Source: Terrabacter sp. Root181
GTDB taxonomy: Bacteria > Actinomycetota > Actinomycetes > Actinomycetales > Dermatophilaceae
DNA: 64,000 bases
Direction of reading: 5' to 3'
Assembly: GCF_001428505.1 (NCBI RefSeq)
Contig: NZ_LMHU01000005.1
Coordinates: 248,001 to 312,000, forward strand
The position numbers and the translations under genes were made by a program. Shown here one piece after another: positions 1-64,000 of the stretch. The notes beneath the pieces were generated by a model. It was given only the letters and a program-made list of their open reading frames with translations. It was not told the DNA's origin and did no database searches. How positions within the stretch are numbered: position 1 is the first letter of the stretch; the number at the start of each line of letters is the position of its first letter.

Positions 1-192
1 CACGGCGTCACGGTCGAGACCGAGCTGCTGCTGCACGAGATGCGTGGCCGGCTCGGTGGGTCGATGACCCGGGTCGCCGTCGAGGACCTCGACACCATCG
101 GATCGCTCCACGGCTGGAAGCCGGCCCGGTCGATCGTGCAATGGTCGGTGGAGAAGGCTGTGTCACAAGGAGACTCGGAGACCGACTCATGA
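1..192 (+). CDS. cobL: Precorrin-6Y C5,15-methyltransferase, C-terminal end (partial)
   Basis: The gene enters from the left edge and only its last 63 codons are visible, ending with TGA at 190-192. The tail contains the phrases RVAVEDLDTIGSLHGWKPAR and QWSVEKA, which match the C-terminal end of the CbiT-like methyltransferase half of CobL. CobL methylates C5 and C15 of precorrin-6Y and decarboxylates the acetate side chain on C12. The TGA overlaps the ATG of the next gene (ATGA), so the two are translationally coupled. Assignment rests on a short tail plus the cobM neighbour; a stand-alone CbiT is the alternative. Confidence 0.75.
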   Translation, partial: HGVTVETELLLHEMRGRLGGSMTRVAVEDLDTIGSLHGWKPARSIVQWSVEKAVSQGDSETDS

Positions 193-971
193 CCATTCAC
201 TTCATCGGTGCCGGCCCGGGCGCCGCCGACCTGCTCACGCTCCGGGCGGTGCGGCTCGTCGGTGAGTCCCGGGTGTGCCTCTATGCCGGCACCTACATCG
301 GCGCCGAGGTGCTCGCGCACTGCCCCGAGGGTGCCGAGCTCGTGGACACCCAGCACCTCGACCTCGACGCGATCACGGAGCACTGCGTCCGCGCGCACAG
401 GGCTGGGCACGACGTGGCCCGGCTCTGCTCGGGCGACCCGTCGCTCTACTCCGCCATCGCCGAGCAGACCCGGCGCCTCGACCGCGCCGGAGTGCCGTGG
501 GACGTGACACCGGGCGTGCCGGCGTATGCGGCGGCGGCCGCCCTCATCGGCCGCGAGCTGACGGTGCCCGAGGTCGCGCAGTCCGTCGTGCTGACCCGGG
601 CGCACCGCGACTCGACGCAGATGCCCGAGAGCGAGTCGCTCGCGCACTTCGCGCGGTCGCGGGCCACGCTCGTGCTGCACCTCGCGATCCGGCGCACGCG
701 CGAGCTCATGGCGTCTCTCGTCGGCGACTACGGCCCCGACTGCCCCGTGGTCGTCGTCGCCGACGCCGAGCAGCCCGACCAGCTCGTGCTGCGCGGCACG
801 CTCGCCGACATCGCCGACCAGGTCGAGGCCGCCGGCCTGCGCCAGGCCGCCGTCATCCTCGTCGGCCGTGCGCTCGCGGCGCGCGACACCGACGACTTCG
901 TGGAGTCGCACCTCTACGGCACGCGGATCACCGGGATCACCCGGGCCACGCGAAACACGCCGGGCGCCTAG
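189..971 (+). CDS. cobM: Precorrin-4 C11-methyltransferase
   Basis: Encodes a 260-residue SAM-dependent methyltransferase of the CobM/CbiF type, which adds the C11 methyl group to precorrin-4 to give precorrin-5. The N-terminus MTIHFIGAGPGAADLLTLRA is the glycine-rich SAM-binding loop typical of uroporphyrin/corrin tetrapyrrole methylases, followed by LYAGTYI, SGDPSLYSAI and TPGVPAYAAAAA. I chose the ATG at 189, which overlaps the cobL stop, over an in-frame ATG at 141, because homologues begin immediately before the FIGAGPG motif. The length is normal for the family. It is the last gene of an upstream cobalamin operon; a cobalamin riboswitch follows it and serves the next operon. Confidence 0.93.
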   Translation: MTIHFIGAGPGAADLLTLRAVRLVGESRVCLYAGTYIGAEVLAHCPEGAELVDTQHLDLDAITEHCVRAHRAGHDVARLCSGDPSLYSAIAEQTRRLDRAGVPWDVTPGVPAYAAAAALIGRELTVPEVAQSVVLTRAHRDSTQMPESESLAHFARSRATLVLHLAIRRTRELMASLVGDYGPDCPVVVVADAEQPDQLVLRGTLADIADQVEAAGLRQAAVILVGRALAARDTDDFVESHLYGTRITGITRATRNTPGA

Positions 972-999
972 GGTCCCCGTGGCATGTCCGGACGGGCTG

Positions 1000-1175
1000 T
1001 GTCAGGATGCGAGTGCCGCAGTGCACGGGAAGTCGGTGTGATTCCGACGTGGTCCTCGCCACTGTGACCAGGGAGCAAGTCCCCACCATTCGCCACTGGT
1101 GACCGCAGGTTGACGCCGGGTCGCTGGGAAGGCTGGGGAGGCGTGACGATCTGGAAGCCAGGAGACCGGCTGCGG
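1000..1175 (+). ncRNA. Cobalamin (AdoCbl) riboswitch upstream of cbtBA
   Basis: The stretch has the ordered conserved blocks of a cobalamin riboswitch: GGGAAGTCGGTGTGATTCCG near 1027-1046, the B12-box-like core CGCCACTGTGACC at 1057-1069, GGGAAGGCTGGGGAG near 1126-1140 and GGAAGCCAGGAGACC near 1152-1166. It lies in the non-coding gap before the cobalt transporter genes, so it most likely turns off cbtBA when cobalamin is plentiful. The limits are approximate, and the expression platform between 1175 and the cbtB start was not resolved by eye. Confidence 0.92.
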
Positions 1176-1218
1176 CGCGATCTGTCCACGAGGCATGGAA
1201 CGAAAGGGTCAATCTGCC

Positions 1219-1425
1219 ATGACCACTGCTGCATCGGCGTCTGCCGTCTCCCCGTCCACCAGCGTCCGCGTCCCCGTCTGGGCGTGGGCCCTGCTCGCGT
1301 TCGCCGTCTTCGCGCTCTACTTCGTCTCGCAGGAGAACGGCGCGCTGCTCAGCGCGCCCGCTGCGCAGATGCTCCACGAGCTGACGCACGACGCGCGTCA
1401 CGCTCTCGGCGTCCCCTGCCACTGA
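1219..1425 (+). CDS. cbtB: Cobalt transporter subunit CbtB
   Basis: A 68-residue single-span membrane protein. Residues about 16-36 form the hydrophobic segment (VWAWALLAFAVFALYFVSQ) and the C-terminus carries the histidine-rich motif HELTHDARHALGVPCH expected of CbtB, probably a metal-binding site. I chose the ATG at 1219 rather than the in-frame ATG at 1195 because AAAGGG lies 9 nt upstream of it. It directly follows the cobalamin riboswitch and precedes cbtA by one base. CbtA and CbtB are B12-regulated predicted cobalt importers; transport itself is inferred from family and context. Confidence 0.9.
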   Translation: MTTAASASAVSPSTSVRVPVWAWALLAFAVFALYFVSQENGALLSAPAAQMLHELTHDARHALGVPCH

Positions 1426-1426
1426 G

Positions 1427-2200
1427 GTGGGGCTGAGCTTCGGCTCCGTGCTGCGGCGCGGGGTCCTGGCCGGCGTGTCCGCGGGCCTGGCGGCAGCCGT
1501 CGTCATCTGGCTCGTCGTCGAGCCCGTCATCCGCCGCGCCCTCGCCGTCGAGGACCTGCGCTCCGTGCACGGTGGCCAGTCGGCGTCGGCCGGCCTGCCC
1601 GCCCACGGCGGCGAGGAGCCGCTCGTGTCGCGGTCGGCGCAGGTCGTCGGGGGTGCCGTCACGGCGGTCCTCGTCGGGGTCGCGGTCGGTGTGATCTTCG
1701 CCGTCGTCTTCGCCCGGATGCGTGAGCGTCTGGCCGGACGGGGCGACTTCGGTCGCTCGATGGTGCTCGCGACCATCGGCTTCTCGGCCGTGAGTCTCCT
1801 TCCGGCACTGAAGATCCCGTCGAACCCGCCTGCGGTGGGTGACCCGGAGACCGTGGGCCGGCGCACGATGCTGTATGCCGTCGTCCTGCTCCTCGGGGTC
1901 GCGATCGCGCTGCTCGTGCCGGTGCTCGACCGGCGCCTCGCGGCGCGGGGAACGGTGCCGTCCACGCGCTGGGCCGTCGACGTCGTCGCGACCGTGGCGC
2001 TCGTCGTGCTGGTGCTGGTGCTCGTGCCGGGCTCGCCCGACACCGTGCCGGCCGACGTCCCCGCGGCCCTGCTGTGGGACTTCCGGCTCGCGTCCCTGGC
2101 CCAGCTCGCGACGATGTGGCTCACCCTCGGCCTCGTCTTCGGCCTGCTCATGGAACGCGTCGTCCCACCCAAGCGGGCCCTCGAGCCCGTGGCGGCGTGA
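1427..2200 (+). CDS. cbtA: Cobalt transporter subunit CbtA
   Basis: A 257-residue integral membrane protein that starts with GTG one base after the cbtB stop. Hydrophobic segments are visible around residues 8-28, 68-92, 105-122, 142-165, 180-205 and 222-245, consistent with a small polytopic CbtA transporter. The N-terminus MGLSFGSVLRRGVLAGVSAG resembles the start of CbtA homologues. CbtA is thought to be the permease working with the histidine-tailed CbtB to import cobalt for the corrin ring. The stop TGA overlaps the GTG start of the following ferredoxin-like gene. Regulation is by the riboswitch at 1000-1175. Confidence 0.88.
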   Translation: MGLSFGSVLRRGVLAGVSAGLAAAVVIWLVVEPVIRRALAVEDLRSVHGGQSASAGLPAHGGEEPLVSRSAQVVGGAVTAVLVGVAVGVIFAVVFARMRERLAGRGDFGRSMVLATIGFSAVSLLPALKIPSNPPAVGDPETVGRRTMLYAVVLLLGVAIALLVPVLDRRLAARGTVPSTRWAVDVVATVALVVLVLVLVPGSPDTVPADVPAALLWDFRLASLAQLATMWLTLGLVFGLLMERVVPPKRALEPVAA

Positions 2201-2604
2201 CGGCATACGAGCACGCCTCTGCTGACAGCGAATCCGCGCACACGTGCATCGTCCGGGTCTGCCGTGACTGCTGTTGCGGCACGGAGCGCAAGCACCCCGG
2301 GGTCGACCACGACGGGCTCCTCGCCCGGCTCGAGGTCGGCACCCGGGGTCGCGCCCGCGTGCTGCGCAGCGCGTGCCTCCTCGCGTGCGACGAGTCGAAC
2401 GTCGTCGTCGTGACACCGTCGGTGGCCGGGCGACGCTCGGGAGGACGGCCCGCATGGGTGCGTGGCGTGCTCGACGACGCGACGGTCGACGCGATCACCG
2501 GGTGGGTCGCGCTCGGCGGCCCGGGGATCGCGGCGACCCCCGAGTCGCTCGCCCCGCAGGTCTTCGCGCCGAGCGGGCTGTCGCTGACGTGGACGGCGGT
2601 CTGA
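2197..2604 (+). CDS. (2Fe-2S) ferredoxin-domain protein linked to cobalt uptake
   Basis: A 135-residue soluble protein whose GTG start overlaps the cbtA stop (GTGA). Cysteines cluster in CRDCCCGTERKHPG near residues 22-35 and again in LRSACLLACDESNVVVV near residues 62-78, the two-pair arrangement of thioredoxin-fold (2Fe-2S) ferredoxins. Homologues commonly sit next to cbtA or cobalamin genes in actinobacteria. A role in redox handling of cobalt or in feeding electrons to a cobalamin enzyme such as the sulfite-reductase-like CobG is possible but is only inferred from position. It shares the cobalamin riboswitch with cbtBA. Confidence 0.75.
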   Translation: MTAYEHASADSESAHTCIVRVCRDCCCGTERKHPGVDHDGLLARLEVGTRGRARVLRSACLLACDESNVVVVTPSVAGRRSGGRPAWVRGVLDDATVDAITGWVALGGPGIAATPESLAPQVFAPSGLSLTWTAV

Positions 2605-2625
2605 GGCTGGCCTGCGGACCGCCGG

Positions 2626-3078
2626 TCAGACGAAGGACTCGAGGTCGTCGCGCATCCGGCTCAGCTGGGGCTGCTCGCCGTGGAAGGCCTCCAGCGCGGC
2701 GAGGGCGCGCAGCACGGCTGCGCGGCCCTCGTCGTCGATCTGCCCGGTCAGGCGCAGCAGCGTGAAGCCAGCCCCGACGACGACGGTCGCGGTGTCGACC
2801 CCGTCCTCGTCGTCGAGCTCGGCGAGCATGCCGTCGACGTCAGCCGGGTGGTCGAGACCGTCGGCGAGCAGGTCGCGGACGGTCGTCGACGGGCCGAGCT
2901 CGTCCGTGCGGGCGGCCCAGTCGGCGAGCAGGTCTGCTCCCTCGTCCGTGCCGAACGGCGCGAGCTCGTCGCCCGCGTCGTCGTAGATCGGGCTCGTGAA
3001 GTGGTCGGTGAAGGCGTCGTCCGCCGGCGCGTCGATGCCCGGGCGGGTCTCGTCGTCGAGGGTGGTCTCGTCGTCCAT
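2626..3078 (-). CDS. Acidic hypothetical protein
   Basis: A 150-residue, strongly acidic cytoplasmic protein that I do not recognise. Its first 40 residues are rich in Asp, Glu and Thr (MDDETTLDDETRPG and onward), suggesting a disordered N-terminus. The remainder is helical in appearance and includes DLLADWAARTDELGPS and a hydrophobic strand TATVVVGAGFTLLRL. There is no signal peptide or membrane span. ATG codons at 3090 and 3078 are both possible; I used the inner one. It lies 6 bases downstream of the DUF1905 gene on the same strand and is probably cotranscribed with it. Confidence 0.6.
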   Translation of the reverse strand: MDDETTLDDETRPGIDAPADDAFTDHFTSPIYDDAGDELAPFGTDEGADLLADWAARTDELGPSTTVRDLLADGLDHPADVDGMLAELDDEDGVDTATVVVGAGFTLLRLTGQIDDEGRAAVLRALAALEAFHGEQPQLSRMRDDLESFV

Positions 3079-3096
3079 GACATCCAGCATGCCGCG

Positions 3097-3387
3097 TCAC
3101 GAGTCGACGCGGACGTCCAGCCCCACGTCGACCATGTCGCCGTCCTCGACGCCCTCGGCCCGACGGACGGCGACCTTGAGCGGGACGACGTAGCCGCCGT
3201 CCTTGGGCCAGAGCGACGTCGCCCACCGAGTGCGTCCGATGCGTGCGGTGACGGGGATCATGCCCCAGCCGTAGCTGACGTGGGCGACGTCATGGAGTGC
3301 AAGGGACTCGTCCTCGGGGACGGTGACGAAGTAGTACGGCGCCGGGCCGCGCCACTGCCAGACCTCGCCGGTGAACTCCAGCTCCAT
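3097..3387 (-). CDS. DUF1905 domain-containing protein
   Basis: A 96-residue protein that fits the DUF1905 family: it opens MELEFTGEVWQWRGPAPYYF and contains GWGMIPVTARIGRTRW, SLWPKDGGYVVPLK and the closing GDMVDVGLDV. The family is a small beta-barrel fold of unknown biochemical role, often fused to or next to YdeI-like proteins. An in-frame GTG/ATG lies six codons upstream; I prefer the ATG that starts MELEF because homologues begin there. It is the first of two minus-strand genes, the second being the acidic hypothetical. Confidence 0.8.
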   Translation of the reverse strand: MELEFTGEVWQWRGPAPYYFVTVPEDESLALHDVAHVSYGWGMIPVTARIGRTRWATSLWPKDGGYVVPLKVAVRRAEGVEDGDMVDVGLDVRVDS

Positions 3388-3414
3388 GCCCACAGGATGC
3401 CGCATGACAACCGG

Positions 3415-4239
3415 TCAGTCCCGAGTGCGGGTCCCGACCGCATCCGCGTCGCGGGGGTTGGCCGGAGTGTGCCGGTCGCGCCGGACCAGGACGATGAGGA
3501 TGACGGCGGCCCATGCGTAGATCACCACCAGGCCGAAGGCTGCCGTGCTGACGAAGACCCCCTCGCCGGGGTGCACCCCGGCGAGGAACGTGGAGAAGTC
3601 CCACGACGCGTGCAGGGCCATCGCGGCGAACAGGATGCCGGTGAGCCGGCGGGCCAGGTAGAACGACACACCGGAAAGCCCGGCGAAGACGACCTGCAGG
3701 GGTGCCCCCATCTCGCCGAGGGCCAGGTTGGTCAGGTGGAAGAGGCCGAAGACGAGCGCGGTCCAGGCCAGGGCTGCGGCCTCGGTCCGCCGGCCGGTGC
3801 GGAGAGAGCGCAGCACGATCCCCCGGAACACGGTCTCCTCGGTGAAGCCGACCAGCGCTGCTGCCAGGGCGATCACGAGCACCTGTCCGGTGGCGAACTG
3901 GCTCCAGCTGACGCCCATGAGGGTCAGGACGATCACGGCGATCATCACGACCGGCAGGGAGGCCAGCAGCTTCCCCTTCGAGAGCGCCTGGAGCTCGTGG
4001 AACACCCCGTCCCACCGCGCCCATCGCAGGAACGCGATGACGAGCACGGCACCCACGGCCAACGGGAGCACGGCCGCACGCAGGGTGTTCGAGGTGGAGT
4101 CGAACAAGTGCTCGTAGCCGATCCCCGAGATCCTCATCAGCCCGACGACCACGATGGCATAGGCGGCGAACATCATCAGTCCGACGCGGGGAGAGGGTTC
4201 GATGCGAGGTGTGGCGCGGCGGGGCGGTGCGGCGGACAT
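3415..4239 (-). CDS. CPBP family intramembrane metalloprotease
   Basis: A 274-residue polytopic membrane protein with the CPBP (CAAX protease and bacteriocin-processing, Abi) motifs in order: GFTEETVFRGIVLRSLRTG near residues 130-148 (motif 1, catalytic Glu-Glu and Arg), FGLFHLTN near 163-170 (motif 2 His) and ALHASWDFSTF near 208-218 (motif 3 His). About seven or eight hydrophobic segments span the protein. In other bacteria the family processes prenylated or small peptides and gives self-immunity to peptides; no substrate can be named here. A close paralogue, now frameshifted, lies immediately upstream in the same orientation, pointing to a tandem duplication. Confidence 0.88.
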   Translation of the reverse strand: MSAAPPRRATPRIEPSPRVGLMMFAAYAIVVVGLMRISGIGYEHLFDSTSNTLRAAVLPLAVGAVLVIAFLRWARWDGVFHELQALSKGKLLASLPVVMIAVIVLTLMGVSWSQFATGQVLVIALAAALVGFTEETVFRGIVLRSLRTGRRTEAAALAWTALVFGLFHLTNLALGEMGAPLQVVFAGLSGVSFYLARRLTGILFAAMALHASWDFSTFLAGVHPGEGVFVSTAAFGLVVIYAWAAVILIVLVRRDRHTPANPRDADAVGTRTRD

Positions 4240-4266
4240 CGTGCTCCTACGGTGGGTGGTCGCGTC

Positions 4267-5084
4267 TCAGACGGCGGCGGGTCGATCTACCGGCTCGATG
4301 TGGTGGCGGCGAACGAGCAGCAGGACGACGAGCCCGATCATCGTCAGGATCGCGACGATGACGAGCGGGTAGCTCTTGCCCGGAACGACCCCGGCGGAGA
4401 CCAGCGAGAAGTCCCACAGGCCGTGCACGAGCATCGGCAGCCAGATTCCCCCAGAGCGCCGGCGGATCAGGTAGAAGAAGTAGCCGGCGGCGATGGTGAC
4501 CAGCACCTGGACGAACGCCCCGGGCCCCTCGCTGATCAGGTTCGAGGCGTGTGCCAGTCCGAAGATGACGGTCGACCACAGGCGACCTTGCCCTCGGTGA
4601 ACCCGTTGGAGCGGAAGACGGTGACGCCCAGTCCGCGGAACATCAGCTCCTCACCGGCGCCGACGAACAGCGTCGAGAGCAGCAGCAGCACGGCGAAGCC
4701 GAGGCCGCGGTCGGCCAACCCTGCGTAGTTCGTCACGATGAGGACGGAGGCGAGCATGAGGACGGGCACGATGACGAGCCAGCGCTGGACGGGCCGGTCG
4801 TCGTGAACCACCGCTCGCCACCAACGCAGCCACGAGATCACCGCGGCCACGAGGACGACCGAGAGCCCCACCGGGACGGTGATGCTGCGCCACAGCTCGT
4901 TGACCCTGGTGGGCGCCGCGTACTTCGTGTCGAGGCCGCGAGTCAGCAGGAGGCCGAGGCCTTGGACGATGACGAGGTAGAGGACGACGAGCGCGATGAA
5001 ACCGATCACGGGAAGTCGGCGGGACTCTGCCGGAAGCCCCGAGCTCGTCGGGGAGGGCGACTGGGAAGGCGACTGGGAGGACAT
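4267..5084 (-). pseudogene. CPBP family intramembrane protease, frameshifted paralogue
   Basis: The coding frame starts at the ATG at 5084 (MSSQSPSQSPSPTSSG) and runs through several membrane segments to the first motif, GAGEELMFRGLGV, then is lost near 4581 where the reading becomes VACGRPSSS and stops at 4536. In the next frame the rest of the protein continues as WSTVIFGLAHASNLIS and MLVHGLWDFSLVSAG, motifs 2 and 3, to the stop at 4267. Adding one C to the GCC/TG junction (plus strand CAGGCG at 4579-4584) restores a 272-residue protein, almost the length of its intact neighbour. It is either a recent inactivation or a homopolymer sequencing error. Confidence 0.75.
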
Positions 5085-5193
5085 GGCCGGACCATAGAAC
5101 GCCTCCGCCCTCCGTGCACGACCAGCGGACGGACACGCTCGACTGTCGAGTGTTGCTCGCGTCCTCGGGCACGTCGCACCACCGGCACGCGCG

Positions 5194-6720
5194 TCAGTGG
5201 ACGTAGCGGGGTGTCCACACCTGGCCGGCATCCGTGACGCGGGAACCCGAGGCACACACGATGACGAGGCACTTCATGTCGATCGTCGTCGGGTCGAGGT
5301 CGGCAAGCGTCGTCACCGTCAAGGACTCCTCGGCACGCCCCACGTCGCGGCCGACGACGACGACGGTCGCGGGGTCGCGCTCCTCGAGGAAGACTTCCCG
5401 GGCGCGGGCGACCTGCTCGGTGCGGCTGCGCGACGCGGGGTTGTAGAGCGCCACGACGAGGTCGGCCGACGCAGCGGCGCGCAGACGCCTCTCGATGACC
5501 GTCCACGGCTTGAGCCGGTCGGAGAGCGACATGACGGCGAAGTCGCCACCCAGAGGTGCGCCGGCGCGGGCCGCGACCGCCTGCGCGGCGGTGAGACCGG
5601 GCAGCACGCGTACGGGGACGTCGGCGTAGCCGTGCGTCTCGGCGGCCTCGAACACGGCCGACGCCATGCCGAAGACGCCGGCGTCGCCACCGGAGACGAC
5701 GCCGACGCGCTCGCCCTTGCGGGCCAGCTCGAGGGCGTCACGGGCGCGGTCCACCTCGACGGTGTTGCCCGACGCGTGGCGGGTCAGTCCCTCGCGCTGT
5801 GGCACCCGGTTGACGTACGGGGCGTAGCCGACGACGTGACCGACCTCGGCGAGGACCGCGGACGCCTCCGGGGTGAGCCACCGCTCCGGCCCCGGACCCA
5901 GCCCGATGACGACGACCTCGCCGCGGCCCGTCTCCGGGTGAGGTTGCGGGACAACGGGATCGACGGTGCGTGGGGCCGCCGCGCGTCCGGCGGCGTCGGC
6001 ACGGAGGTCGCGACCGGGGACGACGACCATCGACATGTACGGCACGGTCGAGGCGTCGACGTCGGCCACGGGAAGCACCCGCTCGGAGTCGGAGCTCGCC
6101 CGCTCGACGTAGCGCGCCTCGTCGAGCCGTCCGGCCTGGCGCAGGGCCTCGCGGACGTTCTCGAACGTGCGGCCGAGCTTCATGACCACCGCGGCCTGCG
6201 TGTCGGCGAGGCGGCGGGCGAGCTCCGGCACCGGCAGCGTGCCCGGGAGGATCGTCAGCACGTCCTCGTGCCGGCACAGCCCCGTCGCGACGGCCGCGGA
6301 CGAACCGCTGACCGACGTGACGCCGGGGACCACCGCGGTGTCGTAGCGGTCTGCGAGCCGGTCGTGGAGGTACATGTAGGTGCCGTAGAAGAGCGGGTCG
6401 CCCTCCGCGAGCACGACGACGTTGCGGCCCGAGTCAAGGTGCGCTGCAAGGCGATCCGCGGACTCGTCGTAGAAGTCGGCCATGAGCCCGTGGTAGCCGA
6501 GCGGGTGGTCCGTCGCGCCCGTCGTCACGGGGTAGACGAGCAGCTCCTCGACGACTCCCTCGCGGAGGTACGACGCCGCGATGCGTCGGGCGATCGAGTC
6601 GCCGCGTGGTCCGCTGTGGAAGGCGACGACGTCGGCCTCACCGATCAGTCGCACGGCCTTGACGGTGACGAGCTCGGGGTCGCCGGGCCCGACGCCGACG
6701 CCGCGCAGCCAGCCGCTCAC
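5194..6720 (-). CDS. cobIJ: CobI-CobJ fusion: precorrin-2 C20- and precorrin-3B C17-methyltransferase
   Basis: A 508-residue bifunctional corrin methyltransferase. The N-terminal half (about residues 1-235) starts GWLRGVGVGPGDPELVT and holds AEGDPLFYGTYMYLHDRL, as in CobI, which methylates C20. After a linker, the second half (from about 265) starts VVVIGLGPGPERWLTPEAS and holds GYAPYVNRV, SGGDAGVFGMASAVFE and VALYNPASRSR, as in CobJ, which methylates C17 with ring contraction. The fusion is usual in actinobacteria. GTG at 6720 overlaps the cobH stop (GTGA) and was preferred to codons farther upstream because homologues start just before the GVGPGDP loop. It is the last gene of cobG-cobH-cobIJ. 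Confidence 0.93.
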   Translation of the reverse strand: MSGWLRGVGVGPGDPELVTVKAVRLIGEADVVAFHSGPRGDSIARRIAASYLREGVVEELLVYPVTTGATDHPLGYHGLMADFYDESADRLAAHLDSGRNVVVLAEGDPLFYGTYMYLHDRLADRYDTAVVPGVTSVSGSSAAVATGLCRHEDVLTILPGTLPVPELARRLADTQAAVVMKLGRTFENVREALRQAGRLDEARYVERASSDSERVLPVADVDASTVPYMSMVVVPGRDLRADAAGRAAAPRTVDPVVPQPHPETGRGEVVVIGLGPGPERWLTPEASAVLAEVGHVVGYAPYVNRVPQREGLTRHASGNTVEVDRARDALELARKGERVGVVSGGDAGVFGMASAVFEAAETHGYADVPVRVLPGLTAAQAVAARAGAPLGGDFAVMSLSDRLKPWTVIERRLRAAASADLVVALYNPASRSRTEQVARAREVFLEERDPATVVVVGRDVGRAEESLTVTTLADLDPTTIDMKCLVIVCASGSRVTDAGQVWTPRYVH

Positions 6721-7385
6721 AGCTCCTCCTCCCGGGCGAACGCGTTGACGGCCGACGCCGCGAGAGCGGACCCCCCGCGGCGGCCGTGCACGACGAGCCA
6801 CGGGATGCCGAAGGGGTTCTCGGCGAGGGCGACCTTCGACTCCGCCGAGCCGATGAAACCCACGGGGATGCCGACGATGGCTGCTGGTCGCGGACCACCG
6901 TCCGCGATGGTCTCGAGGAGGTGGAAGAGCGCGGTCGGCGCGTTGCCGATGGCGACGACGGCACCCTCGACCCGATCTCCCCAGAGTGAGACCGCGGCGG
7001 CGGATCGCGTGGTGCCCCAGGCCTGTGCGAGTGCCGCCACGCGTTCGTCGCGGAGCGTGCAGACGACCTCGTTGTCGCGCGGCAGGCGGGCTCGGGTGAT
7101 GCCCGAGGCGATCATGTGGGCATCCGTGAGGATCGGCGCGCCGGCCCGAAGGGCGGTTCGCGCCGCGGTGACGACCCCGGGGTGCACGGCGATGTGCTCC
7201 GTGAGGTCGACGTCGCCGCTCGCGTGCACCATGCGGACGGCCACGACGCGGGCGTCCTCGGGGAGGTGGTCGAGGTGAGCCTCCGCGCGGATCGTCGCGA
7301 ACGAGCGGCGGTAGATCTCCGCGCCGTCCGTCAGGTAGTCGTAGCGCCGCGTCGGTGGGGTGACGGTCTCGGTCCGGACGTTCAC
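6717..7385 (-). CDS. cobH: Precorrin-8X methylmutase
   Basis: A 222-residue enzyme that moves the C11 methyl group to C12, turning precorrin-8X into hydrogenobyrinate. Family signatures are RRYDYLTDGAEIYRRSFATI near the start, VRMVHASGDVDL with the catalytic-type histidine near residue 53, APILTDAHMIASGI, and PAAIVGIPVGFIGSAESK followed by HGRRGGSALAASAVNA. The GTG at 7385 overlaps the cobG stop, giving a start that matches homologues; longer in-frame readings upstream are cobG antisense noise. It sits between cobG and cobIJ with overlaps on both sides, a tightly coupled operon. Confidence 0.95.
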   Translation of the reverse strand: MNVRTETVTPPTRRYDYLTDGAEIYRRSFATIRAEAHLDHLPEDARVVAVRMVHASGDVDLTEHIAVHPGVVTAARTALRAGAPILTDAHMIASGITRARLPRDNEVVCTLRDERVAALAQAWGTTRSAAAVSLWGDRVEGAVVAIGNAPTALFHLLETIADGGPRPAAIVGIPVGFIGSAESKVALAENPFGIPWLVVHGRRGGSALAASAVNAFAREEEL

Positions 7386-8539
7386 GGGGTCTCCTGGTCG
7401 TGCCGTGGTGGGCTGCTGTCGCAGATCTGTCGCAGTGCCGCGTCGACTGAGGTCGGGGCCAGCACGTCGACGTATACCGTCGCGGGCGTGCCGCAGCGAC
7501 GCTCGCACCCGCTGACGTGCACAGGGAGGTGCCCGCCGGGCAGGACGGGGGCGAGCTCGCGGGCCAGGGCGCGGGTGTCGAGGGCGGACCGCGCGCAGCC
7601 CGGGAGGCCCGTGCAGGCGTGCAGTCGCGTCCACGGCGAGCCGGTGTGCGTCGCGAGGCCGGCGCCCTCCAGCTCGGGACGTGCGGCGGCGGCGTTCTCG
7701 ACGACGAGGGAGCGCCACGGGGTGACGAGCACGCGATCCGTGACCCGCGCGAGCGCGGCGAGGTGGTCGGGCCGCAGCAGACCGAGCGGCACGGCCACGA
7801 CGACGTGCTCCCCGACTGCCCCCAGCGGGCGCTCCGGGGCCGGCGGCAGGTCGACCAGAGCCGTCGGCTCGGGCCCGAGGGGCTCTGCGAGCTCGCTGAC
7901 GTGCCAGACGGATTCGTCGCCGCCGGTTCGCTCCACGAACTCGTGGGCGAGCGCGACGAGTCGTGGGACGGCAGCGGCCAGCGGCACCTCCCAGCCCCGA
8001 CTGGTGCCTCCGGCCAGGACGACGCAGCGACCGGGTCCGGTCGCGATCACCCCGAGGTCGAACGACTCGCCCACGACGTCGCCACGCCCGTCGTCGAGGA
8101 CGAAGAGGAAGCGGCCACCGAGGTGCGCGAGGTCGGGGTCGGCGCGGAGCGCGGTGTCGAGGGCTCGGGTCACGGGACGCAGGTCACAGTGCCCGGCGCC
8201 GTCGAGACCTGAGAGCGGTGAGGCGACGACGTTGCGGACCAGCTCGTGGGTCGCGGACGGGACGAGGCCCGCCGCCCGGATCGCGTCGCGGATCCGCGGC
8301 GTCAGCGGGTCGGGCAGCCCTCTCAGCTGCAGCGCGCCGCGGGACGTCAGCTGGATCGCCGGATCCGCCTGTCCTGCAACGATATCCATGAGTCCAGACA
8401 GTGCATCGAGGCGCACCGGCTGAGCAGCAGGACGGAGCCGCACGATGGAGCCGTCGACCGCGACAAAGGGTCGACTGACCCCGGGACAGGCATCGCCTGC
8501 CCGGCGCTCTCGGCTCGTCGGGGCGGTCACGCGGCACAT
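7382..8539 (-). CDS. cobG: Precorrin-3B synthase (CobG, sulfite-reductase-like)
   Basis: A 385-residue protein of the nitrite/sulfite reductase ferredoxin-like family. The N-terminal half-domain has QLTSRGALQLRGL near residue 64, and cysteines for a 4Fe-4S cluster appear in HACTGLPGCARS (about 309 and 315) and HVSGCERRCGTP (about 345 and 349). CobG is an oxygen-dependent mono-oxygenase that hydroxylates precorrin-3A at C20 and forms the gamma-lactone, marking the aerobic cobalamin route. It is the first gene of the minus-strand cobG-cobH-cobIJ operon; the stop overlaps the cobH GTG. I saw no riboswitch directly upstream on this strand, where only 36 bases separate it from the cupin gene. Confidence 0.87.
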   Translation of the reverse strand: MCRVTAPTSRERRAGDACPGVSRPFVAVDGSIVRLRPAAQPVRLDALSGLMDIVAGQADPAIQLTSRGALQLRGLPDPLTPRIRDAIRAAGLVPSATHELVRNVVASPLSGLDGAGHCDLRPVTRALDTALRADPDLAHLGGRFLFVLDDGRGDVVGESFDLGVIATGPGRCVVLAGGTSRGWEVPLAAAVPRLVALAHEFVERTGGDESVWHVSELAEPLGPEPTALVDLPPAPERPLGAVGEHVVVAVPLGLLRPDHLAALARVTDRVLVTPWRSLVVENAAAARPELEGAGLATHTGSPWTRLHACTGLPGCARSALDTRALARELAPVLPGGHLPVHVSGCERRCGTPATVYVDVLAPTSVDAALRQICDSSPPRHDQETP

Positions 8540-8575
8540 GGTAGGCCCGAGCCCGAGGAGGTCAAGACGTCCGTC

Positions 8576-8908
8576 TCAGGCCAGGGTGACGTCACCTTCG
8601 ACGACGAGCGCGGTCATCCCGGTCGCGCTCCTGGTCTCGTGGCTCTCGCCCGGATCCCAGACGGCTGCGTGTCCGACGGCGAGCTCGACGAGCACCCCGT
8701 CGTCGCCGCTGACGAGCGCGTCGCCGGCCACGAGGAGGAGCAGCTGGCGGCCCACGGCGGGATGCCGGCCGATGATGCCGCCGTGCTCCAGCGCGAGGAC
8801 GACGACGTGGGTGTCGCTGCCCCGGGCGAGCCCGGCGACCGAGAACCCCTCGCTCCCGAAGTCGGACACCGGACGTCCGGTCAGGTCGGTGAGGTCGAGG
8901 ATGCGCAC
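8576..8908 (-). CDS. Cupin domain protein
   Basis: A 110-residue single-domain cupin-like protein: VVLALEHGGIIGRHPAVGRQLLLLVAGDALVSGDDG carries the first cupin strand set, shown here in pieces as HGGIIGRHPA and LLLLVAGDA, and AAVWDPGESHETRSATGM gives the second motif. The GTG start at 8908 lies 6 nt after TAGCGT on the minus strand, so the mRNA is probably leaderless. It is divergent from cobN and its promoter abuts the cobN riboswitch. The function is unknown. Confidence 0.75.
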   Translation of the reverse strand: MRILDLTDLTGRPVSDFGSEGFSVAGLARGSDTHVVVLALEHGGIIGRHPAVGRQLLLLVAGDALVSGDDGVLVELAVGHAAVWDPGESHETRSATGMTALVVEGDVTLA

Positions 8909-8922
8909 CCGGTCACGCTATC
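8909..8922 (-). promoter_or_regulatory. Leaderless -10 box of cupin gene
   Basis: On the minus strand TAGCGT (8915-8920) ends 6 nt before the GTG at 8908, the spacing seen for other leaderless genes in this window. No -35 element is obvious. Confidence 0.45.
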
Positions 8923-8964
8923 GAGCGGCCTCCGTCGCGACGGTGGGACGGGCACGGGCTAGGG

Positions 8965-9080
8965 TGGGCCCAGCGTCGTCGACCCAGGAACCCGGTGAGA
9001 ATCCGGGACGGTCCCGCCACTGTGAGCCGCCACCCGTGAGGGAGGCGGTGAGTCAGGAACTGCCGGCAGCGCTTCTCTTT
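8965..9080 (+). ncRNA. Cobalamin (AdoCbl) riboswitch upstream of cobN
   Basis: Conserved cobalamin riboswitch blocks occur in order: AGGAACCCGGTGAGAATCC from 8986, GGTCCCGCCACTGTGAGCC near 9010-9028, and GAGTCAGGAACTGCCGGC near 9050-9067. A GC hairpin, GCGGGG-cgtggaca-CCCCGC at about 9091-9110, follows just before the GAGGAG ribosome-binding site of cobN and may be the expression platform that hides the site when cobalamin is bound. The limits are approximate. Confidence 0.93.
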
Positions 9081-9122
9081 CCTTTCGACCGCGGGGCGTG
9101 GACACCCCGCCGAGGAGTTCCA

Positions 9123-12100
9123 GTGACGCGCATCGCGCTGCTCTCGACGTCTGACACCGACCTGTTGTGTGCCCGCGGGAGCGGTGCCGACTACCTGCTC
9201 GCCAACCCGTCGCGTCCCGGTCACACCTCGATGGCCGAGGCCATCGAGGCCGCCGATGTCGTCGTGGCCCGCATCCTCGGCGGGCCCCAGGACCTCTGCG
9301 AGGGCTTCCGCCGGATCCGCGCCGGCGGCAAGCCCATGGTCGTGCTCGGCGGTGAGCAGACCCCGCACGCCGCCCTCATGGAGCTCTCGACCGTCGCGCC
9401 CGGCGTCGTCGCCGGGGCGCACCGCTACCTCGCGGAGGGCGGGGCCGCCAACCTGCGCGAGCTGCACGCCTTCCTCGGCGACACGCTCCTCATGACGGGC
9501 GAGGGCTTCGAGCCGCCCGTCACCCTGCCGACGTGGGGCGTCCTCGAGCGTCGCGAGCCACGGCCGTTCGACATTCCCGGGACCCGCCCCCGCGTCGGGA
9601 TCCTCTTCTACCGAGCCCAGTTCGCCGCCGAGAACACGGCCTACGTCCACGCCCTCGCCGACGCGGTCGATGCGGCCGGCGGCATCGGCGTGCCGGTCCA
9701 CGTCTCGTCGCTGCGCGACGCCCCCGCCGACCTCCTCGAGCACCTCACGGCATACGACGTGCTCGTCACGACCGTCCTCGCCGCGGGCGGCACGAAGCCG
9801 GGCACCGCCAGTGCCGGCGAGGACGACGAGGCGTGGGACGTGCAGGCGCTGGCCGCGCTCGACGTCCCGATCATCCAGGGGCTGTGCCTGACGTGGAGCC
9901 GCGACCAGTGGGACGCGAGCGACGACGGGATGAGCCCGCTCGACGTCGCGACGCAGGTCGCCGTGCCCGAGTTCGACGGCCGCATCATCGGGGGTGTGTT
10001 CTCCTTCAAGGAGACCGACGCCGACGGGCTGCCCCACTACGTGCCCGACGCCGAGCGCTGCGCCCGGCTCGCCACGCTCGCCGTCAACCACGCCCGGCTG
10101 CGCCACACCCCAGCCGCAGAGCGGCGCATCGCGATCGTCCTGTCGGCGTACCCCTCGAAGCACTCACGCATCGGCAACGCCGTCGGGCTCGACACCCCTG
10201 TCTCGATCATCCGGCTGCTGCGGGCGATGCGCGACGCGGGCTACGACCTCGGCGAGCCCGGCGAGATCCCCGGCACCGGGCCGCTCGAGCCCGTCGACGG
10301 CGAGACGCCCGACACGACCGCCGGCAACGCCCTCATCCACGCCCTCATCGAGGCCGGCGGGCAGGACGAGGACTGGCTGACCCAGGAGCAGCTGAGCGGC
10401 CAGCCCGTGCGCATCCCGGCCGCCCGCTACCGCGAGCACTTCGACGCACTGCCCACCGAGCTGCGCGACGCCGTGACCCGGCACTGGGGCGAGGCGCCCG
10501 GCGAGGTCTTCGTCGACCGCCACACCGACCCCGAGGGCGAGCTCGTCGCCGCGAGCATCCGCGCCGGCAACGTCGTCGTCCTCGTCCAGCCCCCACGCGG
10601 CTTCGGCGAGAACCCGATCGCGATCTACCACGACCCCGACCTGCCGCCGACGCACCACTACCTCGCCGTTTACGACTGGCTCGCAAGGGATTTCGGCGCG
10701 CACGCCGTCGTCCACATGGGCAAGCACGGCAACCTCGAGTGGCTCCCGGGCAAGAACCTCGCGCTCTCCGCCGCCTGCGGTCCTGACGCGACGATCGGCG
10801 CGCTCCCGCTCGTCTACCCCTTCCTCGTCAACGACCCCGGCGAGGGCAGCCAGGCCAAGCGCCGCGCCCACGCGACGATCGTCGACCACCTCGTGCCGCC
10901 GATGGCGCGCGCCGAGTCCTACGGCGACATCGCCCGACTCGAGCAGCTGCTCGACGAGTACGGCAACGTCTCCGTCATGGACCCGGCCAAGGCGCCGGCC
11001 CTGCGCGCCGAGATCTGGACGCTCATCCAGTCCGCGCAGATGCACCACGACCTCGGGCTCGAGGACCGACCGGACGACGACGCCTTCGACGAGTTCGTCA
11101 TGCACGTCGACGGCTGGCTCTGCGAGGTCAAGGACGTCCAGATCCGCGACGGCCTCCACGTCCTTGGCGAGGCCCCTGCGGGGGAGGGCCTCGCCAACCT
11201 CGTGCTCGCGATCCTGCGGGCCAACCAGGTCTTCGCCGGTGCCGTCGGCGCCGTGCCGGGGTTGCGGACGGCGCTCGGTCTGAGTGAGGGGCACGCCGAG
11301 CGCTCGTCCGTCGACGACGCGGAGGAGCAGGCGGGCGCGCTCGTCGCCGCGCTCGCCGAGGCCGCTTGGGACGAGGCGGCCGTGCCGGGGATCGTCCGCG
11401 AGCAGCTGGGCGCCGACCCGCAGGTCGACACCGATGGCGTATGCCGTTCGCTGGCCTTCGCGTGCCGCGAGGTCGTCCCGCGGCTGCGGGCCACGACGGG
11501 CGAGATCGACGGGGTCCTCCACGCGCTCGACGGCGGCTACGTCCCGGCCGGTCCGTCGGGGTCGCCCCTGCGTGGACTGGTGAACGTCCTGCCGACCGGG
11601 CGCAACTTCTACTCCGTCGACCCGAAGGCGATCCCGTCTCGTCTCGCCTGGGAGACCGGCCAGCTCCTCGCCGACGACCTGCTGGCCCGGCACCGCGCCG
11701 ACACGGGCGAGTGGCCGCGCTCGGTCGGCCTGTCGGTGTGGGGCACGTCGGCGATGCGCACGTCGGGCGACGACATCGCCGAGGTGCTGGCGCTCCTCGG
11801 CGTTCGCCCGCGTTGGGACGAGATGTCCCGCCGCGTCGTCGGTCTCGACGCGATCCCGCTCGCCGAGCTCGGCCGGCCGCGCATCGACGTGACAGTGCGC
11901 ATCTCCGGCTTCTTCCGTGACGCCTTCCCGCACGTCATCGCGATGCTCGACGACGCCGTGCGCCTCGTCGCCGACCTCGACGAGTCACCCGACGACAACT
12001 ACCTGCGCGCCCACGTCGCCGCTGACCTCGCCGACCACGGCGACGCCCGCCGTGCGACGACCCGGATCTTCGGCAGCAAGCCGGGCTCCTACGGCGCCGG

Positions 12101-12776
12101 CATCCTGCCCCTCATCGAGTCGGGCAACTGGCGCTCGGACGCCGACCTCGCGGAGGTCTACGCCACCTGGGGCGGCTTCGCCTACGGGCGCGAGCTGGAC
12201 GGCATACCCGCTCGGGCCGACATGGAACGCACGTACGCGCGGATGGACGTCGCGGCGAAGAACATCGACACGCGCGAGCACGACATCGCCGACAGCGACG
12301 ACTACTTCCAGTACCACGGGGGCATGGTCGCGACGGTCCGCGCGCTCACGGGTCGCGAGCCCAAGGCGTACGTCGGCGACTCGACGACGCCCGACTCCGT
12401 GCGGACCCGCAGCCTCACCGAGGAGACGGCGCGCGTCTTCCGCGCCCGCGTCGTCAACCCGCGATGGATCGCGGCGATGCGGCGGCACGGCTACAAGGGT
12501 GCGTTCGAGCTCGCCGCGACCGTCGACTACCTCTACGGCTTCGACGCGACGGCCGGAGTCGTGACGGACTGGATGTACGAGCAGCTCGCCCGGACGTACG
12601 TGCTCGACAAGGAGAACCGCGACTTCCTCCAGCAGGCCAACCCGTGGGCGCTGCACGGCATGGTCGAGCGGCTCCACGAGGCCGTCGACCGGGGGCTGTG
12701 GAAGGAGCCGGACCCGCAGCTGATGGCCGACCTGCAGCAGGTCTACCTCGACGTCGAGGGCGACCTCGAGGACTGA
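9123..12776 (+). CDS. cobN: Cobaltochelatase subunit CobN
   Basis: A 1217-residue protein, the large subunit that inserts Co2+ into hydrogenobyrinate a,c-diamide in the aerobic pathway, working with an ATPase pair not found in this window. Recognisable parts are ILFYRAQFAAENTAYVHAL near residue 160, GVFSFKETDADGLPHYVPD near 290, AVVHMGKHGNLEWLPGK near 530 (the signature histidines), NFYSVDPKAIPS near 830 and SGFFRDAFPHVI near 926. I chose the GTG at 9123 since GAGGAG lies 5 nt upstream and the protein starts TRIALLSTSDTDLL like homologues; longer in-frame readings cross the riboswitch. Expression is presumably shut off by cobalamin through that riboswitch. Confidence 0.95.
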   Translation: MTRIALLSTSDTDLLCARGSGADYLLANPSRPGHTSMAEAIEAADVVVARILGGPQDLCEGFRRIRAGGKPMVVLGGEQTPHAALMELSTVAPGVVAGAHRYLAEGGAANLRELHAFLGDTLLMTGEGFEPPVTLPTWGVLERREPRPFDIPGTRPRVGILFYRAQFAAENTAYVHALADAVDAAGGIGVPVHVSSLRDAPADLLEHLTAYDVLVTTVLAAGGTKPGTASAGEDDEAWDVQALAALDVPIIQGLCLTWSRDQWDASDDGMSPLDVATQVAVPEFDGRIIGGVFSFKETDADGLPHYVPDAERCARLATLAVNHARLRHTPAAERRIAIVLSAYPSKHSRIGNAVGLDTPVSIIRLLRAMRDAGYDLGEPGEIPGTGPLEPVDGETPDTTAGNALIHALIEAGGQDEDWLTQEQLSGQPVRIPAARYREHFDALPTELRDAVTRHWGEAPGEVFVDRHTDPEGELVAASIRAGNVVVLVQPPRGFGENPIAIYHDPDLPPTHHYLAVYDWLARDFGAHAVVHMGKHGNLEWLPGKNLALSAACGPDATIGALPLVYPFLVNDPGEGSQAKRRAHATIVDHLVPPMARAESYGDIARLEQLLDEYGNVSVMDPAKAPALRAEIWTLIQSAQMHHDLGLEDRPDDDAFDEFVMHVDGWLCEVKDVQIRDGLHVLGEAPAGEGLANLVLAILRANQVFAGAVGAVPGLRTALGLSEGHAERSSVDDAEEQAGALVAALAEAAWDEAAVPGIVREQLGADPQVDTDGVCRSLAFACREVVPRLRATTGEIDGVLHALDGGYVPAGPSGSPLRGLVNVLPTGRNFYSVDPKAIPSRLAWETGQLLADDLLARHRADTGEWPRSVGLSVWGTSAMRTSGDDIAEVLALLGVRPRWDEMSRRVVGLDAIPLAELGRPRIDVTVRISGFFRDAFPHVIAMLDDAVRLVADLDESPDDNYLRAHVAADLADHGDARRATTRIFGSKPGSYGAGILPLIESGNWRSDADLAEVYATWGGFAYGRELDGIPARADMERTYARMDVAAKNIDTREHDIADSDDYFQYHGGMVATVRALTGREPKAYVGDSTTPDSVRTRSLTEETARVFRARVVNPRWIAAMRRHGYKGAFELAATVDYLYGFDATAGVVTDWMYEQLARTYVLDKENRDFLQQANPWALHGMVERLHEAVDRGLWKEPDPQLMADLQQVYLDVEGDLED

Positions 12777-13043
12777 CCTGTCCGGCTCGACGTCGCGTGG
12801 CCATCCCGGGGTTTCCCAGACGGCGCCCCTGCCCGGTCCTCCGTTGGGGCATGGACTCGACGTGTCGCCGCGCGTGGTGCAGTTCCCGTTGGCGGCGCCG
12901 ACAGCGCCGGTGTCCGTCGACCGGACGAGCCGCTGCTACACCGCCTTCGGTGGGACATTCCTCTACAACCCCTGCCTCAGCGGCGACGTCGACCCACCCT
13001 GAAGAGCGCGATCGCGCGCGTGATCACGCTCTCGAGGGTGGGG
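12777..13043 (+). other. Intergenic gap downstream of cobN
   Basis: No recognisable gene. One short frame, GTG 12862 to TGA 13000-13002, would give a 46-residue peptide ending TSRCYTAFGGTFLYNPC and a short tail, with more protein-like composition than neighbouring frames, but it has no ribosome-binding site and no relative I know. The stretch could be a decayed gene end. It lies between convergent cobN and the small zinc-ribbon-like gene, yet I see no strong terminator hairpin. Confidence 0.3.
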
Positions 13044-13184
13044 TCAGAACTGCAGGCCGCGCATGTCGTGCTCGACGACATCGACGTCACCACACCGCTT
13101 GCAGGTCAGGATCGTGCGTCCCTTCAGCTTCAACCGCGTGTAGCGGTGGCCGAGGATGAGGCACTTGAGGTTTCGTCGCGCCAT
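13044..13184 (-). CDS. Small CxxC (zinc-ribbon-like) protein, 46 aa
   Basis: A 46-residue basic protein starting MARRNLKCLILGHRYTR with a second metal-ligand-like cluster ILTCKRCG near residues 26-33. The spacing Cys8, His13, then Cys29-x2-Cys32 looks like a small zinc-ribbon or treble-clef unit. A strong GGAGGAG site lies 9 nt upstream of the ATG, which with the good codon usage argues that it is real despite its size. It follows the DUF2510 gene on the same strand by 45 bp and is likely cotranscribed. The function is unknown; similar short C-L-x-G-H proteins are scattered through actinobacteria. Confidence 0.65.
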   Translation of the reverse strand: MARRNLKCLILGHRYTRLKLKGRTILTCKRCGDVDVVEHDMRGLQF

Positions 13185-13229
13185 CTTCCGAGTCTCCTCC
13201 GGTGGCGCCGTCGCGGGAGCGAAATCGCG

Positions 13230-13721
13230 CTAGCTGAGGATCCCGTGGGCGGCGTTCCAGCGGCGGGCGCCCTGGTAGGCGTCGACCATGCCCCAGACCC
13301 AGAAGCCGAACACGCCGACGATCCCGACGAGCACGATCACGAGCACGAAGCTCAGGACGTAGCCGATGAAGATCCCGATCCCCTTGGCGACATCGCCGTT
13401 GATGATGCTGCCGAGACCCGGCACGAAGAACGATGCGATGAGGGCGAGGGCCGGGTTCTTCGGGGCGACCTGGGTGTAGTAGACCGGCGTCCCGACCATG
13501 CCGGGCGGCACGGACTGCCCGGACGGTCGTGACGGTGGTGGCCACCCGGCCTGTCCCCACGGCGCGTTCGGGACGTTGTGCGGGAGCCCGTGGGCGTCCG
13601 TCGCCACCACGGGTGGGGCCATGGGAGGGCGGGTGTGCGGCGTCCACGCACGACCGTCCCAGTAGCGCTCGCCCTCACCGGCCGGGTACCAGCCGGGGGG
13701 AGCCGAAGGTCCCTCGTTCAT
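13230..13721 (-). CDS. DUF2510 / TM2-like membrane protein
   Basis: A 163-residue protein. The N-terminus has a DUF2510 motif, PPGWYPAGEGERYWDGRAWT near residues 8-27, a short Trp-rich actinobacterial module. A Pro-rich linker leads to a C-terminal TM2-like region with NPALALIASFFVPGLGSIIN near 88-107 and a second long hydrophobic stretch near 113-142, ending WGMVDAYQGARRWN. It is probably a small inner-membrane protein with a cytoplasmic N-terminal domain. The function is not known. Confidence 0.8.
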   Translation of the reverse strand: MNEGPSAPPGWYPAGEGERYWDGRAWTPHTRPPMAPPVVATDAHGLPHNVPNAPWGQAGWPPPSRPSGQSVPPGMVGTPVYYTQVAPKNPALALIASFFVPGLGSIINGDVAKGIGIFIGYVLSFVLVIVLVGIVGVFGFWVWGMVDAYQGARRWNAAHGILS

Positions 13722-13788
13722 GCTCGACTCCTCGTCAGCGGTGTGACTCCGAGCGTATGACGGGAACGGGCCCCGTCTGGTCGTTTTG

Positions 13789-14160
13789 TCAGGGAGCGAA
13801 CGGCGTCAGGCAGAACGGGTGGCCGGCGGGGTCGAGCAGCACGCGCCAGCGGCCGTCGGGCTGCGGTGCCGCGAGGCGGGCTCCCAGAGCCACGGCGCGC
13901 TCCGTCTGGGCGTCGAGGTCGTCGGCGGCGATGGTCACGTCGAGGTGGACGACGGACGTGCCGGGCCACTCCGGCTCCACGTAGCCGGCGACGGCCTGCG
14001 GGACGAGCACCAGCCCGTCGACCTCGACCGCCGACGCGTGGTCGTGGGACCAGAGCACGGTGCCGCCGAGCAGCTCGGCGTAGAAGGCCGCGAGCGCCAC
14101 GTGGTCGGCGCAGTCGATCGACACGGCGCTGACGCGAAGGGGGAGTGGCGGCTGGGTCAA
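13789..14160 (-). CDS. VOC family (glyoxalase-like) protein
   Basis: A 123-residue protein of the vicinal oxygen chelate fold with two beta-alpha-beta-beta-beta modules: VSAVSIDCADHVALAAFYAE near residues 10-29, VVHLDVTIAADDLDAQTERA near 70-89 and the closing LLDPAGHPFCLTPFAP. The sequence resembles the glyoxalase-like domain of predicted antibiotic- or metabolite-binding proteins rather than true glyoxalase I, and the substrate is unknown. Its ATG overlaps the stop of the upstream HTH regulator gene (14157-14160), so the two form an operon. Confidence 0.82.
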   Translation of the reverse strand: MTQPPLPLRVSAVSIDCADHVALAAFYAELLGGTVLWSHDHASAVEVDGLVLVPQAVAGYVEPEWPGTSVVHLDVTIAADDLDAQTERAVALGARLAAPQPDGRWRVLLDPAGHPFCLTPFAP

Positions 14161-14750
14161 GACTGCTCCTCGTCGGTCGCCACTGCCTCGGGGAGGACGG
14201 GCTGGTCGGTGGGGTAGAGGCCGACGGCGAGGCCGTAGACCGTGTCACCCGAGCGGGGCAGCGCGGTGAACTCGCGCACCAGTCCCTCGACCCGGCGCCA
14301 GAACTCCGACGCACTCTCCCTGGGGATGCGGACGTGGCGCAGGGTGCTGTAGAGCGTGTCGTCCTCGTGGGCCGGGACCGACTCGGCGGCGGCGACCGAG
14401 AGCCCGTTGACGCACACGGGGATCGTCGGGTCGCCGGGGTGGCGGGCGACACCGATGGCGATCGTGCGTCCGGTGCGACCGTAGTAGCGCTCGTCGATGG
14501 CCCGGACGCGGCGGGTGCGCACGACCCGGAGCATGCCGGCGTCGACGAGCACGCCGACGTGGTGCGCGACGGTGCTCTTGGGCCGGCCGACGGCGGTGGC
14601 CAGCTCGGAGACCGTTGCTGCCCGTTCGAGCACGAGGTCGAGGAGCGAGGACCGGAGGGGGTCGGCGATCGCGCGCAGCTGGGCAGGCGTCGTCAGCTCC
14701 ACCGCGTCGGGGAGCTCGTAGTCGGGCAGCTGCGGGCTATTGATCGACAT
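14157..14750 (-). CDS. ArsR-like winged-helix transcriptional regulator
   Basis: A 197-residue regulator. Residues about 18-85 form a winged helix: LRAIADPLRSSLLDLVLERA, then the recognition helix region TVSELATAVGRPKSTVAHHV and the wing GMLRVVRTRRVRAIDERYYG. The C-terminal half is a small effector or dimerisation domain without visible metal-binding cysteines. It is divergent from the hydrolase at 14812; two copies of ATTGTTGGATCA overlap its start codon and probably bind it. It likely controls both the hydrolase and its own operon with the VOC gene. Confidence 0.85.
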   Translation of the reverse strand: MSINSPQLPDYELPDAVELTTPAQLRAIADPLRSSLLDLVLERAATVSELATAVGRPKSTVAHHVGVLVDAGMLRVVRTRRVRAIDERYYGRTGRTIAIGVARHPGDPTIPVCVNGLSVAAAESVPAHEDDTLYSTLRHVRIPRESASEFWRRVEGLVREFTALPRSGDTVYGLAVGLYPTDQPVLPEAVATDEEQS

Positions 14751-14779
14751 TGTTGGATCAGTCTAGATTGTTGGATCAA
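14749..14779. promoter_or_regulatory. Direct-repeat operator between HTH regulator and hydrolase
   Basis: The 12-mer ATTGTTGGATCA occurs twice, at 14749-14760 and 14767-14778, spaced 18 bp start to start. The first copy overlaps the regulator start codon (minus strand, 14748-14750) and the second lies 33 bp before the hydrolase GTG. The spacer contains TCTAGA. The region is much more AT-rich than its surroundings. Binding by the HTH protein is inferred. Confidence 0.6.
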
Positions 14780-14811
14780 CAGCGCGGTATCCATCGAGCA
14801 CAGGAGCAAGC

Positions 14812-15387
14812 GTGGCTGACGTCCTCCTCCTCCACCACGCCCAGGGCCAGACCCCGGGCTTCCTCGCCTTCGCCGACGCCCTGCGCGCCGCCGGGCACAC
14901 CGTCCATGCGCCGGACCTCTACGACGGCAAGAGCTTCGCCACCCTCGACGAGGGCATGGCCAACGCGCGGTCGATCGGCTTCGGGAACCTGCAGGAGCAG
15001 GGCGTCGCCGCGGCCGAGGGCCTGCCCGACGACCTCGTCTACGCCGGATTCTCGCTCGGCGTCATGGCGGCGCAGCGGCTCGCCCAGACCAGGCCCGGGG
15101 CCCGTGGTGCCGTCCTGCTCGACTCGGCCATCCCGCTCGGGGAGTTCGCGCCCGACTGGCCCACGGGCGTTCCCGTCCAGGTGCACGGCGGCGAGGCTGA
15201 CGAGTTCTTCATGGACGAGGGTGACGTCGACGCGGCCCGGGCCGTCGTCGCGGCCGCCGCGGACGGCGAGCTCTTCACGTACGCCGGGTGCGGCCACCTC
15301 TTCGCCGACGCCAGCACGTCGGCCTACGACCCCGACGCTGCGGCGCTCGTGCGGGAGCGCGTCCTCGAGTTCCTCGCCCGGGTCTGA
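14812..15387 (+). CDS. Dienelactone hydrolase family alpha/beta hydrolase
   Basis: A 191-residue alpha/beta hydrolase: VLLLHHAQGQTPGFLAFADA near residues 4-23 is the oxyanion strand region, YAGFSLGVMAAQRLA near 78-92 carries the nucleophile elbow G-F-S-L-G with Ser in the place where classical dienelactone hydrolases have Cys, DEFFMDEGDVD supplies the acid region and YAGCGHLFAD near 158-167 the catalytic His. The start is GTG at 14812 with GGAG 7 nt upstream. It is divergent from the winged-helix regulator, which probably represses it through the direct repeats between them. The substrate is unknown. Confidence 0.85.
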   Translation: MADVLLLHHAQGQTPGFLAFADALRAAGHTVHAPDLYDGKSFATLDEGMANARSIGFGNLQEQGVAAAEGLPDDLVYAGFSLGVMAAQRLAQTRPGARGAVLLDSAIPLGEFAPDWPTGVPVQVHGGEADEFFMDEGDVDAARAVVAAAADGELFTYAGCGHLFADASTSAYDPDAAALVRERVLEFLARV

Positions 15388-15408
15388 CGGGACCGTCGAG
15401 GGACCCTC

Positions 15409-15444
15409 GTGACCACCCACGGGACCACTTCGGGTGGACCGTGG
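15409..15444. terminator. Putative bidirectional terminator
   Basis: Between convergent genes, TGACCAC (15410-15416) and GTGGTCA (15439-15445) are complementary, with CCACCC and GGGTGG pairing inside. The stem is imperfect and has no T tract, so this is a modest candidate. Confidence 0.4.
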
Positions 15445-16872
15445 TCAGCCGGCGGGCCGGTCGGTGGGTCCGTTGGGCTCGGTGGGTTCGCCGGGTTCAG
15501 CGGGCCCGGTCGCGGCTGGTGCTTCGCGCGTCAGGGAGTAGTAGATCTCGTCGGAGCGGGTTCCGTCCGGGTTGGGCAGGCGCCCGCTGAGCCGACCCTC
15601 GGCCCGGAAGCCGGCCTTCGCGGCCACCCGACCTGACGCCTCGTTGCCCACCTTGTGACCGAGCTCGAGGCGTGCAAGACCCGCGTCCTCCAGCGCCCAT
15701 TTCGAGACGAGCCGCAGGGCCCGCGTCGTGAAACCGCGGCCACGGAAGGCGGGCAGCACGCCGTAGCCCACGAGCCCGGTCCCGGGGGGCCCCATCCGCA
15801 TGATCCCGATGACGCCGGCGCCCTGACCGGACTCCGCGTCGGTCATGACGAAGCGCGCCGCCCGTCCGCGTCGCCACTCGAGCCTGGCCGCGGCCGTCTT
15901 GCGCCGCGCGTCCTCGTCGGTCAGCGGCTCGCCCGCGAAGTCCCAGCGCAGCGACTCCTCGTTGTTGTGCTCGTCGCGCACGACCTCCCAGTCGGCGGCC
16001 GTGAGGGGGCGCACCGTGACGACGCCGTCGGTCAGCGGCTCCGTCTCGGGGAACGGCGGCGGGCCAGGGCGCTCCGGTGCGCCGGCCGGGGGTCGCAGGA
16101 GGTAGGTGTCCATGACCCACCCGTGCCGCTCGCGGGCCTCGGCGCGCACGCGGCGCACCTCGTCCACGACGTCGGCGAGTCGCCCGTGCACGAGCTGCTC
16201 GTCGGGCGTGCCGAGGTAGGCGCCCCACCACAGCTCGAGGTCGGGGTAGGCACCAGCGAGCTCCGCGCACGCGAGGTGCCCGTCGAGCATGACGACGACG
16301 TCGCCGAGCGAGGGGTCGTACTCGTCGAGGAGCCGGCGACCGGTCGTGATGTGGATCGGCGCACCGATGCGGTTGAGCGGGATGCGGTGGCGCGCGGCGA
16401 GCAGCTGCGGCGCGCTGATCCCGGCGATGACGTCGTGCTCCACGCGGACGCCGGCCGCGGCGTACCGCTCGACGAGCGCGTCGACGACCCGGATCGTCGA
16501 GTCGTAGAACGCCGGGTCGCCCCACACGAGGAAGCCGACCGTCGTCTCGCCGTCGGCGAGCCCGTCGATGACGACGGCGTACGCCTCGACGCGCGCCGCG
16601 TGCCAGTCCCGGACGCCGCGGTCGTATGCCGCCGCGTCGCGTTCGGCGTCCGGCCCCCGTCGCGGGTCGGTGACCTCCACGACGCGGTAGGCGTGGTCGG
16701 CGGGGATCAGGGCGTCGCAGACGGCGTCCCGGGCGGCGACGAGGTCGGACTTCGCGTCGCCCTTGTCGGCGACGAGGAAGGCGTCGACGGTGGCCAGGGC
16801 CCGCGTCGCCTCGCCGGTGACGTGCCCGGGATCGCCCATCCCGATCCCGATGACGCGGATGCGCTCGATCAT
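15445..16872 (-). CDS. cobF: Precorrin-6A synthase (deacetylating) fused to a GNAT acetyltransferase domain
   Basis: A 475-residue two-domain protein. Residues about 1-255 are CobF: RIRVIGIGMGDPGHVTGEA at the start (SAM loop), VADKGDAKSDLVAARDAVCD, FLVWGDPAFYDSTIRV, and HITTGRRL. CobF methylates C1 of precorrin-5 while the acetyl unit is lost as acetate. After a Pro-rich linker (about 256-275), residues about 280-445 are a GNAT domain: VTVRPLTAADWEVVRDEHN, the acetyl-CoA loop VLPAFRGRGFTTRALRLV near 383-400 and GNEASGRVAAKAGFR. A Pro/Glu/Gly-rich tail ends the protein. The ATG at 16872 overlaps the cobQ stop. CobF is normally about 250 residues alone, so the GNAT half is the oddity; what it acetylates is unknown. 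Confidence 0.87.
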   Translation of the reverse strand: MIERIRVIGIGMGDPGHVTGEATRALATVDAFLVADKGDAKSDLVAARDAVCDALIPADHAYRVVEVTDPRRGPDAERDAAAYDRGVRDWHAARVEAYAVVIDGLADGETTVGFLVWGDPAFYDSTIRVVDALVERYAAAGVRVEHDVIAGISAPQLLAARHRIPLNRIGAPIHITTGRRLLDEYDPSLGDVVVMLDGHLACAELAGAYPDLELWWGAYLGTPDEQLVHGRLADVVDEVRRVRAEARERHGWVMDTYLLRPPAGAPERPGPPPFPETEPLTDGVVTVRPLTAADWEVVRDEHNNEESLRWDFAGEPLTDEDARRKTAAARLEWRRGRAARFVMTDAESGQGAGVIGIMRMGPPGTGLVGYGVLPAFRGRGFTTRALRLVSKWALEDAGLARLELGHKVGNEASGRVAAKAGFRAEGRLSGRLPNPDGTRSDEIYYSLTREAPAATGPAEPGEPTEPNGPTDRPAG

Positions 16873-18401
16873 GGTGTGGCTCCCATCCGGGTGAACGAGA
16901 GGAGGGCGTCGATGTCGACGTGCTCCTCGAGGGCGTCGGCGAGGGTGTCGAGCATCCGCTCGCGACGTTGCGTGAAGCCGAGAGCGTCCGCGTCGGGCTG
17001 CCAGTGCGAGCCGGCCGCTCGGGCGACCTGCGCGAGCCAGGCGCGGCGGAAGTCGTCGCTCTCGAAGGCTCCGTGCCACATCGTGCCCCACACCTCACCG
17101 ACGTTCCAGCCGTCCAGGAAGGCATGCGGCTCAGGCGAGTTCGCGACCACCTGGTCGTCCGCGGGCAGTCGGCGCGCGATCCCGTGGTGGATCTCGTAGG
17201 CCGTGTCCACACCGTGGCCGGACCACGAACCCACCGGACGCGCGAGCACCTTGTCCGCACCGAACTCGACGCGGACGGGCAGGTGTCCGAGGCCCGGCAC
17301 GACCCCGACCCGGCCCTCGACGTCGTCCTCGATCTCGTGCCCGAGCATCTGGTAGCCGCCGCAGACGCCGAGCACGGGCCGCCCGGATGCGACACGCCGG
17401 GCGACGACGTCAGCAAGGCCGCGCTCCCGCAACCACGCGAGATCGCTTGCAGTCGAACGAGATCCGGGCAGCACGAGCAGGTCGGCCGAGTCGGCGACGG
17501 CCGGGTCGATCGTGACCAGCACGTCGACGCCGGGCTCGGCAGCGAGCGCGTCGACGTCGGTGGCGTTCGAGATGCGGGGCAGCCGGAGGACGGCCACCTT
17601 GAGCCGTTCCCGTGACGTCGCCGACAGGGCCGTCGAGGCACGCCAGTGGCCGACCTCGAGGGTGTCCTCGCTGTCGAGCCACACGTCGAGCAGCCACGGG
17701 ATGACGCCGTGGAACGGCACGCCGGTGCGGTCGGTGATGGTGTCGAGCCCCGGCTCGAGCACCGACACGTCACCGCGGAACTTGTTGATGACGAAGGACT
17801 TCAGCAGTGCCCGGTCGTCCTCGTCGAGGAGCGCCCACGTGCCGTAGAGCGCGGCGAGGATCCCGCCGCGGTCGATGTCGCCGACGACGACGACCGGCAG
17901 TCCGAACTCGCGGGCCAGTCCCATGTTGACGTAGTCGCCCGAGCGGAGGTTGACCTCGGCGGGGGAGCCCGCGCCCTCGCACACGACGAGCTCGTACGCG
18001 TCGGCGAGCTCGCGGTAGGCCGTGAACGCCGCGTCGGCCAGGTGGGCCCGCCCGGCGGCATACTGTCCCGCCTCGAGCGTCCCGGCGGGCTCGCCGCGCA
18101 CGACGATGAACGACCGGCGGTCGGTGCCGGGCTTGAGCAGGACGGGGTTCATCGCCGTCGTCGGCTCGACCCGGGCGGCGACGGCCTGGAGCCACTGGGC
18201 TCGGCCGATCTCGCCGCCGTCGAGGCAGACCATCGAGTTGTTCGACATGTTCTGTGCCTTGAACGGGGCGACCCGGACACCGCGGCGCGCGAGCGCCCGG
18301 CAGAGTCCCGCGACGATGACGGACTTGCCGGCATCGGACGACGTGCCGGCGACGAGGAGGCCGGACGGGCCGGAGCGTTCGGAGGGCGCGGACGGGAGCA
18401 C
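16869..18401 (-). CDS. cobQ: Cobyric acid synthase
   Basis: A 510-residue glutamine-dependent amidotransferase that amidates side chains b, d, e and g of adenosylcobyrinate a,c-diamide. The N-terminal dethiobiotin-synthetase-like domain starts GLLVAGTSSDAGKSVIVAGL with the P-loop, followed by VAPFKAQNMSNNSMV and VCEGAGSPAEVNLR. The C-terminal class I glutaminase-like domain has VLGVCGGYQMLGHEI with the nucleophile Cys near residue 340 and the closing histidine in WHGAFESDDFR. I chose the GTG at 18401; readings farther upstream lack family similarity. It is the first gene of a cobQ-cobF operon with an ATGA overlap. Confidence 0.94.
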   Translation of the reverse strand: MLPSAPSERSGPSGLLVAGTSSDAGKSVIVAGLCRALARRGVRVAPFKAQNMSNNSMVCLDGGEIGRAQWLQAVAARVEPTTAMNPVLLKPGTDRRSFIVVRGEPAGTLEAGQYAAGRAHLADAAFTAYRELADAYELVVCEGAGSPAEVNLRSGDYVNMGLAREFGLPVVVVGDIDRGGILAALYGTWALLDEDDRALLKSFVINKFRGDVSVLEPGLDTITDRTGVPFHGVIPWLLDVWLDSEDTLEVGHWRASTALSATSRERLKVAVLRLPRISNATDVDALAAEPGVDVLVTIDPAVADSADLLVLPGSRSTASDLAWLRERGLADVVARRVASGRPVLGVCGGYQMLGHEIEDDVEGRVGVVPGLGHLPVRVEFGADKVLARPVGSWSGHGVDTAYEIHHGIARRLPADDQVVANSPEPHAFLDGWNVGEVWGTMWHGAFESDDFRRAWLAQVARAAGSHWQPDADALGFTQRRERMLDTLADALEEHVDIDALLSFTRMGATP

Positions 18402-18445
18402 CCAGCCATCCTGCCGGACGAGGCCCGCATGGTCCCGACGGGTCC

Positions 18446-18457
18446 TACGCTGCAGGC
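18446..18457 (+). promoter_or_regulatory. Leaderless -10 box of 18458 gene
   Basis: TACGCT at 18446-18451 ends 6 nt before the ATG at 18458, with no ribosome-binding site, as expected for a leaderless transcript. Confidence 0.45.
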
Positions 18458-18964
18458 ATGCAGCTGCGCCCCGTCGACGACGCCAACCCGGTCCAGCGCG
18501 CCCTCCGACGGCTCGTCGCGTCCAAACCCGGAGCGTGGGTCTCGAAGCGCACGCTGGACCGTCTCGACCTGCTGGCCCACCGGTTCGCGCCCGGCCGGAC
18601 CCTGCCGAGCCAGTGGCTCGCCGCCGTCCCCGTCGGGATGCTGACGACGACGGGCGCACGGTCCGGGCAGCCCCGCACCGTGCCGCTCATGCTCGCGCCG
18701 CTCGACGACGGGTGGGGAGTCATCGCCTCCCACTACGGGTCGGCCACCCCGCCGGCGTGGTACTTCAACCTCCGGGCCCACCCGCAGGCCTCCCTCGAGG
18801 TCGACGGGGTCGTGCACCGCGTCCGGGCCGAGCAGGTGCAGGGCCCGGACAAGGAGCGGGTGCGCGAGGCGGCGCTCGACTTCTACCGCGGCTACACGGC
18901 GTACGAGGAGCGCGCCGGCGGGCGCGACCTCGGCTTCTTCGTGCTGCACCCCGAGCGCGACTGA
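18458..18964 (+). CDS. Nitroreductase / deazaflavin-dependent oxidoreductase family protein
   Basis: A 168-residue protein of the DDN-like split-barrel family that binds coenzyme F420 in mycobacteria. Key parts are GMLTTTGARSGQPRTVPLML near residues 60-79, WGVIASHYGSATPPAWYFNL near 86-105 and HPQASLEVDGVVHRVRAEQV near 108-127, ending with FYRGYTAYEERAGGRDLGFF. These are the pattern of F420H2-dependent quinone or nitro reductases; the substrate is unknown. The start appears leaderless. Its last codons and stop lie inside a strong terminator hairpin. Confidence 0.85.
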   Translation: MQLRPVDDANPVQRALRRLVASKPGAWVSKRTLDRLDLLAHRFAPGRTLPSQWLAAVPVGMLTTTGARSGQPRTVPLMLAPLDDGWGVIASHYGSATPPAWYFNLRAHPQASLEVDGVVHRVRAEQVQGPDKERVREAALDFYRGYTAYEERAGGRDLGFFVLHPERD

Positions 18965-18981
18965 ACGCGCTCGGGGTGCAG
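18944..18981. terminator. Bidirectional terminator spanning the stop codon
   Basis: CTGCACCCCGAGCGCG (18944-18959) and CGCGCTCGGGGTGCAG (18966-18981) form a perfect 16-bp stem with a 6-nt loop that contains the TGA stop of the oxidoreductase. It lies between convergent genes and so can serve both strands. Confidence 0.8.
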
Positions 18982-19021
18982 GCGGAGCGGCGTGCTCCGG
19001 CGTTCTCGGGCGTACTCCGGC

Positions 19022-19732
19022 CTACTCGGGGTCGCCGTCGGCGAGCAGGCGGTAGAGCTTGCGCCGGGTCTCCGTGAGGATCTCCGCCGCCTCCGCCCGC
19101 TGCTGTGACGTGCCGGTCGTGACGACCTGCCACATGCCGCCCATGACCTGGCCGACGAGCGGCATGAGGTCGTTGGCGCCGCCGGAGGGGCGGGGGGCCT
19201 CCTCCTCGGTCGACTCCTCGAAGGGCCGCCAGGTGGCGGCCATCTCCTCGGCGTTCTCCTCGACGTAGGTGCGACCCGCGTCGGTGAGGCGCAGCAGTCG
19301 CCGGCCCTCGACGTCGCGGCCCTCGACGAGGCCTTCGTCCTCGAGCTGCTGGACGGTCGGGTAGACCGAGCCGGGGCTCGGCTTCCACGCGCCGCCGGTG
19401 CGCTCGGAGATCTGCTGGATGAGCTGGTAGCCGTTCATCTCGTCGCCCGCGAGGACGTCGAGGATGGCGGCGCGGACGTCGCCGCGTCGGGCGCGGGGCC
19501 CGCGGCGTCCGCCGAACTCGGAGCCGAACCCGGGTCCGCCGAAGTGGCGGACGAGGTCGGCGACCCACGGGGGCGGCCCGGGGCGGCCACGGCCGCCGGG
19601 GCCGGGTCCTCCGGGACCGCCCCAGGGGCCTCGACCGGGTCCGAAGCCGGGGCCGTTGCCCTGGCCTCCCCAGCCGCCGCCCCAGTTGCCGTCCCAGCCG
19701 GACTCACGTCGGTGGTGGTGGTGTCCGTGCAT
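19022..19732 (-). CDS. PadR family transcriptional regulator with His/Gly-rich N-terminus
   Basis: A 236-residue regulator. The N-terminus MHGHHHHRRESGWDGN is histidine-rich and leads into a long Gly/Pro/Trp-rich low-complexity region up to about residue 80. The PadR winged helix follows (about 82-160): DVRAAILDVLAGDEMNGYQL, then WKPSPGSVYPTVQQLEDEGL and RRLLRLTDAGRTYVEEN. The C-terminal helical part (about 165-236) should dimerise. A 39-bp inverted repeat 31 bp upstream is the likely autoregulatory operator. The histidine cluster could sense a metal; this is a guess. No adjacent transporter gene shows what it controls. Confidence 0.88.
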   Translation of the reverse strand: MHGHHHHRRESGWDGNWGGGWGGQGNGPGFGPGRGPWGGPGGPGPGGRGRPGPPPWVADLVRHFGGPGFGSEFGGRRGPRARRGDVRAAILDVLAGDEMNGYQLIQQISERTGGAWKPSPGSVYPTVQQLEDEGLVEGRDVEGRRLLRLTDAGRTYVEENAEEMAATWRPFEESTEEEAPRPSGGANDLMPLVGQVMGGMWQVVTTGTSQQRAEAAEILTETRRKLYRLLADGDPE

Positions 19733-19762
19733 GGTGGTTCTCCTTCTGTGAACGCGACTCAC

Positions 19763-19801
19763 GAACAGTCGCGATAGGTCGACGATATATCGCGACTGTT
19801 C
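19763..19801. promoter_or_regulatory. Inverted-repeat operator for the PadR regulator
   Basis: GAACAGTCGCGATA (19763-19776) and TATCGCGACTGTTC (19788-19801) are perfect 14-bp inverted arms separated by 11 bp (GGTCGACGATA). The sequence lies just before the PadR gene and includes TATATCGCGA, a PadR-style core. It is also upstream of the rightward ATP-binding protein gene, though 237 bp away. Confidence 0.75.
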
Positions 19802-20038
19802 GCTGTGCAAGAGGCGGACACATGGGTACGGGGCGGATCGAGTCGAACGCCGGGTGTGTCGCGCCGCCTCCGTCGATGCGGCCGTATCGCCTTCTCTAGT
19901 CTCCGCGCTAGAGAGGTTGATATGGACGAATCGACAGGTCAGCGGCACGGGAAAAACTCACACTTCATTGAGGTCCGGCGCAGGTTTCGTTAGCGTTCAA
20001 CGACGGGGGCATGCGAATCGCCCGTGAGGAGGACTGAC
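19802..20038 (+). promoter_or_regulatory. Intergenic promoter region of the anti-sigma-like gene
   Basis: Contains TCTCTAG (19893-19899) and CTAGAGA (19908-19914), a 7-bp inverted repeat with an 8-nt spacer, then an AT-rich patch from 19945 to 20000 (GGAAAAACTCACACTTCATT and GTTTCGTTAGCG) that looks like the promoter, and AGGAGG 7 nt before the GTG at 20039. I could not assign a sigma class. No gene is evident. Confidence 0.45.
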
Positions 20039-20554
20039 GTGGCGAGCACACAGGGGAGCGGCTCGGCGTCCCACATGAACGTGGACGCCCGACGAGCCAA
20101 CGCGATCGCGAGGAGATCCATGAGCAACGTCCCAGCCGTTCCGCTGGGCGAGAAGCGCACGGTCCGCATCCAGTGGGCCCCGTCCGCGGCTCCCCGCATC
20201 CGCAAGGAGCTCGTCGAGGACCTCCTGGCACGTGAGGTCTCGCCGCAGGTCATCGACGAGGCGGAGATCGTCGTCAGCGAGCTCGTCGCCAACGCCATCC
20301 GCCACGCAAAACCCCTGTCCGACGGTGCGATCCGCATCCACTGGAAGGTCAAGAACAACGTCGTCGAGGTCGAGGTCTCCGACGGTGGCGGTCCGACCGC
20401 CCCGCGCCCAGCACCGCCGACCACGTGGGCACCCGGCGGACGCGGGCTGCGCATCGTCCGCTCGCTCGCGCACGAGTGGGGCGTCATCGAGGAGCCCAAC
20501 GGCCGCACGGTCTGGGCGTCCCTCGGCGGGCCCTCGCGCCGCCGCTCGCACTGA
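20039..20554 (+). CDS. Anti-sigma-factor-like ATP-binding protein (HATPase_c_2)
   Basis: A 171-residue protein with a GHKL ATPase fold of the RsbW/SpoIIAB type used as anti-sigma kinases in actinobacteria. The N box is VSELVANAIRHAK near residues 78-90; the G1 region is VEVEVSDGGGPTAPRP near 107-122 and the G2 region GGRGLRIVRSLAHEWG near 136-151. The first 45 residues are a variable extension. The GTG at 20039 with AGGAGG upstream was preferred to a GTG 15 bases earlier. No sigma or anti-anti-sigma gene is adjacent, so its partner is unknown. Confidence 0.82.
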   Translation: MASTQGSGSASHMNVDARRANAIARRSMSNVPAVPLGEKRTVRIQWAPSAAPRIRKELVEDLLAREVSPQVIDEAEIVVSELVANAIRHAKPLSDGAIRIHWKVKNNVVEVEVSDGGGPTAPRPAPPTTWAPGGRGLRIVRSLAHEWGVIEEPNGRTVWASLGGPSRRRSH

Positions 20555-20574
20555 GCCGACGGGCAGCCCGCGCC

Positions 20575-22029
20575 GTGTCCCTTCCCGACCCGGCGCTCGT
20601 CGTCCTCGTGGGCGCCTCCGGGTCGGGGAAGTCGACGTGGGCCGCCTCGCGATACCGCGCCGACGAGGTCGTCTCCTCGGATGCGCTGCGCGGTGTCGTC
20701 GGCAGCGGCGAGCACGACCTCGACGCCTCCGCCGACGCCTTCTCGCTCCTCGAGCAGGTGGTCGCGGCCCGCCTCGGCCGACGCCTGACGACCGTCGTCG
20801 ACACGCTCGGCACCGACCCCGCCCGCCGCCGCGGCTGGCGTGACGCCGCCCGGGCCGTCGGCCTTCCGGCCGTCGCCGTCTTCCTCGACACCCCTGCCGG
20901 CGTGTGCCGTTCGCGCAACGCCGCCCGCGACCGCCCGGTCCCCTCCCGCGTCCTCACGAGCCAGCTGGCGTCGGTCGCGGCGACGGTCGACCTGCTCGAG
21001 GCCGAGGGGTGGCAGGTCGTCCGTGTCGCCACGGACGAGCGGGCCGCCACCGGTGACGCGGCCGAGTCCGCTCGCGCGTCGACTTCGCCCGCTCAGCACG
21101 AGGACCTGCGCGGCGTCGTGCTCCAGCTCTCGCGCTTCCCCGCCGAGGGCGACCTGCTCGCCTGGCTGCGTGACATGGCCGGGGCCGCCGAGGAGGCCGG
21201 TCTCGCAGGCCTCGCACTCATGGACCACCTCATCCAGATCCCGCAGGTCGGCCGGGCGTGGGACCCGATCCCCGAGCCGTGGGTGACCCTGGGTGCCCTC
21301 GCCGCCTCGACGTCGCGGCTCCAGCTCGGCACCCTCGTCACGCCCGTCACCTTCCGCGCCCCGGGCATCACCGCCAAGGCCGTGGCGACGCTTTCGGCGC
21401 TCACGGGTGGGAGGGCGTTCGTCGGGGTCGGTGCCGGCTGGTGGGAGCGCGAGCACACGGCATACGGCCTCGGGTTCCCCTCCGCGAGAGCGCGGCTCGA
21501 CGCGCTGGAGCAGGGCATCGAGACGATGAAGGCCCTCTGGGCCCCGGGCACCAAGCCGTATGCCGGACGGCGGGTCTCGCTGCCCGAGACGACGTCCTAC
21601 CCCCGACCGGTCGGCGACATCCCGGTCATCGTCGGTGGTGGCGGTGACCGCACCCTGCGCATCGCGGCCCGCCTCGGCGACGGCTGCAACGTGCCGTCCG
21701 ACGAGGCGGGTCTCGCCAAGGTGGCGCGCTACCTCGCGCTCGTCGCGGAGACAGGACGCGACCGCTCGACGGTCCACGCGACGGTGCTCGACCTCCCGCT
21801 CGTCGGCCGCGACCGCGACGACGTCTGGTCCCGCGTCGAGCGGCACCGCGGCCCCACCGCCGCAGCGGCCTTCGCGGCCCGGCACCACGCGGGCACGTCG
21901 ACGGAGCACGCGGCCCGGCTCGCGGGCCTCGCCGACCTCGGCGTCACGACGGCCTTCGTCGCGCCGGTCGGGCTCGACGGCCCCGACGACGTGCTGGCCC
22001 TCGCCCCGCTCGCGACCGCGTTCGGCTGA
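20575..22029 (+). CDS. P-loop kinase domain fused to LLM (F420-type) oxidoreductase
   Basis: A 484-residue two-domain protein. Residues about 1-150 are a P-loop kinase of the polynucleotide-kinase/zeta-toxin sort: LVVLVGASGSGKSTWAAS near 8-25 (Walker A), DEVVSSDALRGVVG, and ARDRPVPSRVL as the lid. Residues about 180-484 are a luciferase-like monooxygenase TIM barrel: VVLQLSRFPAEGDLLAWL, HLIQIPQVGRAWDPIPEPWV, VGVGAGWWEREHTAYGLGFP and IPVIVGGGGDRTLRIAARLG, the last typical of F420-dependent enzymes. The GTG at 20575 follows the preceding stop by 20 bp. The link between a nucleotide kinase and a deazaflavin enzyme is unexplained; a phosphorylated substrate or cofactor is possible. Confidence 0.85.
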   Translation: MSLPDPALVVLVGASGSGKSTWAASRYRADEVVSSDALRGVVGSGEHDLDASADAFSLLEQVVAARLGRRLTTVVDTLGTDPARRRGWRDAARAVGLPAVAVFLDTPAGVCRSRNAARDRPVPSRVLTSQLASVAATVDLLEAEGWQVVRVATDERAATGDAAESARASTSPAQHEDLRGVVLQLSRFPAEGDLLAWLRDMAGAAEEAGLAGLALMDHLIQIPQVGRAWDPIPEPWVTLGALAASTSRLQLGTLVTPVTFRAPGITAKAVATLSALTGGRAFVGVGAGWWEREHTAYGLGFPSARARLDALEQGIETMKALWAPGTKPYAGRRVSLPETTSYPRPVGDIPVIVGGGGDRTLRIAARLGDGCNVPSDEAGLAKVARYLALVAETGRDRSTVHATVLDLPLVGRDRDDVWSRVERHRGPTAAAAFAARHHAGTSTEHAARLAGLADLGVTTAFVAPVGLDGPDDVLALAPLATAFG

Positions 22030-22044
22030 CCCCGGCCCGGCCAC

Positions 22045-22057
22045 TAGGGTGGCGCGC
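22045..22057 (+). promoter_or_regulatory. Leaderless -10 box of the DUF5926 gene
   Basis: TAGGGT at 22045-22050 ends 7 nt before the ATG at 22058; no ribosome-binding site is present. Confidence 0.45.
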
Positions 22058-22945
22058 ATGGGTAAGGCATCACGTCGACCGCGCAGCGAGCGCGCAGACC
22101 GTTCCGCACGTCCGCTTCCGGCCCCCTTCGTGGCCCGCCCCTTCGAGGGCCTGCCCAACGAGACCGACTGGGTCGCGATGCGCGAGATCGTGCCGGCCGC
22201 GACCGCGACGGTCCGCTTCGCCGAGGGCAAGACCCCGGAGGGTGCGCCCGACGAGGTGACGATCGCGACCGTGCTCCCGCTGGCGTGGCCGGGCCTGCAC
22301 CGCGAGAGCGGTGAGGTGCTCGTCGGCATCCAGTCCGGCAACGCGAGCGGCGACACGAGCCGTGACATCGCCCAGGCCATCGCCCTCGCGTCGGTCGCCG
22401 AGGCCGGCTCGCCGGTGACGACGCTGCCCGTGTCGATGGCCGACACCCCGCGCCTGCAGGACATCCTCGACACCGACTCGGCGTTCGAGATGCAGCTGCA
22501 CGAGGGCTTCGACTTCTGGGTCGCCGACGCCGACCTCGACGCCGACGGCAAGGAGTCGCTCGAGCGTGCCAACGAGTCGGCCATCCCGACCGTCAAGCTC
22601 GACGCCGCGCCGTCCGCCTTCTGGTGCCGCATCGGCGAGCGCACCTACGTCCGTTGGGTGCTGCCCTTCGACGAGGACGCGGCCACAGGCGCCCTCGCGC
22701 GGCTCCACGCCGCCGGCGACAGCCACCTCGGTGAGGACGGCCGCCTGCTCGGCTGCTTCCGCTCGAGCGGCCTGCTCATCCCGGTGTGGGAGGTCGACCC
22801 CGGCTCCTCGGCCGCCGACTTCGAAGACGCCGTCGCCGCGATGAAGACGCGGATCGAGGCCGCGGCCGCGTCGACCGAGCCGCTCACCGCGGCCGAGCGC
22901 GGCGCCAAGGCCGGCCTGACCAACCGCCAGGTCACCCTGCGCTGA
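22058..22945 (+). CDS. DUF5926 family protein
   Basis: A 295-residue soluble actinobacterial protein. It starts with a basic segment, MGKASRRPRSERADRSAR, then APFVARPFEGLPNETDWVAM near residues 23-42, FEMQLHEGFDFWV near 145-157 and FWCRIGERTYVRWVLPFDED near 188-207, which fit DUF5926. Its role is unknown; homologues are conserved single-copy genes. It is followed 14 bp later by a glycosyltransferase gene and the two are probably cotranscribed, the start of the first being leaderless. Confidence 0.8.
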   Translation: MGKASRRPRSERADRSARPLPAPFVARPFEGLPNETDWVAMREIVPAATATVRFAEGKTPEGAPDEVTIATVLPLAWPGLHRESGEVLVGIQSGNASGDTSRDIAQAIALASVAEAGSPVTTLPVSMADTPRLQDILDTDSAFEMQLHEGFDFWVADADLDADGKESLERANESAIPTVKLDAAPSAFWCRIGERTYVRWVLPFDEDAATGALARLHAAGDSHLGEDGRLLGCFRSSGLLIPVWEVDPGSSAADFEDAVAAMKTRIEAAAASTEPLTAAERGAKAGLTNRQVTLR

Positions 22946-22959
22946 GAGGACGCGCCCCG

Positions 22960-23694
22960 ATGACGACGACTCCACCGCTGTCCGTCGCCGTCGTCATCCC
23001 GGCCAAGGACGAGTCGGCCCGGATCGCCGAGACGATCCGGGGCGTGCGCACCATCCCGGGCGTCTCCGCGGTCGTCGTCGTCGACGACGGCTCGACCGAC
23101 GGGACCGCCGTCATCGCCGCCCGGGAGGGTGCCGAGGTCGTCCGTCACGTGCGCAACCACGGCAAGGCCGACGCGATGATGAGCGGCCTCGGTCGCGTCA
23201 CCGGGCTGCGTCGTGTCGGGCGTCTCGACGCCAGCACGTCGATCCTCTTCGTCGATGCCGACCTCGAGGCGTCGGCCCAGGCCGTCGGCGCCCTCGTCGG
23301 TCCCGTCGCGCGCGGCGAGGCCGACCTCACGATCGCGACGCTCCCCGAGCAGAAGGGCAGCGCCGGGGGGCACGGCCTCGTCGTCGGCCTGGCCCGCCGC
23401 GGCATCGAGGAGCTGACCGGGTGGTCGCCGAGACAGCCGCTCTCGGGCATGCGCTGCCTCTCGCCGGCCGCGATCGCCGCGGCCACGCCCTTCGCCCGCG
23501 GCTGGGGTGTCGAGGTCGGCATGACCGTCGACGTGCTCGACGCGGGTCTGACCATCCTCGAGGTCCCCTGCGACCTGCAGCACCGGGTCACCGGCACCGA
23601 CTGGCGCGCGCAGGTGCACCGGGCCGGTCAGTACCGCGACGTCGCGCTCGCCCTCGGCGTCCGCCGGCTGCGTCGCCGCCTCGGCCCCGGCTGA
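22960..23694 (+). CDS. Family 2 glycosyltransferase
   Basis: A 244-residue GT-A fold glycosyltransferase without membrane spans. Motifs in order are VAVVIPAKDESARIAETIRG near residues 9-28, VVVVDDGSTDGT near 38-49, HGKADAMMSGL near 66-76 and the metal-binding-like ILFVDADLEAS near 92-102, followed by LSGMRCLSPAA near 159-169. This is like the polyprenyl-phosphate or nucleotide-sugar transferases often found as single genes in actinobacteria, for example glucosyl-3-phosphoglycerate synthase relatives. The acceptor is not known. It converges with pyrE, only 10 bp separating the stops. Confidence 0.85.
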   Translation: MTTTPPLSVAVVIPAKDESARIAETIRGVRTIPGVSAVVVVDDGSTDGTAVIAAREGAEVVRHVRNHGKADAMMSGLGRVTGLRRVGRLDASTSILFVDADLEASAQAVGALVGPVARGEADLTIATLPEQKGSAGGHGLVVGLARRGIEELTGWSPRQPLSGMRCLSPAAIAAATPFARGWGVEVGMTVDVLDAGLTILEVPCDLQHRVTGTDWRAQVHRAGQYRDVALALGVRRLRRRLGPG

Positions 23695-23704
23695 CCCAGC
23701 CCGC

Positions 23705-24280
23705 TCAGCCCGCTCGGCCCGCTCGGCCCGCTCGGGCGGCGTCGAGGTCGGCGCGGGTCAGCACCGAGCGGGTCTCGAGGCCGAGCTCGTGGAGGCGGTT
23801 CGCCCCCGGCTCGCTGCGGTCGACGGTGCAGACGACCACCTCGACGGTGGCGCCCTGCTCCCGGAGCACGACCGTCGCATCGCGGGCGGCGCCGCCCGTC
23901 GTCACGATGTCCTCGACGAGCGTGATGCGCCGACCGTCCACGTCGGCTCCCTCGGCGAGCCGGCGTGTGCCGTACGCCTTGGGCGCCTTGCGGACGAAGA
24001 GCGCCGGGAGGCCGGTCAGGCTGCTCATCATCGTCGCGATCGGCACGCCGCCGAGCTCCAGGCCGCCCAGCAGGTCGCTGTCGGAGGGCACGAGGGGCAC
24101 CATGGCCTCGGCCACCCGGCGCAGCAGCACGGGGTCGGACTCGAAGAGGTACTTGTCGAAGTACTCCGACACGACGGCGCCGGACCGGACGACGAACTCG
24201 CCCTCGAGGCGGCAGACGCGGTCGATGTCACGGGCCAGCCCCACACGGTCCGGGTGCCGGTCCGGCGTCTGCGGGTCCAC
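23705..24280 (-). CDS. pyrE: Orotate phosphoribosyltransferase
   Basis: A 191-residue type I phosphoribosyltransferase that joins orotate to PRPP to form OMP in pyrimidine synthesis. Visible motifs are EGEFVVRSGAVVSEYFDKYL near residues 26-45, LLGGLELGGVPIATMMS near 70-86, LFVRKAPKAYGTRRLAEG near 94-111 with catalytic lysines, and the PRPP loop ITLVEDIVTTGGAARDA near 120-136. The extreme C-terminus is the repetitive ARAGRAGRAG, encoded by 9-bp near-identical units at about 23699-23735. The start GTG at 24280 lies 12 bases after the upstream gene stop. Confidence 0.92.
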   Translation of the reverse strand: MDPQTPDRHPDRVGLARDIDRVCRLEGEFVVRSGAVVSEYFDKYLFESDPVLLRRVAEAMVPLVPSDSDLLGGLELGGVPIATMMSSLTGLPALFVRKAPKAYGTRRLAEGADVDGRRITLVEDIVTTGGAARDATVVLREQGATVEVVVCTVDRSEPGANRLHELGLETRSVLTRADLDAARAGRAGRAG

Positions 24281-24291
24281 GGGGTCGCTCC

Positions 24292-26484
24292 TCAGATGTG
24301 GTGGCGGTCGCGCCGTCGGCGCACCGGGGCGTTGCGCGCCTCGATGGACAGGAAGTGCATGACCGCCGAGACGACGAGGGGCACGGTGAAGATCGCCGCG
24401 ACCGGCGGGATCGCCGCGCCGGAGTCGTTGGTGAGGAAGCCGATGACGGCCATGACGATGACCGACAGCAGGCCGCGTCGCATGAGCGGGGCCTCCTCGA
24501 GCAGGCGGCGCAGCGGCTCGGTGCCGAGGATGCCGGGGCGCAGCACGATCATGACGGCGAGCACCATGAGCACGACGACGATGACGAGCAGCACCGGCAG
24601 GTGCAACGCGAGGGAGATGTTGGCCCCGAGCTTGCGCGACATGACGTCCCAGGCTCCGCCGTCGATGACGGTCTGCAGGAAGCGGCCCGGGTGCGAGCGC
24701 TCGGACTCCGGCCGACGCCAGTCGAGGTAGCAGACGAGCCCGACGACGAGGCCCGCCACGACGAACACGATGGACACGTTGCGCACCGACGTCTTCCACC
24801 CCATCACGCCCATGAGGAGGAAGCCGAGAGCCGGCACGAGCGCGATCGGGCCGCCGAAGTCGGCGCCCCAGGCCGGCAGCACGTCGACGGCCAGCGCCAC
24901 GCCCCCGATGACGACGACCGCGAAGACGGCGAGCCGCGGGGAGTCCCGCCTGACGAGCGCGTGCGCGATGGCGGCGCACAGCAGCAGGACGGCGGCGGCA
25001 TACAACGCGAAGGCGACGTTGCCCATGCCGTAGAAGCGGCCTCCGACGAGCGGCTGGAGGCCGAAGATCGACGAGATCTGCAGGTGCGACCCGGTCAGCA
25101 GGTCGGTGCCGATGACACCGGCCGTGACCGCCGACATCGCCGCCAGCGGCCCCAGGGCGGAGCTGCTCCACGGTCCCTTGAGGCAGCCGAGGGTCAGCGC
25201 GGAGCTGATCGCGAGGACGAGGACGAAGAGCACCGCCACGAGCACGAACGTGTTGGTCGACCAGCGCCACCACGGGACGAGGTTGGCCAGGAAGGTCGCC
25301 GCCGGCATCGCGGCCGACACGAGCCCGACGAGGCGCACCATCCGGAGCACCCGCGCCCGGGTGAAGCGGCGGTTCCACGGGCGGGCACGGCGCATCACGA
25401 GCCACAGCACGACCATCGCCAGGGCCGTGCCGACGAGCCAGATGAGCAGGAAGGGCGCGACGACGTTGTGCATCGCGTCGGCCTTGGTGTCGATGTCGGT
25501 GAGCACCGTCAGCTTGGCCGCGGCCGTCGACTCGCTGTTGTTGGCCGACGGCACGACGCTGAGCGCTCGACCCCCGATGGCGGACTGCGGCTCGACGCCA
25601 CCGCGTTGGAGGATCGTGGCGGTGATGTCGGAGAGCTGGGCGACGCCGACGAGGCGGGTCGAGGCCGACGCGAGCAGCCCGGGTGCGTAGTGCGGCCCGC
25701 TCGCCGTCAGCAGCCGCAGGCGCTCCTGCTGGTCACGGTCGGCGAGGCCGGCCACGACGAGGTCGGCGCCGTTGGGCATGGCGTCCATGACGAGCTCGAT
25801 CCGGCGCTCGATGCCGTTGATCTTCTCGAGGTGCCGCGTCGGGTTGGGGTCGGTCGAGTCGATGCCGCCGACGTCGACGATGCTGACCGGGCACTGCGCC
25901 AGGTCGGACACGAGGGTCGTCGCCTGGAAGGGGGAGTACTTCGCGACCTTGCCGTCGGACGTCGCGGCCGCGAGGCCGGCGCCCGGGCCGACGGCCTGGA
26001 TGCACGTCTTGTCGGCCGCGAAGCTGTCGCCGAGCAGCCCGAGCTGCGCCCGGAACTCCGCCTCGCGTGACGCAGCCGCCAGGGCGTCGAAGCCGATGAC
26101 GCGGTAGCCCGTGGTGGCGTCACCCGCGACCGGCGGCAGCGGGGTGCACTGGGGCCGGGACTCGGTGGTGTCCGGGCCGGCCGCCTCACCGGCCGAGACC
26201 GTGGCCCAGCCGTCGGTCGGGCACGTCGTCAGCCGCAGGCTCTTGACCGACACCGAGCCGGCCGAGCCGTCGCGGAGCAGGCCCCAGAGGATGGGGGTGT
26301 CCTCGGCCGAGACGTCGTCCCACGAGAGGCCACCGAGACCCACGACGACGAGCGACTCGCCGGGCTCCGGCGCGGTGGTGGGCGGGACGGGGACGGTGGT
26401 GCGCTTGACGTAGGCGAGCGTGAGCGCAGCCACCATCACCAGGAGCAGGACGACGAGCGTCTTGACGGGGTGGCGGCGGATCAC
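24292..26484 (-). CDS. Large membrane protein with extracytoplasmic alkaline-phosphatase-like domain
   Basis: A 730-residue protein. A first membrane segment (about residues 8-26) precedes a long extracytoplasmic region (about 30-350) with GESLVVVGLGGLSWDDVSAE and RLVGVAQLSDITATILQRGG, reminiscent of the alkaline phosphatase superfamily. From about residue 351 to 715 there are roughly ten hydrophobic segments, including GRFYGMGNVAFALYAAAVLL. Proteins of this build occur widely in actinobacteria with no proven role; a part in cell-wall glycopolymer handling is possible. It is 11 bases upstream of pyrE in the same direction. The divergent DUF4446 gene begins 98 bp away. Confidence 0.75.
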   Translation of the reverse strand: MIRRHPVKTLVVLLLVMVAALTLAYVKRTTVPVPPTTAPEPGESLVVVGLGGLSWDDVSAEDTPILWGLLRDGSAGSVSVKSLRLTTCPTDGWATVSAGEAAGPDTTESRPQCTPLPPVAGDATTGYRVIGFDALAAASREAEFRAQLGLLGDSFAADKTCIQAVGPGAGLAAATSDGKVAKYSPFQATTLVSDLAQCPVSIVDVGGIDSTDPNPTRHLEKINGIERRIELVMDAMPNGADLVVAGLADRDQQERLRLLTASGPHYAPGLLASASTRLVGVAQLSDITATILQRGGVEPQSAIGGRALSVVPSANNSESTAAAKLTVLTDIDTKADAMHNVVAPFLLIWLVGTALAMVVLWLVMRRARPWNRRFTRARVLRMVRLVGLVSAAMPAATFLANLVPWWRWSTNTFVLVAVLFVLVLAISSALTLGCLKGPWSSSALGPLAAMSAVTAGVIGTDLLTGSHLQISSIFGLQPLVGGRFYGMGNVAFALYAAAVLLLCAAIAHALVRRDSPRLAVFAVVVIGGVALAVDVLPAWGADFGGPIALVPALGFLLMGVMGWKTSVRNVSIVFVVAGLVVGLVCYLDWRRPESERSHPGRFLQTVIDGGAWDVMSRKLGANISLALHLPVLLVIVVVLMVLAVMIVLRPGILGTEPLRRLLEEAPLMRRGLLSVIVMAVIGFLTNDSGAAIPPVAAIFTVPLVVSAVMHFLSIEARNAPVRRRRDRHHI

Positions 26485-26567
26485 GGGGGACAGACTACAA
26501 ACCGCGGCTGTCCGTGTAGGGCGAGGTCACGGGCTGGAATCGAAGGGCCCCCCGCGACGGGCGCGGC

Positions 26568-26581
26568 TACCCTTGCCGATC
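26568..26581 (+). promoter_or_regulatory. Leaderless -10 box of the DUF4446 gene
   Basis: TACCCT at 26568-26573 ends 8 nt before the GTG at 26582; no ribosome-binding site is present. Confidence 0.4.
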
Positions 26582-27121
26582 GTGGACGCCTCGACGCTGA
26601 CGACCCTGGCCATCGCCGCCGTCGTCGTCGCGCTGCTCGCCCTCGCCCTGGCCGTCGGGGCCCAGCTCCGCCTTGCCGGGGTCCGCCGCGACTTCGCCGC
26701 CCTCGGCGACGACGGCCAGACCGACATCGCGCGCGTCGCGGCCACGCAGAACCATCGCATCGACCGGCTGACGGCCGAGCTGACCCGACTGCGTGACCAC
26801 GTGGCGAGCGCCGAGGACGACGTGCGCCAGAGCCTGCGCAACGTCGCGGTGGTGCGCTACGACGCCTTCGGCGACATGGGTGGGCGGCTGTCGTTCTCCG
26901 CCGCGATCGTCGACGACCTCGGTGACGGCATCGTCATCAGCTCGATCCACGCCCGCGGGGAGTCCCGCACGTATGCCAAGGGCATCGTCGGCGGGAAGTC
27001 GAGCATCACCCTGACCCCCGAGGAGCAGCAGGCGCTGGCCTCGGCCACCGAGGACGAGCCGGGCAGGGGCCGACCCCGGCGTCCCGCCGGCCAGTCCGAC
27101 CGGACGAAGGACGCGTCGTGA
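26582..27121 (+). CDS. DUF4446 family protein
   Basis: A 179-residue protein with one N-terminal membrane segment (about residues 6-26), a coiled-coil-like region (about 35-85) and a compact domain around RNVAVVRYDAFGDMGGRLSF near 82-101 and GIVISSIHARGESRTYAKGI near 116-135, ending in SSITLTPEEQQAL. These are the marks of DUF4446, a conserved protein usually found next to pheA in actinobacteria. The stop overlaps the pheA GTG, so the two are coupled. The function is unknown. Confidence 0.87.
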   Translation: MDASTLTTLAIAAVVVALLALALAVGAQLRLAGVRRDFAALGDDGQTDIARVAATQNHRIDRLTAELTRLRDHVASAEDDVRQSLRNVAVVRYDAFGDMGGRLSFSAAIVDDLGDGIVISSIHARGESRTYAKGIVGGKSSITLTPEEQQALASATEDEPGRGRPRRPAGQSDRTKDAS

Positions 27122-28065
27122 CGCCGCCCCGCACCCCAGACGAGCTGCACCGCTTCGGCTACCTCGGTCCGCGGGGCACCTTCACCCAGATGGCGCTCGA
27201 CGCCTGGGACGCCGCCGAGGGTCGCGACCACCTGCCGTTCGGCTCGGTCGACGCGGCGCTCTCGGCGCTGCGGGCCGGTGACATCGACGCCGCGATGGTG
27301 CCGATCGAGAACTCCGTCGAGGGTGGCGTCTCCGCGACGCTCGACTCGCTCGCGACGGGCGAGCCGCTCGTCGTCATCGGCGAGGTGCTCGTCCCCATCA
27401 CCTTCGTCCTGTGCGCCCGACCGGGTACGCCGCTCGCCGGGGTCCGCACCGTGGGCACCCACTCGCACGCGTGGGCCCAGGTGCGGGGCTGGATGGGTCA
27501 GCACCTGCCCGAGGCCGAGTACGTGCCGACCCTGTCGACGGCCGCGAGCGCCGCCGCGCTCGGGCAGCCGGGCGACGTCATGTTCGACGCCGGGGTCTGC
27601 GCCCCGGTCGCGGCACGCAACGAGGGGCTCGAGATCCTCGCGGAGGACATCGGCGACAACGCGTCGGCCGTCACGCGCTTCGTCCTCGTCGCGCGACCCG
27701 GCACACTGCCCGAGCCGACCGGCGCCGACAAGACGACGGTCGTGCTCTTCCAGCGCGACGACCACGCCGGTGGCCTGCTCGAGCTGCTCGAGCAGTTCGC
27801 GGTCCGCGGCGTCAACATGACCCGTCTCGAGTCGCGACCCACGGGCGAGGCCATGGGCTCCTACTGCTTCTCGATCGACTTCGAGGGCCACGTCCTCGAC
27901 GCGCGCGTCGGCGAGACCCTGATGGGCCTGCGTCGGGTCTGCGCCGAGGTGCGCTTCCTCGGGTCCTACCCGCGCGCCGACGGCGGTCGCCCCGACGCAC
28001 GGCCGGGCACGTCCGACGACGACTTCGACCGCGCCAGAACCTGGCTCGACGACCTGCGCGCCTGA
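27118..28065 (+). CDS. pheA: Prephenate dehydratase
   Basis: A 315-residue enzyme that converts prephenate to phenylpyruvate in phenylalanine synthesis. The catalytic domain (about 10-190) has FGYLGPRGTFTQMALDAW, the AMVPIENSVEGGVSATLDSL segment, and GDNASAVTRFVLVAR with the conserved Thr-Arg-Phe. A C-terminal ACT domain (about 205-285) has the phenylalanine-binding LLELLEQFAVRGVNMTRLES, which predicts feedback inhibition. The start GTG at 27118 overlaps the DUF4446 stop (GTGA). There is no chorismate mutase part. In many relatives serS follows pheA directly; here serS is 32 kb away. Confidence 0.95.
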   Translation: MTPPRTPDELHRFGYLGPRGTFTQMALDAWDAAEGRDHLPFGSVDAALSALRAGDIDAAMVPIENSVEGGVSATLDSLATGEPLVVIGEVLVPITFVLCARPGTPLAGVRTVGTHSHAWAQVRGWMGQHLPEAEYVPTLSTAASAAALGQPGDVMFDAGVCAPVAARNEGLEILAEDIGDNASAVTRFVLVARPGTLPEPTGADKTTVVLFQRDDHAGGLLELLEQFAVRGVNMTRLESRPTGEAMGSYCFSIDFEGHVLDARVGETLMGLRRVCAEVRFLGSYPRADGGRPDARPGTSDDDFDRARTWLDDLRA

Positions 28066-28099
28066 GCCGAGGCCGGCCGGCGAGCGTCGTCGACCGGCG

Positions 28100-28879
28100 T
28101 CAGCCGATCGTCGCGCCCATCTTGAGCAGGAAGAGGGTCTCGTCGCCGACGACACCGTCGTCCCCGACCCGGTTGGCCTGCTGGAAGCGCCGGACGACCT
28201 TCTTCGTCTCGGAGCCGAAGTCACCGTCGACCGTGAGGGTGCCGCCTGCGGCCCGCAGCGCGCGCTGGAGGGTCACGACGTCGGCGCCCGTCGAGCCCAC
28301 CTCGAGCGTGCCGTCGCCGAGCGACCGTGAGATGAGCAGCACCCACATGCCGGCGTCGATGCGCCCCGGCTTGGGCGCCGGCCCCTCGAGGCTCGCCTCG
28401 ACCTTCTTCACCGCCGCACGCGTCTGGGCGCCGTAGACGCCGTCGACGACGACCGGGCCGTAGTCGGCGTCGTTGAGGAAGCACTGGAGCGCCCGCACCG
28501 CCGGACCCTTCGCGCCGCGCTCGAGGACGGGGTATGCCGGCAGCGTCCGTTCGCACGCGCCCACGACGCTTCCCAGGTCGGTCGGCGTCGGGGCAGCCGT
28601 CGTCGGCGCGGCGCTCGTCGTCGCCGACGCGCTCGGGGTGGGCTTCGTCGGCGTCAGCGGGTCAGCGGTCACGGTCGGGATCGGGGCCGGGTCGCTGGGG
28701 ACCGGGTCGACCGCGCCCGTCGCCGTGGCGGTCACCGAGGGGGACTCGGCGGCCGACGTCGTCTGCGGCGTCGTGCCGCTGCAGGCCGTCAACGTGAGGC
28801 CGAGCACGACCAGCGCTGCAGCAGAGGCGAACCCGCCCCGTCGACCGTCACCGTTCCGAACGCCTGCCATGCCGTGCAC
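28100..28879 (-). CDS. Peptidoglycan-binding lipoprotein
   Basis: A 259-residue predicted lipoprotein. The N-terminal signal ends in the lipobox LGLTLTACSG with Cys at about residue 33. A Thr/Pro/Ala-rich linker (about 38-100) leads to two PG_binding_1 repeats: GPAVRALQCFLNDADYGPVV near 124-143 with VDGVYGAQTRAAVKK, and DVVTLQRALRAAGGTLTVDG near 198-217 with DFGSETKKVVRRFQQAN. It probably sits on the outer face of the membrane and contacts the wall. The start may be GTG 28879 or ATG 28870, a GGGGAG site lying 4 or 13 nt upstream. It is divergent from the S8 protease operon. Confidence 0.85.
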   Translation of the reverse strand: MHGMAGVRNGDGRRGGFASAAALVVLGLTLTACSGTTPQTTSAAESPSVTATATGAVDPVPSDPAPIPTVTADPLTPTKPTPSASATTSAAPTTAAPTPTDLGSVVGACERTLPAYPVLERGAKGPAVRALQCFLNDADYGPVVVDGVYGAQTRAAVKKVEASLEGPAPKPGRIDAGMWVLLISRSLGDGTLEVGSTGADVVTLQRALRAAGGTLTVDGDFGSETKKVVRRFQQANRVGDDGVVGDETLFLLKMGATIG

Positions 28880-29306
28880 CTGACTCCCCTGAGCTCACGT
28901 CGCGGTCCCTGACGTCCGCGCCGTCCGAGAAGTATGCGCCGACGGGAGCGAGCGCGCGAGCGCGACGCGCGGCGACGGCATACGCGGTCGGTGTCCGGTA
29001 CGGCACCTTTCGTCCCATGGGCAGGGAGAAGGGGCGCCGGTGCTGCGAGGCCCGGCGCCCCATGGACGGGACCGCCCCCTGGAAGTCCCGAACCCCTGTG
29101 CAGGTCACCGGGCCTGCTGCCCCTCCGCAGCGCCCCGTAGCAGCCCGGTGACCGTTCCCCCTGACCTCCCAGAGTCGACTCGTCCGGGCTTGATACGTCT
29201 CGGGAGGAAAAAGTTCGGGAGGCCCGATGTATCAGGAAAACGAGTACGGACACTCAGTCGGGTGTAAGGGTCTTTCCAACACCATCCGCCCCTCAGGAGG
29301 TTGTCG
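28880..29306. promoter_or_regulatory. 427-bp divergent regulatory region with two strong hairpins and an inverted repeat
   Basis: No gene is convincing here. The region holds a hairpin with GGGGCGCCGG (29031-29040) and CCGGCGCCCC (29052-29061), a second with GGTCACCGGG (29103-29112) and CCCGGTGACC (29144-29153) extended inside by CTGCT and AGCAG, and a third imperfect repeat with TGATAC (29191-29196), CGGG (29201-29204), CCCG (29223-29226) and GTATCA (29229-29234). TCGGGAGG occurs twice, at 29200 and 29215. A short frame from ATG 29227 (MYQENEYGHSVG) could encode a leader peptide but overlaps the protease start. The region should carry promoters for both flanking genes. Confidence 0.5.
29294..29300 (+). 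promoter_or_regulatory. Ribosome-binding site deciding the S8 protease start
   Basis: CAGGAGG lies 6 nt before ATG 29307 and only touches the in-frame TTG at 29301, so the ATG is the preferred start. Confidence 0.7.
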
Positions 29307-30923
29307 ATGTCAGAGTCGGGTCCCGACGCCCAACAGGGAGCGAACGGCGAGCACGCCACCGGCGGCTCCCGCCGCCCCGAACGCCCGCCCGTCCGCGCCC
29401 TCGACCCGGCCACGGCGATGCGCCTGACCGACGGTCGCCCGCCGCTTCCCGCGCTCTACCTCTCCGACCGCCTGCTCGTGCGCAGCGCGACGGGCGGGGG
29501 CCGGCCCCGTGGTCTCGACGACCTGCGGACGGCGCTCGGCAAGCTCGATCTCGACTTCCGGGTGACGCCGCGTCCCGACGGGGGCCCGCGCGACCTCGAC
29601 CAGCCCACCTGGGGCACGAGCATCACGCTCCAGCCGACCCGCTCGATCGACCCCGTCGACGCGTGGAGCGTGCTCCAGCACCTGCGCGAGGCCGGTGAGC
29701 CGATCGCCGAGCAGCTGAGCCTCGAGCACGTCCTGCGCCCGGCCGACGGCTATTGGGGCGGCGTGGGCGGCTACTGGGGCGGCGTCGGTGGCTACTGGGG
29801 TGGCGTGGGCGGCTACTGGGGTGGCGTCGGCGGGTACTGGGGTGGCGTGGGCGGCTACTGGGGTGGCGTCGGCGGGTACTGGGGTGGCGTCGGGGGGTCC
29901 GCGCTGCAGGAGTACTCCGTGCCCGGACGCGGCGGCCGTATGCCGGTGGCCCTGGCCCTGCCCGACCCGCGGCTGCGCGCCCGGCCCGTCGACCGCAACC
30001 CCGTCGTCGTCGTGCCCGACACGGCGATCGCGGCGCACCCGTGGTTCACGGACGGCGAGGGCCTCGTGCGGCTGGAGCTGAAGGACGGCCGGCTCGTGCC
30101 CGTCAAGACCCCCAAGCCCGTCGACCCGCCGATCTCGGTGCCGGCGCCGACCGAGCCGGTCGGCCTGCTCCAGGGTCACGCGACGTTCATCGCCGGGCTC
30201 GTCCGCCAGGGCTGCCCGGAGGCCACGATCCTCTCGATCCCCGTCATGGGCGACGACGGCGTCGTCGACGAGAGCGTCATGCTCGACGTCCTCCAGGCCC
30301 TGCTCGACCGGCACGTCCACGGGCAGGAGCACGACGACACGTCCGAGGTCGTCGACGTCCTGTCCCTCTCGCTCGGCTACTACGCGGAGGACCGCACCTA
30401 CACCTCGGGGCCCGTCGCGGACCTGCTCGACCGGTTCGCCGAGCGCGGCGTCGTCGTCGTGGCCGGTGTCGGCAACGACGGCACTGACTCGCCCTTCGTT
30501 CCCGCTGCCCTCGCGGCCGCGCTGCCGCAGCGGGTCACCGCGAAGTCGGTGCCACCGCTCGCGAGTGTCGGCGCGAGCAACCCCGACGGGGTCACCGTCG
30601 CCCTCTTCTCCAACAACCTCACCGTCGTCAGCGCCGTGCGGTCGGGCGTCTCGGTCGTCAGCACCCTGCCGCTCACCAACGGCATGGGGCAGCCGTCGTC
30701 CGAGGTCTCGACCGACGGCACGGTGCGCTGCACGGTCGACCCCGACGACTACACCGGAGGCTTCGGCGTCTGGAGCGGCACGTCGTTCTCCACCCCGGTC
30801 TTCGCGGCAGAGCTCGCGGCGGCCCTCATCGGCGAGGGCGGCCTGACCGACGTCGCGCCGTCCGCCATGCGCAAGCGCGCCATCCGCGCGCTGCGCACCT
30901 GCATCGGAAGGGCGCGACCATGA
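29307..30923 (+). CDS. Cytoplasmic S8 (subtilisin-like) serine peptidase with GYWGGVG repeats
   Basis: A 538-residue subtilase with no signal peptide or membrane span, so it should act inside the cell. After a variable N-terminal region come seven tandem GYWGGVG heptads (residues 148-196). The catalytic triad is readable as Asp238 in VVVVPDTAIAAHPWF, His291 in GHATFIAGLVRQG and Ser493 in WSGTSFSTPVFAAELAAAL. The usual GHGT is GHAT here. An EVVDVLSLSLGYY segment and GVGNDG near residue 390 also fit the fold. The stop overlaps the ATG of an ECF sigma gene. It heads a four-gene run with a sigma factor, a small protein and a TPR-like/CHAT protease, suggesting an intracellular regulated proteolysis system rather than a secreted enzyme. 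Confidence 0.87.
   Translation: MSESGPDAQQGANGEHATGGSRRPERPPVRALDPATAMRLTDGRPPLPALYLSDRLLVRSATGGGRPRGLDDLRTALGKLDLDFRVTPRPDGGPRDLDQPTWGTSITLQPTRSIDPVDAWSVLQHLREAGEPIAEQLSLEHVLRPADGYWGGVGGYWGGVGGYWGGVGGYWGGVGGYWGGVGGYWGGVGGYWGGVGGSALQEYSVPGRGGRMPVALALPDPRLRARPVDRNPVVVVPDTAIAAHPWFTDGEGLVRLELKDGRLVPVKTPKPVDPPISVPAPTEPVGLLQGHATFIAGLVRQGCPEATILSIPVMGDDGVVDESVMLDVLQALLDRHVHGQEHDDTSEVVDVLSLSLGYYAEDRTYTSGPVADLLDRFAERGVVVVAGVGNDGTDSPFVPAALAAALPQRVTAKSVPPLASVGASNPDGVTVALFSNNLTVVSAVRSGVSVVSTLPLTNGMGQPSSEVSTDGTVRCTVDPDDYTGGFGVWSGTSFSTPVFAAELAAALIGEGGLTDVAPSAMRKRAIRALRTCIGRARP
29748..29894 (+). repeat. Seven tandem 21-bp repeats encoding GYWGGVG
   Basis: Seven in-frame 21-bp units, GGCTACTGGGGTGGCGTGGG or close variants, differ only at synonymous third positions and mostly alternate GTG and GTC at the valine. 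Near identity at DNA level means copy number could change by slippage or recombination. The Trp/Tyr/Gly composition suggests an aggregating or stacking element. Confidence 0.95.
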
Positions 30924-31501
30924 CCCCGACCCCCACCGCTCCCGACGGCCTCGGGACGCTCGCGGGCAAGGCGTTCGCGGCCTACCGCGCGGGCGAGCGC
31001 GAGCGGCTCTCCGAGCTCGTCGACCTCGTGACCCCGGTGCTCTGGAACGCCGCGCGCTCCCAGGGTGGTGCACCGGCGACGTGCGAGGACGCCATCCAGA
31101 CGGCGTTCCTCCAGCTCGTCGACCGGGCCGACTCGATCAACGAGCCGGCGGCGGTGCTCGGCTGGCTCGTCGTCGTCGTCAAGCGCGAGGTCTGGCGCCT
31201 GGCCCGCGGGGCCCGGCGCGAGTTCGGGGTCGAGGAGGTGCCGGAGGCCCCGGCACAGCAGCTCGACCCCGAGGCGCAGTCGATCCTCTCCGAGCGTCAG
31301 CGCGTGCTGTGGAAGCACGTCTCGACCCTGTCCCCGCGGTGCCAGGAGCTGCTCCGGGTCATCGCGTTCGCCGACCGCCCCGACTACGCCGCCATCGCGG
31401 AGTCCCTGGGGATGCCCGTCGGCAGCATCGGCCCGACCCGCGGCCGCTGCCTCCAGAAGCTGAGGACCACCCTCGGCACCGACCCCGGATGGGCGGTCTG
31501 A
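30920..31501 (+). CDS. ECF-type RNA polymerase sigma factor
   Basis: A 193-residue sigma-70 family protein with regions 2 and 4 only. Region 2 covers about residues 35-95 (CEDAIQTAFLQLVDRADSIN, then GWLVVVVKREVWRLAR) and region 4 about 125-180 (RCQELLRVIAFADRPDYAAI, then GMPVGSIGPTRGRCLQKLR), the latter a clear helix-turn-helix. It starts with ATG overlapping the protease stop and ends one base before the next gene. There is no transmembrane anti-sigma gene; the following 167-residue protein may take that role. It may transcribe its own operon, but I could not identify a promoter pair. Confidence 0.88.
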   Translation: MTPTPTAPDGLGTLAGKAFAAYRAGERERLSELVDLVTPVLWNAARSQGGAPATCEDAIQTAFLQLVDRADSINEPAAVLGWLVVVVKREVWRLARGARREFGVEEVPEAPAQQLDPEAQSILSERQRVLWKHVSTLSPRCQELLRVIAFADRPDYAAIAESLGMPVGSIGPTRGRCLQKLRTTLGTDPGWAV

Positions 31502-31502
31502 C

Positions 31503-32006
31503 ATGACATCTCACACTGACGCCATCGATGCCCGCGACATCGCCAACCTCAGCCACGTGCGCGACCTCTTCGGCCACGCCGACCCGGTGCCGAGCGACCT
31601 CGCCGAGCGGGTCAAGTTCGCGATCACCGTGCACGCGCTGCACGCCGAGGTCGCCGAGCTCATGGACTCGGCCCTGCTGACGACGCGCGGCGCGGAGGCC
31701 AAGGTCGAGCCGACGCCCACCGACTCGGTGACGTTCACGGCCGCCTCGGTGAGCCTCATGGTCTCGGCCGGGCCCGCGGACTCCGACGACGACGACGCGG
31801 ACGACCGTGTGCGCGTCGACGGCTGGGTCACGGCGCCCGGCGCACAGATCGAGGCGGTGACGACCGAGGGCAGCTCGACGGTCATTTCGGATGCGAACGG
31901 GCGCTTTGTTCTGGATGATCTACCCCATGGGCCGGTGCACTTCGTCGTCACCGACCCGGGCAACGAGGACATGCGACCGGTCATCACCCCCACGATCCAG
32001 ATCTGA
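31503..32006 (+). CDS. Small protein with carboxypeptidase-regulatory-like domain, candidate sigma partner
   Basis: A 167-residue soluble protein. The first half has helices, DIANLSHVRDLFGHADPVPS and LAERVKFAITVHALHAEVAE, then a Thr/Ser-rich and acidic linker with SDDDDADDR near residue 97-105. The C-terminal 65 residues read VRVDGWVTAPGAQIEAVTTE and DANGRFVLDDLPHGPVHFVV, the beta-sandwich pattern of carboxypeptidase regulatory-like domains. It is sandwiched between the sigma factor (one base away) and the TPR-like/CHAT gene. I suggest it binds the sigma factor or is a protease substrate; neither can be seen directly. Codons near 31884-31930 are unusually AT-rich. Confidence 0.72.
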   Translation: MTSHTDAIDARDIANLSHVRDLFGHADPVPSDLAERVKFAITVHALHAEVAELMDSALLTTRGAEAKVEPTPTDSVTFTAASVSLMVSAGPADSDDDDADDRVRVDGWVTAPGAQIEAVTTEGSSTVISDANGRFVLDDLPHGPVHFVVTDPGNEDMRPVITPTIQI

Positions 32007-32114
32007 CGATCCCGACCTGACGTGGTGACCGGCCCCTGAGCGAGAGGCCGGGCGGGAGCCATCGATCTGCTCGAGAGTGCACGCACCCTGCGCGAGCAGG
32101 GTGCCGCGGACAAC

Positions 32115-34688
32115 ATGGCCGGGCGGCCGGTCGATGCGGCGCGCTCGCTGACGGCGGCCCTCGACGAGATCGACCGGGCCGCCGGGTCGGCTCCCTCGCG
32201 GGATCGCCTCGAGCTGCGGTGCAAGACCCTCATCACGCTCGCCCTGACCGAGTTCATGCTCTCCGGCGTGGAGCCCGCCCTGGCCCGGCTCGTGGAGGCC
32301 GAGGCGCTCGTCGACGACCTCGGCGACGAGGCGCTCCGGGCTCGGCTCGACTACCAGCGCGCCAACATCCACGGCCGCGTCGGTGACCTCGCCTCGGCGT
32401 GGGACGGGCTCGAGGGGGCGGTCCGCCGCCTCGACGCCTTCACCGAGAGCGAGCAGTGCTCGGTGCACCTCAGCCGCGGGATGCTCGCCTTCGAGCTGCT
32501 GCGACCGCAGGAGGCCCTCGAGTCCTTCGCCGAGGCGGCGCGCCTCGCGCACGACCTCGGCGGGGCGCCCCAGGAGTTCATGGCGCGGCACAACGAAGGG
32601 TATGCCGCATACCTCCTCGGTGACATCCCGCGCTCCCTCGCCGGCATGGCTCGGGCCGAGGAGCTCGAGTCCGACGTCTTCACCGGCCCGGCTCGTCTCG
32701 ACCGCGCCCAGGTCCTGCTCGAGGCGGGGCTCGTCAAGGAGGCCGTCGAGGCCCTGCACGGGGGCCTCGAGGCCCTCGAGGGCGAGGGCCACGACCAGAT
32801 GCGGGCCGAGTTCGAGCTCGCCCTGGCGCGCGCCCACCGACTGCTCGGGCACCTCGACCTCGCGGCGTCGGCAGCGGCGTCGGCGCGGGAGACCTACTCC
32901 CGCATCGGGGCGACCGCCTGGGCGGCCAAGGCGATGCTCGTCGGGCTGCTCGTCGACCTCGACCGGCAGCGGCGCACCCGTCGCGGTCGGGAGCGGGACG
33001 GTGGGCAGCGTGCTGAGGCCACGCATCCCGCCGCCGACCTCGTCCGGCAGGTGGTCGGTGTCGGGGACGCCACCGTGGCGCTCGCGGTGGCGGCGACCGC
33101 CGACGAGCTGACCGACACGGCGACCGAGCTGGGCGACTCAGAGCTCGCCGACAGCGCGCGCGTCGTCGCAGCGCAGGCGCTGCTGCTCGCCGGTGACCCG
33201 GGCGGGGCCAACACGAGGCTGCTCAGCCTCGAGCGGGTCTCCACCGGCTCGCTCTCCGACGAGCTCGACGCGGCAGTCGTCACCGCCATGACGCTCGTCG
33301 CCACCGGCGACCTGGCGTCGGCCCGACGCATCCTCGTGCGGGCCTCGCGCCGCCTCGCGGCCGGCCAGGAGGGCAGCGCGAGCCTCGACCTGCGCACCGC
33401 CCGTGCGGTCCACGGCGCCCGGCTCTCCGAGCTCGACCTCGACCTCGCCGTGCCGCGGGGCAGCGCCTCGGTGCTCGAGGCCCTGGAGCGGTGGCGCAGC
33501 GCGACCGACCGTCTGCCCTCGCTCGGCCGGCCCGACGACGAGCAGCTCGCCCAGCTCACCGAGCAGCTGCGGGCCGTCCGCGGCCACCTGCGCGGCGAGG
33601 GCGACCCGGCGCAGGTGCGGGAGCTGCACGACCACGCCTCGCGCCTCGAGCGGCAGATCCGCGACCGCGACTGGGCCCTGAGCCGCAGCGGCGGGGCCTC
33701 CCGTGCCGTGCCCGTCCGGGTCCGCGAAGCCCGCGAGCACCTCGGCCGGGTCGATCGCGACCTCGTGTGGTTCTTCCGGCACCGCGGCCGCATCGGCGCC
33801 GTGGGAGTCGTCGGCGGACGGGCGACGATGCGCGACCTCATGCCGGCCGACCGGGCCGCGGAGCTCGCCCAGCGCATACGCGTCGACCTGCGGGCCGCGG
33901 CGACCCACCACCTCGGCCCGCTCGCCGGCGCCGTCTGGTCCTCGCTGCGAGCCAGCGCGACCGAGCTCGACGACGGGCTGCTGCGGCCGTGGCGCACGGG
34001 CCGGGGCCTCGTCGTCGTGACGTGCCCCGAGCTGTCCGCGCTGCCGTGGGCCCTCCTGCCCTCGATGGCGGGACGGCCCTTCACGGTCGCGCTCTCGCTG
34101 ACGTCGTTCACCCGCCGGGCATCCGTCCGTGACGAGGCTTCCCGCCCTGCGAGCGTCCACGTCAGCGTCGGCCCGTCGGTGCCCCGCGCGTCGAGCGAGG
34201 CGCGCACCATCGTCAGCACCTGGGGGGAGCGTGCCCGCCTCGCGGAGCCGTCCCGACGGGCCGAGCTCGTCGGGGCACTCGCCCGACCCGGTGTCGTCCA
34301 CGTCGCCGCGCACGGCACGCACCAGGTGGAGTCACCCCTGTTCTCCTCGCTCGTGCTCCACGACGGACCCGTCTTCGCGCACGAGCTCCAGCCCACGGGT
34401 GTGGGCGCCGACCACGTCGTGCTCTCGGCCTGCGAGGTCGGGCTCACGACGCCCAGGCCGGGGCACGAGTCCCTCGGCCTCGCGCTGTCCCTGCTCTCGC
34501 TCGGTGCCCGGTCGGTCGTCGCGGCCGTGTCGCCCGTGCCCGACGACGTCGCCGCGACGACCATGACGCGTCACCACGAGCTGCTCGCCTCCGGGCTCCC
34601 CAGCGACGAGGCGCTGGCGCGCGCGGTCGCCGAGACGGACGACGTCGCCGCCGCCTTCCTCAACCTCGGCGGCCAGCACCACCCCTGA
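32115..34688 (+). CDS. TPR-like helical / CHAT domain (caspase-like) protease
   Basis: At least 857 residues. About residues 1-470 are helical TPR-like repeats rich in Ala/Leu/Glu, for example ARLDRAQVLLEAGLVKEAVE and ELALARAHRLLGHLDLAASA. The C-terminal CHAT domain (about 560-857) has GLVVVTCPELSALPWALLP, then the caspase-type dyad: His733 in VHVAAHGTHQ and Cys773 in VVLSACEVGLTTPRPGHES, followed by LGLALSLLSLGARSVVAA. The helical frame continues upstream of ATG 32115 (LLESARTLREQGAADN) to a stop at 32037 with no ATG, GTG or TTG; CTG 32067 with GGGAG 8 nt upstream is the probable true start. It ends the S8/sigma operon and should be the effector or the sensor protease. Confidence 0.88.
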   Translation: MAGRPVDAARSLTAALDEIDRAAGSAPSRDRLELRCKTLITLALTEFMLSGVEPALARLVEAEALVDDLGDEALRARLDYQRANIHGRVGDLASAWDGLEGAVRRLDAFTESEQCSVHLSRGMLAFELLRPQEALESFAEAARLAHDLGGAPQEFMARHNEGYAAYLLGDIPRSLAGMARAEELESDVFTGPARLDRAQVLLEAGLVKEAVEALHGGLEALEGEGHDQMRAEFELALARAHRLLGHLDLAASAAASARETYSRIGATAWAAKAMLVGLLVDLDRQRRTRRGRERDGGQRAEATHPAADLVRQVVGVGDATVALAVAATADELTDTATELGDSELADSARVVAAQALLLAGDPGGANTRLLSLERVSTGSLSDELDAAVVTAMTLVATGDLASARRILVRASRRLAAGQEGSASLDLRTARAVHGARLSELDLDLAVPRGSASVLEALERWRSATDRLPSLGRPDDEQLAQLTEQLRAVRGHLRGEGDPAQVRELHDHASRLERQIRDRDWALSRSGGASRAVPVRVREAREHLGRVDRDLVWFFRHRGRIGAVGVVGGRATMRDLMPADRAAELAQRIRVDLRAAATHHLGPLAGAVWSSLRASATELDDGLLRPWRTGRGLVVVTCPELSALPWALLPSMAGRPFTVALSLTSFTRRASVRDEASRPASVHVSVGPSVPRASSEARTIVSTWGERARLAEPSRRAELVGALARPGVVHVAAHGTHQVESPLFSSLVLHDGPVFAHELQPTGVGADHVVLSACEVGLTTPRPGHESLGLALSLLSLGARSVVAAVSPVPDDVAATTMTRHHELLASGLPSDEALARAVAETDDVAAAFLNLGGQHHP

Positions 34689-34720
34689 CGAGCGCGCCCG
34701 CCGTGTTCGGTCGGGTCCGA

Positions 34721-34819
34721 GGACTCGGATCCTGCTCCCGAAAACGGAGCAGCTTCCGATAGGGAGGCTCCCGCACCGATCCCGCGGGGACTCGGATCCT
34801 GCTCCCGAAAACGGAGCAG
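34721..34819. repeat. Duplicated 32-bp hairpin element between convergent genes
   Basis: An identical 32-mer starting GGACTCGGATCCTGCTCCCG lies at 34721-34752 and 34788-34819. Its second half folds as CTGCTCC-cgaaaac-GGAGCAG (or with an AAAA tetraloop and one bulged C). The spacer has GGGAGGCTCCC, itself a palindrome. The position between the CHAT gene and the convergent monooxygenase suggests tandem terminators, but exact duplication also suggests a small interspersed repeat. Confidence 0.8.
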
Positions 34820-34849
34820 GTTGCGACGACGGGGCCGGAGCGGACCTGG

Positions 34850-36031
34850 TCAGGCGGCCTTGCGACGGGCCCTGATCTCCCGGCGCTTGCGCAGCGCCAT
34901 GGCCAGGGCGATCTTGCGTGCGTCGATCGACAGCTCGCGGAGCATGCCGGAGATCGGGTTCGTGTAGCCGGTGAACCACAGCCCCTTCGCGCCCCGCGCC
35001 GTGCGTCCGCCGCGCTCGACGGGGCGGCCCTTCTCGTCGAGGACGCCGAGGTGGCCGATGAGCGGCTCGAGACCCTGGCTGTAGCCGGTCGCGAGCACGA
35101 CGAGGTCGGGGCGCAGGCGCGAGCCGTCGGCGAGCAGGACCTCGTCACCGTCGAACTCCCGGAGGGCAGCCACGGGCTCGACGGCCCCCGACCGGATCGC
35201 GTCGATGATGCCGACGTCCTGGACGGGGATCGCGTTGTCGCGCTCGACCCGAGTCAGCAGCCCGGTGTCGGGGCGCGGCATCCCCTGCGCCGTCAGGTCG
35301 GGGGTCTGGAGCCGTCCCACGATGGGCGCGACCCGGTCGACGAAGGCCGTCGGCAGGCGCCGCACCGCGATCCCGGTGTACTGCGCGGCATACGGCCCGG
35401 TGTTGCGGCGCATGATGTGCGGCACGGTGCGGACGGCGAGGCGCACGCGGGCGGCGCCGTGCTCGACGAGGTCGACGGCCAGCTCGGTGCCGGTGTTGCC
35501 CGTGCCCACGACGAGCACGTCCTTGCCGCCGTGCGCCGACCCGTTGCGGTAGTCGCACGCCAGCACGACCTCGCCCGCATACCCTTCGAGGCCGGGCACG
35601 TCGGGCTCACGCGGCGTGTGGTTGAAGCCCGTGGCGACGACGGCGTAGGGCGCCGTGAGCGCGGTCCCGTCGGCGAGCGTGAGGGTCCACGACTCGCCGT
35701 CCGCGGAGCGGTCGAGGCGGCTCACCTCGGTGCCGAGGCGCACGTCGAGACGGTGGTGGGCGGCATACAGCTCGAGGTAGCGCACGACGTCGTCGCGCGC
35801 GACCCAGCGGCCCATCTCCTTCGGGATCGGGAAGCCCGGGAGGCCGGACAGCTCGCGCGGCGTGTGCAGGTGCAGTCGGTCGTAGTGGCTACGCCACGAC
35901 GTGCCGACGCCGTTGCTCCGCTCGAGGACGACGCCGTGCAGGCCGCGGGCCTCGAGGGCGGCGGCCGTCGCCAGCCCGCCGGGGCCGGCACCGATGATGT
36001 ACGCGTCGACCGGGACGCTGCGCTGGGTCAC
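34850..36031 (-). CDS. Flavin-containing monooxygenase / FAD-NAD(P) oxidoreductase
   Basis: A 393-residue flavoprotein. The FAD Rossmann motif AYIIGAGPGGLATAAALEAR lies near residues 10-29, followed by ERSNGVGTSWRSHYDRLHLH, and the NADPH Rossmann motif VLVVGTGNTGTELAVDLVEH near 160-180. ATGFNHTPREPDVPGLEG and LVVLATGYSQGLEPLIG are the ATG signatures of the family. It probably oxygenates a small nucleophilic or ketone substrate, which cannot be named. I used GTG 36031 (VTQRSVPVDAYIIG); a start seven codons upstream is possible. It is convergent with the CHAT gene and divergent from a methyltransferase gene. Confidence 0.87.
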   Translation of the reverse strand: MTQRSVPVDAYIIGAGPGGLATAAALEARGLHGVVLERSNGVGTSWRSHYDRLHLHTPRELSGLPGFPIPKEMGRWVARDDVVRYLELYAAHHRLDVRLGTEVSRLDRSADGESWTLTLADGTALTAPYAVVATGFNHTPREPDVPGLEGYAGEVVLACDYRNGSAHGGKDVLVVGTGNTGTELAVDLVEHGAARVRLAVRTVPHIMRRNTGPYAAQYTGIAVRRLPTAFVDRVAPIVGRLQTPDLTAQGMPRPDTGLLTRVERDNAIPVQDVGIIDAIRSGAVEPVAALREFDGDEVLLADGSRLRPDLVVLATGYSQGLEPLIGHLGVLDEKGRPVERGGRTARGAKGLWFTGYTNPISGMLRELSIDARKIALAMALRKRREIRARRKAA

Positions 36032-36111
36032 CGGGCCAACGTAGCCGCCCACCCTCGACAGTTCTCGGCAAACCCCGCACCGATCCGAGTGGTGGGCAGC
36101 ATGCTGGAGCG

Positions 36112-36975
36112 GTGACCCCTCAGTCGGGCCCGACTCCTCCCGAGGAGTCGGGCGCCGCTCCGAACATGTTCATGCGGGAGCGGATCGGTGAGGGCGGCGC
36201 GGCTCGCGTCGCCACCCTCGTCGCACTCCTCGACGCGCAGGAGCAACAGCCGGCCGTCCGGCGCCTGCGCGCGTGGGCGTTCGAGGCGCTCGCACCGCAG
36301 CCGGGGGAGTCGGTGGTCGACGTCGGCGCGGGCACCGGCACCGAGCTGCGGCGGCTCGCCGAGGCGGTGGCCCCGAACGGGCGTGCGGTCGGCATCGAGC
36401 CCAACCCCGGACTGCGCGAGGAGGCGTCACGGCGCGCGGCGCTGCTCGGGTCCGCCGCGACCGTCATCGACGGCGACGCGGCCGACCTGCCCTTCGCGGA
36501 CGGTGCGGTGCACGTGCTGCGCTGCGAACGGGTCTTCCAGCACCTCGCCGACCCGCAGGGAGCCGCCCACGAGTTCGCGCGGGTGCTCGCACCGGGCGGA
36601 CGTGTCGCGGTGCTCGACAGCGACTGGGGCACCGTCATCAGCCACCCCGGCGAGCCCGACCTCGTGCGGCGCTACGCCGAGGCCAACTGGCGACGCATGC
36701 CCAACCCGTTCGCGGCGCGACACCTGCCGAACCAGCTGCGGGCCGCAGGGCTGCTCGTCGACCACGACATCGGCTCGGCCGCGCTGATCATGCCGCCGCG
36801 CGCCCTGCTCGGCAGCGGTGTGGTCCACCGCAACGCCGACGCCGCCGTCGAGGAGGGCGCCCTGACTCGTGAGGAGGCCGACCGGCTGCTCGCCGACGCG
36901 ATGGCCGCGGCCCGGGCCGGCACAGCCTTCTTCTCGGTGACGATGTTCGGCGTCATCGGGCGCAAGCCCGACTGA
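36112..36975 (+). CDS. SAM-dependent class I methyltransferase
   Basis: A 287-residue methyltransferase of the ubiE/type 11 style. SAM motif I is SVVDVGAGTGTELRRLAEAV near residues 68-87, followed by AVGIEPNPGLREEASRRAAL, DGDAADLPFADGAVHVLRCE near 119-138 and VLAPGGRVAVLDSDWGT near 158-174. The start is a GTG 80 bp from the divergent monooxygenase. The substrate is unknown; the final part (MFGVIGRKP) is typical of small-molecule methyltransferases. The stop is 2 bp from the convergent DUF2461 gene. Confidence 0.85.
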   Translation: MTPQSGPTPPEESGAAPNMFMRERIGEGGAARVATLVALLDAQEQQPAVRRLRAWAFEALAPQPGESVVDVGAGTGTELRRLAEAVAPNGRAVGIEPNPGLREEASRRAALLGSAATVIDGDAADLPFADGAVHVLRCERVFQHLADPQGAAHEFARVLAPGGRVAVLDSDWGTVISHPGEPDLVRRYAEANWRRMPNPFAARHLPNQLRAAGLLVDHDIGSAALIMPPRALLGSGVVHRNADAAVEEGALTREEADRLLADAMAAARAGTAFFSVTMFGVIGRKPD

Positions 36976-36977
36976 CC

Positions 36978-37637
36978 TCACGCGTCGGCGCCGACGTGCT
37001 CCTCGAGCCACGCGTTGAGCGGTCGCACGGCCCGCCAGGCGTCGCGCACCTCCGTGAGCGTCCGCCCGGTCGACAGCCACGCGGGCGCACCGAAGTCGCG
37101 CACGACCATCAGCTCCTTGTGCCGGAGCGTCTCGATGCGTGGGTGGTCGGCGGCATACCCCCTCGGTGTCGTCCTGACCTGTTCCCCGAAGAGGTCGAAG
37201 TCCTGGTCGCGCAGGGACGCCAGGACGGCCTCGAGCGCGAGTCCGCTCGCGGGCGCATCGACGGCCGCCCGGAACGGGGCGGTGCGGGCGGGGCCCTCCG
37301 CGCGGAAGCCGCCACCCGCCCTCAGGCCGTCCGCGCTGACCTGCACGTAGTAGGCCCGCACGGTGCCGGCGCCGGCGAGCGCGCCCTGGTGCGTCTTGTA
37401 GGGCGACTTGTCGGCGCTGAAGCGGACGTCACGGTTGGGCCGGAAGAGCTTCGCCGCCCCGAACTCGTCCTCGAGGGCGTCGAGCAGGGCCAGCATCGGC
37501 TCGCGGACGTCCCGCTCGTAGACGTCCTTGTGCGCGAGCCACCAGTCGCGCGAGTTCACGTCCTCGAGCTCGGCGTAGAAGGACAGGGCCCCCGGAGGGA
37601 AGCCGGAGAAGGTCGGTGAGGGCTCGGGCGTGCTCAT
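36978..37637 (-). CDS. DUF2461 domain-containing protein
   Basis: A 219-residue protein that starts near TFSGFPPGALSFYAELEDVN and has the DUF2461 hallmarks DWWLAHKDVYERDVREPML near residues 31-49, KLFRPNRDVRFSADKSPYKT near 63-82 and VRAYYVQVSADGLRAGGGFR near 93-112. The family is widespread, soluble and of unknown function. It is convergent with the methyltransferase and its start is 30 bp from the iron box of the efe operon. Confidence 0.88.
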   Translation of the reverse strand: MSTPEPSPTFSGFPPGALSFYAELEDVNSRDWWLAHKDVYERDVREPMLALLDALEDEFGAAKLFRPNRDVRFSADKSPYKTHQGALAGAGTVRAYYVQVSADGLRAGGGFRAEGPARTAPFRAAVDAPASGLALEAVLASLRDQDFDLFGEQVRTTPRGYAADHPRIETLRHKELMVVRDFGAPAWLSTGRTLTEVRDAWRAVRPLNAWLEEHVGADA

Positions 37638-37666
37638 GTGGCGACTCTGACACCGGGACCGGGTTG

Positions 37667-37685
37667 TTAGGCAAGGCTTACCTGT
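37667..37685 (+). promoter_or_regulatory. IdeR/DtxR iron-repressor box
   Basis: TTAGGCAAGGCTTACCTGT matches the known 19-bp IdeR/DtxR consensus (TTAGGTTAGGCTAACCTAA) at about 15 positions, including the outer TTAGG and the ACCT arm. It lies 66 bp before efeU and should repress efeUOB when iron is plentiful. It is also close to the divergent DUF2461 start. Confidence 0.8.
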
Positions 37686-37750
37686 GCTTTCCTGATTTCC
37701 GTCACGTCATCGTGGCGTAATTGTCGAGAACTACCTGAGAGAAGGCGCCC

Positions 37751-38614
37751 GTGCTCGCGAGCAACGCGCTCATCGGACTCCGAGAAGGACTCGAGGCCGC
37801 CCTCGTGGTGGTCATCCTCGTGGCCTTCCTCGTCAAGACCGATCGCCGCTGGGCCCTGCGCCACGTGTGGACGGGGGTCGGCGTCGCCGTCGCCCTGTCG
37901 GTCGCCCTCGGCGCGCTGCTCACCTACGGCACGAAGCAGCTGACCTTCGAGGCCCAGGAGCTCATCGGCGGCAGCGCCTCGATCATCGCCGTGGTCTTCG
38001 TGACCTTCATGGTCTTCTGGATGAAGTCGGCCTCGCGCACCATCTCGGGCGAGCTCAAGGGCAAGCTCGACCAGGCACTCGACATGGGCCCCTTCGCGAT
38101 CGCCCTCGTCGCCTTCCTCGGTGTCGGGCGAGAGGGACTCGAGACGGCGATCTTCTTCTACGCCACGACCGAGGCGGCCGGCCAGGGCAACAACCAGCCG
38201 CTTGTCGGCTGGGTCATCGGCCTCGCCGGCGCCGTCGTGCTCGGCTGGCTCATCTACCGCGGTGCCGTGAAGATCAACCTCGCAAAGTTCTTCCGCTACA
38301 CCGGGATCCTGCTCGTCCTCGTCGCGGCCGGCATCCTCGCCTACGGCATCCACGACCTCCAGGAGGCCGGCTTCCTGCCCGGCCTGACGACGCTCGCCTT
38401 CGACGTCAGCGCCACGGTCGACCCGAGCAGCTGGTACGCCACGCTCCTCAAGGGCATCTTCAACTTCACGCCGGCCACCACCGTGCTGCAGGCCATCGCG
38501 TGGGTGCTCTACGTGGGCATCGTCCTGACCCTCTTCCTGCGCCCGGCTCGCGTGACGCCCCAGGCCCCCGCCGTCACCCCGACCAGCACCACCCGCCCGT
38601 CGGTCGCCGCCTGA
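37751..38614 (+). CDS. efeU: Iron permease EfeU (FTR1 family)
   Basis: A 287-residue inner-membrane iron permease with about seven membrane segments. It holds the two REGLE motifs of the family: LIGLREGLEAALVVVIL near residues 7-23 and VGREGLETAIFFYATTE near 124-140, whose glutamates carry iron. The GTG start at 37751 has GAGAGAAGG upstream. It is followed by efeO and efeB in the order of the elemental ferrous-iron uptake system; the operon follows an IdeR box. Confidence 0.94.
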   Translation: MLASNALIGLREGLEAALVVVILVAFLVKTDRRWALRHVWTGVGVAVALSVALGALLTYGTKQLTFEAQELIGGSASIIAVVFVTFMVFWMKSASRTISGELKGKLDQALDMGPFAIALVAFLGVGREGLETAIFFYATTEAAGQGNNQPLVGWVIGLAGAVVLGWLIYRGAVKINLAKFFRYTGILLVLVAAGILAYGIHDLQEAGFLPGLTTLAFDVSATVDPSSWYATLLKGIFNFTPATTVLQAIAWVLYVGIVLTLFLRPARVTPQAPAVTPTSTTRPSVAA

Positions 38615-38665
38615 GCGACCCGCGTCACCCCTCCGCACTGACACCGAAGCCCCAGGAGATCCACC

Positions 38666-39838
38666 ATGCCCCGCCCTGCCCTGCGCCCCGCCGTGCGCGT
38701 CGTCGTGCCGGCCGCGCTGTCGCTCGCCGCGGCCCTCGCCCTCACCGGCTGCGCCGACAAGCCGACGGCCACGGCCGGGTCCACCGCGGCCGGCGGTGCC
38801 GGCGGACCGATCACGGTCAACGCCACCGACACGGCGTGCGAGCTGAGCACCAGCACGGCCAAGGCCGGCACCGTGACCTTCCAGGTCACGAACTCGGGCA
38901 GCAAGGTCAACGAGTTCTACCTCTACGCCGAGGGCGACCGCATCGTCTCCGAGGTCGAGAACATCACGCCGGGCCTGAGTCGCGAGCTCAAGGTCGAGAT
39001 CACCGAGCCCGGCACCTTCACGACCTCGTGCAAGCCCGGCATGGTCGGCGACGGCATCCGCGCCCCCTTCACCGTGACGGGCACCGCCGTCAAGGGCAGC
39101 GCCGACTCCAAGGTCGCCAAGGCGATCACCGACTACAAGGCGTTCGTCGCCTCGGAGGCCGATGAGTTCGTCGACGGCACCAAGGAGTTCGTCGCCGCGG
39201 TCAAGGCCGGCGACGTCGCGAGGGCCAAGTCGCTCTACGCCCAGGCGCGTCACCCGTGGGAGGCCATCGAGCCCGTCGCCGAGAGCTTCGGCGACCTCGA
39301 CCCGAAGATCGACGGCCGCGAGGACGTCATCGCCGACGGCATGGCCTTGACCGGCTACCACCGTCTCGAGAAGGACCTCTGGAAGGACGGCCTGCAGAAG
39401 GACTCGGGCGCCATCGCCGACCAGCTCCTCGCCGACGTCACCGAGATCGCCGCCAAGAGCAAGACCGTCGAGCCGACGGCCCTGTCGATCGCCAACGGAG
39501 CCAAGGCGCTGCTCGACGAGGTCGCGACCGGCAAGATCACCGGCGAGGAGGAGCGCTACTCGCACACCGACCTCTGGGACTTCGACGGCAACCTCGAGGG
39601 CTCACGCCAGGCTCTCGCCGTGCTGCGCCCCGTCATCGCCGAGCGCGACCCGGCCCTGCAGAAAGCGCTCGACGCCGACTTCACCGAGCTCTCGAGCCTG
39701 CTCGCCCAGCACAAGACCGGCGCCGACTACCAGAGCTACACCGCGTTGACGGACGCCGACATCAAGGAGCTGACCGTCTCGCTCGACGCCCTCTCCGAGC
39801 AGGTGTCGAAGGTCCCCGGGGTCGTGGAGGCCACGTGA
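38666..39838 (+). CDS. efeO: Iron uptake lipoprotein EfeO (cupredoxin plus M75 peptidase-like domain)
   Basis: A 390-residue exported lipoprotein: the signal ends with LALTGCADK (Cys near residue 28). Residues about 48-135 are a cupredoxin domain (VNATDTACELSTSTAKAGTV, FTTSCKPGMVGDGIRAPF), and about 150-390 the M75 domain with the HxxE metal motif in GYHRLEKDLWKDGL near residue 232 and HTDLWDFDGNLEGSRQAL near 300. EfeO captures iron outside the membrane and hands it to EfeU. AGGAG precedes the ATG. The stop overlaps the efeB GTG. Confidence 0.94.
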   Translation: MPRPALRPAVRVVVPAALSLAAALALTGCADKPTATAGSTAAGGAGGPITVNATDTACELSTSTAKAGTVTFQVTNSGSKVNEFYLYAEGDRIVSEVENITPGLSRELKVEITEPGTFTTSCKPGMVGDGIRAPFTVTGTAVKGSADSKVAKAITDYKAFVASEADEFVDGTKEFVAAVKAGDVARAKSLYAQARHPWEAIEPVAESFGDLDPKIDGREDVIADGMALTGYHRLEKDLWKDGLQKDSGAIADQLLADVTEIAAKSKTVEPTALSIANGAKALLDEVATGKITGEEERYSHTDLWDFDGNLEGSRQALAVLRPVIAERDPALQKALDADFTELSSLLAQHKTGADYQSYTALTDADIKELTVSLDALSEQVSKVPGVVEAT

Positions 39839-41187
39839 GCCCCTTCCCGTCCGAGCCCGTCGCCCCTGAGCCGCTCCACGGTCCCGAGAGCGAGCCCGTC
39901 GCCGGCATGAGCCGCCGCCGCGTGCTCGGCGTCTCCGGGACGGCCGCCGTCGCCGGTGTCGTCGCGGGCGCCACGGGGGCGTATGCCGTGTCGCGCGGTA
40001 CCGACGCCACCGCGGCGGGTGCCCCGGCGTCCACCGCGGCACCCGCCCTCGCGCTCGACGCCGCCATCCCGTTCCGCGGCGAGCACCAGGCAGGCATCGT
40101 CACGCCCGCGCAGGACCGCCTCCACTTCGTCGCTCTCGACGTCGTGACGAAGGACCGCGCGCAGCTGCGTCAGCTCCTGAAGGACTGGACCCGGGCCGCC
40201 GAACGCATGACGGCCGGAGCCGAGGCCGCCCCGGGTGGTCTCGTCGGCGGTGGCCCCAACCGGGCACCCGAGGACACCGGCGAGGCATACGGCCTGCCGG
40301 CGTCCGGGCTGACGATCACGATCGGCTACGGCCCCTCCCTCTTCGACGACCGCTTCGGCCTCGCGTCGAAGAAGCCGGCCGCGCTGCAGGACCTCCCCGC
40401 CTTCACCGGCGACCAGCTCGACCCGCGCCGCACGGGCGGCGACCTCTGCATCCAGGCGTGCGCGAACGACCCGCAGGTCGCGGTCCACGCGGTGCGCAAC
40501 CTCGTGCGCCTCGGCTTCGGGGTCGTCGCGGTGCGCTGGTCGCAGCTCGGCTTCGGCCGCACGTCGTCGACGTCGACCGCGCAGGCCACGCCGCGCAACA
40601 TGTTCGGCTTCAAGGACGGCACCAACAACGTCAAGGCCGAGGAGCCCGAGGGCCTCGCGCAGCACGTGTGGGTGGCACCGGACGACGAGACCGGCGGCGG
40701 CGCCTGGATGGCCGGCGGCTCCTACCTCGTCGCGCGCCGCATCCGGATGCACATCGAGGTCTGGGACCGGACGAGCCTGCAGGAGCAGGAGGACATCATC
40801 GGCCGCGACAAGAAGGAGGGTGCGCCGCTCGGCCAGGCCAAGGAGCACGACGCGCTCGACTTCGCCAAGAAGGGGCCGGACGGCGGCCCGGCGATCCCCG
40901 TCAACGCCCACGTCCGCCTCGCCCACCAGAGCCACCTCGGCGGCATACGCATCCTGCGGCGGGGCTACAACTTCACGGACGGCTCCGACGGCGTCGGCCA
41001 CCTCGACGCCGGCCTCTTCTTCCTCGCCTACATGCGCGACCCGCAGAAGCAGTTCGTGCCCATGCAGCGGGCCCTCGCCAAGGCCGACCTGCTCAACGAG
41101 TACATCGAGCACAACGGGTCGGCCGTCTTCGCGTGCCCGCCCGGCCTGGAGGACGGGCAGCACTGGGGCCAGGCGCTTTTCGCCTGA
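39835..41187 (+). CDS. efeB: Deferrochelatase/peroxidase EfeB (DyP-type, Tat-exported)
   Basis: A 450-residue dye-decolorising peroxidase. A twin-arginine signal, MSRRRVLGVSGTAAVAG, begins near residue 23. The DyP motif MFGFKDGTNNVKAEEPEG lies near 255-272 with the catalytic Asp, and the proximal haem histidine is in AHVRLAHQSHLGGIRIL near 356-372, followed by RRGYNFTDGSDGVGHLDAGL. EfeB oxidises ferrous iron or frees iron from haem for EfeUO. The GTG at 39835 overlaps the efeO stop, so translation is coupled. It is the last gene of the iron-repressed operon. Confidence 0.94.
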   Translation: MSPFPSEPVAPEPLHGPESEPVAGMSRRRVLGVSGTAAVAGVVAGATGAYAVSRGTDATAAGAPASTAAPALALDAAIPFRGEHQAGIVTPAQDRLHFVALDVVTKDRAQLRQLLKDWTRAAERMTAGAEAAPGGLVGGGPNRAPEDTGEAYGLPASGLTITIGYGPSLFDDRFGLASKKPAALQDLPAFTGDQLDPRRTGGDLCIQACANDPQVAVHAVRNLVRLGFGVVAVRWSQLGFGRTSSTSTAQATPRNMFGFKDGTNNVKAEEPEGLAQHVWVAPDDETGGGAWMAGGSYLVARRIRMHIEVWDRTSLQEQEDIIGRDKKEGAPLGQAKEHDALDFAKKGPDGGPAIPVNAHVRLAHQSHLGGIRILRRGYNFTDGSDGVGHLDAGLFFLAYMRDPQKQFVPMQRALAKADLLNEYIEHNGSAVFACPPGLEDGQHWGQALFA

Positions 41188-41196
41188 CTCCTCGGG

Positions 41197-42339
41197 CTAC
41201 TGGCTGACGCGGACCGTGAGGCAGGCGGGACGCACGACCGCGCTGACCTCGGTGGCCTCGCCGATGACGTCGCCGTCGATCTGGACGGGCACGGGCCGGT
41301 CGGTGCGCACGCGGATCTCCTTGCACGCCTTGTGGTCCAGGGTCGGGTGACCCTTGCGCTGCCGGGTGGCCACGCGTGTCGCGACGGGCACCCAGCCGAC
41401 GACCCCGCGCGGCGACGCGATGACGGCGTCGAGCTGCGCGTCGTCGACGCGGGCGTTCGGCATGAGCACCAGACCGCCGAGGAGGCGACCGCAGTTGCCG
41501 ATGACGACCATGCGCGCGCGGCGGCGGAACTCGAGCTCGTCGTCGACCTTGACGGCGATGCGGAACTCCGGCGAGATGAGGTGCTTCATGCCGGAGACCA
41601 TGTAGGCGGGCCAACCGACCTTGGCCTTGAGGTTCTCGTTGGTGCCGGCCATGATCTGCGCGTCCATGCCGACGCCGCTCATGACGAGGAAGTAGTGCGT
41701 CTCGGGGTCGACCGGGGCGTCGGTGTCGTCGCCGTCCGTGGCCCCCGTCGCGGTCGCGTCGGTCGGGGTCGCGCCGGTCGGGGCGGCGCCCATGACGAGC
41801 TCGCCGACGTCGATGCGCCGGTTGCGGCCCGTCAGCGCCACCGCCACGGCCGCCTCGAGGGCGACGGGCAGGTCGAGGTTGCGCGCCAGCAGGTTGCCGG
41901 TGCCGGCGGGCAGGATGCCGAGGGCGGTCTCGGTGCCGACGAGGGCGCTCGCGACGTTGCGCACGGTGCCGTCGCCGCCGAGTGTGCACACGATGTCGGC
42001 GCCGTCGCGGACGGCCTGCGCGGCCTGCCCCTGGCCCGGGTCCTCGATGGTCGTCTCGTAGAAGAGCGGCTCACCCCAGCCGTTCGCGAGGCAGGTCGCG
42101 GTGATGCGTCCGCGCACGGCCGGCAGGTCGGCGAACTTCGTCGGGTTGATGACGATGCCGGCCCGCTTGACGGGCGTGGGGGCTTCGTCGCCGCTGCGGA
42201 AGTGGTCACGCGGTGGGCGCGGGCGGCGACGAAGGGTCGCGGTCGCCTCGGGCGCGACGCGGGTCAGGACGAAACCCCCGATGACCAGCGCCAGCACGAC
42301 GAGGCCGGCGATGATCCACGGCAGGTAGTCCTTGAGCAC
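41197..42339 (-). CDS. Diacylglycerol kinase family lipid kinase, membrane-anchored
   Basis: A 380-residue protein with an N-terminal membrane anchor (about residues 8-28) and a DAGK catalytic domain: GIVINPTKFADLPAVRGRI near 61-79, the nucleotide-binding VCTLGGDGTVRNVASALVG near 116-134, and LGILPAGTGNLLARNLDLP near 140-158. An insert rich in Thr/Ala/Asp lies near 188-210. The C-terminal fold has VVIGNCGRLLGGLVLMPNA and PVPVQIDGDVIGEA. It probably phosphorylates a membrane lipid or lipid-linked precursor. The start is GTG at 42339. It converges with efeB. Confidence 0.87.
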   Translation of the reverse strand: MLKDYLPWIIAGLVVLALVIGGFVLTRVAPEATATLRRRPRPPRDHFRSGDEAPTPVKRAGIVINPTKFADLPAVRGRITATCLANGWGEPLFYETTIEDPGQGQAAQAVRDGADIVCTLGGDGTVRNVASALVGTETALGILPAGTGNLLARNLDLPVALEAAVAVALTGRNRRIDVGELVMGAAPTGATPTDATATGATDGDDTDAPVDPETHYFLVMSGVGMDAQIMAGTNENLKAKVGWPAYMVSGMKHLISPEFRIAVKVDDELEFRRRARMVVIGNCGRLLGGLVLMPNARVDDAQLDAVIASPRGVVGWVPVATRVATRQRKGHPTLDHKACKEIRVRTDRPVPVQIDGDVIGEATEVSAVVRPACLTVRVSQ

Positions 42340-42409
42340 GAAGACATACGGTATCCCCCGCCTGACCCCCCGCCTGCCGGACTCCCCGAACCGCCGGTGC
42401 TCCCGCCCC

Positions 42410-42421
42410 TAGGCTGTGGGC
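42410..42421 (+). promoter_or_regulatory. Leaderless -10 box of the DinB gene
   Basis: TAGGCT at 42410-42415 ends 6 nt before ATG 42422, favouring this ATG over an in-frame GTG at 42416. Confidence 0.5.
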
Positions 42422-42970
42422 ATGAGCGAGCCCCTCACCGACCCCGGGCCGTCGACGCCGGACGACGCGGACTGGACGTGGGTGCTGACGCACCCGTGCC
42501 CCGACTGCGGCTTCGACGCCGCGGCCACGGAGCCCGCCGACGTGCCGGCGATCCTCCGGGACGCCGGGCAGCGCTATGCCTTCGCGCTGGGTCGCGACGG
42601 CGTCCGCACCCGCCCTGCCGAGGGCGTCTGGTCGCCGCTCGAGTACGCCTGCCACGTCCGCGACGTCTGCGACGTCATGCGCGGAAGGCTCGATCAGATC
42701 CTCGCGGGCGGTGGCGAGGTCGTCCGCTTCGCCAACTGGGACCAGGACGAGACCGCCGTCGAGCGACAGTACTGGCGCTCCGACCCGGACGTCGTGGCGC
42801 GCGAGGTCACGGCGGCGTTCGAGGCCGCGGCGACCGCATACGCACTCCCGTCGGGTACGCAGTGGGAGTGGCCGGCCCTGCGCAGCAACGGCTCCGAGTT
42901 CACCGCCCGCACACTCTCGCTCTACTTCGTCCACGACATCCACCACCACCTCTGGGATGTGACTGCATGA
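42422..42970 (+). CDS. DinB family protein
   Basis: A 182-residue four-helix-bundle protein of the DinB superfamily. The metal-ligand-like histidines are in SPLEYACHVRDVCDVMRGRL near residues 65-84 and YFVHDIHHHLWDVTA at the C-terminus. It starts WTWVLTHPCPDCGFDAAATE near residue 18, a common opening in actinobacterial DinB proteins. Possible roles include thiol-dependent transferase activity, but none is established. The stop overlaps the ATG of the following oxidoreductase, so they form an operon. Confidence 0.85.
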   Translation: MSEPLTDPGPSTPDDADWTWVLTHPCPDCGFDAAATEPADVPAILRDAGQRYAFALGRDGVRTRPAEGVWSPLEYACHVRDVCDVMRGRLDQILAGGGEVVRFANWDQDETAVERQYWRSDPDVVAREVTAAFEAAATAYALPSGTQWEWPALRSNGSEFTARTLSLYFVHDIHHHLWDVTA

Positions 42971-44022
42971 CCCTGCCCATCACCGTGCCCCTCCAGCTGC
43001 CCGAGCCGCGCACGCCGGACCCGCACGACGCGCCCGCCATCCGCTGGGGCGTCCTCGCCCCGGGCGGCATCGCGCACGCCTTCGCCGACGCCGTCGCGGT
43101 CGGGACGTCGTCCTCGGTCGTCGCCGTCGGCTCGCGCAGCCGCGAGCGAGCGCAGGACTTCGCCGACGAGTTCTCGGTACCGCGCGCCTACGGCTCCTAC
43201 GAGGAGCTCGTCGCCGACACCGAGGTCGACGCCGTCTACGTCGCGTCGCCGCACTCGGAGCACCGCGACCACGCGCTGCTGGCCCTCGAGGCCGGCAAGC
43301 CCGTGCTCGTCGAGAAGGCCTTCACCCGCAGTGCCGCCGAGGCCCGCGAGGTGCTCGGGGCCGCCGAGCGCCAGGGGCTGCTCGCCGTCGAGGCGATGTG
43401 GAGCCGCTTCCTGCCGCACTACGACGTCGTGCGCCACGTCGTCGAGACGGGCCTCATCGGCGAGCTCGTCGCCGTCTTCGCCGACCACGGCCAGCGCCTC
43501 TACCCGGGCGGCCCAGCTCGTCTGTCGCAGCCCGAGCTCGCCGGCGGCGCGCTGCTCGACCTCGGCGTCTACCCCGTGTCGTTCGCCGACCTCGTGCTCG
43601 GCGCACCCGCTTCCGTGACGGCCACGGGCACCCTGACCGACCTCGGCGTCGACGCGACGACGACGATCACCGTGACCGGCGCCGGGGGGGCGCACGGCGT
43701 GCTGTCGTGCACGATGGCCGGCGTCACACCGGTCACCGCCGTCGTCGCCGGCACCCAGGCCCGTCTCGAGCTCTCCGGTGCCTTCTACGGCCCGGGTTCG
43801 ACGATCCGGCTCGTCGGCCCCGACAACGAGGTCATCGACGAGCGGCCCGGCGGCCTCACCGAGGACGTGCGCGGCTTCTCCTACGAGGCGGCCGAGTTCG
43901 CCCGATGCCTCGTCGCCGGCGAGACCGAGTCGCCGCTCATGCCGCACGCCACGACCCTGCGGGTCATGGAGACGATGGACGCCGTACGCCGTCAGGTCGG
44001 GGTCGTCTACCCCGGCGAGTGA
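42967..44022 (+). CDS. Gfo/Idh/MocA family oxidoreductase
   Basis: A 351-residue NAD(P)-dependent dehydrogenase. The Rossmann motif IRWGVLAPGGIAHAFADAVA lies near residues 25-44; VDAVYVASPHSEHRDHALLA near 87-106 and AGKPVLVEKAFTRSAAEAR near 109-127 carry the conserved EK signature. WSRFLPHYDVVRHVVETGLI and DLGVYPVSFADLVLG follow. It is probably a sugar or inositol-type dehydrogenase, with the substrate unknown. Its ATG overlaps the DinB stop. A strong terminator follows it. Confidence 0.9.
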   Translation: MTLPITVPLQLPEPRTPDPHDAPAIRWGVLAPGGIAHAFADAVAVGTSSSVVAVGSRSRERAQDFADEFSVPRAYGSYEELVADTEVDAVYVASPHSEHRDHALLALEAGKPVLVEKAFTRSAAEAREVLGAAERQGLLAVEAMWSRFLPHYDVVRHVVETGLIGELVAVFADHGQRLYPGGPARLSQPELAGGALLDLGVYPVSFADLVLGAPASVTATGTLTDLGVDATTTITVTGAGGAHGVLSCTMAGVTPVTAVVAGTQARLELSGAFYGPGSTIRLVGPDNEVIDERPGGLTEDVRGFSYEAAEFARCLVAGETESPLMPHATTLRVMETMDAVRRQVGVVYPGE

Positions 44023-44030
44023 GGTCAGGG

Positions 44031-44059
44031 CGGGCATCACCCCCAACAGGTGATGCCCG
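44031..44059 (+). terminator. Terminator after the Gfo/Idh/MocA gene
   Basis: CGGGCATCACC (44031-44041) and GGTGATGCCCG (44049-44059) form a perfect 11-bp stem with a 7-nt loop, 8 bp after the stop codon. Confidence 0.8.
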
Positions 44060-44089
44060 TCGGGGACGGCGTGACGATGATCGAGTGTC

Positions 44090-44587
44090 ATGACGACGAC
44101 GACATCCCTCACGGCAGCGCAGGCCGACCTCGTCCGCGAGACCGAGCCCGCCCGTCTGGCGATCCTCACCGAGGACGAGCTCATCGAGCTGCACCAGAGG
44201 GTGCGTCGGGCCCGGACCAAGCACGTCGGCCTCTACCGCCGCCAGGCGAGCGCCCGCGTGCCGGCCAAGGGGGCCCGCGGCGCCGCCAGGCCGGCCAACC
44301 GGCTCAACGCCGACCGGGCCGAGGTCTTCGAGCTGGCGCTGGCGCGAGTCAGCGCGCGGCTCGGCGTCGTCGCCCGCGCTGCCGCAGCCGACCTCAAGGC
44401 CGAGCGCCTCGCGGCCGCCCGCGAGGTGAAGGCCGGCACGGGCCCCGGATCGGCGGGTTCGTCGACCGCCGCCGCGTCGGTGCCCTCCGGGAAGCGGCGC
44501 GCGACGAAGACGACCGGCGGGCTCAAGCGTGACGCGTCGTCGCAGTCGCAAGGGGCCCGCCGACAGGCCAAGAAGGACGCCCGCTGA
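44090..44587 (+). CDS. Basic hypothetical protein
   Basis: A 165-residue basic protein. Residues about 14-95 are helical (RETEPARLAILTEDELIELH, LYRRQASARVPAKGARGAAR) and the C-terminus is a disordered Lys/Ser/Arg-rich tail (SGKRRATKTTGGLKRDASSQ) like those of nucleic-acid-binding proteins. I do not recognise a named family. It stands alone with a terminator on each side. The ATG at 44090 is likely, with no clear ribosome-binding site. Confidence 0.65.
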   Translation: MTTTTSLTAAQADLVRETEPARLAILTEDELIELHQRVRRARTKHVGLYRRQASARVPAKGARGAARPANRLNADRAEVFELALARVSARLGVVARAAAADLKAERLAAAREVKAGTGPGSAGSSTAAASVPSGKRRATKTTGGLKRDASSQSQGARRQAKKDAR

Positions 44588-44619
44588 CCGGGCCCGACGG
44601 CATACACCGTCGGGCCGGT
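44587..44619. terminator. Bidirectional terminator after hypothetical and ATP-grasp genes
   Basis: ACCGGGCCCGACGG (44587-44600) and CCGTCGGGCCGGT (44607-44619) form a long stem with a single bulge and the loop CATACA. It separates convergent genes; the GGCATAC heptamer lies at the loop. Confidence 0.8.
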
Positions 44620-44629
44620 GAGCAAGGGC

Positions 44630-45595
44630 TCAGGCGAGGACGCGCCCGCGTGCCGACGCCAGCTCGCCGACGACGAAGTCGGCGAAGGCCTCGCCGAGCG
44701 GCATGTCCGACATGCCCTCGACGAAGAGGAACTGGCCCTGCGGGTTGACCTCGAGGAAGACCGGCTCCCCGTCGGGTCGCAGCTTGACGTCGAAGACGCC
44801 CATGCGCAGCGCCAGCCGGTCGGTCACCTCGCGCAGCTGGTCCCCGAGTCGCTGGTCGATGGCGACCGGCTCGACCTCCATGTCGTTGGCCAGGCGCCAG
44901 TCGAGCTCGCCGCTGCGGATGCGGGCCGTGTGGACCGTGTCGCCGAAGACCATGACGCGCAGGTGGTCCGTGCCGGGGACCTCCTCCTGGTAGACGGTGG
45001 CCGAGACCGTGATCTCGGCGTCGTCGTCGAGCGACTCCAGAGTCACGCGCCCGGCCTCGAGGGAGGTCCCGAGCAGGCCCGTCAGGGTCTTGGCGATCAC
45101 GGTGCCGCCGTGGGCCCGGGTGAACTCGCGCACGGCGGTCGGGTCCGTGCTGACGAGGGTCCGGGGCACCGTCAGGCCGACCCTGCGGGCCACGTTCAGC
45201 TGGAGGATCTTGTTCTGCGCGCGTTCGGTCGCGTAGGGGTCGCTGATCCACGTGCCGGTGAAGCCCGCCATGAGCAGGCCACGCAGGCCGGCGCGGTTGT
45301 CCTTGACGACGAGCTTGCGCATCTGCGGGTCGGTCACGCCGACCGGCACGGTGGGTCGTCCGTGGCACCGCCGCCACCAGACGAGGTCGAGGTCGGCCAC
45401 CGACACGGTGCCGCCGTCCTCGGTCGGCAGGGTCAGGTCGGGCCCCGCCACGTTGCTCCAGGTGAGTCCCCCGGCGCCCGACAGGGTGTCGGAGGCCACG
45501 ACGGCCACGTCGACGTCGTGCACGTCCTGCAGCTGCCTGCGGATGACGCGTGCGTGCAGGTCACCCGCGAGGGTGACGATCGCAACGGTGCTCAT
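44630..45595 (-). CDS. ATP-grasp ribosomal peptide maturase (graspetide ligase)
   Basis: A 321-residue ATP-grasp ligase of the MvdD-like, SAV_5884-type family that crosslinks side chains of a precursor peptide as omega-esters or omega-amides. It has an N-terminal MSTVAIVTLAGDLHARVIRR, SVADLDLVWWRRCHGRP near residue 62-78, the ATP-binding HGGTVIAKTLTGLLG near 150-164, VYQEEVPGTDHLRVMVFGD near 192-210 and the Mg-binding GVFDVKLRPDGEPVFLEVNP near 275-294. AAGGAGAAG lies just before the ATG at 45595. The gene for its 58-residue substrate peptide is 40 bp upstream. No isoaspartyl methyltransferase, often seen with this family, is nearby. Confidence 0.87.
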   Translation of the reverse strand: MSTVAIVTLAGDLHARVIRRQLQDVHDVDVAVVASDTLSGAGGLTWSNVAGPDLTLPTEDGGTVSVADLDLVWWRRCHGRPTVPVGVTDPQMRKLVVKDNRAGLRGLLMAGFTGTWISDPYATERAQNKILQLNVARRVGLTVPRTLVSTDPTAVREFTRAHGGTVIAKTLTGLLGTSLEAGRVTLESLDDDAEITVSATVYQEEVPGTDHLRVMVFGDTVHTARIRSGELDWRLANDMEVEPVAIDQRLGDQLREVTDRLALRMGVFDVKLRPDGEPVFLEVNPQGQFLFVEGMSDMPLGEAFADFVVGELASARGRVLA

Positions 45596-45635
45596 GGTGC
45601 TTCTCCTTGTCGTCTGTCGGTCGCCGGGGTCCCAG

Positions 45636-45812
45636 TCACTCGTCGCAGTCGTCCCAGCCGTCGTCCGAGCCGGAGATCGAGCCACCGGGCCAACGCATGG
45701 CCTCGAGCTCCGGCCCCATGACGGCCTTCTCCCAGGCGTCGAGCTTGGCCGGGTGCTGGTAACCCTTGTGGCTGCGCGTGAACCGTGCCGCCATCGGTGC
45801 GAGCTGCTTCAT
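45636..45812 (-). CDS. Graspetide precursor peptide (ATP-grasp-modified RiPP), 58 aa
   Basis: A 58-residue peptide read directly from the minus strand. The leader begins MKQLAPMAARFTRSHKGYQ and continues through KLDAWEKAVMGPELEAMRWP; the core is GGSISGSDDGWDDCDE, residues 43-58. The core offers three Ser (45, 47, 49) as hydroxyl acceptors and six acidic residues (Asp50, 51, 54, 55, 57, Glu58) as donors, the composition of putative ATP-grasp-target RiPPs. GGGA lies 8 nt upstream of the ATG. The maturase gene follows on the same strand, so the pair is a minimal graspetide locus. The ring pattern, the product and its export route are unknown. Confidence 0.85.
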   Translation of the reverse strand: MKQLAPMAARFTRSHKGYQHPAKLDAWEKAVMGPELEAMRWPGGSISGSDDGWDDCDE

Positions 45813-46063
45813 GATGCTTTCCCTTCGTGGATCGGCCGGACTCCTTCATCCGGCACCGACGGTCAGGGGCCGAGCCCGACGCCGTGATACGACGGCCGGC
45901 CGATCTGGTATCGCGTACCTAGACGCTCGACGGAGTCGCGTGAGCACGCCGACCGGGGACGGCAAACGTCCTGCCCCGTCGATGTCGATCGGCCGTCCTC
46001 TCGTTCGTGGAGGGGGTGACGGCGCACGGCACGAGGCCAGCGCCCCCACACCGGGAGAGCACC
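45813..46063. promoter_or_regulatory. Divergent promoter region of graspetide and DUF998 genes
   Basis: 251 bp with no gene. It should hold the promoters of both the precursor peptide (minus) and the DUF998 gene (plus). A relatively AT-rich island lies at 45885-45925 (GATACG, TGGTATCGCGTACCTAGACG) and is the best promoter candidate. GGCCGGCCGATC occurs at 45895. GGGAG precedes the DUF998 ATG. Confidence 0.4.
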
Positions 46064-46762
46064 ATGACCACCACGGACCACCGACCCGCGAGCACCATCC
46101 CCGCCACGTGTGACGACGGCTGGACGCCGACGCACGTCACGCGATCGCTCCTCGGCTGGGGCATCGTCGCGGGCCCCTTCTACGTCGTCGTCTCGCTGGC
46201 GCAGGCGCTCACGCGGGACGGCTTCGACCTGACCCGACACCAGTGGAGCCTGCTGGAGAACGGCGACCTGGGCTGGGTGCAGGTCGCGAACTTCGTCCTC
46301 ACCGGCCTCATGGTCGTGGCGTATGCCGTGGGCCTGGGTCGCGCGCTCGCCGGCGGCCCGGGCGGTCGCTGGGCGCCGGTCCTCACCGCTGCGTTCGGCG
46401 GCTGCCTCGTCGCGGCGGCGGTCTTGCGGGCCGACCCGGCGCTCGGCTTCCCCGTGGGGACGCCGGACGGCCCGGGCCAGGTCTCGACGCACGGGATCCT
46501 CCACTTCGCCGCCGCAGGGGTCGGCTTCGTCGCCATCGCGGCCTCGTGCTTCGTGCTGGCGCGGCGCTTCTCCGGCGAAGGGTCGCGCCGTCTCGCGCGG
46601 TTCTCGCGGCTGACCGGCGTCGTGTTCCTCGGGGGTTTCCTCTGTGTGGCCTCCGGCGCGGGTAGCGTCGCGGCCAACCTCGTCTTCACCGGCGCCGTCG
46701 TGCTCGTCTTCGCCTGGCTCGCCGTCGTCGCCGTCCACGTCTACGGCTCGCTCGCCGACTGA
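46064..46762 (+). CDS. DUF998 family membrane protein
   Basis: A 232-residue membrane protein with about six hydrophobic segments, the first near residues 27-47 (LLGWGIVAGPFYVVVSLAQA) and others near 72-93, 103-122, 145-165, 184-202 and 205-228. The HQWSLLENGDLGWVQVANFV sequence near 58-77 is characteristic of DUF998. The start is ATG 46064 with GGGAG 8 nt upstream. It is the first gene of a run with a DGPF protein and an ECF42-type sigma factor, so it may be part of that sigma response. Confidence 0.82.
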   Translation: MTTTDHRPASTIPATCDDGWTPTHVTRSLLGWGIVAGPFYVVVSLAQALTRDGFDLTRHQWSLLENGDLGWVQVANFVLTGLMVVAYAVGLGRALAGGPGGRWAPVLTAAFGGCLVAAAVLRADPALGFPVGTPDGPGQVSTHGILHFAAAGVGFVAIAASCFVLARRFSGEGSRRLARFSRLTGVVFLGGFLCVASGAGSVAANLVFTGAVVLVFAWLAVVAVHVYGSLAD

Positions 46763-46788
46763 GCGCCCACACCGACCAGGAGACTCCG

Positions 46789-47160
46789 ATGCGCTACATC
46801 ACGATCCTCAAGGGCACGCAGCGCGCCGGCCCGCCGCCGGCAGGCCTCATGGAGGCCATCATGACCCTCGGCGCCGAGGCCACCGCCTCGGGTGAGCTGC
46901 TCGACAACGCCGGGCTCTCCCCGAGTGCCTCGGGAGCCAGGGTCGCCGTCACGGGGGGCGAGCTCTCGGTCATGGACGGTCCGTTCGCCGAGGCCAAGGA
47001 GTTCATCTCGTACGCCGTCTACGAGGTGCGCTCGAAGGAGGAGGCCGTGGAGTGGACCAGGCGGTTCATGCAGCTGCACGCCGACCTCTGGCCGGGCTGG
47101 CAGGGCGAGTGCGACGTCGTCAAGGTCATGGGCCCGGAGGACTTCGGCCCGCCGCAGTGA
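46789..47160 (+). CDS. YCII/DGPF domain protein
   Basis: A 123-residue protein of the YCII-related family. It starts MRYITILKGTQRAGPPPAGL, has GLSPSASGARVAVTGGELSV near residues 43-62 and the diagnostic MDGPFAEAKEFISYAVYEV near 63-81. Such DGPF proteins are the conserved companions of ECF42 sigma factors in actinobacteria, and an ECF42-type sigma gene follows here. Its biochemical role is unknown. AGGAG precedes the ATG. Confidence 0.9.
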   Translation: MRYITILKGTQRAGPPPAGLMEAIMTLGAEATASGELLDNAGLSPSASGARVAVTGGELSVMDGPFAEAKEFISYAVYEVRSKEEAVEWTRRFMQLHADLWPGWQGECDVVKVMGPEDFGPPQ

Positions 47161-47238
47161 CCCCGACCCTGCTCGTTCGAGGTGAGCGCGACACCGACGT
47201 CGGTGCCGCGATCACCTCGAGCCGCACGGGGTCGGCCC

Positions 47239-47251
47239 TATGGTCGGTGGG
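47239..47251 (+). promoter_or_regulatory. Leaderless -10 box of ECF42 sigma gene
   Basis: TATGGT at 47239-47244 ends 7 nt before GTG 47252. This supports GTG 47252 over the in-frame ATGs at 47240 and 47264. Confidence 0.4.
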
Positions 47252-48541
47252 GTGACGGAGGTGATGGACGAGCGAGCCGTCGCGGCGCGGCGAGCCGTCG
47301 AGGCCGTCTGGCACATCGAGTCCGGGCGCCTCGTCGGCGGGCTGGCGCGCGTGACGGGCGACCTCGGTCTGGCCGAGGACCTCGCCCAGGAGGCTCTCGT
47401 CGCGGCTCTCGAGCAGTGGCCCGTGTCGGGCATCCCACCCAACCCCGGCGGCTGGCTGATGACGACGGCGAAGCGTCGCGGGATCGACGCCCACCGGCGG
47501 ACGGTGACATTCGAGCGCAAGGCGGCCGTCCTCGCCCGCGAGGCCGTCGCCGACGAGCCGGGCGTCGACACCGACAGCCGGGTCGACTCGCTCGACGACC
47601 ACGTGGGCGACGACCTCCTCCGTCTCGTCCTCACGGCCTGCCACCCGGTGCTCTCCCTCGAGTCACGGGTGGCGCTCACCCTCAGGTGCCTCGGCGGCCT
47701 GTCGACCGACGAGATCGCCCGCGCCTTCCTGGTGCCCGAGCCGACCATGGCGCAGCGCATCGTGAGGGCGAAGAAGACGTTGACCGACAAGGGAGTTCGC
47801 TTCGAGCTGCCGACCGCCGACGAGCTGTCCGACCGGCTTGGTCCCGTGCTCGAGGTCGTCTACCTGATCTTCAACGAGGGGTATGCCGCGACGTCGGGGG
47901 AGGACTGGGTGCGCCCCGCCCTGTGCCACGAGGCGATGCGGCTCGGCCGCGTGCTCGCCGCACTCGTGCCCGACGAGCCGGAGGCCCACGGCCTGCTCTC
48001 GCTCATGGAGCTGCAGGCCTCGCGGCTGCCCGCCCGCCTCGGTGCCGACGGTCGGCCGGTGCTGCTCCCCGACCAGGACCGTCGGCGCTGGGACCGGCTT
48101 CTCGTGCGCCGCGGTCTCGAGTCGCTGGCCCGCGCCGAGGGCTCCGGCCGACCGCTCGGTCCGTATGCCGTGCAGGCGGCGATCGCGGCCTGCCACGCCC
48201 GTGCCCTGCGTCCGGAGGACACCGACTGGCATCTCGTCGCCGAGCTGTACGACGTGCTCCGGACCATCTGGCCCTCACCCGTCGTCGAGGTGAACCGTGC
48301 GGTGGCCGTGGGCTTCTCGCGTGGTCCCGACGCGGGGCTCGTGGTCGTCGACCAGGTCGTCGCCTCCGGACGTCTGGCGAGCTACCCCCACCTGCACGCG
48401 GTCCGCGGCGACCTGCTCGAGCGCGCCGGACGGCATACGGAGGCGGCGGACGCGTTCGAGCGCGCGGCGAGCCTGACGCGCAGCGACGTCGAGCGTTCCA
48501 TCTTCACCGGGCGGGCCCGGGCGGCCCGCACAGCCACCTGA
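47252..48541 (+). CDS. ECF42-type RNA polymerase sigma factor with C-terminal DUF6596/SnoaL-like extension
   Basis: A 429-residue sigma factor. Region 2 is near residues 15-80 (GLARVTGDLGLAEDLAQEAL, NPGGWLMTTAKRRGIDAHRR), region 4 near 130-180 (SRVALTLRCLGGLSTDEIAR, PEPTMAQRIVRAKKTL), and a long helical extension (about 190-429) holds VLEVVYLIFNEGYAATSGED near 195-214 and the TPR-like end. The extension replaces a separate anti-sigma factor in the ECF42 group. It follows a DGPF gene, the usual target and companion. The start is GTG 47252, apparently leaderless. Confidence 0.88.
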   Translation: MTEVMDERAVAARRAVEAVWHIESGRLVGGLARVTGDLGLAEDLAQEALVAALEQWPVSGIPPNPGGWLMTTAKRRGIDAHRRTVTFERKAAVLAREAVADEPGVDTDSRVDSLDDHVGDDLLRLVLTACHPVLSLESRVALTLRCLGGLSTDEIARAFLVPEPTMAQRIVRAKKTLTDKGVRFELPTADELSDRLGPVLEVVYLIFNEGYAATSGEDWVRPALCHEAMRLGRVLAALVPDEPEAHGLLSLMELQASRLPARLGADGRPVLLPDQDRRRWDRLLVRRGLESLARAEGSGRPLGPYAVQAAIAACHARALRPEDTDWHLVAELYDVLRTIWPSPVVEVNRAVAVGFSRGPDAGLVVVDQVVASGRLASYPHLHAVRGDLLERAGRHTEAADAFERAASLTRSDVERSIFTGRARAARTAT

Positions 48542-48556
48542 CGCAGGTCCGGTGCC

Positions 48557-49585
48557 TCACGGCAGCTGCACGGAACCGGTCGCGGTGACGAAGTCCTCCC
48601 CGACCAGACGGGTGTCGAAGGTCAGGTCCACCCGGCCGTGGGTGTCGGCCGGGACGGGGAAGCACAGGTGCAGCCTCCGCACCGGTGCGGCGTCGATGCC
48701 GAGGACGGCGCTCAGACCCGGCTCCGCGATCACCGCCGTGCCGCCGACGGGCGTCGCCATCGCCCGCTGGGCGGCGACGCCCCCGACCGACCGGGACGGG
48801 GACTGGATCGTCCCGACCAGCTCGAGGACGAGCTGGTCGGAGGGCAGGGGCACGTACGTCACGTCGACGGGGTTGGGGCCGGAGCACGCGGCCGCCACGA
48901 GGCTGTTGTCGCGCGACTCGAACCTGGCGCCCGTGTGGGCGTTGCTGATGACCACGGTGCCAGCGACCGGGAGCGGACGCGTCGCCACGGCGGTCGAGTT
49001 GGCATCGCGGTCTCCGAGGGCGAACACCGCCTGGTGGTCACCCTCGCCGCCGAGGACGAGCTGGGCCGTCGAGAGGTCGAAGTCGCCCGGTACCGAGGTG
49101 AAGCGAAGCGTGCTGGGCAGCGTGGTCCCGTGCGGAATGGTGTCCGAGATGTTGTCCCACCCCGTCACGTGGTCGGGGGAGCCCACCGAGATCTCGCCTC
49201 TCGTCGCTCCGAGGTTGGTGTCGACGGTGGACGTGTTCGTCAGCCGCGCCCGCACCTCGACGAGCCGGGTCGCCTCGTCGAGTCGCGCGGCGACGAGCTC
49301 GATCTCGAATCCCGACCACCACACGGGAGTGCCCGGCAGGTACGTCATGTCGGTGACCCTGCGTGCCCCGGAGGCGTTTGAGCCCGCCGCGTCGGACGAG
49401 CCATTGGTCGCCCCCGGGTCGGTGACCCCGCTGACGGCGGGAGTAGCCGGTCCCGGTGCGGGGTCCGGGTTCGGCGTGCCGGGTGATCCCCCGCAGGCCG
49501 CGAGGAGGGCGGCCAGGACGGTGGCGACGAGGGCGGCGACGCCGGTCGTGACGGACGAGACCCTGGCCGGACGCATGCGCACCAT
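48557..49585 (-). CDS. Secreted lipoprotein of unknown function
   Basis: A 342-residue predicted lipoprotein. The signal ends in VLAALLAACGGSPGT with Cys near residue 31, followed by a Pro/Ala/Gly-rich linker to about residue 72. The remaining 270 residues form an all-beta-looking domain, with YLPGTPVWWSGFEIELVAAR near 82-101, RARLTNTSTVDTNLGATRG near 112-130 and HLCFPVPADTHGRVDLTFD near 308-326. It resembles the Ig-like domains of exported proteins but I cannot name a family. It converges with the ECF42 gene (15 bp between stops). Confidence 0.75.
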   Translation of the reverse strand: MVRMRPARVSSVTTGVAALVATVLAALLAACGGSPGTPNPDPAPGPATPAVSGVTDPGATNGSSDAAGSNASGARRVTDMTYLPGTPVWWSGFEIELVAARLDEATRLVEVRARLTNTSTVDTNLGATRGEISVGSPDHVTGWDNISDTIPHGTTLPSTLRFTSVPGDFDLSTAQLVLGGEGDHQAVFALGDRDANSTAVATRPLPVAGTVVISNAHTGARFESRDNSLVAAACSGPNPVDVTYVPLPSDQLVLELVGTIQSPSRSVGGVAAQRAMATPVGGTAVIAEPGLSAVLGIDAAPVRRLHLCFPVPADTHGRVDLTFDTRLVGEDFVTATGSVQLP

Positions 49586-49668
49586 GACGGCTCCATCGTT
49601 AGCGGGCCACCCCAGTGTGCTCGTGAGAGCCCTGCCCACGCAGGGAAACCGCGACCTCGCGGTGTGGC

Positions 49669-51102
49669 TCAGGCCCCGGTGATGTTGGGGTCGCGCCAGC
49701 GTCGCTCGAAGGGGAGCCGCCACGTGAAGGGCGCGACGAGCTGGTGGATCTGGTTCGGACCCCACGTGCCGGGGTCGTACGGGCGCACGATCGGCGGGTT
49801 GTCGAGCAGCGGCTGGCTGATCTCCCAGAGGCGCTCGATGCCGTCGGCCGACGTGAAGAGCGTGCGGTCGCCGCGGGCGGCGTCGTAGATGAGCCGCTCG
49901 TAGGCCTCGAGCACGGCGCCCGCCCAGTCGGTCTCGCCCATCGAGAACTGCATCGAGAGCTTGTCGAGCTTCATGCCCGGCCCGGGGCGCTTGCCGTAGA
50001 AGGACAGCGACATCCGTGACCGGTCGGCGAGGTCGAAGGTCAGGTGGTCGGGGCCGTTGTCCCCGACGCCCGAGCCGGCCGGGAACATCGAGCGCGGCGG
50101 CTCCTTGAAGGCGATCGAGATGATGCGCGCGCCCTCGGCCAGCCGCTTGCCGGTGCGCAGGTAGAAGGGCACGCCCGCCCAGCGCCAGTTGTCGACGAAG
50201 CACTTGAGCGCGACGAACGTCTCGGTCTGGCTGTCGTGCTTGACGCCCGGGACGTCGCGATAGCCGACGTACTGCCCACGCACGACGTCATGCGGCTCGA
50301 TCGGCGACATCGACCGGAAGACCTTGTTCTTCTCCTCGCTGATGGCGTGCGGCTCGAGCGCCGTCGGCGGCTCCATCGCGGTGAAGGCGAGCACCTGGAA
50401 GAGGTGCGTGACGACCATGTCGCGGTAGGCGCCGGTGCTCTCGTAGAAGTCGGCCCGCTGCGCGAGGCCCAGCGTCTCGGGGACGTCGATCTGGATGTGG
50501 TCGATGTGGTTGCGGTGCCAGATCGGCTCGAACAGGCCGTTGGCGAAGCGGAAGGCGAGGATGTTCTGGGCCGCCTCCTTGCCGAGGAAGTGGTCGATGC
50601 GGAAGATCTGCTCCTCGTCGAAGACCTGGTGGAGCTCGGCGTTGAGCGCCCGGGCGCTCTCGAGGTCGGTGCCGAACGGCTTCTCCATGATGATCCGGCT
50701 GCGCTCCACGAGGCCGGCCTCGGCGAGCTGGTGCACGACCGCGAGGGCGGCCTTGGGCGGCACCGAGAGGTAGTGCAGCCGGCGCGCGTCGGGTCCGAGG
50801 ATCGCCTCGGACTCGTCGACGGCGGCCCGGATCCCTTCTGGCCCGGCACTGCCCGGGACCCAGTGGATCCGCTCGGCGAAGTCGCGCAGGTCGTCGTCGC
50901 TCACGTTGTGGCTGCTGTGCTCACGCACCGACGCGAGGACGAGCTCGAGGAACTCGTCGCGGGTCAGCTCGTCGAGCGAGGTCGCGACGACGCGCAGGCC
51001 CTCGAGGAGCTGGGACTCGTGCAGGTGCAGCATGCCCGGGAGCAGCTTGCGCCTGGCGAGGTCTCCGGTGGCGCCGAAGAGGACGACCGTGGTGGCTGGC
51101 AT
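49669..51102 (-). CDS. zwf: Glucose-6-phosphate dehydrogenase
   Basis: A 477-residue enzyme that makes 6-phosphogluconolactone and NAD(P)H at the entry of the pentose phosphate path. The dinucleotide-binding start TTVVLFGATGDLARRKLLPG lies near residues 4-23, the active-site motif EEQIFRIDHFLGKEAAQNIL near 163-182 with the catalytic His, and SRIIMEKPFGTDLESARALN near 138-157. The length is normal for the family. There is no opcA or tal neighbour, so this is not the main actinobacterial zwf cluster and a second copy elsewhere is likely; the latter is an inference. Confidence 0.94.
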   Translation of the reverse strand: MPATTVVLFGATGDLARRKLLPGMLHLHESQLLEGLRVVATSLDELTRDEFLELVLASVREHSSHNVSDDDLRDFAERIHWVPGSAGPEGIRAAVDESEAILGPDARRLHYLSVPPKAALAVVHQLAEAGLVERSRIIMEKPFGTDLESARALNAELHQVFDEEQIFRIDHFLGKEAAQNILAFRFANGLFEPIWHRNHIDHIQIDVPETLGLAQRADFYESTGAYRDMVVTHLFQVLAFTAMEPPTALEPHAISEEKNKVFRSMSPIEPHDVVRGQYVGYRDVPGVKHDSQTETFVALKCFVDNWRWAGVPFYLRTGKRLAEGARIISIAFKEPPRSMFPAGSGVGDNGPDHLTFDLADRSRMSLSFYGKRPGPGMKLDKLSMQFSMGETDWAGAVLEAYERLIYDAARGDRTLFTSADGIERLWEISQPLLDNPPIVRPYDPGTWGPNQIHQLVAPFTWRLPFERRWRDPNITGA

Positions 51103-51201
51103 GGGTCCAGCGTGGCGCAGATCGGGCGCCAGCGGGAGGTGCGGTTCGATCCCGACGCACGAAGCCCCACCACGGAGGCGTCAGCCGTGGGAACCTCAGC
51201 C

Positions 51202-52239
51202 ATGGCACACCAGGCCGGGCACGACGCAGACCTGCCGGCTGACAGGGGCGCGGTGGAGCCCGCATCGGGGCGTCTCGCGCGTCTGCGGTTGCGCGGCGAG
51301 GACACGGCCACCCGGTATGCCCGGAAGTACATGGAGCTGTCGCGCCGCATCCCGGCGGCGAAGGTCCCGCTGGAGATGGCGGCGCTCTACGTCGCACGCC
51401 AGGGCATGCTGCTGGCCAGCGCCGTCGCGTTCCGGACCTTCCTGTGGCTGCTCCCGCTCGCCCTGCTCGTATCCGGCCTGGTGGCGGGCCTCAGCCGTGC
51501 GATCCCCGGTGCGGCCGACGACGCAGTCGCCGTCACGGGGGTGACGAGCACCCTGCGCCAACAGATCACGGTGGCCCTCGAGGAGTCCACCCGATCGTGG
51601 TGGGTGGCCGTCCTCGTCGGGCTCGTCCTCTCCCTGTGGACGACGCGAACCCTGATGCGCAACCTCGTCATCGTCAACGCGCACGTGTGGGATGCCCGGG
51701 TGCCGCGCCGCTCGCAGCGTGAGGTGCTGAAGGCGACGCTCGTCTTCGGCGCGGCCTGGCTGGGCATCTTCCTCGGTGCCGCGCTCGTCACGAGCCTCGA
51801 CAACCTCCTGCCCGGCGGCATCCTGCTGTCCTTCGTCTGCCAGGCAGCGATCTCCGGGGCCGGCTGGGTGCTCATCACGCTCCACCTGCCCGACCGGCGC
51901 CGGACCTGGGTGGACCTCGTGCCCGGTGGTCTGCTCTTCGGTGTGGGGCTCGCGACGCTCCACGTCATCAGCCGCGTCTACCTCCCGGCCCGGATCGAGC
52001 ACTCGTCGGCGCTCTACGGCTCGCTCGGCGTCGCCGGAGCCGTGCTCGTGTGGCTGCTCGTCGCCGGGCAGCTCATCGTGGTCTGCGCCATCCTCAACCG
52101 GGTGTGGCTGCGCCACCAGGACCCGACCTTCGACACCGACTTCGAGGCGTCGTTCGACATGTCGATGGAGCCGGCCATCCGTCGGGTCGCCGAACGAGGC
52201 AGCGAGAAATCACAGGATTCGGGCGACACCACGGCCTGA
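51202..52239 (+). CDS. YihY/virulence factor BrkB family membrane protein
   Basis: A 345-residue inner-membrane protein with about six membrane segments, starting near residue 62 (MLLASAVAFRTFLWLLPLAL) and continuing through LVGLVLSLWTTRTLMRNLVI near 130-149, LPGGILLSFVCQAAISGAGW near 200-219 and ASLYGSLGVAGAVLVWLLV-like sequence near 275-293. The YihY family was once called ribonuclease BN and its role is uncertain. ATG 51202 was chosen; a GTG lies five codons upstream. It is divergent from zwf. Confidence 0.85.
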   Translation: MAHQAGHDADLPADRGAVEPASGRLARLRLRGEDTATRYARKYMELSRRIPAAKVPLEMAALYVARQGMLLASAVAFRTFLWLLPLALLVSGLVAGLSRAIPGAADDAVAVTGVTSTLRQQITVALEESTRSWWVAVLVGLVLSLWTTRTLMRNLVIVNAHVWDARVPRRSQREVLKATLVFGAAWLGIFLGAALVTSLDNLLPGGILLSFVCQAAISGAGWVLITLHLPDRRRTWVDLVPGGLLFGVGLATLHVISRVYLPARIEHSSALYGSLGVAGAVLVWLLVAGQLIVVCAILNRVWLRHQDPTFDTDFEASFDMSMEPAIRRVAERGSEKSQDSGDTTA

Positions 52240-52255
52240 GGCGGGTCCGTGCCCC

Positions 52256-52267
52256 TATGCTCGGCCC
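52256..52267 (+). promoter_or_regulatory. Leaderless -10 box of the GlsB-family gene
   Basis: TATGCT at 52256-52261 ends 6 nt before ATG 52268. Confidence 0.5.
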
Positions 52268-52531
52268 ATGCTCATCATCGGCATGATCCTCTTCGGCATG
52301 CTCGTCGGCGCCGCCGCCCAGCTCATCCTGGGCCGCGAGGGCAAGAGCATCGACTGGACGATGGCCATCGTCGCGGGCCTCGTCGGCTCGTTCGTCGGTG
52401 GTCTCCTCGCGAGCCTCGTCGCAGGCGACGGCCTCGCCCTGCGGCCCAGCGGCATCATCGGCTCGATCGTCGGTGCCGTCGTCGTCACGGCCGTGTGGCG
52501 CTGGAGCCGCACCCGCAGCGTCACCCGCTGA
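52268..52531 (+). CDS. GlsB/YeaQ/YmgE family stress-response membrane protein
   Basis: An 87-residue protein with three hydrophobic segments: MLIIGMILFGMLVGAAAQLI near 1-20, WTMAIVAGLVGSFVGGLLAS near 30-49 and SGIIGSIVGAVVVTAVWRWS near 61-80. The Gly-rich, short layout with GREGKSIDW after the first span is typical of the transglycosylase-associated protein family, whose members are induced by general stress in some bacteria. The start is leaderless. It converges with the ABC-F gene. Confidence 0.87.
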   Translation: MLIIGMILFGMLVGAAAQLILGREGKSIDWTMAIVAGLVGSFVGGLLASLVAGDGLALRPSGIIGSIVGAVVVTAVWRWSRTRSVTR

Positions 52532-52540
52532 ACCGCCCCC

Positions 52541-54199
52541 TCACAGCGTCTCGACGCGGACGCGCCCTCGCGTCACGACCCACCGGTGGGTCAGGCGTAT
52601 GCCCTCGAGGAGGCTCTCGTCGTGACTGACGACGAGCACGGTCCCCCCGAAGGCCGCCACGGCGGCCTCGAGCTGCTCGATCGCGTCGACGTCGAGGTGG
52701 TTGGTCGGCTCGTCGAGCACGAGGACGTTGACCTCGCGGCCCTGGAAGAGCGCCATGAGGGCCCGCGTCCGCTCACCCATCGACAGGCTCCGCGCCGGGC
52801 GTGACACATGCTCGGAGCCGAGGCCGAACTTCGCGAGCAGGGTCCGCACCTCAGCGAGCGGCCACTCGCTCCCCGACCTCGGGTGGGTCCCGAGCTCCCG
52901 GCGCACCACGTCGAGGACCGTGGCGTCGTCGTCGAGCAGCTGCCGTAGCTGGTCGATGACCCCGACGGCGACCCGCGTGCCGAGGGACTGGCGGCCTGAG
53001 GCGAGCGGCAGGTCGCCGAGGAGGGCGCCGAGCAGGGTCGTCTTGCCCGAGCCGTTGTCGCCGACGACGGCGATGCGGTCACCGCGGCCCACGACGAGGT
53101 TGACCGGGCCGAGCCGGAAGCCGTGCCGCTCGACGACGGCGTCGGCGAGGGTCGCCACGACGTCGGCCGACGGCCGCCCCTCGGTGATGGCGTAGCGCAG
53201 CTGCCACTCCTTGCGCGGCTGCTCCACCGCGTCGAGGCGCTCGGCCGCCCGCTCGAGGCGGGCACCCTTGGCACCCTGCCGGTCGGCACGGGCCTTGTGC
53301 TTCTCGCGGATGTGCTTGTCGGGCTCCTTGCCCGTGGCCACGTTGCGGCGCCCCTTCTCGGCCCAGTCCTGGCGCTGCCGGGACTGCGCGAGCAGCGAGT
53401 CCCGCTCGGCGGCATACCCCTCGTAGGCGGACCAGGCGTGCGCGCGGGCCAGCTCGCGCTGGGCCACGTAGTCGCTCCAGCTGCCGGTGAAGTGCCCGAT
53501 GCGCTGCTGCTTCACGTCGAGCTCGACGACGCTCGTCGTCACCGCGTCCAGGAAGGCGCGGTCGTGGCTCGCCACGAGGATCGGCCCCGTGTGGCTGCGC
53601 ACGAAGTCGGCCATCAGGGCCAGGCCGCGGGCGTCGAGGTCGTTGGTCGGCTCGTCGAGGAGGAGCACGTCGTACTGGCTGAGCAGCACGGCGACGAGGC
53701 ACGCGCGAGCGGCCTGACCGCCCGAGAGGGTGCCGAGCGGGCGGTCCGACGCGACGTCGAGCCCGACCCGGGCGGCGGCCTCCGGCAGCCGCTCGTCGAG
53801 GTCGGCGGCACCGAGAGCGAGCCACCGTTCGAGCGCGACCGCGTAGCGGTCCTCGCTGCCCTCGTCGCCGGCCGCGATGGCGGCGGCCGCCATCTCGAGC
53901 TCGGTGTCCGCGGCGGTGACACCGGTGCGCCGACGGGCATACGTCAGCAGCGTCTCCGACGGGTCCGGCACGACCTGCGGGAGCCAGCCGATCGTCGCGT
54001 CGCGCGGGGCGAGGCGGATCGAGCCGGCCTCGATCGGCAGCTCGCCGACGACGGTGCGCATGAGCGTCGACTTGCCCGACCCGTTGGGGCCGACGACGGC
54101 GGTCACGTCGCAGTCGGCGAGCGTCAGGTCGAGACCGGAGAAGAGGGTGCGCGCGCCGAAGGCGACGTCGAGTCCGGAGATGGTGAGGGTGGAAGACAT
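52541..54199 (-). CDS. ABC-F family ATP-binding protein
   Basis: A 552-residue soluble protein with two ABC ATPase domains and no membrane segment. Domain 1 has Walker A VVGPNGSGKSTLMRTVVGE near residues 34-52, LGTLSGGQAARACLVAVLLS near 158-177 and LLLDEPTNDLD. Domain 2 has VVGDNGSGKTTLLGALLGD near 370-388, SLSMGERTRALMALFQGREV and LVLDEPTNHLD. A charged linker (about 240-310) joins them. Such proteins bind the ribosome and either protect it from antibiotics or act in translation factors' place; which applies here is unknown. The upstream leader has mutually exclusive hairpins. AAGGA precedes the ATG at 54199. Confidence 0.9.
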   Translation of the reverse strand: MSSTLTISGLDVAFGARTLFSGLDLTLADCDVTAVVGPNGSGKSTLMRTVVGELPIEAGSIRLAPRDATIGWLPQVVPDPSETLLTYARRRTGVTAADTELEMAAAAIAAGDEGSEDRYAVALERWLALGAADLDERLPEAAARVGLDVASDRPLGTLSGGQAARACLVAVLLSQYDVLLLDEPTNDLDARGLALMADFVRSHTGPILVASHDRAFLDAVTTSVVELDVKQQRIGHFTGSWSDYVAQRELARAHAWSAYEGYAAERDSLLAQSRQRQDWAEKGRRNVATGKEPDKHIREKHKARADRQGAKGARLERAAERLDAVEQPRKEWQLRYAITEGRPSADVVATLADAVVERHGFRLGPVNLVVGRGDRIAVVGDNGSGKTTLLGALLGDLPLASGRQSLGTRVAVGVIDQLRQLLDDDATVLDVVRRELGTHPRSGSEWPLAEVRTLLAKFGLGSEHVSRPARSLSMGERTRALMALFQGREVNVLVLDEPTNHLDVDAIEQLEAAVAAFGGTVLVVSHDESLLEGIRLTHRWVVTRGRVRVETL

Positions 54200-54352
54200 G
54201 GGGGGTCCTTGATGGTCGGCAGGGCCCCGCGGGTGACGTCGGACGGTCGTCGACAGGTCAGCGGCGGGCGGGCTCGAGGCATCAGGAGATCCACACGGGA
54301 AGGAAGATACGGGCCGCCAGCGGCGCCCGTCCACCTCATTTCGACCCCCTTT

Positions 54353-54430
54353 CCCCACCGAACGCCGCGTTCGGTCTCGAAAGCGGTGTTCCAACCGTGA
54401 GTTCGGCACCGAGCGCTGCGTTCGGTGGGG
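54353..54430 (-). promoter_or_regulatory. Attenuator-like leader of the ABC-F gene
   Basis: CCCCACCGAACGC (54353-54365) and GCGTTCGGTGGGG (54418-54430) are a perfect 13-bp inverted repeat. The left arm can instead fold locally as ACCGAACG-ccg-CGTTCGGT (54357-54375). The two structures exclude each other. The element lies 154-231 bp before the ABC-F ATG on its strand and directly after the response regulator stop, so it may be an attenuator or simply a terminator. Confidence 0.5.
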
Positions 54431-54436
54431 CTCGGG

Positions 54437-55144
54437 TCAGGGGAGGGCGGCGTCGTGGACGACGATGGCGATCTGGACGCGGTTGTCGGCGCCGAGCTTG
54501 TCGAGCACCCGGGACACGTGCGCCTTGACGGTCGGCACCGACAGGTAGAGCTCGCGCGAGATGTCGGCGTTGGACAGCCCGCGGCCGATGGCGAGCGCCA
54601 CCTCGCGCTCGCGGTCGGTGAGCGTCGCCAGGCGGGCCTCCGCGTCCGAGCGTCGGCGGTCACCCGGGTCGGTGCCACCGCCGGTCGCGACGTGCGCGAT
54701 GAGGGTCGCCGTGACGCTGGGGGAGAGGATGGGCTCGCCCGCGGCGACGAGGTGCACGGCCTCGACGAGCCGTCGCGGCTCGGTGTCCTTGAGCAGGAAG
54801 CCGTGCGCGCCGGCGCGGAGGGCCTGCACGACCATGTCATCGGCGTCGAACGTCGTCAGCACGATGACCTTGAGGTCGTCGCCCCGAGCGGCCCGCACCG
54901 CCCGCGCCGGTTCGGAGAGAAGCGTCCTCGTCGTCTCGAGCCCGTCGCGACGCGGCATCCGGATGTCCATGAGCACGACGTCGGGGCGGTACTGCTCGAC
55001 GACGGTCTCGGCCTCGAGCCCGTCGCCGGCCTCGGCCACGACGTCGAGGTCGGGCGCGCCCCCGAGGATCATCCTCAGCCCCGCGCGCACGAGCGCGTCG
55101 TCGTCGACGATCACGACACGCGTACGCCCCTGGTCCCCGGTCAT
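54437..55144 (-). CDS. LuxR/NarL-type two-component response regulator
   Basis: A 235-residue response regulator. The receiver domain (about 8-130) has RVVIVDDDALVRAGLRMIL near 8-26 with the acidic pocket, the phospho-acceptor Asp in PDVVLMDIRMPRRDG near residue 58, and the conserved Lys in HGFLLKDTEP near 110. The DNA-binding domain (about 165-230) is a LuxR helix-turn-helix: LTDREREVALAIGRGLSNAD and YLSVPTVKAHVSRVLDKLG. The ATG at 55144 overlaps the kinase stop. It is paired with the sensor kinase and sits divergent from an ABC-2 exporter, its likely target. Confidence 0.92.
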   Translation of the reverse strand: MTGDQGRTRVVIVDDDALVRAGLRMILGGAPDLDVVAEAGDGLEAETVVEQYRPDVVLMDIRMPRRDGLETTRTLLSEPARAVRAARGDDLKVIVLTTFDADDMVVQALRAGAHGFLLKDTEPRRLVEAVHLVAAGEPILSPSVTATLIAHVATGGGTDPGDRRRSDAEARLATLTDREREVALAIGRGLSNADISRELYLSVPTVKAHVSRVLDKLGADNRVQIAIVVHDAALP

Positions 55145-56400
55145 CGGGACCACGGTAGCCGGGCGGTGAGGACGAAGTCGCCCGCCCGGTCGGGGCCGTA
55201 GGTCAGCTCGCCCCCGGCGAGGACGGCGCGCTCGGTGAGCCCGAGCAGTCCCAGCCCGGCCCCCACGGTGACGTCCTTGCGTATGCCGTCCGGCGCGTCA
55301 GCGCCTGGGCCCCGTGTTGCGGGCGTTGCCGTGCGGGGGACGGTGTTGCGCACCGTCACCCGGACCGCCTCGTCGTCGAGGCCGCGCTCGGGGGCCGTCG
55401 ACACGGTGACGCGGACCGCCGAGCCGGGGGCGTGCTTGCGGGCGTTCGTCAGGGCCTCCTGGACGATCCGGTAGGCGCCGCGCGACACCTGCTCGGGCAC
55501 GTCCTCGAGGACGCCGGAGCGGTCGAGCAGCACCGTCGCCCCACCCGACCGGGCCTCGGTGACGAGGGCGTCGAGGTCGCCGAGGGTCGGCTGCGGCGGC
55601 TGCGGCGAGCCGTCGGCCGGCGCTCCCGAGCCGGGTACGTCGCGGAGCACCCCGAGCACCGCCCGCAGCTCGGTCAGGGCCCGGTTGGCGCTCTCGCGGA
55701 CGACCTCGGCCGTCTCGGAGACCTGCTCGGGCGTCAGGTCGGTGCGGTAGGCGAGCGCCCCGGAGTGCATGGCGACCAAGGAGATCCGGTGGGCGAGGAC
55801 GTCGTGCATCTCGCGGGCGATCCGCGCGCGCTCGGCCACCTGTGCCTGGACCACGCGCATCGCCTGCTCGCGCTCGGCGGTGAGGGCACGTTCGTGGAGC
55901 GACGCGACGAACGCCCGGCGCTCGCCCACGGCCCACCCGATGGCGACGCTGACGGCATAGCTCAGCAGGCCGATGATGACGTTCGGCAGGGTGACGACCT
56001 GGTCCTCGGTCGGGTAGATCAGGGAGTGCGACCAACCCGCCACCATCCACGGCACGAGGACGACCGCGATCTCGCGCCACCGCCGCCGGGTCGAGAGGGA
56101 CACGAGCGCCACGACCGACGCCCCGACCGCGACCGAGGAGACGCCGGAGAGCACGGCCGTCACGAGGGCGACGCCCAGCGGCCACCGGCGCCGCCACAGC
56201 AGCAGCACCGTCGCGCCGAGCCCGATCGCGAGGTCGACGAGGAGCCAGTCCTTGCCGAACGTCGGCTCGGCGTGCCGGGAGTCGAGCTGGGCCTGGACGG
56301 CGCCCCAGATCGCGAGCCCGAAGAGGAATGCGACCCCGAGCCGCCACGTCTCACCCCACACGTGGCCGCGTCGGGTGCGGGCGATCCGGGGCAGCGGCAC
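55141..56400 (-). CDS. Two-component sensor histidine kinase (HisKA_3, NarL family)
   Basis: A 419-residue membrane kinase. About five or six hydrophobic segments fill residues 15-165 with little outside sequence, suggesting membrane-envelope sensing. The dimerisation and phospho-acceptor helix is RARIAREMHDVLAHRISLVA near 195-214, with His in MHDVLAHR. The ATPase domain has the N box IVQEALTNARKHAPGSAVR near 320-338 and GAGLGLLGLTERAVLAGG near 383-400. The start is GTG 56400. It is cotranscribed with the response regulator (ATGA) and divergent from an ABC exporter. Confidence 0.92.
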   Translation of the reverse strand: MPLPRIARTRRGHVWGETWRLGVAFLFGLAIWGAVQAQLDSRHAEPTFGKDWLLVDLAIGLGATVLLLWRRRWPLGVALVTAVLSGVSSVAVGASVVALVSLSTRRRWREIAVVLVPWMVAGWSHSLIYPTEDQVVTLPNVIIGLLSYAVSVAIGWAVGERRAFVASLHERALTAEREQAMRVVQAQVAERARIAREMHDVLAHRISLVAMHSGALAYRTDLTPEQVSETAEVVRESANRALTELRAVLGVLRDVPGSGAPADGSPQPPQPTLGDLDALVTEARSGGATVLLDRSGVLEDVPEQVSRGAYRIVQEALTNARKHAPGSAVRVTVSTAPERGLDDEAVRVTVRNTVPRTATPATRGPGADAPDGIRKDVTVGAGLGLLGLTERAVLAGGELTYGPDRAGDFVLTARLPWSR

Positions 56401-56586
56401 CCGGCCAGCGTAGGCGCGGAGCGGGCACGACGGCATCCGACCAAGGTCTCGTCCGCGACCGCCGACGGGCCCCGACCCTGAGCGCCGACCCTGACTCCGG
56501 TCAGGGTTGGATGCGACCTTGGTAGGGGTCGGAATCAGGCTTGTGACGGATGTGCGACCCCCTCCTCGTTCGGGAGGGTGGAGCCC
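56401..56586. promoter_or_regulatory. Divergent promoter region of kinase and ABC exporter
   Basis: The 186-bp gap has ATCCGACCAAGGTC near 56436 and GACCTTGGTAGGGGTCGG near 56514, an interrupted inverted repeat, and CCGACCCTGA/TCAGGGTTGG near 56484-56510, a second one around ACTCCGG. These are candidate sites for the response regulator. GGGAGGG lies 9 nt before the ATG at 56587. Confidence 0.45.
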
Positions 56587-57486
56587 ATGATCACAGTGGA
56601 ACGACTCACCAAGCGCTACGGCCCGTTCACGGCCGTCGACGACGTCTCGTTCGACGTCAAGCCGGGCCTCGTCACCGGCTTCCTCGGCCCCAACGGTGCC
56701 GGCAAGACGACCGCGATGCGCGTCATGGCCGGCCTGACCCCTGCCACATCGGGGCGGGCCACGGTGCTCGGCAAGCCGTATGCCGCGCTGCCCAACCCGG
56801 GCCGCCACGTCGGCCTCCTGCTCGACGCCTCCGCCCAGCACGCCGGCCGCACCGGCCGTGAGGTGCTGACCCTCGGTGCGATCCTCATGGGCGTCGGCAA
56901 GGACCGCGTCGACGAGATGGTCGAGCTCGTGGGCCTCACCGAGAAGGAGGCGAACCGCCGGGTCCGCAACTACTCCCTCGGCATGCGCCAGCGCCTCGGC
57001 ATCGCGCACGCCCTGCTCGGCGACCCCGAGGTGCTCATCCTCGACGAGCCGGCCAACGGTCTCGACCCCGCCGGCATCCGCTGGATGCGCGACCTGCTCC
57101 GCGGCTACGCCAACGAGGGCGGCACGGTGCTGCTCAGCTCGCACCTGCTCAACGAGATCGAGCGCGTCGCCGACGAGATCATCGTCATCGGCCACGGCAA
57201 GATCGTCGCCCAGGGCACCAAGGACGAGCTGCTCGCCGGTGCCGGCACCTACACCCGCTCCACCGACGACGACGCCCTCATGGCCGCGCTCGCCGAGGCC
57301 TCGATCGTCGCCCAGCGCACCCCGACGGGTGGCCTGCAGGTCGAGGCCGAGCCGATCGCCGTCGGCCGCGTCGCCGTCGCCCACCAGATCGTCCTGACCG
57401 AGCTGCGCGGCGCCGACAGCCGGGGTCTCGAGGAGATGTTCCTCGACCTCACGGCCGACGCCGCCCGAGAGGAGGTGGCGGCATGA
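56587..57486 (+). CDS. ABC transporter ATP-binding protein
   Basis: A 299-residue ABC-2-type exporter ATPase. It starts MITVERLTKRYGPFTAVDDV, Walker A is GFLGPNGAGKTTAMRVMAG near residues 33-51, the signature is NYSLGMRQRLGIAHALLGDP near 132-151 and Walker B LILDEPANGLDPAGIRWM near 154-171. The C-terminal 75 residues fit the accessory domain of multidrug/antibiotic exporter ATPases. ATG 56587 is preferred to an in-frame GTG at 56578. The stop overlaps the permease ATG. It is divergent from the two-component genes, which probably regulate it. Confidence 0.92.
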   Translation: MITVERLTKRYGPFTAVDDVSFDVKPGLVTGFLGPNGAGKTTAMRVMAGLTPATSGRATVLGKPYAALPNPGRHVGLLLDASAQHAGRTGREVLTLGAILMGVGKDRVDEMVELVGLTEKEANRRVRNYSLGMRQRLGIAHALLGDPEVLILDEPANGLDPAGIRWMRDLLRGYANEGGTVLLSSHLLNEIERVADEIIVIGHGKIVAQGTKDELLAGAGTYTRSTDDDALMAALAEASIVAQRTPTGGLQVEAEPIAVGRVAVAHQIVLTELRGADSRGLEEMFLDLTADAAREEVAA

Positions 57487-58340
57487 CCGCGACCACGAGC
57501 ACGACCACGACGACGCCCACCGCGGCTCCCGTCTCCAAGAACGCCGAGTCGGCGCTGCCGACGCACGCCACGATCCCGAGCCGCATCGCCGGTCCGCGGC
57601 CGACGACCGGGGTCCCGTTCGGCCGCCTCGTCCACGTCGAGCTGCGCAAGATGCTCGACACCCGTGCCGGCCGCTGGCTCCTCATCGGCATCGGCGCGAT
57701 CATCGCGGTCGCCCTGACGATCATGTTCTTCAACGAGGGCGGCCAGCACGCCTTCGGCGAGTACCTCCAGGCCACGACGATGCCCATGGCGCTCATCCTC
57801 CCGGTCGTCGGCATCCTCGCCGTGACGTCCGAGTGGAGCCAGCGCACAGGCCTCGTCACCTTCGGCCTCGAGCCGCGCCGCATCCGCATCGCCTGGGCCA
57901 AGCTCCTGTCGGCGCTCCTCGTCGGCGTGTGCGCCTTCGCGCTGTCGCTGGTGCTCGCCGCGCTCGCGCACCAGGCCGCGATCACCTTCCGCGGCATCAC
58001 CGGCGACTGGTCGATGGACGCCCTCGTGCTCCTCGGCGCCGGCGGCTACGTGCTGCTCGGCATCGCCCAGGGCGTCGGCTTCGGCATGCTCTTCAAGAAC
58101 ACGCCGGCCGCCGTCGTCGTCTTCTTCGTCCTGCCGACCGCGTGGTCGATCCTCGGCTCGATGGTGTCGTGGCTCGGCGATGCCGCGACGTGGCTCGACA
58201 TGAACCAGACGATGCAGCCGCTCTTCGAGGGATCGCTGACGAGCGCCCAGTGGGCCCACCTCGCCACCTCGGTCGCCGTCTGGGTCGTCGCGCCCCTCGC
58301 CGTCGGCATCTGGCGCCTGACCCGCGCCGAGGTGAAGTAG
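57483..58340 (+). CDS. ABC-2 type permease
   Basis: A 285-residue permease. The first 45 residues are a Thr/Pro-rich cytoplasmic stretch, then RLVHVELRKMLDTRAGRWLL near residues 48-67 leads into the first span. About six membrane segments follow: near 66-85, 98-118, 140-165, 180-205, 208-232 and 258-280. The TSEWSQRTGLVTFGLEPRR element near 115-133 is typical of ABC-2 permeases of antibiotic or lantibiotic exporters. The ATG overlaps the ATPase stop. The exported molecule is unknown. Confidence 0.88.
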   Translation: MTATTSTTTTTPTAAPVSKNAESALPTHATIPSRIAGPRPTTGVPFGRLVHVELRKMLDTRAGRWLLIGIGAIIAVALTIMFFNEGGQHAFGEYLQATTMPMALILPVVGILAVTSEWSQRTGLVTFGLEPRRIRIAWAKLLSALLVGVCAFALSLVLAALAHQAAITFRGITGDWSMDALVLLGAGGYVLLGIAQGVGFGMLFKNTPAAVVVFFVLPTAWSILGSMVSWLGDAATWLDMNQTMQPLFEGSLTSAQWAHLATSVAVWVVAPLAVGIWRLTRAEVK

Positions 58341-58356
58341 CACCTCACCACGAACA

Positions 58357-58399
58357 AGAGGTATGCCGTGTGCCTGACGGGGGCACACGGCATACCTCT
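58357..58399. terminator. Strong bidirectional terminator after the ABC exporter
   Basis: AGAGGTATGCCGTGTGCC (58357-58374) and GGCACACGGCATACCTCT (58382-58399) form a perfect 18-bp stem with a 7-nt loop. It lies between the convergent permease and catalase genes and contains the window's GTATGCC heptamer on both arms. Confidence 0.9.
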
Positions 58400-58425
58400 G
58401 CCTGTAGCTGGGGTGAAACGCGCTG

Positions 58426-60012
58426 TCAGTGGGCGGCGTTCGTCTTCGTCTCGACGATCGGGTCGTCGACGACCTTGGCGTCGTCGGCGTCGCCGCCCGG
58501 GTTCGGGCCACCGAGCCCGGCCCGGACGAGCTCCTCGATCTGCTTGCCGGTCTCGGCGTCGACGCTCTTCCAGTAGTCGAAGGCGCGCTCGAGCACCGGT
58601 GACCTCACGCCGCCGAGGAGGTGGCCGGCCACCGTCTCGGTGAACGCCTCGCGCTGGGCGTCGTCCCACACATCGCGGACGAGCATGCCCGGCTGGCCGA
58701 AGTCGTCGTCGTCCTCGCGCAGCGTGTAGGCCTGACGCACCATGGCGCCGTCGGTCTCCCAGCCCTCCTCGACCTCGCCGACGTGGTCGGCGTAGCCGCG
58801 ACCCTCGCTGTTCGGCGCGTAGACCGGTGCGTCGCCGTGGTGGTCGTAGGCCATCGGTCCGTCCTGCTGGTAGGTGTTGAGGTCGTCGACACGGGGCCGG
58901 TTGACCGGCAGCTGGAGGTAGTTCGGGCCGATCCGGTAGCGGTGGGTGTCGCCGTAGGCGAAGACGCGGCCGAGGAGCATCTTGTCGGGCGAGAAGCCGA
59001 TGCCGGGCACGACCGCCGACGGCTCGAACGCCGCCTGCTCGATCTGCGCGAAGAAGTTGTCGGGGTTGCGGTTCAGGGTCATCGTGCCGACCGTGATGAG
59101 CGGGTAGTCGCCGTGCGGCCACACCTTCGTCAGGTCGAACGGGTTGAGGTGGTAGGTCTTCGCGTCTTCGTAGGGCATCGCCTGGATCGACAGCGTCCAG
59201 CTCGGGAAGTCGCCGGCCTCGATCGCGTCGTAGAGGTCGCGGCGGTGGTGGTCGGCGTCCTGCCCGGCGATGCGCTCCGCCTCGGCGCCGGTGAGTCCCT
59301 CCACGCCCTGGTTGCTGTGGAAGTGGTACTTGACCCAGTGCTTCTCGCCGGCCTCGTTGACCCAGAGGAAGGTGTGGCTGCCGTAGCCGTTCATGTGGCG
59401 GAACGTCCTCGGGATGCCGCGGTCACCCATGAGGTAGGTGACCTGGTGGGCCGACTCGGGGTTGAGGCTCCAGAAGTCCCACTGCATGTGGTTGTCGCGC
59501 AGGCCCGAGCCGCCGCGACGCTTCTGGCTGCGGATGAAGTGCGGGAACTTCATCGTGTCGCGGATGAAGAAGACCGGGGTGTTGTTGCCGACGAGGTCGT
59601 AGTTTCCCTCGGTCGTGTAGAACTTCAGCGCGAAGCCGCGCGGGTCGCGCCACGTGTCCGGGCTGCCCTGCTCGCCGGCGACCGTCGAGAAGCGCGCGAG
59701 CATCTCGGTCGTCACGCCCGGCTGGAAGAGGGCGGCCTTCGTGTAGGCCGACACGTCCTCGGTCGTCTCGAACGTGCCGAAGGCGCCGGAGCCCTTGGCG
59801 TGCACGTTGCGCTCCGGGATGCGCTCACGGTTGAAGTGCGCCATCTGGTTGAGGAAGTGGTGGTCGTGCAGCAGGATCGGGCCGTCCGGGCCGACCGTGA
59901 GCGAGTTGCGGTCGCTCGGCGCCGGCGCTCCGTTGTCGGTGTGCGACCCGAGTCGCGCCTCGTCGCTCGGTGCCGTCTCGATGGACTCGCGGGACTTCGT
60001 GCTCTCACTCAT
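58426..60012 (-). CDS. katA: Monofunctional haem catalase
   Basis: A 528-residue catalase that turns H2O2 into water and oxygen. The distal active-site His is in [20 protein letters not shown] near residues 62-81, the Asn in [20 protein letters not shown] near 138-157, and the proximal haem Tyr in [19 protein letters not shown] near 348-366. The C-terminal 45 residues are variable. The length is that of a small-subunit (clade 3-like) catalase with a short tail. The ATG at 60012 has GGAGC 5 nt upstream. It stands alone; I saw no adjacent OxyR or Fur-type gene. Confidence 0.93.
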
Positions 60013-60066
60013 GTCTGCTCCTTCGACGTCTGTACAGGGGCCATACCCAGTCGGCACCGGCGGTCC

Positions 60067-60078
60067 TAGAGTCGGGAC
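60067..60078 (+). promoter_or_regulatory. Leaderless -10 box of the 60079 lipoprotein gene
   Basis: TAGAGT at 60067-60072 ends 6 nt before ATG 60079. Confidence 0.5.
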
Positions 60079-60612
60079 ATGAGGCTGCGCCGTGTCGTCG
60101 AGGCAGCGCCGGTGCTGCTCGGGGTGGCCTCGGTGGTGTTGGCGGCCGGGTGCACGACCGGCGGAGTGGCACGCGGGTCGCCGACGGGTGAGGTCTCGGT
60201 GGGGCGCACGACGCCCGAGGTGTCGTTGACGCCGGTCGACCCCGGGCCGCCGCCCGTGGTGACGGTGCCGCCGCCGGTGTCGGGCGAGGTGGCGCGGGTC
60301 GTCGTGACGAAGCAGGGCTCGGGCAAGGCGTTCCGCAACGTGCCCGGCGAGCCGGTGGCCGAGGGCCGCACCTACACGGTCGAGGTGGCGTGTGCCGCCG
60401 GTCGGGCGACGGAAGGGTCGAGCTATGCGGTCTACGACGCCGCGCCCGGCACGTGGGGCCACGGTGAGCCGCTGTACTCCCGGCCGTTCGTCTGCGACGG
60501 CGCGGTCCAGCGCACCGTGCACCTCGGCCTGCCGGCCGGACGGGTCCAGATCGACGTCCGCGGCCTCCCCGCGGACGCCGTGACGGCATACGCCCTCATC
60601 CGCCCCGAGTAG
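60079..60612 (+). CDS. Small secreted lipoprotein
   Basis: A 177-residue predicted lipoprotein. The signal [20 protein letters not shown] ends with the lipobox LAAGCTTGG (Cys near residue 25). A Pro/Val/Thr-rich linker spans about 35-70. The rest is a small beta-rich domain, with [20 protein letters not shown] near 97-116 and [20 protein letters not shown] near 137-156, where two Cys could form a disulfide. The family and role are unknown. The start is leaderless. It is divergent from the catalase gene. Confidence 0.78.
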
Positions 60613-60718
60613 TCGAGCCATCGCCCCGCCCACTCGAGCTGGGGGAGGGTGGGGGACCGCGGGGCTGCGGGTGGGGGTGCCCACGGGATCTCGGTCGTGG
60701 GGCCGCGTGGCGCGCGGA

Positions 60719-60731
60719 TAGGCTGGCCCGC
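60719..60731 (+). promoter_or_regulatory. Leaderless -10 box of serS
   Basis: TAGGCT at 60719-60724 ends 7 nt before GTG 60732. Confidence 0.5.
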
Positions 60732-62054
60732 GTGATCGACATCAAGCTCGTGCGCGACGAACCCGACCGGGTCCGCGCCTCGCAACAGGCCCGTGGAGAG
60801 GACCCGGGGATCGTGGACGCGATCCTCGCCGCCGACGAGCGTCGTCGATCGTCCCTCGGTGACTTCGAGAAGCTCCGCGCCGAGCAGAAGACCGTCAGCA
60901 AGTCGGTGGGCGCTGCCATGGGCGCCTTCCAGAAGGCGAAGAAGTCGGGCGCCGCCGACGCCGACCACCTCGAGAAGGTGGCGCACGAGGCGCGGGCGCA
61001 CGCCGGCACGCTGAGCGAGCAGGTCAAGTCGCTCGAGAGTGACGCCGACGAGGCCGGGGCCGAGCTCGAGCGCCTGCTCCGCCGGGTCGGCAACGTCATC
61101 ATCGACGGTGTCCCCGTCGGCGGCGAGGACGACTACGTCGTGCTCGAGACCGTCGGTGCGCCCAGGGACTTCGCGGCCGAGGGCTTCGAGCCGCTCGACC
61201 ACCTGGCGCTCGGCGAGAAGCTCGGCGCCATCGACATGGAGCGCGGCGCCAAGGTCGGCGGCGCTCGTTTCTACTACCTCACCGGCGTCGGTGCGCTCCT
61301 CGAGCTGGCGCTGCTCAACATGGCGATGGCGCAGGCGACCGCGGCCGGCTTCACGCCGATGATCACGCCGACGCTCGCGCGCCCCGAGGTCATGGTCGGC
61401 GCCGGCTTCATGGATGCGCACGCCGAGGAGGTCTACCGCCTCGAGGCCGACGACCTCTACCTCACCGGCACCTCGGAGGTCGCCCTCGCCGGCTACCACT
61501 CCGACGAGATCATCGACCTGACGAACGGCCCGAAGAGGTATGCCGGGTGGTCGGCCTGCTACCGCCGCGAGGCCGGGTCGCACGGCAAGGACACCCGCGG
61601 CATCATCCGCGTGCACCAGTTCCACAAGGTCGAGATGTTCAGCTACTGCCGTCCCGAGGACGCCGAGGCCGAGCACCAGCGCCTGCTCGCCTGGGAGCGC
61701 GAGATGCTCGCCAAGATCGAGGTGCCCTACCGCATCATCGACACGGCGGCCGGTGACCTCGGTGGCCCCGCGGCGCGCAAGTTCGACTGCGAGGCCTGGG
61801 TCCCGACGCAGGGCAAGTACCGCGAGCTGACGTCGACGTCGAACTGCACGACGTTCCAGGCGCGCCGGCTGAACACGCGTGAGCGCGACCCGAACGGCTC
61901 GGGCACCCGCGCCGTCGCAACCCTCAACGGCACCCTCGGCACGACGCGCTGGCTCGTCGCGATCCTCGAGAACCACCAGCAGCCCGACGGCTCGGTCCGC
62001 GTCCCCGAGGCCCTGCGCCCCTTCCTCGGACTCGAGGTCCTCCGGCCCGTGTGA
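60732..62054 (+). CDS. serS: Seryl-tRNA synthetase
   Basis: A 440-residue class II aminoacyl-tRNA synthetase that charges tRNA-Ser and tRNA-Sec. The N-terminus [20 protein letters not shown] opens a coiled-coil arm (about residues 25-110) that grips the tRNA. Motif 2 is [20 protein letters not shown] near 275-294 and motif 3 [20 protein letters not shown] near 393-412; the serine-binding [13 protein letters not shown] is near 369-381. The GTG at 60732 appears leaderless. A hairpin terminator starts at the stop codon. In many actinobacteria it adjoins pheA, but not here. Confidence 0.96.
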
Positions 62055-62091
62055 GGTGATCCGCTGCGACCTTTCGCACGCAGATCACCTC
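62053..62091 (+). terminator. serS terminator
   Basis: GAGGTGATC (62053-62061) and GATCACCTC (62083-62091) form a perfect 9-bp outer stem, with GCTGCG and CGCACGC pairing partly inside. It overlaps the serS stop codon. Confidence 0.75.
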
Positions 62092-62300
62092 AAACCGGGG
62101 CTCTGTTGCGCGTGGCCGTGGCATCTACGCAGGTCAACGGGGTTGTTCGGCGTTGTGCTGTGAGCTGTCTGAGGCCGTGCTAGCGTTCGCCCGGCTGTCG
62201 GCTGCAGGTGATGACCAAGCACCCGCCGACCAGCCACCCAACCACCTTCGGCGCCGGCCGCTCCGGGCTGCCCACGCGCCATGACCACAGGGGACTGCCC
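62092..62300 (+). promoter_or_regulatory. Upstream region of the Ig-repeat protein
   Basis: The gap between the serS terminator and the GTG at 62301 has no gene. A lower-GC part (GGGGTTGTTCGGCGTTGTGC near 62138) followed by GTGCTAGCGTTC near 62177-62188 is the likely promoter. AGGGGA lies 6 nt before GTG 62301. Confidence 0.4.
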
Positions 62301-64000
62301 GTGTCATCAAAGCCTGCCCTGCGACCGCCGGCGGGGGTGTCACGTCCCGCCGCGGGGCGGCGACAGTCCTCCGTCGTCGTCGCCCTCCTCGTCGCTCTCG
62401 TCGCCTCACTCTTCGGTGCCAGCCCGGCGCTCGCGGACGAGCTGCCGCCAGTGGTCCCGGCCGCGACCGTCTCCATCTCCGGTGACGCCAGTGTCGGTCA
62501 GACCGTCACGGCCGAGCCGGGGACCTGGGGCCCCGACGGCGTGACCCTCGCCTACACCTGGTTCGCGGACGATGTGCCCGTCGACGGGCAGACGGAGCCG
62601 GAGCTCGCGCTCGCGCCCGACCTGCTCGGCAGGGCGCTCACGGTCCGCGTCACCGGCTCGGCCGACGGCTACGCGCCGGCCAGCAAGGACTCGGACCCGG
62701 TCACGGTTGCTGCCGGCACGCTCGGCAGCACGCCGGTCCCGACCGTCACCGGAGTGGCCCAGGTGGGCAGTCCGCTGGTGGCCGAGACCGGCACCTGGGA
62801 CCAGGGTGTCACCGTCAGCTATCAGTGGCTCGCAGACGCCTCGCCGATCCCGGACGCGACCGCGTCCAGGTTCACGCCGCACGCCGCGCACCGTGGATCG
62901 ACGATCACGGTCGAGGTGACCGGCGCGCTGACCGGCTACGCGTCCGTGACGAAGAGCAGCACCCCGACGTCCGCCGTCGCGCTCGGAGACCTGGTCGAGG
63001 GTGTTCCGACGATCACGGGGACGGCCCGCGTCGGCCAGACCCTTGTCGGGCAGACGGGCACGTGGTCTCCGGTCCCCGGCTTCACCTACCAGTGGTTCGT
63101 CGATGGCAAGCCGATCTCGGACGCGACCGGGACGACCTTCGTGCCCCAGTCCGCGCACCAGGGCAAGGCCGTGACGTTCGAGGTCACCGGGACGCTGGCA
63201 GGCTACGAATCGCGTGGTGCGACCACCGCGCCGGTCGTCATCGGCGCCGGCGCCTACAGCTCCACCCCGGTTCCCACCATCAGCGGAACCGCTCGTGTGG
63301 GCACCACGCTGACAGCGGCCACGGGCGCCTGGGCCCCGACCCCGGCCTTCTCGTACCAGTGGTACGCCGATGGCGTGGCCGTCACCGGGGCGACGAACTC
63401 GTGGTTCACGCCACAGGCAGCGCATCGGGGCAAGCGCCTCTCGGTCAGCGTCACGAGCACCCTCTCGGGCTACCCGACGACCGCCCGGACCTCGGCGCAG
63501 ACGGCTGCGGTCGCGTACGGCGTCTTCACTGCGGCTCCCACCCCCACCATCAGCGGCACGGCGCGGGTCGGGGTGACGCTCAAGGCGGTTCCCGGCGCCT
63601 GGTCCCCGGGAGCCACCCTGAGCTACCAGTGGCGAGCCGACGGCGCGGCGGTCACCGGCGCAACGAACTCGTGGTTCACGGTGCAGGCCGCCCAGCGCGC
63701 CAAGCGCATCACCGTGACCGTCACGGCCCGACGTGACGGGTTCACGACCGCGACACGCACCTCTGCGGCAACTGCGACGGTGGCGTACGGCGTCTTCACG
63801 ACGGCCCCGACTCCGCGCATCACGGGGTACCCGCAGATCGGCTGGACCCTCACGGCCACCGCGGGCACCTGGGCACCCTGGGCATCGCTCAGCTACCAGT
63901 GGAAGGCCAACGGGGTCGTCATCAAGGGCGCCACGGCCAGCACGTACAAGCCGGTCTCCGCCGACTTCGCCAAGCGGATCACGGTCACCGTGACGGCCAA
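62301..64000 (+). CDS. Secreted protein with tandem Ig-like repeats (partial, runs off the end)
   Basis: The reading frame is open from GTG 62301 to the window end (566 codons) with no stop. AGGGGA lies 6 nt before the GTG. Residues about 23-47 are a signal peptide (VVVALLVALVASLFGASPAL-ADE). Then come at least six repeats of about 85-90 residues, each like PTISGTARVGTTLTAATGAW, YQWYADGVAVTGATNSWFTP and GKRLSVSVTSTLSGY, the last cut by the window edge. The Y-x-W core and the V-G-x-x-L opening mark bacterial Ig-like domains of surface proteins in actinobacteria. It may mediate contact with the wall or another cell. Its C-terminal domain or anchor is outside the window. Confidence 0.8.
   Translation, partial: MSSKPALRPPAGVSRPAAGRRQSSVVVALLVALVASLFGASPALADELPPVVPAATVSISGDASVGQTVTAEPGTWGPDGVTLAYTWFADDVPVDGQTEPELALAPDLLGRALTVRVTGSADGYAPASKDSDPVTVAAGTLGSTPVPTVTGVAQVGSPLVAETGTWDQGVTVSYQWLADASPIPDATASRFTPHAAHRGSTITVEVTGALTGYASVTKSSTPTSAVALGDLVEGVPTITGTARVGQTLVGQTGTWSPVPGFTYQWFVDGKPISDATGTTFVPQSAHQGKAVTFEVTGTLAGYESRGATTAPVVIGAGAYSSTPVPTISGTARVGTTLTAATGAWAPTPAFSYQWYADGVAVTGATNSWFTPQAAHRGKRLSVSVTSTLSGYPTTARTSAQTAAVAYGVFTAAPTPTISGTARVGVTLKAVPGAWSPGATLSYQWRADGAAVTGATNSWFTVQAAQRAKRITVTVTARRDGFTTATRTSAATATVAYGVFTTAPTPRITGYPQIGWTLTATAGTWAPWASLSYQWKANGVVIKGATASTYKPVSADFAKRITVTVTA

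Follow-up and report, generated by a model that had tools for sequence, protein, structure and literature searches.

What is an ECF sigma factor doing in an operon that also encodes two proteases of different families, and what is the role of the small protein encoded directly after it? This arrangement is found in the actinobacterium Terrabacter sp. Root181, in a stretch of 64,000 nucleotides (referred to here as the window) from a genome of 4.94 Mb. The operon consists of an S8 subtilase, the ECF sigma factor, a 167-residue protein that we call BETA, and a protease with a TPR-like region and a CHAT domain (TPR-CHAT), and the catalytic residues of both proteases are intact. Our answer is a tentative one: the four genes may form a self-amplifying sigma circuit of the ECF54 type with a proteolytic release arm, in which a tandem repeat array within the subtilase would be a species-specific site that gates the zymogen.

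Organisation of the operon

The features of the locus are collected in Table 1. The layout given by a first-pass annotation of this DNA, in which the sigma ATG at 30920 overlaps the end of the subtilase gene by 4 nt and the sigma gene ends at 31501 just before BETA at 31503, is borne out, as are the catalytic residues D238/H291/S493 of the subtilase and H733/C773 of the CHAT domain, which can be read in the translations. The three subtilase residues are invariant across 43 S8 sequences. The same annotation noted that neither protease has a signal peptide, and judged by eye none is seen.

Table 1. Positions of predicted features in the window.
Feature	Position	Strand	Evidence
Lipoprotein-like protein (by eye) with two PG_binding_1 domains, 3' of the divergent RNA, possible regulon member	28100..28879	-	Pfam, inspection
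Predicted conserved structured RNA (hairpins), 3' of the reverse promoter box	29021..29172	-	Covariation, folding
Reverse ECF-type promoter box, GTATCA-N16-CTC	29172..29196	-	Upstream-region motif comparison
Forward ECF-type promoter box of the operon, GTATCA-N18-CTC	29229..29255	+	Upstream-region motif comparison
S8 subtilase, predicted pro-enzyme, 538 aa	29307..30923	+	Pfam, 43-sequence alignment, AlphaFold, Foldseek
S8 prodomain-like region, residues 28-145	29388..29741	+	Confident strand-helix-strand-strand-helix-strand model, Foldseek
Tandem array, 7.0 copies of a 21-nt unit encoding GYWGGVG	29747..29893	+	TRF; pLDDT below 50 at residues 148-214
S8 catalytic domain	29994..30830	+	Pfam, residues 230-508
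ECF sigma factor, ECF54-like	30920..31501	+	Pfam, TIGR02937
BETA, 167 aa, two N-terminal helices and a beta domain	31503..32006	+	Pfam below cut-off, AlphaFold
TPR-CHAT protease, start codon uncertain (ATC 32061, CTG 32067 or first ATG 32115)	32061..34688	+	Pfam, relatives
CHAT domain, His733/Cys773	33951..34628	+	Pfam

Matches above the Pfam cut-off are found for Peptidase_S8 (E 1e-9), Sigma70_r2 (E 3e-7) and CHAT (E 1e-28); matches of CarboxypepD_reg to BETA (27.7 bits, cut-off 32.3) and of TPR_2 (15.1 bits, cut-off 27) fall below it. Pfam matched only region 2 of the sigma factor, and residues 30-184 match TIGR02937 with 64.9 bits (cut-off 42.9). Terracoccus sp. 273MFTsu3.1 has a sigma factor of the same sequence over 193 residues. 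The subtilase starts with the ATG at 29307, and a TTG is also present at 29301.

The start of TPR-CHAT, originally placed at the ATG at 32115, needs revision. The frame is open from 32040 and contains no ATG, GTG or TTG before 32115, and in a close relative (L115) this ATG is replaced by CTG; the gene therefore probably begins further upstream, at a non-canonical codon (Table 1). An inverted repeat, CCGGCC...GGCCGG, follows BETA at 32029-32051, ahead of the putative ribosome-binding site of CHAT; near relatives have a similar arrangement, and translational control is a possible function.

The gene upstream of the operon in the window and in six near relatives reads by eye as a prephenate dehydratase, and by the same inspection the surroundings appear to be a housekeeping place, not a defence island.

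Conservation of the gene set

Recurrence in other genomes was suggested on the first pass as the check on this module, and the module does recur. BETA is present in 47 of 99 family genomes and 85 of 393 class genomes. We fetched 20 loci from the 47 positive family genomes, and the order S8-sigma-BETA-CHAT and the strand are the same in all of them, so the gene set is not a chance arrangement. A search with a sigma alignment gave 570 loci, the best 80 of which are the named sigma loci used here, some of them truncated at contig ends. Among these best 80 of 570, BETA adjoins the sigma gene in 79, and CHAT is found in 76, S8 in 67 and all four genes in 65; the locus without BETA (L175) ends at its contig end. 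The order sigma-BETA-S8-CHAT occurs in three Pseudonocardiales MAGs (L138, L139, L168) and in Micromonospora (L186). A single weak sigma relative (32%) was found among viral contigs, and one record of a plasmid collection has a BETA match, also at 32%.

A more distant set comprises 40 class loci fetched from the 85 BETA-positive class genomes. The sigma factor adjoins BETA in 39 of them, and the S8 match is strong in 18 (E <1e-90), weak in 11 and absent in 11. Nine of the 40 keep the sigma-BETA pair with neither S8 nor CHAT found, L086 and L098 being incomplete loci. Six loci with complete 8-kb flanks are without S8 and L149 is without CHAT, and thus neither protease is indispensable. With a near-constant sigma-BETA pairing beside variable S8 and CHAT genes, sigma-BETA is therefore the core of the set and the proteases are its movable part. 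The constant pairing fits a role for BETA as the partner of the sigma factor. The AlphaFold model of BETA (mean pLDDT 85.4), which comprises two helices and a beta domain, has no PDB match at E 0.001, and no known anti-sigma domain is found in the protein with Pfam and NCBIfam at E 0.1.

The first-pass annotation could not say whether this four-gene combination had been described, and it has. According to the accessible part of a 2022 review (PMC8999054), members of the group ECF54 have conserved carboxypeptidase, subtilase and CHAT neighbours in actinobacteria, and control by proteolysis without an anti-sigma factor was proposed for them. The locus in the window resembles these: an ECF-type sigma gene lies beside subtilase, CHAT and carboxypeptidase-like genes, the last of these being assigned from a match below cut-off. 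We treat the gene set as already known and the locus as ECF54-like. Two further papers are retrieved for ECF54, and their titles concern snails and E. coli plasmids. A repeat array, promoter boxes, a divergent RNA and a trypsin-like protease, all discussed below, go unmentioned in that part of the review.

The published ECF54 proposal (PMC8999054, accessible part) leads to a different account of the operon, in which the proteases keep the system off by degrading the sigma factor itself, no anti-sigma factor exists and BETA serves as an adaptor. That the sigma factor and BETA accompany both proteases in 65 of the best 80 of 570 loci agrees with such an account. The nine distant loci that have the sigma-BETA pair and neither protease found argue against it, since in these BETA goes with the sigma factor and not with the proteases. 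We consider this account unlikely, though it is the most credible of the alternatives to BETA as a partner that is removed by proteolysis.

The subtilase as a predicted pro-enzyme

The AlphaFold model of the subtilase, built with 43 sequences, has a mean pLDDT of 76.9 and consists of a prodomain-like fold (residues 28-145), a disordered stretch that includes the array (148-214) and the catalytic domain. The long Foldseek alignments (480-504 columns) are mostly to unprocessed pro-subtilisins (4jp8, 3whi and 2z2z), together with PCSK9. These superpositions are loose, with a query TM of about 0.4 and an rmsd of about 9-13 Å in the long alignments, and such values may be expected because of the long disordered stretch. 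As the disordered array lies between the prodomain-like fold and the catalytic domain and the matches are to pro-subtilisins, the array would be located at the pro-subtilisin maturation site. The predicted model contains both a prodomain and a catalytic triad, and the protein looks like a pro-subtilisin in which a tandem array forms the junction of prodomain and catalytic domain. It shares the order of prodomain and catalytic domain with subtilisin E, Tk-subtilisin and PCSK9, unprocessed forms being among its best structural matches; unlike these it has a species-specific tandem array at the junction, and no signal peptide is seen by eye.

A species-specific tandem array

In the window TRF finds the unit GYWGGVG seven times between the prodomain and the catalytic domain. 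We compared 68 S8 proteins, namely those of 67 named loci (from the best 80 of 570) and that of the window. The repeat exceeds 100 shuffles of each sequence in 65 of the 68, and in L136 the detected repeat is located elsewhere in the frame. A set of 64 arrays, which leaves out L127 and L148 (cut at contig ends), L144 (imperfect) and L136, contains 46 distinct motifs, including GYWGGVG, PYWDPV, YGEGVG, PYLAGV, GHPITG, PYYSAH and PFTSGG. The period is 6 in 39 arrays and 7 in 15, and unit length ranges from 5 to 11 residues across proteins. In the distant class loci an array is present in 14 of the 18 strong S8 matches (for example NPFTRT, PFTRGA and PYDSSH), the other four being without a clear array, and in none of the 11 weak ones. 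The genome of the window has 11 S8 matches and only the subtilase of this locus carries an array (score 43, at most 5 in the other ten, one of which is below the Pfam cut-off and four of which are frames truncated at the locus end).

For substitution counts the arrays were defined on DNA, as bounds set by amino-acid identity bias pN downward; here L127 and L148 were left out and L136 was kept. An array was obtained in 63 of 66 S8 genes, with none in L144, L147 and L164. Over the units of these 63 genes mean pS is 0.412 and mean pN 0.038, and pN is exactly 0 in 44 of them; at saturation a pS of about 0.57 is expected. A pS of 0.41 beside a pN of 0.04 means that the units look like old copies kept alike at the protein level. 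At the level of sequence the array unit is nearly identical within a protein and different from species to species.

One explanation of such arrays is that they are mere flexible linkers of drifting copy number, kept uniform by the turnover of repeats in GC-rich DNA and not by selection. Copy number does vary among near relatives (by eye, 7 in the window and 5, 4, 4, 5 and 5 in L111-L115), and higher-order periods occur in the tandem-repeat output. Against this, the units differ at synonymous sites (pS 0.41, with about 0.57 expected at saturation) and hardly elsewhere, and we regard a mere linker as improbable.

A proline or glycine precedes a bulky residue in 62 of the 64 arrays, compared with a mean of 50.7 and a maximum of 60 in 2000 shuffles. 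Subtilisins favour a proline or glycine preceding a bulky residue. In partial Mantel tests over 56 loci the motif is correlated with the S8 catalytic domain (0.17), the BETA N-terminus (0.22) and the TPR region (0.16), with P 0.001 each, and shows no link to the prodomain, the sigma factor, the BETA C-terminus, the middle part of CHAT or the CHAT domain. These partial correlations are weak, implicate three partners together and may come from phylogeny. That a peptide so nearly constant within each protein varies between species, and does so where the protease presumably matures, suggests that it has co-evolved with some partner, and the question is which one.

A model in which the motif is a tag shared with other proteins of the same genome was rejected for the window, as all seven matches of GYWGG lie inside the array (reversed control 3+1). 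Sharing of the motif within loci is not significant, either for 6-mers (1 of 64 loci; control mean 0.30, maximum 2) or for 5-mers (11 of 64; control mean 6.66, maximum 14). In Knoellia sinensis (L152) the S8 array motif GWGDGI occurs four times in a protease encoded divergently from the operon, where permuted pairs give at most two.

The array could also be a multi-copy peptide precursor, whose freed units would be species-specific signals read by the TPR domain. Fungal alpha-factor and the RRNPP peptides are analogues for this kind of reading. It would agree with units that are near-identical within a protein, with 46 motifs in 64 arrays and with the confinement of the motif in its own genome to the array (the seven matches of seven above). 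The position of the array at the prodomain junction and the lack of a signal peptide, as judged by eye, speak against a precursor, and we give this explanation a small probability. An elaborated form, which we hold to be as improbable, makes the array a self-identity code: proteolysis would free a species-specific peptide, the TPR region of the CHAT protein would read it, the sigma factor would be freed, the circuit amplified and a structured RNA transcribed. If this were true, it would be an intracellular bacterial peptide signal encoded inside a cytoplasmic zymogen, with motif and receptor diversifying together.

Paired promoter boxes

Regions upstream of the operon contain GTATC[A/T] in 71 of 75 cases and its reverse complement in 56 of 75, with none in 76 control segments of CHAT-coding sequence. 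A CTC follows at a spacer of 16 in 55 of 72 forward boxes and 45 of 56 reverse boxes. The combined pattern GTATCW-N16-18-CTC is present in the forward direction in 65, in reverse in 49 and in both directions in 44 of the 75 upstream regions (background, 11 and 3 of 2632 tiles). The forward box is found in all 18 distant class loci with a strong S8 match and in three others of the 40. The 64-kb window contains three matches to the pattern, where 0.52 are expected, and two of these are the boxes of the operon. The third match to this loose pattern is at 54286-54310 on the minus strand.

The upstream TGATAC...GTATCA was considered as an operator and this was dropped, both halves carrying CTC at a fixed distance. 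We infer that the boxes are two divergent promoters read by the operon's own sigma factor.

Divergent products: a putative structured RNA and a trypsin-like protease

Downstream of the reverse box, the Terrabacter-Humibacillus-Intrasporangium group has a stretch of about 150 nt in which hairpins are conserved. An alignment of 12 sequences shows changes on both sides in 7 of 27 pairs, which only 1 of 500 shuffles reaches, and covariation is 0.198 compared with 0.121 in shuffled alignments (0 of 500 reach it) and at most 0.089 in slid registers. The variety of pair types is unremarkable, as 91 of 500 shuffles reach the same number. The z-score of the fold is -3.7, and six sequences folded singly give z-scores from -1.95 to -6.18.

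The model of this RNA has one match in its own genome and matches in 11 of 99 family genomes, nine of which lie within about 3 kb of a BETA match on the same contig; the exceptions are a match on another contig (G064) and a weak match in a genome without a BETA match (G063). Across 56 sources at E <0.01 it matches only the window, itself one of the building sequences, L053 and L124. With few matches outside the building set, the RNA therefore seems confined to one clade. No Rfam family matches at its gathering score, the best being ftsZ-DE (17.6 bits against 72.2, E 0.63). In the clade of the window the divergent product would thus be a covarying hairpin RNA, a putative transcript.

Other relatives encode a trypsin-like protein in the divergent position. 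These include Knoellia (L150, L152, L165, L167), Janibacter (L171), Nocardioides (L189), Serinicoccus (L162) and Cellulomonas (L159, L176, L177, L180, L182, L184). The Pfam trypsin matches of these proteins are below cut-off, and the L152 domain has no such match at E 0.01. Ten strong relatives (E <1e-120) are found in 297 order genomes, and the same search gives none in the genome of the window. No S8 gene is found in Cellulomonas, and there the trypsin-like protein carries PFTE repeats (L159, L177, L180, L182); PFTE or PFTQ repeats are present in the trypsin-like protein of further genomes. Matches in L146, L151 and L185 were discarded as false, as they came from an unrelated L185 protein among the seed sequences. 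By eye, the trypsin-like divergent proteins of L130, L150, L152, L165, L167, L171, L177, L180, L182 and L189 share a motif resembling [FY]W[AGS]GY.[AT]A at the C-terminus, and several of them contain degenerate repeats rich in Cys.

Candidate regulon

In the genome of the window a strict promoter pattern, which misses the window's own two boxes, gives 4 matches compared with 2 in the reversed control, and no clear regulon beyond the locus emerges from these counts. In 12 other genomes the same pattern gives 41 matches against 11 reversed; judged by coordinates, some 15 of these 41 belong to the locus, which leaves 26. The box precedes families common to two genomes of one Knoellia/Janibacter group (g18), among them a secreted protein with a VWA-like motif (by eye, with no Pfam match), a secreted AMIN-like protein, a protein of 165-173 residues and one of 62 residues. 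Single cases downstream of a box include another CHAT protein, a protein with four PG_binding_1 domains, an L,D-transpeptidase and a sigma paralogue (by eye). These single cases may be due to chance, and some of the boxes fall within other long frames.

The 165-173-residue proteins of L292 and L297, which adjoin the promoter pattern, contain the motif ALNPQP[LI]PP; the one that was scanned has no Pfam match, and the string ALNPQPLPP was not found in the searched literature. In the genome of the window a promoter-like box at C1:1716496-1716523 (L206), one of the four matches to the strict pattern, precedes a hairpin that is conserved in a second genome, G039 (L263), with one compensatory change (by eye), and a bioB-like gene (by eye) lies farther 3' in L206. 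This hairpin is perhaps a second structured RNA.

Proposed mechanism

In the circuit that we tentatively favour, BETA would hold the sigma factor inactive. A stimulus would be sensed by TPR-CHAT, or by the subtilase, and lead to cleavage of BETA. The freed sigma factor would then increase transcription of its own operon and of the divergent product, be it RNA or trypsin-like protease, and its targets in some genera would include secreted proteins. The array would be a multi-copy cleavage or docking site for the subtilase itself or for TPR-CHAT, and would set the release of the zymogen; with a partner that co-varies, the motif could drift between species while the copies within one protein have to match. 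Several findings weigh against this circuit: BETA has neither a recognisable anti-sigma domain nor a PDB match, either protease can be missing, four of the 18 strong distant S8 matches are without a clear array, the correlations of the motif are weak, the superpositions are loose and the genome of the window gives no clear regulon.

A proteolytic release arm has a parallel in type III-E Craspase, where Csx29 cleaves Csx30, an inhibitor of a sigma factor (PMC10028731, accessible part), and by analogy this supports the arm proposed here. Both systems (Csx29-Csx30-CASP sigma in Craspase) bring together a TPR-CHAT protein, a small third protein and an ECF-type sigma factor. Unlike the Craspase protein, BETA has 167 residues with a CarboxypepD_reg-like end, and the subtilase with its array is additional here. 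No cas-like gene was noticed by eye in the frames overlapping 26-38.5 kb of the window. Loci that combine an EACC2-caspase, an ECF sigma factor and a TPR protein (DUF1822) are similar in placing a caspase-family protease by an ECF sigma factor and a TPR protein; their domains are different, and S8 and BETA are unmentioned in the part of PMC8195603 that describes them. The accessible parts of PMC8195603 and PMC7159879 concern other conflict systems, and those of PMC13118837 and PMC8103513 contain nothing on such a system.

The first-pass annotation read the four genes as a regulated module that triggers a stress, defence or death response. The regulated module is supported by the conserved sigma, small beta protein, subtilase and TPR-CHAT set with its steady sigma-BETA pairing; the housekeeping nature of the neighbour gene weighs against the defence or death part. 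A CRISPR-free Craspase-like defence or death system is very unlikely: the likeness of TPR-CHAT, sigma factor and small third protein to type III-E (PMC10028731, PMC9729208, accessible parts) and weak PADLOC matches to IetS (S8) and BovA (CHAT) are outweighed by a score of 23.9 bits with the curated Csx29 model (cut-off 300), by the housekeeping neighbour and by a promoter pattern that in other genera precedes peptidoglycan-binding, L,D-transpeptidase and secreted proteins.

For the favoured circuit, the gain over earlier work can be stated in terms of ECF54, which in the accessible part of its description consists of a list of neighbours and the proteolysis proposal; to this are now added a promoter box that can be tested, the sigma-BETA core, a set of candidate targets and an unusual switch element. 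Neither array nor RNA is described in the literature searched by title and start of abstract, which lies outside most subscription journals. Relative to that literature and the accessible parts of the papers cited, the array, the paired boxes, the divergent RNA or trypsin-like protease and the box before secreted proteins are new. Soil bacteria now allow a direct test of whether TPR-CHAT proteases control sigma factors in settings other than CRISPR.

Other loci and repeats

A palindromic sequence, CTGCTCCCGAAAACGGAGCAG, is present in two copies 3' of CHAT, at 34732-34752 and 34799-34819 of the window. The genome contains seven CHAT-domain genes, and among the six other loci scanned relatives of the set are found at L012 only. 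This locus (C1:150000-167000) has a second sigma-BETA pair, the sigma factor being 40% identical, which adjoins a WXG100 gene and type VII-like genes (by eye); two further S8 genes are present as well, together with a CHAT gene in the reverse orientation.
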